Below, piece by piece: positions 1 through 8,250 of a stretch of DNA of 8,250 nucleotides. The position numbers and the translations under genes were made by a program. Source of the DNA: Planctomycetota bacterium (GTDB lineage Bacteria; Planctomycetota; MHYJ01; JACPRB01). The notes below the pieces were generated by a model. It was not told where the DNA came from. It saw only the letters and a list, made by a program, of their open reading frames with translations, and ran no database searches. Numbering within the stretch: the stretch's first letter is position 1; every line of letters begins with the position of its first letter. The stretch lies in the NCBI GenBank assembly GCA_016200125.1, contig JACQFK010000382.1:1-8250 (forward strand), written 5' to 3'.

Positions 1-980
1 AAATGAACGTGCCCTGCTTCACGATTGGAAGCTGGTACGACTTCATGAACCAGGGTTCCATCCAAAGCTTCGTCGGGCGCCAGCACCAGGGCGGGCCAAA
101 TTCACGCGGTCAGCAGCAACTGGTGATTGGCCCGTGGTTGCATGGCGGTTATCCCAAGCCTACGAAGGTTGGCGACATGGTGTTCCCCGACGACGCGGGC
201 TGGGATGTCTATGGCCACATGGGAAAATGGTTCGACCACTATTTGAAGGGCGTCGACAACGGCGTGGAGAAGGACCCGCCCGTGCGCTACTACGTCATGG
301 GAGCGATGGGCGAGCCGAATTCCGCCGGCAACGTCTGGCGTACCGCCAAGGACTGGCCGATGTCTTCGCGCGCGGTTTCGATGTTCTTTCATCAAGGCGG
401 AGGACTGTCCGTGACCCCGCCCAAGGATGAAACATCCTTCACCTCCTACCTCAGCGACCCGTATCACCCGATGTCCATTCCCGGCGCGTCATTCCCCGGC
501 GCTAAGGATGCGCGCCCCTTTGAGCAACAGGCCGAGGTACGTACGTTTACCAGTGACGTGCTGACCGAACCGGTGGAATGGATCGGCCAGATGAAGGCCG
601 AGCTGTACGTATCCTCCACCGCGCGGGACACGGATTTTATCGTGCGCCTGAGCGATGTTTATCCCGATGGCCGGTCCATTCTCATCATGGATTATCCACG
701 CCGCGCGCGCTACCGCGAAGGGTTCACGAAGGAAGTGCTGATGGAGCCGGGCAAGGTGTACCAAGTGCCGCTGGAGGTGGGGTGGGTCAGCCAGGTGTTC
801 AATCGTGGGCACCGCATCCGTTTGACCGTGGCCAGTACGGGCGCGCCGCTGTACGAACCGAATCCTCAAAACGGAGAGGCGCTGACAATTGAATTTCCCT
901 CCAATGCCGTGATCGCCACCAACCGCATTCATCACGAGCGGGAATGCGCCTCACGCATCATCGCGCCGGTGGCGAAGTAG
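1..980 (+). CDS. CocE/NonD family hydrolase (peptidase S15 type), C-terminal part
   Basis: The reading frame is open at the left edge, and the ATG at position 3 is probably an internal Met. About 325 residues are visible, roughly the C-terminal half of a family usually 550-650 residues long. The end of the alpha/beta-hydrolase domain is present: GSWYDF (9-14) carries the likely catalytic Asp13, and IGPWLHGG (42-49) carries the likely catalytic His47. The nucleophilic Ser would lie outside the window. A C-terminal jelly-roll domain of the X-Pro dipeptidyl-peptidase C-terminal type follows from about residue 178, with a family-like NRGHRIRLTVASTGAP segment (268-282) and NPQNGE (287-292). Family members hydrolyse esters, amides or peptides, and the substrate cannot be told from sequence. 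Whether it is exported cannot be judged without the N-terminus. Third codon positions look less GC-biased than in the genes after 5500. No terminator is evident after the TAG stop. Confidence 0.9.
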   Translation, partial: MNVPCFTIGSWYDFMNQGSIQSFVGRQHQGGPNSRGQQQLVIGPWLHGGYPKPTKVGDMVFPDDAGWDVYGHMGKWFDHYLKGVDNGVEKDPPVRYYVMGAMGEPNSAGNVWRTAKDWPMSSRAVSMFFHQGGGLSVTPPKDETSFTSYLSDPYHPMSIPGASFPGAKDARPFEQQAEVRTFTSDVLTEPVEWIGQMKAELYVSSTARDTDFIVRLSDVYPDGRSILIMDYPRRARYREGFTKEVLMEPGKVYQVPLEVGWVSQVFNRGHRIRLTVASTGAPLYEPNPQNGEALTIEFPSNAVIATNRIHHERECASRIIAPVAK

Positions 981-1025
981 CCGCACGGGTCCGCTGACGG
1001 GATTGGATGGAGTTCGCGGGAGTCT

Positions 1026-1047
1026 TACTCGCACCCGACTCGCACCG
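1026..1047 (+). repeat. Upstream block of tRNA-end repeat, copy 1
   Basis: This 22-base block matches 3899-3920 at 21 of 22 positions. It contains ACTCGCACC twice, 11 bases apart. It lies 96 bases before the tRNA-end repeat at 1144, whereas the second block lies only 17 bases before its repeat, so about 79 bases were gained or lost between the two copies. It may be a recombinase arm site or simply flanking element sequence. The rest of 981-1143 holds no gene that can be supported. Confidence 0.6.
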
Positions 1048-1143
1048 AGCTTATCGTACTTGGTGAGATTGATACCCTTGGCGAACAGACGCGGCAATTG
1101 AACTCGCTGGAGGTCAACGAGATCCGCGTTTGCGTTGAAATTT

Positions 1144-1206
1144 CAGCGATCCCCGATCCGGATCACACCCAGGAGGTCAGGGGTTCGAGTCCCTTGGCGC
1201 CCACCA
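1144..1206 (+). repeat. tRNA-Val-like 3' half, attachment-site scar, copy 1
   Basis: Bases 1163-1206 fit the 3' half of a tRNA in standard numbering: T33, anticodon CAC (1164-1166), A37, 3' anticodon stem CCAGG (1169-1173), variable loop AGGTC, T arm AGGGG-TTCGAGT-CCCTT (1179-1195), acceptor strand GGCGCCC (1196-1202), discriminator A and encoded CCA (1204-1206). CAC in this loop would be a Val tRNA. The 5' half is absent: no GGGCGCC acceptor strand or D arm precedes it, and the bases before T33 do not complete a proper anticodon stem. This is what an integration event starting in the anticodon loop leaves behind. The 63-base unit matches 3938-4000 at 58 positions, and its last part (1173-1207) is identical to 5361-5395. 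The pairing scheme is read directly; the tRNA identity is inferred. Confidence 0.75.
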
Positions 1207-1716
1207 TTCCGGTATCAACCGAAACTTCTCGGTGGGTACCACGTGGTGGATGACTAGTCGCGATTCCTCGACGACGACCCGCTCCGCGACAAGCCGGAGC
1301 ACGCTCTGCTTCACTTCAAATGGCGGATCGTGTAGAGATCCGCGGACACGCTCGCAAAACACCCCCGAGCCCCTCCAGCAGCCGGAGTCCACGCTCTCGA
1401 TCCGAATGCTTCCCCTGTCCCTTCGTCTCTGCTCCAGCACCCCTCGATGCACTTCCGCCTGCTTGCGTCGTGATTCCAGTTCTCCAAGCTCGATGATCTC
1501 AGCCTGATACGCGTCGATCAGCCGCTGTACTTCCCGGTCGAGTGCCTTGAGTCTCCGATCCACGCGCTCCTCTTCCTGCTCCTCTCGCGGGTTCACCACA
1601 GGATCGCCGCGACCTTGCTCCTATTGCTCTTTAAGAACTTCCGGATCGGACAGGAGCCTCTTCACATGCTCCCAGATCCAACCTTCGCTCTCCCTCCCGA
1701 TGATCTTCTTCCCGTC
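1177..1716 (-). pseudogene. Serine site-specific recombinase, C-terminal remnant
   Basis: Read on the - strand, this matches the C-terminal part of a large serine recombinase. It shows a segment WIWEHVKRLLSDPEVL, then a charged coiled-coil region including LKALDREVQRLIDAYQAEI, then the terminal pattern EVKQSVLRLVAERVVVE and LVIHHVVPTEKFRLIP. The catalytic N-terminal domain and the zinc-ribbon region are missing. In-frame stops fall at 1717-1719 (TGA) and 1621-1623 (TAG). The stretch after the TAG can be read from a GTG at 1599 as 140 residues, but this cannot be an active recombinase. Its last residues (WWAPRDSNP) and its stop lie inside the tRNA-end repeat, as seen for integrase genes sitting next to their attachment site. 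The family assignment comes from recognised pattern, not a search. Confidence 0.75.
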
Positions 1717-1744
1717 TCAGGACCAGGGCTTGTCCTTGGGATAG

Positions 1745-1791
1745 CGGGTGCTGCTGGGCAATAATTGCCCGCGGTGGAAGGACAGCACCCG
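1745..1791. terminator. Nested inverted repeat, possible terminator of the kinase gene
   Basis: An outer 9-base stem pairs 1745-1753 (CGGGTGCTG) with 1783-1791 (CAGCACCCG). It encloses a second hairpin, 1756-1770, with stem GGGCAA/TTGCCC and loop TAA. The structure lies 27 bases past the stop of the leftward kinase gene, so it could end that transcript. No run of T follows on the - strand, which argues against a standard intrinsic terminator. It could instead be a recombination or protein-binding site, since it sits where the recombinase remnant breaks off. Confidence 0.4.
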
Positions 1792-1817
1792 CGTCGTCTC
1801 GGAGTTGATGGCCTCAG

Positions 1818-3761
1818 CTACGCGGGCCCCAGGCGCCGGAGGAGATCCGCTAAGGCGTCTCGTTGCTCGGCGAGTTCTTCCTTCGTGCGATCATAGGCCG
1901 CGGGCCCGACCTTATCCCTCTCGATCGTTCCCAAGTTCTTTTCCGCCATCGTGACTTGCGAGAGCTGCTCCATGAGGCGTGCCACGTCGACCGCTTCGCC
2001 CCGTCCGTGGCGCTCGTGGATCTCTCGGTACTTCTCCTGCACTTTCTGAACCACGGACTTTCGGAGCGCGCCCAGGAGCTCCACCGGCGCGCGATGACTC
2101 GCGTCGTATCGATCCGCAAGCCTCTGGTAATCCCCGAACAGGGAATTGGAGGGATCAACGGGGAGGAGACTCATCCGCACCCGCGCGCTCTCCAAGAACG
2201 CTCCCACCTCGGGATAGAGCTGGGCGATAAATGCCACTTCCGCCTGCGCGAGCAGCTCTCCCGCTTCTTTCCGCGCCAAGGCGACCTCGACCTCGTGCGA
2301 GAGGGCCTCGATCTCCATCTTGAGCGGGTCGTACCGCGACGAGAGCGTCTGCGCCTCGCGGACGAGAGACAAGACCTCGCTGCGTGCTTCGGCGTGCGAG
2401 CCTTCCTGAAGCATCCGCCGCACTTCAGCCACCCGTTCTTCGATCTTCGCGTAGTGGAGCCGCGTCTCCAGAAGATGCTCTTCCCAATGGGACTGCTTCT
2501 TGCGCATGCGCGTGCGCAGGAGGGCGTGCTTGAGTTCAGTCGCTCCCATCGGCCGGTGCTCTTCCGTCTCGAGATACCGTCCTGAGGAGACGATGTCTCC
2601 CAACTGACCGAGAAACTCCTCGATGGACCACCGCTTCTCGGGATCCTTGTCGCGTCCCACTTCGATCAGGGCCTCGAGCTCCTTTGAAATCCCCGGCAGA
2701 TAGTCCGCCACGTAGACCGGGTGGCGAGTCGCGGGGTCGAGAAGCCACTTGAAGATGCCCGTGCTCGAGAGTCCCTCGTAAGCCGCGCGGCCCGTCACCA
2801 GTTCGAACAGGATGGTCGAGAGTTGATAGACATCCGTCGCCTTGGTCACGGCGACTTCGGAGTCCACCTGCTCGGGGGCCATATACCGGGGCGTCCCGAT
2901 CTTGGCGCCCGGGGCGGTCTTTCCCCTGGTGGGGGACTCATCCGCCCACTTGCCGATCCCGAAGTCCATCATCACCGCGCGGCCATCGTCCTCGCGGATC
3001 ATGATGTTCTGGGGCTTGAGATCTCGGTGGATGATTCCTTTCGAGTGAACGTATTGGAGGGCCTCGCCGATCTCGCCCACGCGGCGAAGAGCCACGGCGA
3101 TCGGCATGCGGCGCTCTTTGTATTTCCCGAGGTGGTCGTGAAGCGTCTCGCCTTCCACGTAGTCCATGAGCAGGCACCAGCCCATCTTGGGATCCTGGAC
3201 GAGGCCCAGGCGCCGGACGATCCCGGGATGGTCGAGCCCCCGCAGCATGTCGTTTTCCTGGAGGAAGCGCCGCAGCGATTCCTCGACCATCACCGCCTCA
3301 AGATCAGGGTCCTTCTCCGTCGGCGGCCGCAGGACCTTGACGGCAATGTCGCGCTCCGAGAGGAGCAGCGGATCCAGAAGAGCGAGGAGATCGCGGTACT
3401 CTTCGGCGGCTCGCTCGCGGTCCTTCAGTCGTCGGTCGAGATATTCTTCAGAGAGCCGGTTGGCGGCGGCGTAAACCTTCTTTCGGATCTCGGGATCGGG
3501 GATGGGCTTGGAGAGGGGATGCATTCCGCCGGAACCGCGGACTTCGGAGACGGCGAAGGGGACGTCGTCCAGACCCAGCCATTTGGGGTCCTCTTCGCCG
3601 CGGACAATGCGCTCCGCAAGCAGCCCGATGGGGTTTTGGATCCTGCCCACGTAGATCTCGCCGAACGACCCTTTCGCGATCGGTTGGGGATTCAGGAGGG
3701 CGATCCCATTCTTCAGGCGGATCGGCTCGGCAGCTTTGGGAGGAGGGAGCGGCTCGGCCAT
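1818..3761 (-). CDS. Hanks-type Ser/Thr protein kinase with N-lobe insertion
   Basis: This 647-residue protein should phosphorylate Ser/Thr in partner proteins. All core kinase elements are intact: glycine loop GSFGEIYVG (31-39), ATP lysine K142 in IAVK, helix-C Glu169, catalytic loop HRDLKPQN (245-252), DFG (266-268), GTPRYMAPEQ (289-298) and DVYQL (310-314). It is an RD kinase, so activation-loop phosphorylation is plausible. The glycine loop and K142 are about 110 residues apart; some 20 is usual, so roughly 90 charged residues are inserted in the N-lobe. After about residue 400 the chain is Glu/Arg/Leu-rich and probably helical or coiled-coil. There is no membrane segment and no PASTA or FHA domain, so it is probably cytosolic. 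The ATG at 3761 is preferred; a GTG at 3818 would add 19 residues of unconvincing sequence, and neither has a clear ribosome site. It lies alone between two tRNA-end repeats. Confidence 0.9.
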   Translation of the reverse strand: MAEPLPPPKAAEPIRLKNGIALLNPQPIAKGSFGEIYVGRIQNPIGLLAERIVRGEEDPKWLGLDDVPFAVSEVRGSGGMHPLSKPIPDPEIRKKVYAAANRLSEEYLDRRLKDRERAAEEYRDLLALLDPLLLSERDIAVKVLRPPTEKDPDLEAVMVEESLRRFLQENDMLRGLDHPGIVRRLGLVQDPKMGWCLLMDYVEGETLHDHLGKYKERRMPIAVALRRVGEIGEALQYVHSKGIIHRDLKPQNIMIREDDGRAVMMDFGIGKWADESPTRGKTAPGAKIGTPRYMAPEQVDSEVAVTKATDVYQLSTILFELVTGRAAYEGLSSTGIFKWLLDPATRHPVYVADYLPGISKELEALIEVGRDKDPEKRWSIEEFLGQLGDIVSSGRYLETEEHRPMGATELKHALLRTRMRKKQSHWEEHLLETRLHYAKIEERVAEVRRMLQEGSHAEARSEVLSLVREAQTLSSRYDPLKMEIEALSHEVEVALARKEAGELLAQAEVAFIAQLYPEVGAFLESARVRMSLLPVDPSNSLFGDYQRLADRYDASHRAPVELLGALRKSVVQKVQEKYREIHERHGRGEAVDVARLMEQLSQVTMAEKNLGTIERDKVGPAAYDRTKEELAEQRDALADLLRRLGPA

Positions 3762-3898
3762 GCGTCGATACCCCGGTCGGTCCTGAGGAAGAGTACGCCA
3801 TCCATGAGCCGAATTCACCCATATTCCGGAAAATGCAATACTGAATCGCCCTGCCCTGAGGGCGCGGGTTGCAGCTGTAAAGTAGGGTCACCGCTCGC

Positions 3899-3920
3899 TA
3901 CTTGCACCCGACTCGCACCG
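3899..3920 (+). repeat. Upstream block of tRNA-end repeat, copy 2
   Basis: It matches 1026-1047 at 21 of 22 positions. Here it lies only 17 bases from the tRNA-end repeat, with a short intervening stretch (3921-3937) that still partly resembles bases just before copy 1. The region between the kinase start and this block (3819-3898) would hold the kinase promoter, but no convincing -35/-10 pair is visible there on the - strand. Confidence 0.6.
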
Positions 3921-3937
3921 CGCTGGCGTCGATATTC

Positions 3938-4000
3938 CAGCGATTCCCGATCCGGATCACACCCAAGAGGTCAGGGGTTCGAGTCCCTTGGAGCCCGCCG
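3938..4000 (+). repeat. tRNA-Val-like 3' half, attachment-site scar, copy 2
   Basis: This matches 1144-1206 at 58 of 63 positions, including the stretch before the tRNA part, so copies 1 and 2 share the same left flank. It is more decayed as a tRNA: the acceptor strand reads GGAGCCC instead of GGCGCCC, the 3' end is GCCG instead of ACCA, and the anticodon stem has an extra G-to-A change. The T arm AGGGG-TTCGAGT-CCCTT is intact. It separates the kinase segment from the toxin-antitoxin operon, whose promoter begins 13 bases further on. Confidence 0.72.
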
Positions 4001-4012
4001 AGTCGAACCCAC

Positions 4013-4041
4013 TTGCCCTCCCATCAGCAGCCGCCTATACT
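4013..4041 (+). promoter_or_regulatory. Promoter of the toxin-antitoxin operon, leaderless
   Basis: A -35 hexamer TTGCCC (4013-4018) and a -10 hexamer TATACT (4036-4041) are separated by 17 bases, close to the sigma-70 consensus. Transcription should start about 7 bases past the -10, at or next to the antitoxin ATG (4048). No Shine-Dalgarno sequence lies before that ATG. The mRNA is therefore predicted to be leaderless. The promoter sits just outside tRNA-end repeat copy 2. Confidence 0.6.
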
Positions 4042-4047
4042 GAATTC

Positions 4048-4278
4048 ATGAGCCACCTTCGCGCCAAGGTCAAAGACTGGCGCCTCATCTTGGACGAGCC
4101 GACAAGTCTTCCGGATGGGACGACGCTCGATCTCGTGCTCGATGACGAGGGGGACGATCTGACCCCGCAGGAACGCAAAGTTCTGGACGATGCGATTGCG
4201 AAGGCTTGGGCTTCAGCTCAGGCAGGCAAGCTCCGCCCCGCGGATCAATTGATCGCTGAACTCCGCGCCCGTCGATGA
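4048..4278 (+). CDS. Putative antitoxin of a ParE/RelE-type toxin-antitoxin pair
   Basis: This encodes a small 76-residue protein, charged at both ends. The N-terminal half contains LPDGTTLDLVLDDEGDDL (21-38). The rest, from LTPQERKVLDDAIAKAWA onward, is probably helical and ends in ADQLIAELRARR. Its layout fits the small antitoxins found upstream of ParE-type toxins: a part that may dimerise or bind DNA and a C-terminal helix that would wrap the toxin. I recognise no classic ribbon-helix-helix or Phd signature, so the role rests mainly on the 4-base overlap (ATGA) with the toxin gene and on size. The ATG at 4048 is chosen because a promoter ends 6 bases upstream; the longer frame from 3988 would start inside the tRNA-end repeat. 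Antitoxin-toxin pairs of this kind commonly repress their own promoter. Confidence 0.72.
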   Translation: MSHLRAKVKDWRLILDEPTSLPDGTTLDLVLDDEGDDLTPQERKVLDDAIAKAWASAQAGKLRPADQLIAELRARR

Positions 4279-4577
4279 CGGTCCGCATCGTCGTCACTCC
4301 CGAAGCAGAGGAGCAGGCCCGGACGATCGATACATGGTGGCGGAAAGAGCGACCCGCCGCTCCAGGCCTTTTCACCGAGGAACTCGCCGCTGCCTTCGCT
4401 CTACTCGGCGATGCGCCGCAGGCAGGACGTCGATATCCGCATCCGACCATGTCCGATGTCCGGCGCATCCTCCTTCGATCCAGCCGGTATCATGTCTATT
4501 ATCGGCTTCACGAGAACGATGTCGTCGTCCTCGCGGTTTGGAGCGGCGTGCGCGGAAGCGGCCCCGAACTCCGCTAG
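4275..4577 (+). CDS. ParE/RelE superfamily toxin
   Basis: This is a 100-residue protein of typical size for the ParE/RelE fold. It shows a first strand IVVTPEAEEQ (5-14), a long helical stretch with WWRKERP (21-27) and FTEELAAAFALL (33-44), the loop GRRYPHPT (51-58), and strands DVRRILLRSSRYHVYYRL (61-78) and DVVVLAVW (82-89). The DVRR..L....YHVYYR..  ..V.VLAVW pattern is characteristic of ParE-like toxins, which poison DNA gyrase in studied cases; RelE relatives cleave mRNA at the ribosome. Which target applies here cannot be read from the sequence. The ATG overlaps the antitoxin stop by 4 bases, so translation is coupled. The stop TAG is directly followed by the ATG of the next gene. No frame damage is seen. 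Confidence 0.85.
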   Translation: MTVRIVVTPEAEEQARTIDTWWRKERPAAPGLFTEELAAAFALLGDAPQAGRRYPHPTMSDVRRILLRSSRYHVYYRLHENDVVVLAVWSGVRGSGPELR

Positions 4578-5186
4578 ATGAAGCGTTCGACGTCAATCCC
4601 GGCCGCCCTGATTCTGGCCGTGACCGTTGGGGGCGTCGTCGCTTTGTACCGCGTGACCGAACCCCGGCGGACACGCGCGAAACTGATGGAGTTGGAAGGG
4701 GTCGATCTTCGGGCATCTTCCGGGCCGGCGCGGGCCCGCGTCGAATCGCTTTTCAACCGCTTCGCGGAGCCGGGGGCCGCCGGGATCTCGGCTCGCACAG
4801 GGCCGATGACGGTTCTTCGACTCGCGCCCGACACGGCGGCGGAACGCCTCCTTCTGGTCCGGACGGCGGATATCGGCGGGGATCAATCGGTCATGGTCTG
4901 GGATGTCGACAAGGGTTATCTCGACGCGCGAATCTGGGAGGAGAACGAGTCACGGATTGAGTCGATGCGGGCGTCGTTCCGACCGGAAGTCGACGCCTGG
5001 TGCATCGAGGCTCTGATCTCCAAGTCCGGGGAGAGGGCACGGCAATTCCGTCTCCTCCGGGAGGGGCGGTTCGTCCTTGTCCGCGTGGAAGACGAAAAGG
5101 GACGCGCGTTGCCGATGCCTCAGGGACTCCGAATGGGGTCCGTGGGCGGGACGGCCGAGGAATGGGCGTCCCTGCTGACGTCCTAA
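4578..5186 (+). CDS. Membrane-anchored or secreted protein of unknown function
   Basis: This is a 202-residue protein I do not recognise. Residues 7-24 form one hydrophobic segment after a short basic start (MKRS), suggesting a signal anchor with the rest outside the cytoplasm. The remaining part mixes strands and helices, for example LLLVRTADIGGDQSVMVWDV and FRLLREGRFVLVRVEDEKG, and has a single Cys in DAWCIEAL. The ATG directly abuts the toxin stop with no gap and no clear ribosome site, so it is probably translated by coupling and belongs to the toxin-antitoxin transcript. It could be an accessory protein of the module, unrelated cargo, or a chromosomal gene trapped between the repeats. 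The reading frame is intact. Confidence 0.75.
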   Translation: MKRSTSIPAALILAVTVGGVVALYRVTEPRRTRAKLMELEGVDLRASSGPARARVESLFNRFAEPGAAGISARTGPMTVLRLAPDTAAERLLLVRTADIGGDQSVMVWDVDKGYLDARIWEENESRIESMRASFRPEVDAWCIEALISKSGERARQFRLLREGRFVLVRVEDEKGRALPMPQGLRMGSVGGTAEEWASLLTS

Positions 5187-5360
5187 CGGGGCGGCGAGCT
5201 GGTCTTCTGGCTGGCTTGGTTGAAAGCCCCCGGTTTACGAGATGGCATTTTGAGAGAGCCGGTTCTTCGTGCCCTGCTCGTGAAATACGCGAGCTCGCCC
5301 AACCCCTGGATTCGCGAAGCTGCAGAATTGGCGCTGCGGCCCTGAACGGAGAAATCGCGC
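5187..5360 (+). other. Intergenic stretch with possible coding remnant
   Basis: Between the stop at 5186 and tRNA-end repeat copy 3 there is no gene with a credible start. In frame with the preceding gene, 5187-5345 stays open to a TGA at 5343-5345 and ends in ASSPNPWIREAAELALRP, a helix-like sequence that would suit the tail of a helical-repeat protein. It may be a leftover gene end brought in with an insertion, or chance in GC-rich DNA. No RNA gene, promoter or terminator is evident here. Confidence 0.25.
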
Positions 5361-5395
5361 GAGGTCAGGGGTTCGAGTCCCTTGGCGCCCACCAT
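5361..5395 (+). repeat. tRNA 3' end, attachment-site scar, copy 3
   Basis: This 35-base stretch is identical to 1173-1207: G43, variable loop AGGTC, T arm AGGGG-TTCGAGT-CCCTT, acceptor GGCGCCC, A, and encoded CCA (5392-5394). Identity with copy 1 starts only at the end of the anticodon stem; the bases before it differ from those at copies 1 and 2, and no 5' tRNA half is present. It marks the right boundary of the insertion block. The following 108 bases up to the ApbE-like gene contain no recognisable element other than a ribosome site. Confidence 0.75.
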
Positions 5396-5486
5396 CGTTG
5401 TTCTTGAAGCCGCGGGCGCGTCGGCAGGCGCCTTCCTTATTTCAGTACTTTTCGGCCGGGCTTTCCCCACGAAAACGCAGAGACTT

Positions 5487-5493
5487 GGGGAGG
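5487..5493 (+). promoter_or_regulatory. Ribosome binding site of the ApbE-like gene
   Basis: GGGGAGG ends 10 bases before the ATG at 5504. It supports that start, which also places a twin-arginine signal at the N-terminus. Confidence 0.6.
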
Positions 5494-5503
5494 CGGTCCC
5501 GGC

Positions 5504-7009
5504 ATGACGAATCCCGAACGCCTGTTGACCCGGCGCCAGTTCGGCGCCCTCGGCATGGTTCTCGCCCTGGGCTCCCGTGCGGACTCGGCCGACGAAAGAA
5601 CCCTCCACCGCTTCGCCTACGACCATATCCTCGGAACCTCGCTGGATCTCGTCGTCGCGGTCGACGATCCGGATCGCGCGGCGCTGTGCGAGACCGCCGT
5701 CCTCGACGAGGTCGAGCGGCTGCGCCGCGTCCTCAGCACCTACGACCCCGCGAGCGAGATCAGCCGGCTCAACGCCTCCGACGGTCCCGTCCGCGTATCC
5801 GTCGAGCTGCTCGAGGTGCTGGAGCTCTATGAGGCCTGGCGCGTGCGCACGAACGGCGCGTTCAACGGGCAGCTCGGCGGCCTCCTGTCCCTGTGGAAAG
5901 ACGCCGAGTCGAGCGGGCAGGAGCCCGGCGACGCCGTCCTGGCCGACGTCGCGCGTCGGATCGACGGGCCCGCGGCGGACTTCGATGTCGAAGCGGGCAC
6001 CGTGCGTCGGCGGTCGGCGCAGCCCCTCAATGTCGATGCGATCGGGAAGAACTACATCCTCGCGAAGGCGCTGCGGGCCGCCCGGCTGCGGGTGCCGGAG
6101 GCGTGCGGCATCCTGCTTTCGATCGGCGGCGACATCGTCTCCTGCGGCGGTCCCTGGGACGTTGGTGTTGCGGATCCGCGGCGGCCGCAGGACAATGCCG
6201 CGCCGTTGTTCCGGACCCGGCTGGGCAGCGGCGCGCTCACGAGCAGCGGCGGATACCAGCGCTTCTTCAAGGTGGGCGCTCGGCGCATTCCGCGGATGAT
6301 CGACCCTCGCACGGGACGGCCTGCCCTGCGCATCCTCGGCGCGTCCGTCCTCGCTCGCGATCCCGTGACCGCCGATGCGCTGTCGACCACGCTCTGCATC
6401 CTGACGCCGGCGGAAGGGCTCGCCCTGATTTCGACCATCGACGGGGCCGACGCGGTGATCGTCGACGCCGACGGGGCTGTCCAGACGAGCCCCGGCTGGA
6501 ACCAGCGCGCGGTGCCGGTCGAGATCCGGCAGCAGCAGAATGCGAGCTGGCCGGTCGGATACGAAGTGAGCATCGAACTCGCCCTGGCGAAGAGTCCCAA
6601 GCCCGCCGCGGGGAAGCCGTACCGCCGGCCCTATGTCGCGACCTGGATCGAAGACGCCGCGGGGCGGCCGGTTCGGACGGTCAGCGTCTGGGGCAACGAT
6701 GCCAAGCACATCAAGGAACTGACGACGTGGTGGGCGTTCGGGTCGAAGGACGCGAACTTGTTCAAGGCGGTCAGCAAAGCGACGCGGGACGGGGGAAGCT
6801 ACAAGATCAGCTGGGACGGGATGGACGACTCGGGCAAGGCCGTGCCGCCGGGCGTCTACGTCGTGCACGTCGAGGTCAACCGCGAGTTCGGCCAGCACAT
6901 CAAGAACATGACGGGCGTGATCCCGTGCCGGACGAAGCCGTCCGGAGTCGACCTGCCGGGCAACGCCGAAGTCGACGGCATCAAGATCCGGTTCGCGAAA
7001 GCGCCCTGA
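5504..7009 (+). CDS. Tat-exported ApbE-type FAD:protein FMN transferase fused to DUF2271-like domain
   Basis: This is a 501-residue protein. LTRRQFGALGMVLALG (8-23) is a twin-arginine signal, so it should be exported folded. Residues about 35-335 match ApbE, which transfers FMN from FAD to Thr/Ser of target proteins using magnesium. Visible motifs are YDPASEISRLN (80-90), VDAIGKNYILAKAL (177-190), GSGALTSSGGYQRFF (241-255), IDPRTGRP (266-273) and DALSTTL (291-297), with D291 and T295 as likely metal ligands. IGKNY replaces the usual G(I/G)AKGY, a small deviation. Residues about 350-500 match the periplasmic DUF2271 type: YVATWIEDAAGRPVRTVSVW (377-396), SWDGMDDSGKAVPPGVY (436-452) and EVNREFG (457-463). 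Usual ApbE proteins lack this tail and are about 330-350 residues. The next gene starts 4 bases on, so the two form an operon. DUF2271 and PepSY-type proteins are known neighbours; the flavin target is unknown. Confidence 0.88.
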   Translation: MTNPERLLTRRQFGALGMVLALGSRADSADERTLHRFAYDHILGTSLDLVVAVDDPDRAALCETAVLDEVERLRRVLSTYDPASEISRLNASDGPVRVSVELLEVLELYEAWRVRTNGAFNGQLGGLLSLWKDAESSGQEPGDAVLADVARRIDGPAADFDVEAGTVRRRSAQPLNVDAIGKNYILAKALRAARLRVPEACGILLSIGGDIVSCGGPWDVGVADPRRPQDNAAPLFRTRLGSGALTSSGGYQRFFKVGARRIPRMIDPRTGRPALRILGASVLARDPVTADALSTTLCILTPAEGLALISTIDGADAVIVDADGAVQTSPGWNQRAVPVEIRQQQNASWPVGYEVSIELALAKSPKPAAGKPYRRPYVATWIEDAAGRPVRTVSVWGNDAKHIKELTTWWAFGSKDANLFKAVSKATRDGGSYKISWDGMDDSGKAVPPGVYVVHVEVNREFGQHIKNMTGVIPCRTKPSGVDLPGNAEVDGIKIRFAKAP

Positions 7010-7013
7010 CGCC

Positions 7014-7604
7014 ATGGCGATGGATCCCGCCGGCCGCCGCCTGCTTTCCGTCTCGCGCACGCTGCACATCTACCTCACGATGCTCGCGTGCCTGCTCCTG
7101 CTCTTTTTCGGGACCACGGGGTTCATGCTGAACCACGCGGACGGGTTCGGCCTGGATACGATCCGGACGGACAAGCGGGAAGGGACCCTGCCGCGCGCGA
7201 TCCTGAAGCCCGTCGACAGGTTCGCGGTCGTCGAAGCGCTCCGGGCCGACCTGGGCGCGGCGGGCGCGGTCGATTCGTTCGAGGAAGAGTCCGAGTCGCT
7301 GCGGATCGTCTTCAAGCGGCCGGGAATGCGCGCCGAGGCGTCGGTCCGGCTTGCGGACGGCCATGCGGAGCTGAGCTCCGAACTTCGGGGGACGGCGGCG
7401 CTGCTGACGGACCTCCATAAGGGCGCCAGCGCGGGGGCGTCCTGGAAATGGGTGATCGACGGGACGGCGATCCTGCTCGTCCTCGGCTCGCTGACCGGGC
7501 TGATCCTCTGGATCTCGCTGCCGAGGCGCCGCGCGCTCGGCATCGTCGCGCTCGCGCTGGGACTGCTCTCGTCGCTCGCCACCTACTTGCTGCTGGTTCC
7601 CTGA
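7014..7604 (+). CDS. PepSY-associated TM helix family membrane protein
   Basis: This is a 196-residue inner-membrane protein with three predicted helices (about 18-38, 146-168 and 173-195). Between helices 1 and 2 lies an external domain of about 105 residues. Helix 1 ends in the family-like TTGFMLNHADGFGLD (34-48), and helix 2 is preceded by LHKGASAGASWKWVIDG (134-150) and followed by LPRRR. Conserved-looking His18, His41 and His135 flank the helices and could bind heme or metal, as proposed for related PepSY-TM redox proteins; this is inference. It begins 4 bases after the ApbE-like gene and probably works with it in periplasmic flavin or electron transfer. A second ATG at 7020 is a possible start. 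The region after the stop leads to a terminator at 7726. Confidence 0.8.
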   Translation: MAMDPAGRRLLSVSRTLHIYLTMLACLLLLFFGTTGFMLNHADGFGLDTIRTDKREGTLPRAILKPVDRFAVVEALRADLGAAGAVDSFEEESESLRIVFKRPGMRAEASVRLADGHAELSSELRGTAALLTDLHKGASAGASWKWVIDGTAILLVLGSLTGLILWISLPRRRALGIVALALGLLSSLATYLLLVP

Positions 7605-7725
7605 GCGGGGTGCAGTCCCGGCAGCCTCAATCCCTCTCATGTGCCCGGTGAGTCGAACCCCAGGAGCCTCCGGCTCTTCACCCGCTGCGGGCGCAATGCA
7701 CAGGGAGGAGCGGTCTCGGATGCCG

Positions 7726-7754
7726 CGGAGCCCCCGCGCGAACCGGGGGCTCCG
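7726..7754 (+). terminator. Intrinsic terminator-like hairpin
   Basis: A perfect 10-base stem, CGGAGCCCCC (7726-7735) with GGGGGCTCCG (7745-7754), encloses a 9-base loop. It is followed by GTCACTTTATG, a weak T-rich stretch. It lies between the flavin-transferase operon and the next gene, and most likely ends the operon. The hairpin is symmetric and could act on either strand. The rest of 7605-7812 shows no gene or clear promoter. Confidence 0.6.
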
Positions 7755-7812
7755 GTCACTTTATGTGGAGGCGGGCGGGGAAATCCGGCATGCTTCACGG
7801 GTCCGTCTCTTT

Positions 7813-7817
7813 GGAGG
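7813..7817 (+). promoter_or_regulatory. Ribosome binding site deciding the start of the SMP-30-like gene
   Basis: GGAGG ends 7 bases before the ATG at 7825, an ideal spacing. An in-frame ATG at 7819 lies only 1 base after it and is therefore an unlikely start. Confidence 0.7.
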
Positions 7818-7824
7818 AATGATC

Positions 7825-8250
7825 ATGCCGCAGAACAGCCTGTCGCGACGCGCGCTCATCAAGGGAGTGGGAGCCCTGGCGGGCGTGGCCGCCCTGGCGC
7901 CTTCGACGGCCACGTCTCAGGATCCGCCCGCCGGACCCGTCGCGCCGCCGACCACCGTCAGCAAGCCGCCCCGCGACTTCTCCCCGGGGGGAGCGCCGAC
8001 GACCTACTTCACGGATCCGGACATCCTCACCGTCGACCCCCTGTTCAACAGCCTGGTTCAACCGAACACTCCGATCATGCGCCTCTGGACGGGGGCGCTG
8101 TGGATGGAGGGCCCGGCCTGGAACGCCCAGGGACGCTACCTCGTCTGGAGCGACATCCCCAACAACCGGCAGCTGCGCTGGCTGGAGGACGATGCGCGGG
8201 TGAGCGTCTTCCGGAGCCCGTCGAACAACAGCAACGGGAACACCTTCGAC
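7825..8250 (+). CDS. SMP-30/gluconolactonase family protein with Tat signal, N-terminal part
   Basis: 142 residues are visible and the frame is open at the right edge. LSRRALIKGVGALAGVAALA (6-25) is a twin-arginine signal. A proline-rich linker follows (about 34-58). The start of a six-bladed propeller is then seen: ALWMEGPAWNAQGRYLVWSD contains the EGP glutamate that binds the metal in this family, and SNNSNGNTFD at the right edge matches the NGNTFD-type metal or substrate site. Members hydrolyse sugar lactones or related esters; in this exported subgroup the substrate is generally unknown. The typical full length is 300-400 residues, so over half is missing. It is separated from the upstream operon by a terminator, so it has its own promoter, which I could not identify. 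Confidence 0.85.
   Translation, partial: MPQNSLSRRALIKGVGALAGVAALAPSTATSQDPPAGPVAPPTTVSKPPRDFSPGGAPTTYFTDPDILTVDPLFNSLVQPNTPIMRLWTGALWMEGPAWNAQGRYLVWSDIPNNRQLRWLEDDARVSVFRSPSNNSNGNTFD

Follow-up and report, generated by a model that had tools for sequence, protein, structure and literature searches.

Why does a window of 8,250 nt (the whole stretch of DNA that was analysed) carry the 3' end of one tRNA three times on the same strand, with different genes after each copy? The answer put forward here, which I consider probable, is that integrative elements stacked up in tandem at tRNA-Val(CAC) in a Planctomycetota-like genome and that the region is the worn right part of this stack. The argument starts from the three copies:

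1160 to 1206, forward strand: copy 1, tRNA-Val(CAC)-like 3' part from about G30 to CCA, with 35 nt of exact identity to copy 3 and the same start base as in viral contig L012
3954 to 4000, forward strand: copy 2, tRNA-Val(CAC)-like 3' part as in copy 1, with a changed acceptor end (GGAGCCC GCCG)
5361 to 5394, forward strand: copy 3, from about tRNA position 43 to CCA

Copies 1 and 3 (1173-1207 and 5361-5395) agree exactly over 35 nt, which is the longest exact repeat of the window, while 200 first-order Markov simulations reached a maximum of 18 nt, and a chance origin of the repeats was rejected on these values. Copies 1 and 2 (1124-1205 and 3918-3999) are 89% identical over 82 nt, ungapped and with 9 differences, and copy 2 departs from the 34-mer GAGGTC...ACCA at three positions, all within the acceptor end. 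Scanning both strands for this 34-mer with up to 12 mismatches returned the three copies and no further site in the window. Repeat, simulations and scan together confirm the three same-strand tRNA 3' ends that a sequence-only reading of this DNA had reported, and its remark that every copy lacks a 5' half holds as well, none having been found in the window. All copies are 3' parts in identical orientation, and their right-hand flanks differ. That one scar was duplicated or spread by homologous recombination, with no serial integration, would fit the upstream sequence common to copies 1 and 2, but only the tRNA part and a single extra base of copy 3 match the others, and with the differing right flanks this makes such an origin extremely unlikely. 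A 19-nt family, D4 (3992-4010, 6600-6618, 7642-7660), was rejected by eye as a source of extra tRNA ends because the T stem pairs are absent there.

The T stem pairs at 5/5 positions in each of the three copies (tRNA numbering), and the anticodon-loop positions read ATCACAC in copies 1 and 2 (GG-ATCACAC-CC, with CAC for Val) and AGAAATC in copy 3. By comparison with a tRNA-Val(CAC)-like sequence in L013, which reads CACGG-ATCACAC-CCGTG with 5/5 pairs, G30 (1160 and 3954) is the probable first position of tRNA identity in copies 1 and 2. L013 resembles a tRNA from its D arm onward and is not claimed as an intact tRNA gene because only 3/6 of its visible acceptor positions pair (by eye). The Val(CAC) identity given earlier was upheld, and its start, given as tRNA position 33, probably lies at G30. 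The repeats still read as attachment-site scars of tRNA-Val(CAC); the anticodon loop is present in only two of the three, the tRNA sequence of copy 3 starting at about position 43.

ARAGORN called no tRNA in the window, and Rfam gave no match at E ≤ 1 on the whole of it. When Rfam was re-run on slices of 131-141 nt around the copies, every match fell under its family gathering score: the tRNA family matched once (T arm of copy 2, 11.9 bits, E 7), tmRNA or mascRNA models matched T arms, with a best E of 0.019 at copy 3, and other families matched too (best mir-2796, copy 2, E 0.017), leaving out one overlapping same-clan match each for copies 1 and 3. The tmRNA and mascRNA models include a T-arm-like hairpin. 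An intact but overlooked tRNA at the copies was rejected on the basis of both programs, for window and slices. Searching a collection of genome contigs for the exact 34-mer (C or T at position 64) and for a longer tRNA-end pattern gave no match, and the missing 34-mer matches count against the stack, as a host tRNA with this end lacks support there. Viral contig scans for the tRNA 3' end and for the core of copies 1 and 2 gave no match either.

The copies delimit segments A, B and C, with the following features in and beyond them:

3 to 980, forward strand: CocE/NonD hydrolase gene at the right end of element A, truncated by the start of the window to its C-terminal part
1027 to 1046, forward strand: tandem ACTCGCACC repeat (period 11 bp), close to the right edge of element A
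1124 to 1159, forward strand: element-type non-tRNA sequence of about 36 nt, directly 5' of copy 1, with a conserved counterpart at copy 2 (3918-3953)
1177 to 1746, reverse strand: decayed large serine recombinase, C-terminal part, start of element B
1818 to 3761, reverse strand: Ser/Thr protein kinase of 647 aa (PF00069, E 1.3e-37), cargo of element B
3900 to 3919, forward strand: the same tandem repeat (ACTCGCACC), close to the right edge of element B
4013 to 4041, forward strand: promoter-like site TTGCCC-17-TATACT, immediately 5' of the small ORF
4048 to 4278, forward strand: small ORF, putative antitoxin called by position only, overlapping the ParE start by 4 nt
4275 to 4577, forward strand: toxin gene of the ParE family, from a bacterial type II pair (PF05016, E 1.8e-10)
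4578 to 5186, forward strand: hypothetical protein of element C, N-terminus hydrophobic by eye
5414 to 5433, forward strand: weak terminator-like hairpin, 20 nt past copy 3
5504 to 7604, forward strand: ApbE-DUF2271 and PepSY_TM genes, read as the host chromosome resuming

The earlier description of a 2.8 kb segment with recombinase remnant and kinase and a 1.4 kb segment with a toxin-antitoxin pair is supported. In the standard model of integration at tRNA genes, attP bears the tRNA 3' part and the far-end copy is the displaced host end, so that an intact tRNA is expected outside the window, to the left. The sequence-only reading had offered two alternatives: that the repeats move as part of the element, which agrees with the model for the 3' part carried by attP but not for the far-end copy, or that the target tRNA lies outside the window, as the model predicts. 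Applied here, each element would have brought the tRNA 3' part along in its attP, and each integration would have restored the tRNA at the left end while displacing the earlier 3' part to the right end. The resulting order would be: intact tRNA (outside the window), A with its CocE end, copy 1, B (serine recombinase remnant and kinase, 2.8 kb), copy 2, C (ParE pair and hypothetical gene, 1.4 kb), copy 3, host. Copy 1 would mark the A/B junction, copy 2 the B/C junction and copy 3 the junction of C with the flank of 69% G+C; copy 3 may itself be the displaced original host 3' end, with host chromosome again from ~5395 on, the point at which G+C climbs from 60-64% to 69%. An intact tRNA-Val(CAC) in forward orientation, ending in AGGGGTTCGAGTCCCTTGGCGCCC, would be expected left of the window. 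This intact tRNA, the type of integrase and the order of events are what I infer from the arrangement. One orientation, 3' parts only and differing right-hand DNA are a published island signature (PMC4383910), and an experimental study names integration at a rebuilt attB among the possible origins of tandem inserts (PMC12884075). It counts against the stack that the intact tRNA is unseen in the window and that the anticodon part is absent from copy 3.

The left borders of copies 1 and 2 favour the stack, as both begin at G30 by the anticodon loop and share the upstream sequence and the tandem repeats. The motif ACTYGCACC occurs at 1027, 1038, 3900 and 3911 and nowhere on the other strand, with 0.16 occurrences expected over both strands, an expectation that is post hoc, the motif having been picked after being seen. 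The tandem repeats are possible integrase arm sites. The crossovers of A and B would most likely have taken place in the anticodon loop, by a tyrosine integrase encoded outside the window, while that of C may have lain further 3', or that side of copy 3 may have decayed. No tyrosine integrase was found among the 9 scanned proteins of the window or in 10 of the 24 open frames over its gaps (PHROGs included), the other 14 having been scanned in part, and this too counts against the stack. The elements now appear to be scars, possibly with mobility in trans remaining.

Similar sites do lie next to integrase genes elsewhere. L012 carries a tRNA-Val(CAC)-like 3' half with the same start base as copies 1 and 2 and no ARAGORN call, ~240 nt ahead of an ORF with PF00589 (E 1.7e-8). 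In two Thermus phages a similar 3' half lies 77 nt (Riverbug) and 66 nt (Lalka8) from an integrase gene with PF00589; the Lalka8 site matches a tRNA-Ala 3' end according to its authors (PMC11437467). All three attP-like sites start beside the anticodon loop, but these are phage or viral genomes with their own integrase (and in Lalka8 a tRNA-Ala site), whereas the window holds scars. A repeated viral contig search gave only the two viral contigs that the first one had returned. Region 1000-1260 matched 84 phage and 57 plasmid records, and in 5/8 of those examined (L005-L011, L014) ARAGORN called a tRNA at the match (three Val-TAC, two Met-CAT); none was called there in Riverbug, Lalka8 and scaffold L010.

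The recombinase in element B raises the question of whether a large serine recombinase targeting the tRNA 3' end built the stack, DsiB-like, with an att repeat embedded in the gene's 3' end and the gene at the left end of the element, reading towards att. The remnant is real, as had been claimed, and resembles a large serine recombinase: it is open over 140 aa (1177-1599) with two in-frame stop codons further upstream, its stretch 1600-1746 having been aligned with the relative P0003 by eye. It adjoins copy 1, reads towards it and has its own stop codon inside it. Tandem ssrA islands of Dehalococcoides offer a published parallel (PMC3146451), being bounded by 20-bp RNA-gene 3'-end repeats, with the serine recombinase DsiB encoded on the reverse strand beside attL, at the left end, and one repeat embedded in a dsiB homologue; the window has this configuration as the decayed remnant of a large serine recombinase, of the DsiB family or another. 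Serine recombinases at tRNA-Leu and tRNA-Ser have been reported, as rare cases (PMC3218068). However, a start at the anticodon loop suits tyrosine integrase sites, for which L012 and the two Thermus phages serve as precedents; the terminal tails of the relatives P0002-P0004 differ from that of the remnant; element C yielded no recombinase; and around the full-length relative in L002 ARAGORN made no tRNA call, though tRNA fragments could escape the program. The described ssrA islands target a tmRNA in the mid T loop and have a six-gene integration module (PMC3146451), whereas two of the three copies here reach the anticodon loop of a tRNA-Val(CAC)-like sequence and no such module was seen in element B; 15 ssrA islands are also reported without the module in that paper. 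On balance, a serine recombinase as builder of the stack is unlikely. If true, it would join the few serine recombinases reported to use tRNA genes (PMC3218068). A more elaborate version, in which such an enzyme, in place of a tyrosine integrase, targets the tRNA-Val 3' end in this lineage, carries that end within its own frame and adds tiny cassettes that lack a recombinase (kinase, toxin-antitoxin) in trans to a tRNA-bounded array that keeps growing, seems quite unlikely. Among plasmids, the remnant matched 5 records at 38%; it had no match in phages and no confirmed relative in viral contigs.

The arrangement could also be read as an assembly artefact, in which a metagenome assembler fused unrelated sequences at a common tRNA 3' end. 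The window is seemingly the entire 8250-base contig, conserved tRNA ends are potential joining points, and the G+C shift lies at copy 3. A false join would nevertheless not give the 82 nt with 9 differences common to copies 1 and 2, and copy 2 bears substitutions of its own, which leaves a chimera very unlikely. In favour of the tandem stack, G+C is 59.8, 62.4 and 63.7% in A, B and C versus 68.9% past copy 3, and GC3 is 0.66-0.80 in the segments versus 0.89-0.91 in the flank. Four-mer profiles count against the stack, as they do not group A, B and C apart from the flank: C is at a distance of 0.312 from the flank and 0.319 from B, and A, the shortest segment, is the outlier. A terminator-like hairpin is expected downstream of tRNA genes, and the region has three, of which two overlap at 5414..5433, versus a shuffle mean of 1.6. 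The best ApbE relative has 87% identity and the next ones 69-77%, and among the 120 of 454 relatives listed both with an organism name are Planctomycetota; no relative was confirmed in viral contigs.

Arrangements of this kind are already known; this one is unusually small and worn. Tandem tDNA islands in Islander likewise show displaced 3' fragments of one tRNA in the same orientation with cargo between them, and such a fragment is present in the window; in that paper 3' fragments occur in 3760/3919 islands, anticodon-centred sites are one of two classes (2083/3919), and tandems of three or more number four (PMC4383910). Islander as described there requires an integrase gene together with a tDNA, whereas here element A is cut, B holds only the serine recombinase remnant, no tRNA was seen and the segments span 2.8 and 1.4 kb. 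Tycheposons and additive islands with tRNA repeats also have tRNA-bounded cargo (PMC10872708). Tycheposons measure 4-200 kb in that account, one being described with the tyrosine recombinase xerD; both complete segments fall below this range. An integron cassette array would have attC sites and IntI; the repeats here are tRNA 3' ends. A literature search on integrases and genomic islands at tRNA-Val in planctomycetes found no paper. The locus would add a compact case in which elements integrated serially at a tRNA site, apparently within the Planctomycetota, and its segments are small enough to reveal what survives the decay of mobility genes.

As for the cargo, the CocE/NonD gene of element A matches TIGR00976 (E 1.3e-57, profile positions 232-547 of 550). 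The kinase, whose PF00069 score was obtained on a longer ORF of 666 aa, has one relative at 80% and another at 83%; 12 of the 120 relatives listed (out of 1889) have an organism name and 10 of these are Planctomycetota, so that the cargo of B could be native to the phylum, which speaks against the stack. It matches the PADLOC models PD-T4-6 and mad6, but a defence role is not claimed because its NCBIfam MAD6 score of 99.5 lies below the cut-off of 460. In element C, the small ORF matched no Pfam family and showed a weak match to phrog_645 (E 0.0098), and no relative of ParE was confirmed in viral contigs. Loose-threshold Pfam matches were weak and left unused, the best in gap frames being CxC3 (E 0.027) and HEAT_2 (E 0.077). 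Two promoter-like sites occur in 3800-5520 versus a mean of 0.2 in shuffles, and the frame of the hypothetical gene stays open past its stop to 5342.

The window contains a tRNA 3' end in three copies of the same orientation; these and the features around them are listed here.

Features of the window, left to right
left of copy 1: end part of a CocE/NonD hydrolase gene (element A)
1160-1206 (+): tRNA 3' end, copy 1
right of copy 1: decayed large serine recombinase, reading towards copy 1, stop inside copy 1 (element B, 2.8 kb)
1818-3761: Ser/Thr kinase, between the recombinase remnant and copy 2 (element B)
3954-4000 (+): tRNA 3' end, copy 2
4048-4278 (+): small ORF located where an antitoxin gene is expected (element C, 1.4 kb)
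4275-4577 (+): gene for a ParE-family toxin, PF05016, E 1.8e-10 (element C)
4578-5186: hypothetical gene, left of copy 3 (element C)
5361-5394 (+): tRNA 3' end, copy 3
after copy 3: weak terminator-like hairpin
5504-7604: ApbE-DUF2271 and PepSY genes, after copy 3, 69% G+C

The claimed repeats are real: copies 1 and 3 share 35 nt of exact identity, compared with a longest exact repeat of 18 nt among 200 simulated sequences. Copies 1 and 2 are 89% identical over 82 nt, ~36 nt of which are non-tRNA sequence upstream. Indexed by tRNA numbering, both have the 5' anticodon-stem strand TCCGG and the loop ATCACAC, followed by CCAGG in copy 1 (4/5 stem pairs) and CCAAG in copy 2 (3/5), then the variable sequence AGGTC and a fully paired T stem (5/5), while the acceptor strand reads GGCGCCC-ACCA in copy 1 versus GGAGCCC-GCCG in copy 2. 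Copy 3 matches copy 1 only from ~position 43 onward and the sequence before is unrelated; the anticodon loop, which the sequence-only reading described for copy 1, is present in copies 1 and 2 only. The window seems to be one complete contig, and a chimeric assembly joined at such a tRNA end was judged improbable. Translated from the minus strand, the tRNA ends (1177-1207, 5361-5395) show up in mechanically called ORFs as tails like WWAPRDSNP and GAKGLEPLTS; where annotated proteins carry tails of this kind, an unrecognised att site may be present.

The loop ATCACAC gives the anticodon CAC, pointing to a valine tRNA as the source of copies 1 and 2. In scans of viral contigs, Val(CAC) patterns matched just two. 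One of these, L013, ends in a tRNA-like sequence (11451-11522) with a D arm, CACGG-ATCACAC-CCGTG (5/5 pairs) and a T arm; it is truncated where the contig stops, the part of the acceptor stem that can be seen pairs at 3/6 positions by eye, and ARAGORN made no call on it. This anticodon arm indicates that GG-ATCACAC-CC is part of a Val(CAC)-type tRNA, and the tRNA identity of copies 1 and 2 would therefore begin at G30. The L013 end, with its poorly pairing acceptor strands, is possibly a provirus or element boundary. A scan of the genome contigs database for the window's exact tRNA end sequence returned no match.

The other contig, L012, has TTGGG-ATCACAC-CCGTG followed by a T arm and acceptor strand, with no tRNA called at this 3' half, and ~240 nt beyond it an ORF (2844-3947) matching PF00589 (E 1.7e-8) and PF02899; this pairing of a tRNA-Val(CAC)-like 3' half with a tyrosine integrase gene (L012:2560-3947) is likely an attP. 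A 3' half with the loop ATCGCAC lies 77 and 66 nt from the annotated integrase genes of Thermus phages Riverbug and Lalka8 (PF00589, E 5.6e-30 and 7.5e-30), and the authors of PMC11437467 report that the integrase genes of Lalka8 and Lalka27a precede a match to the 3' end of Thermus tRNA-Ala. The 5' anticodon-stem strand pairs at 3/5 positions in the L012, Riverbug and Lalka8 sites, as in copy 2 (4/5 in copy 1).

Integration into a tRNA gene leaves a rebuilt tRNA at one end and a displaced 3' fragment at the other, as outlined in PMC4383910. Because each event does so, serial integration at the same tRNA would yield several same-orientation 3' fragments downstream of one intact tRNA, which would explain why no 5' halves are present, with no new mechanism needed, and places the predicted intact tRNA left of the window. 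The earlier interpretation of the copies as scars at a tRNA site is well supported; the window is taken as a small, worn member of the already known class of tandem tRNA islands. Elements A and B probably used one integrase family, since copies 1 and 2 have common element-type sequence upstream; copy 3 is devoid of such sequence, so C would have used another site or decayed on that side. A tandem ACTCGCACC repeat lies left of copy 1 (1027, 1038) and a similar pair precedes copy 2 (3900, 3911), with 0.16 sites expected from base composition for a motif picked post hoc; both pairs are candidate arm sites for an integrase.

A search of nine window proteins and of 10 of the 24 listed gap reading frames turned up no tyrosine integrase. 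The recombinase remnant had no Pfam match at E 0.001 and no NCBIfam match at E 0.01, and it matched phrog_95 (integrase, E 3.5e-4) and three relatives at 51%, one named Chloroflexota; a full-length relative in the record L002 carries a Resolvase, a Recombinase and a zinc-ribbon domain. In its position at the left edge of element B, the remnant resembles DsiB in ssrA islands of Dehalococcoides (PMC3146451), so a serine recombinase might, less probably, have built part of the stack. The kinase family also occurs in Planctomycetota (10/12 organism-named rows, among the best 120 of 1889 relatives). The kinase has a long C-terminal part, and relatives 80 and 83% identical were among the matches listed, the former on a 290-kb contig.

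Composition is only a mild argument for islands: G+C and GC3 are higher after copy 3, but by four-mer profile segment C is equally near B and the flank, interpreted as host chromosome. The hypothetical gene stops at 5184-5186. Beyond this stop its frame remains open for another 52 codons and closes at 5343-5345, 15 nt short of copy 3; this extension shows weak HEAT-like similarity (E 0.077), and 4578-5345 is possibly a single gene split by a stop codon. After copy 3, an ApbE-DUF2271-FlgD_ig fusion is followed by a PepSY_TM-like gene. A Deinococcus plasmid record with the same match is annotated with ApbE-type, DUF2271 and PepSY genes, suggesting a conserved operon with a putative role in flavinylation.
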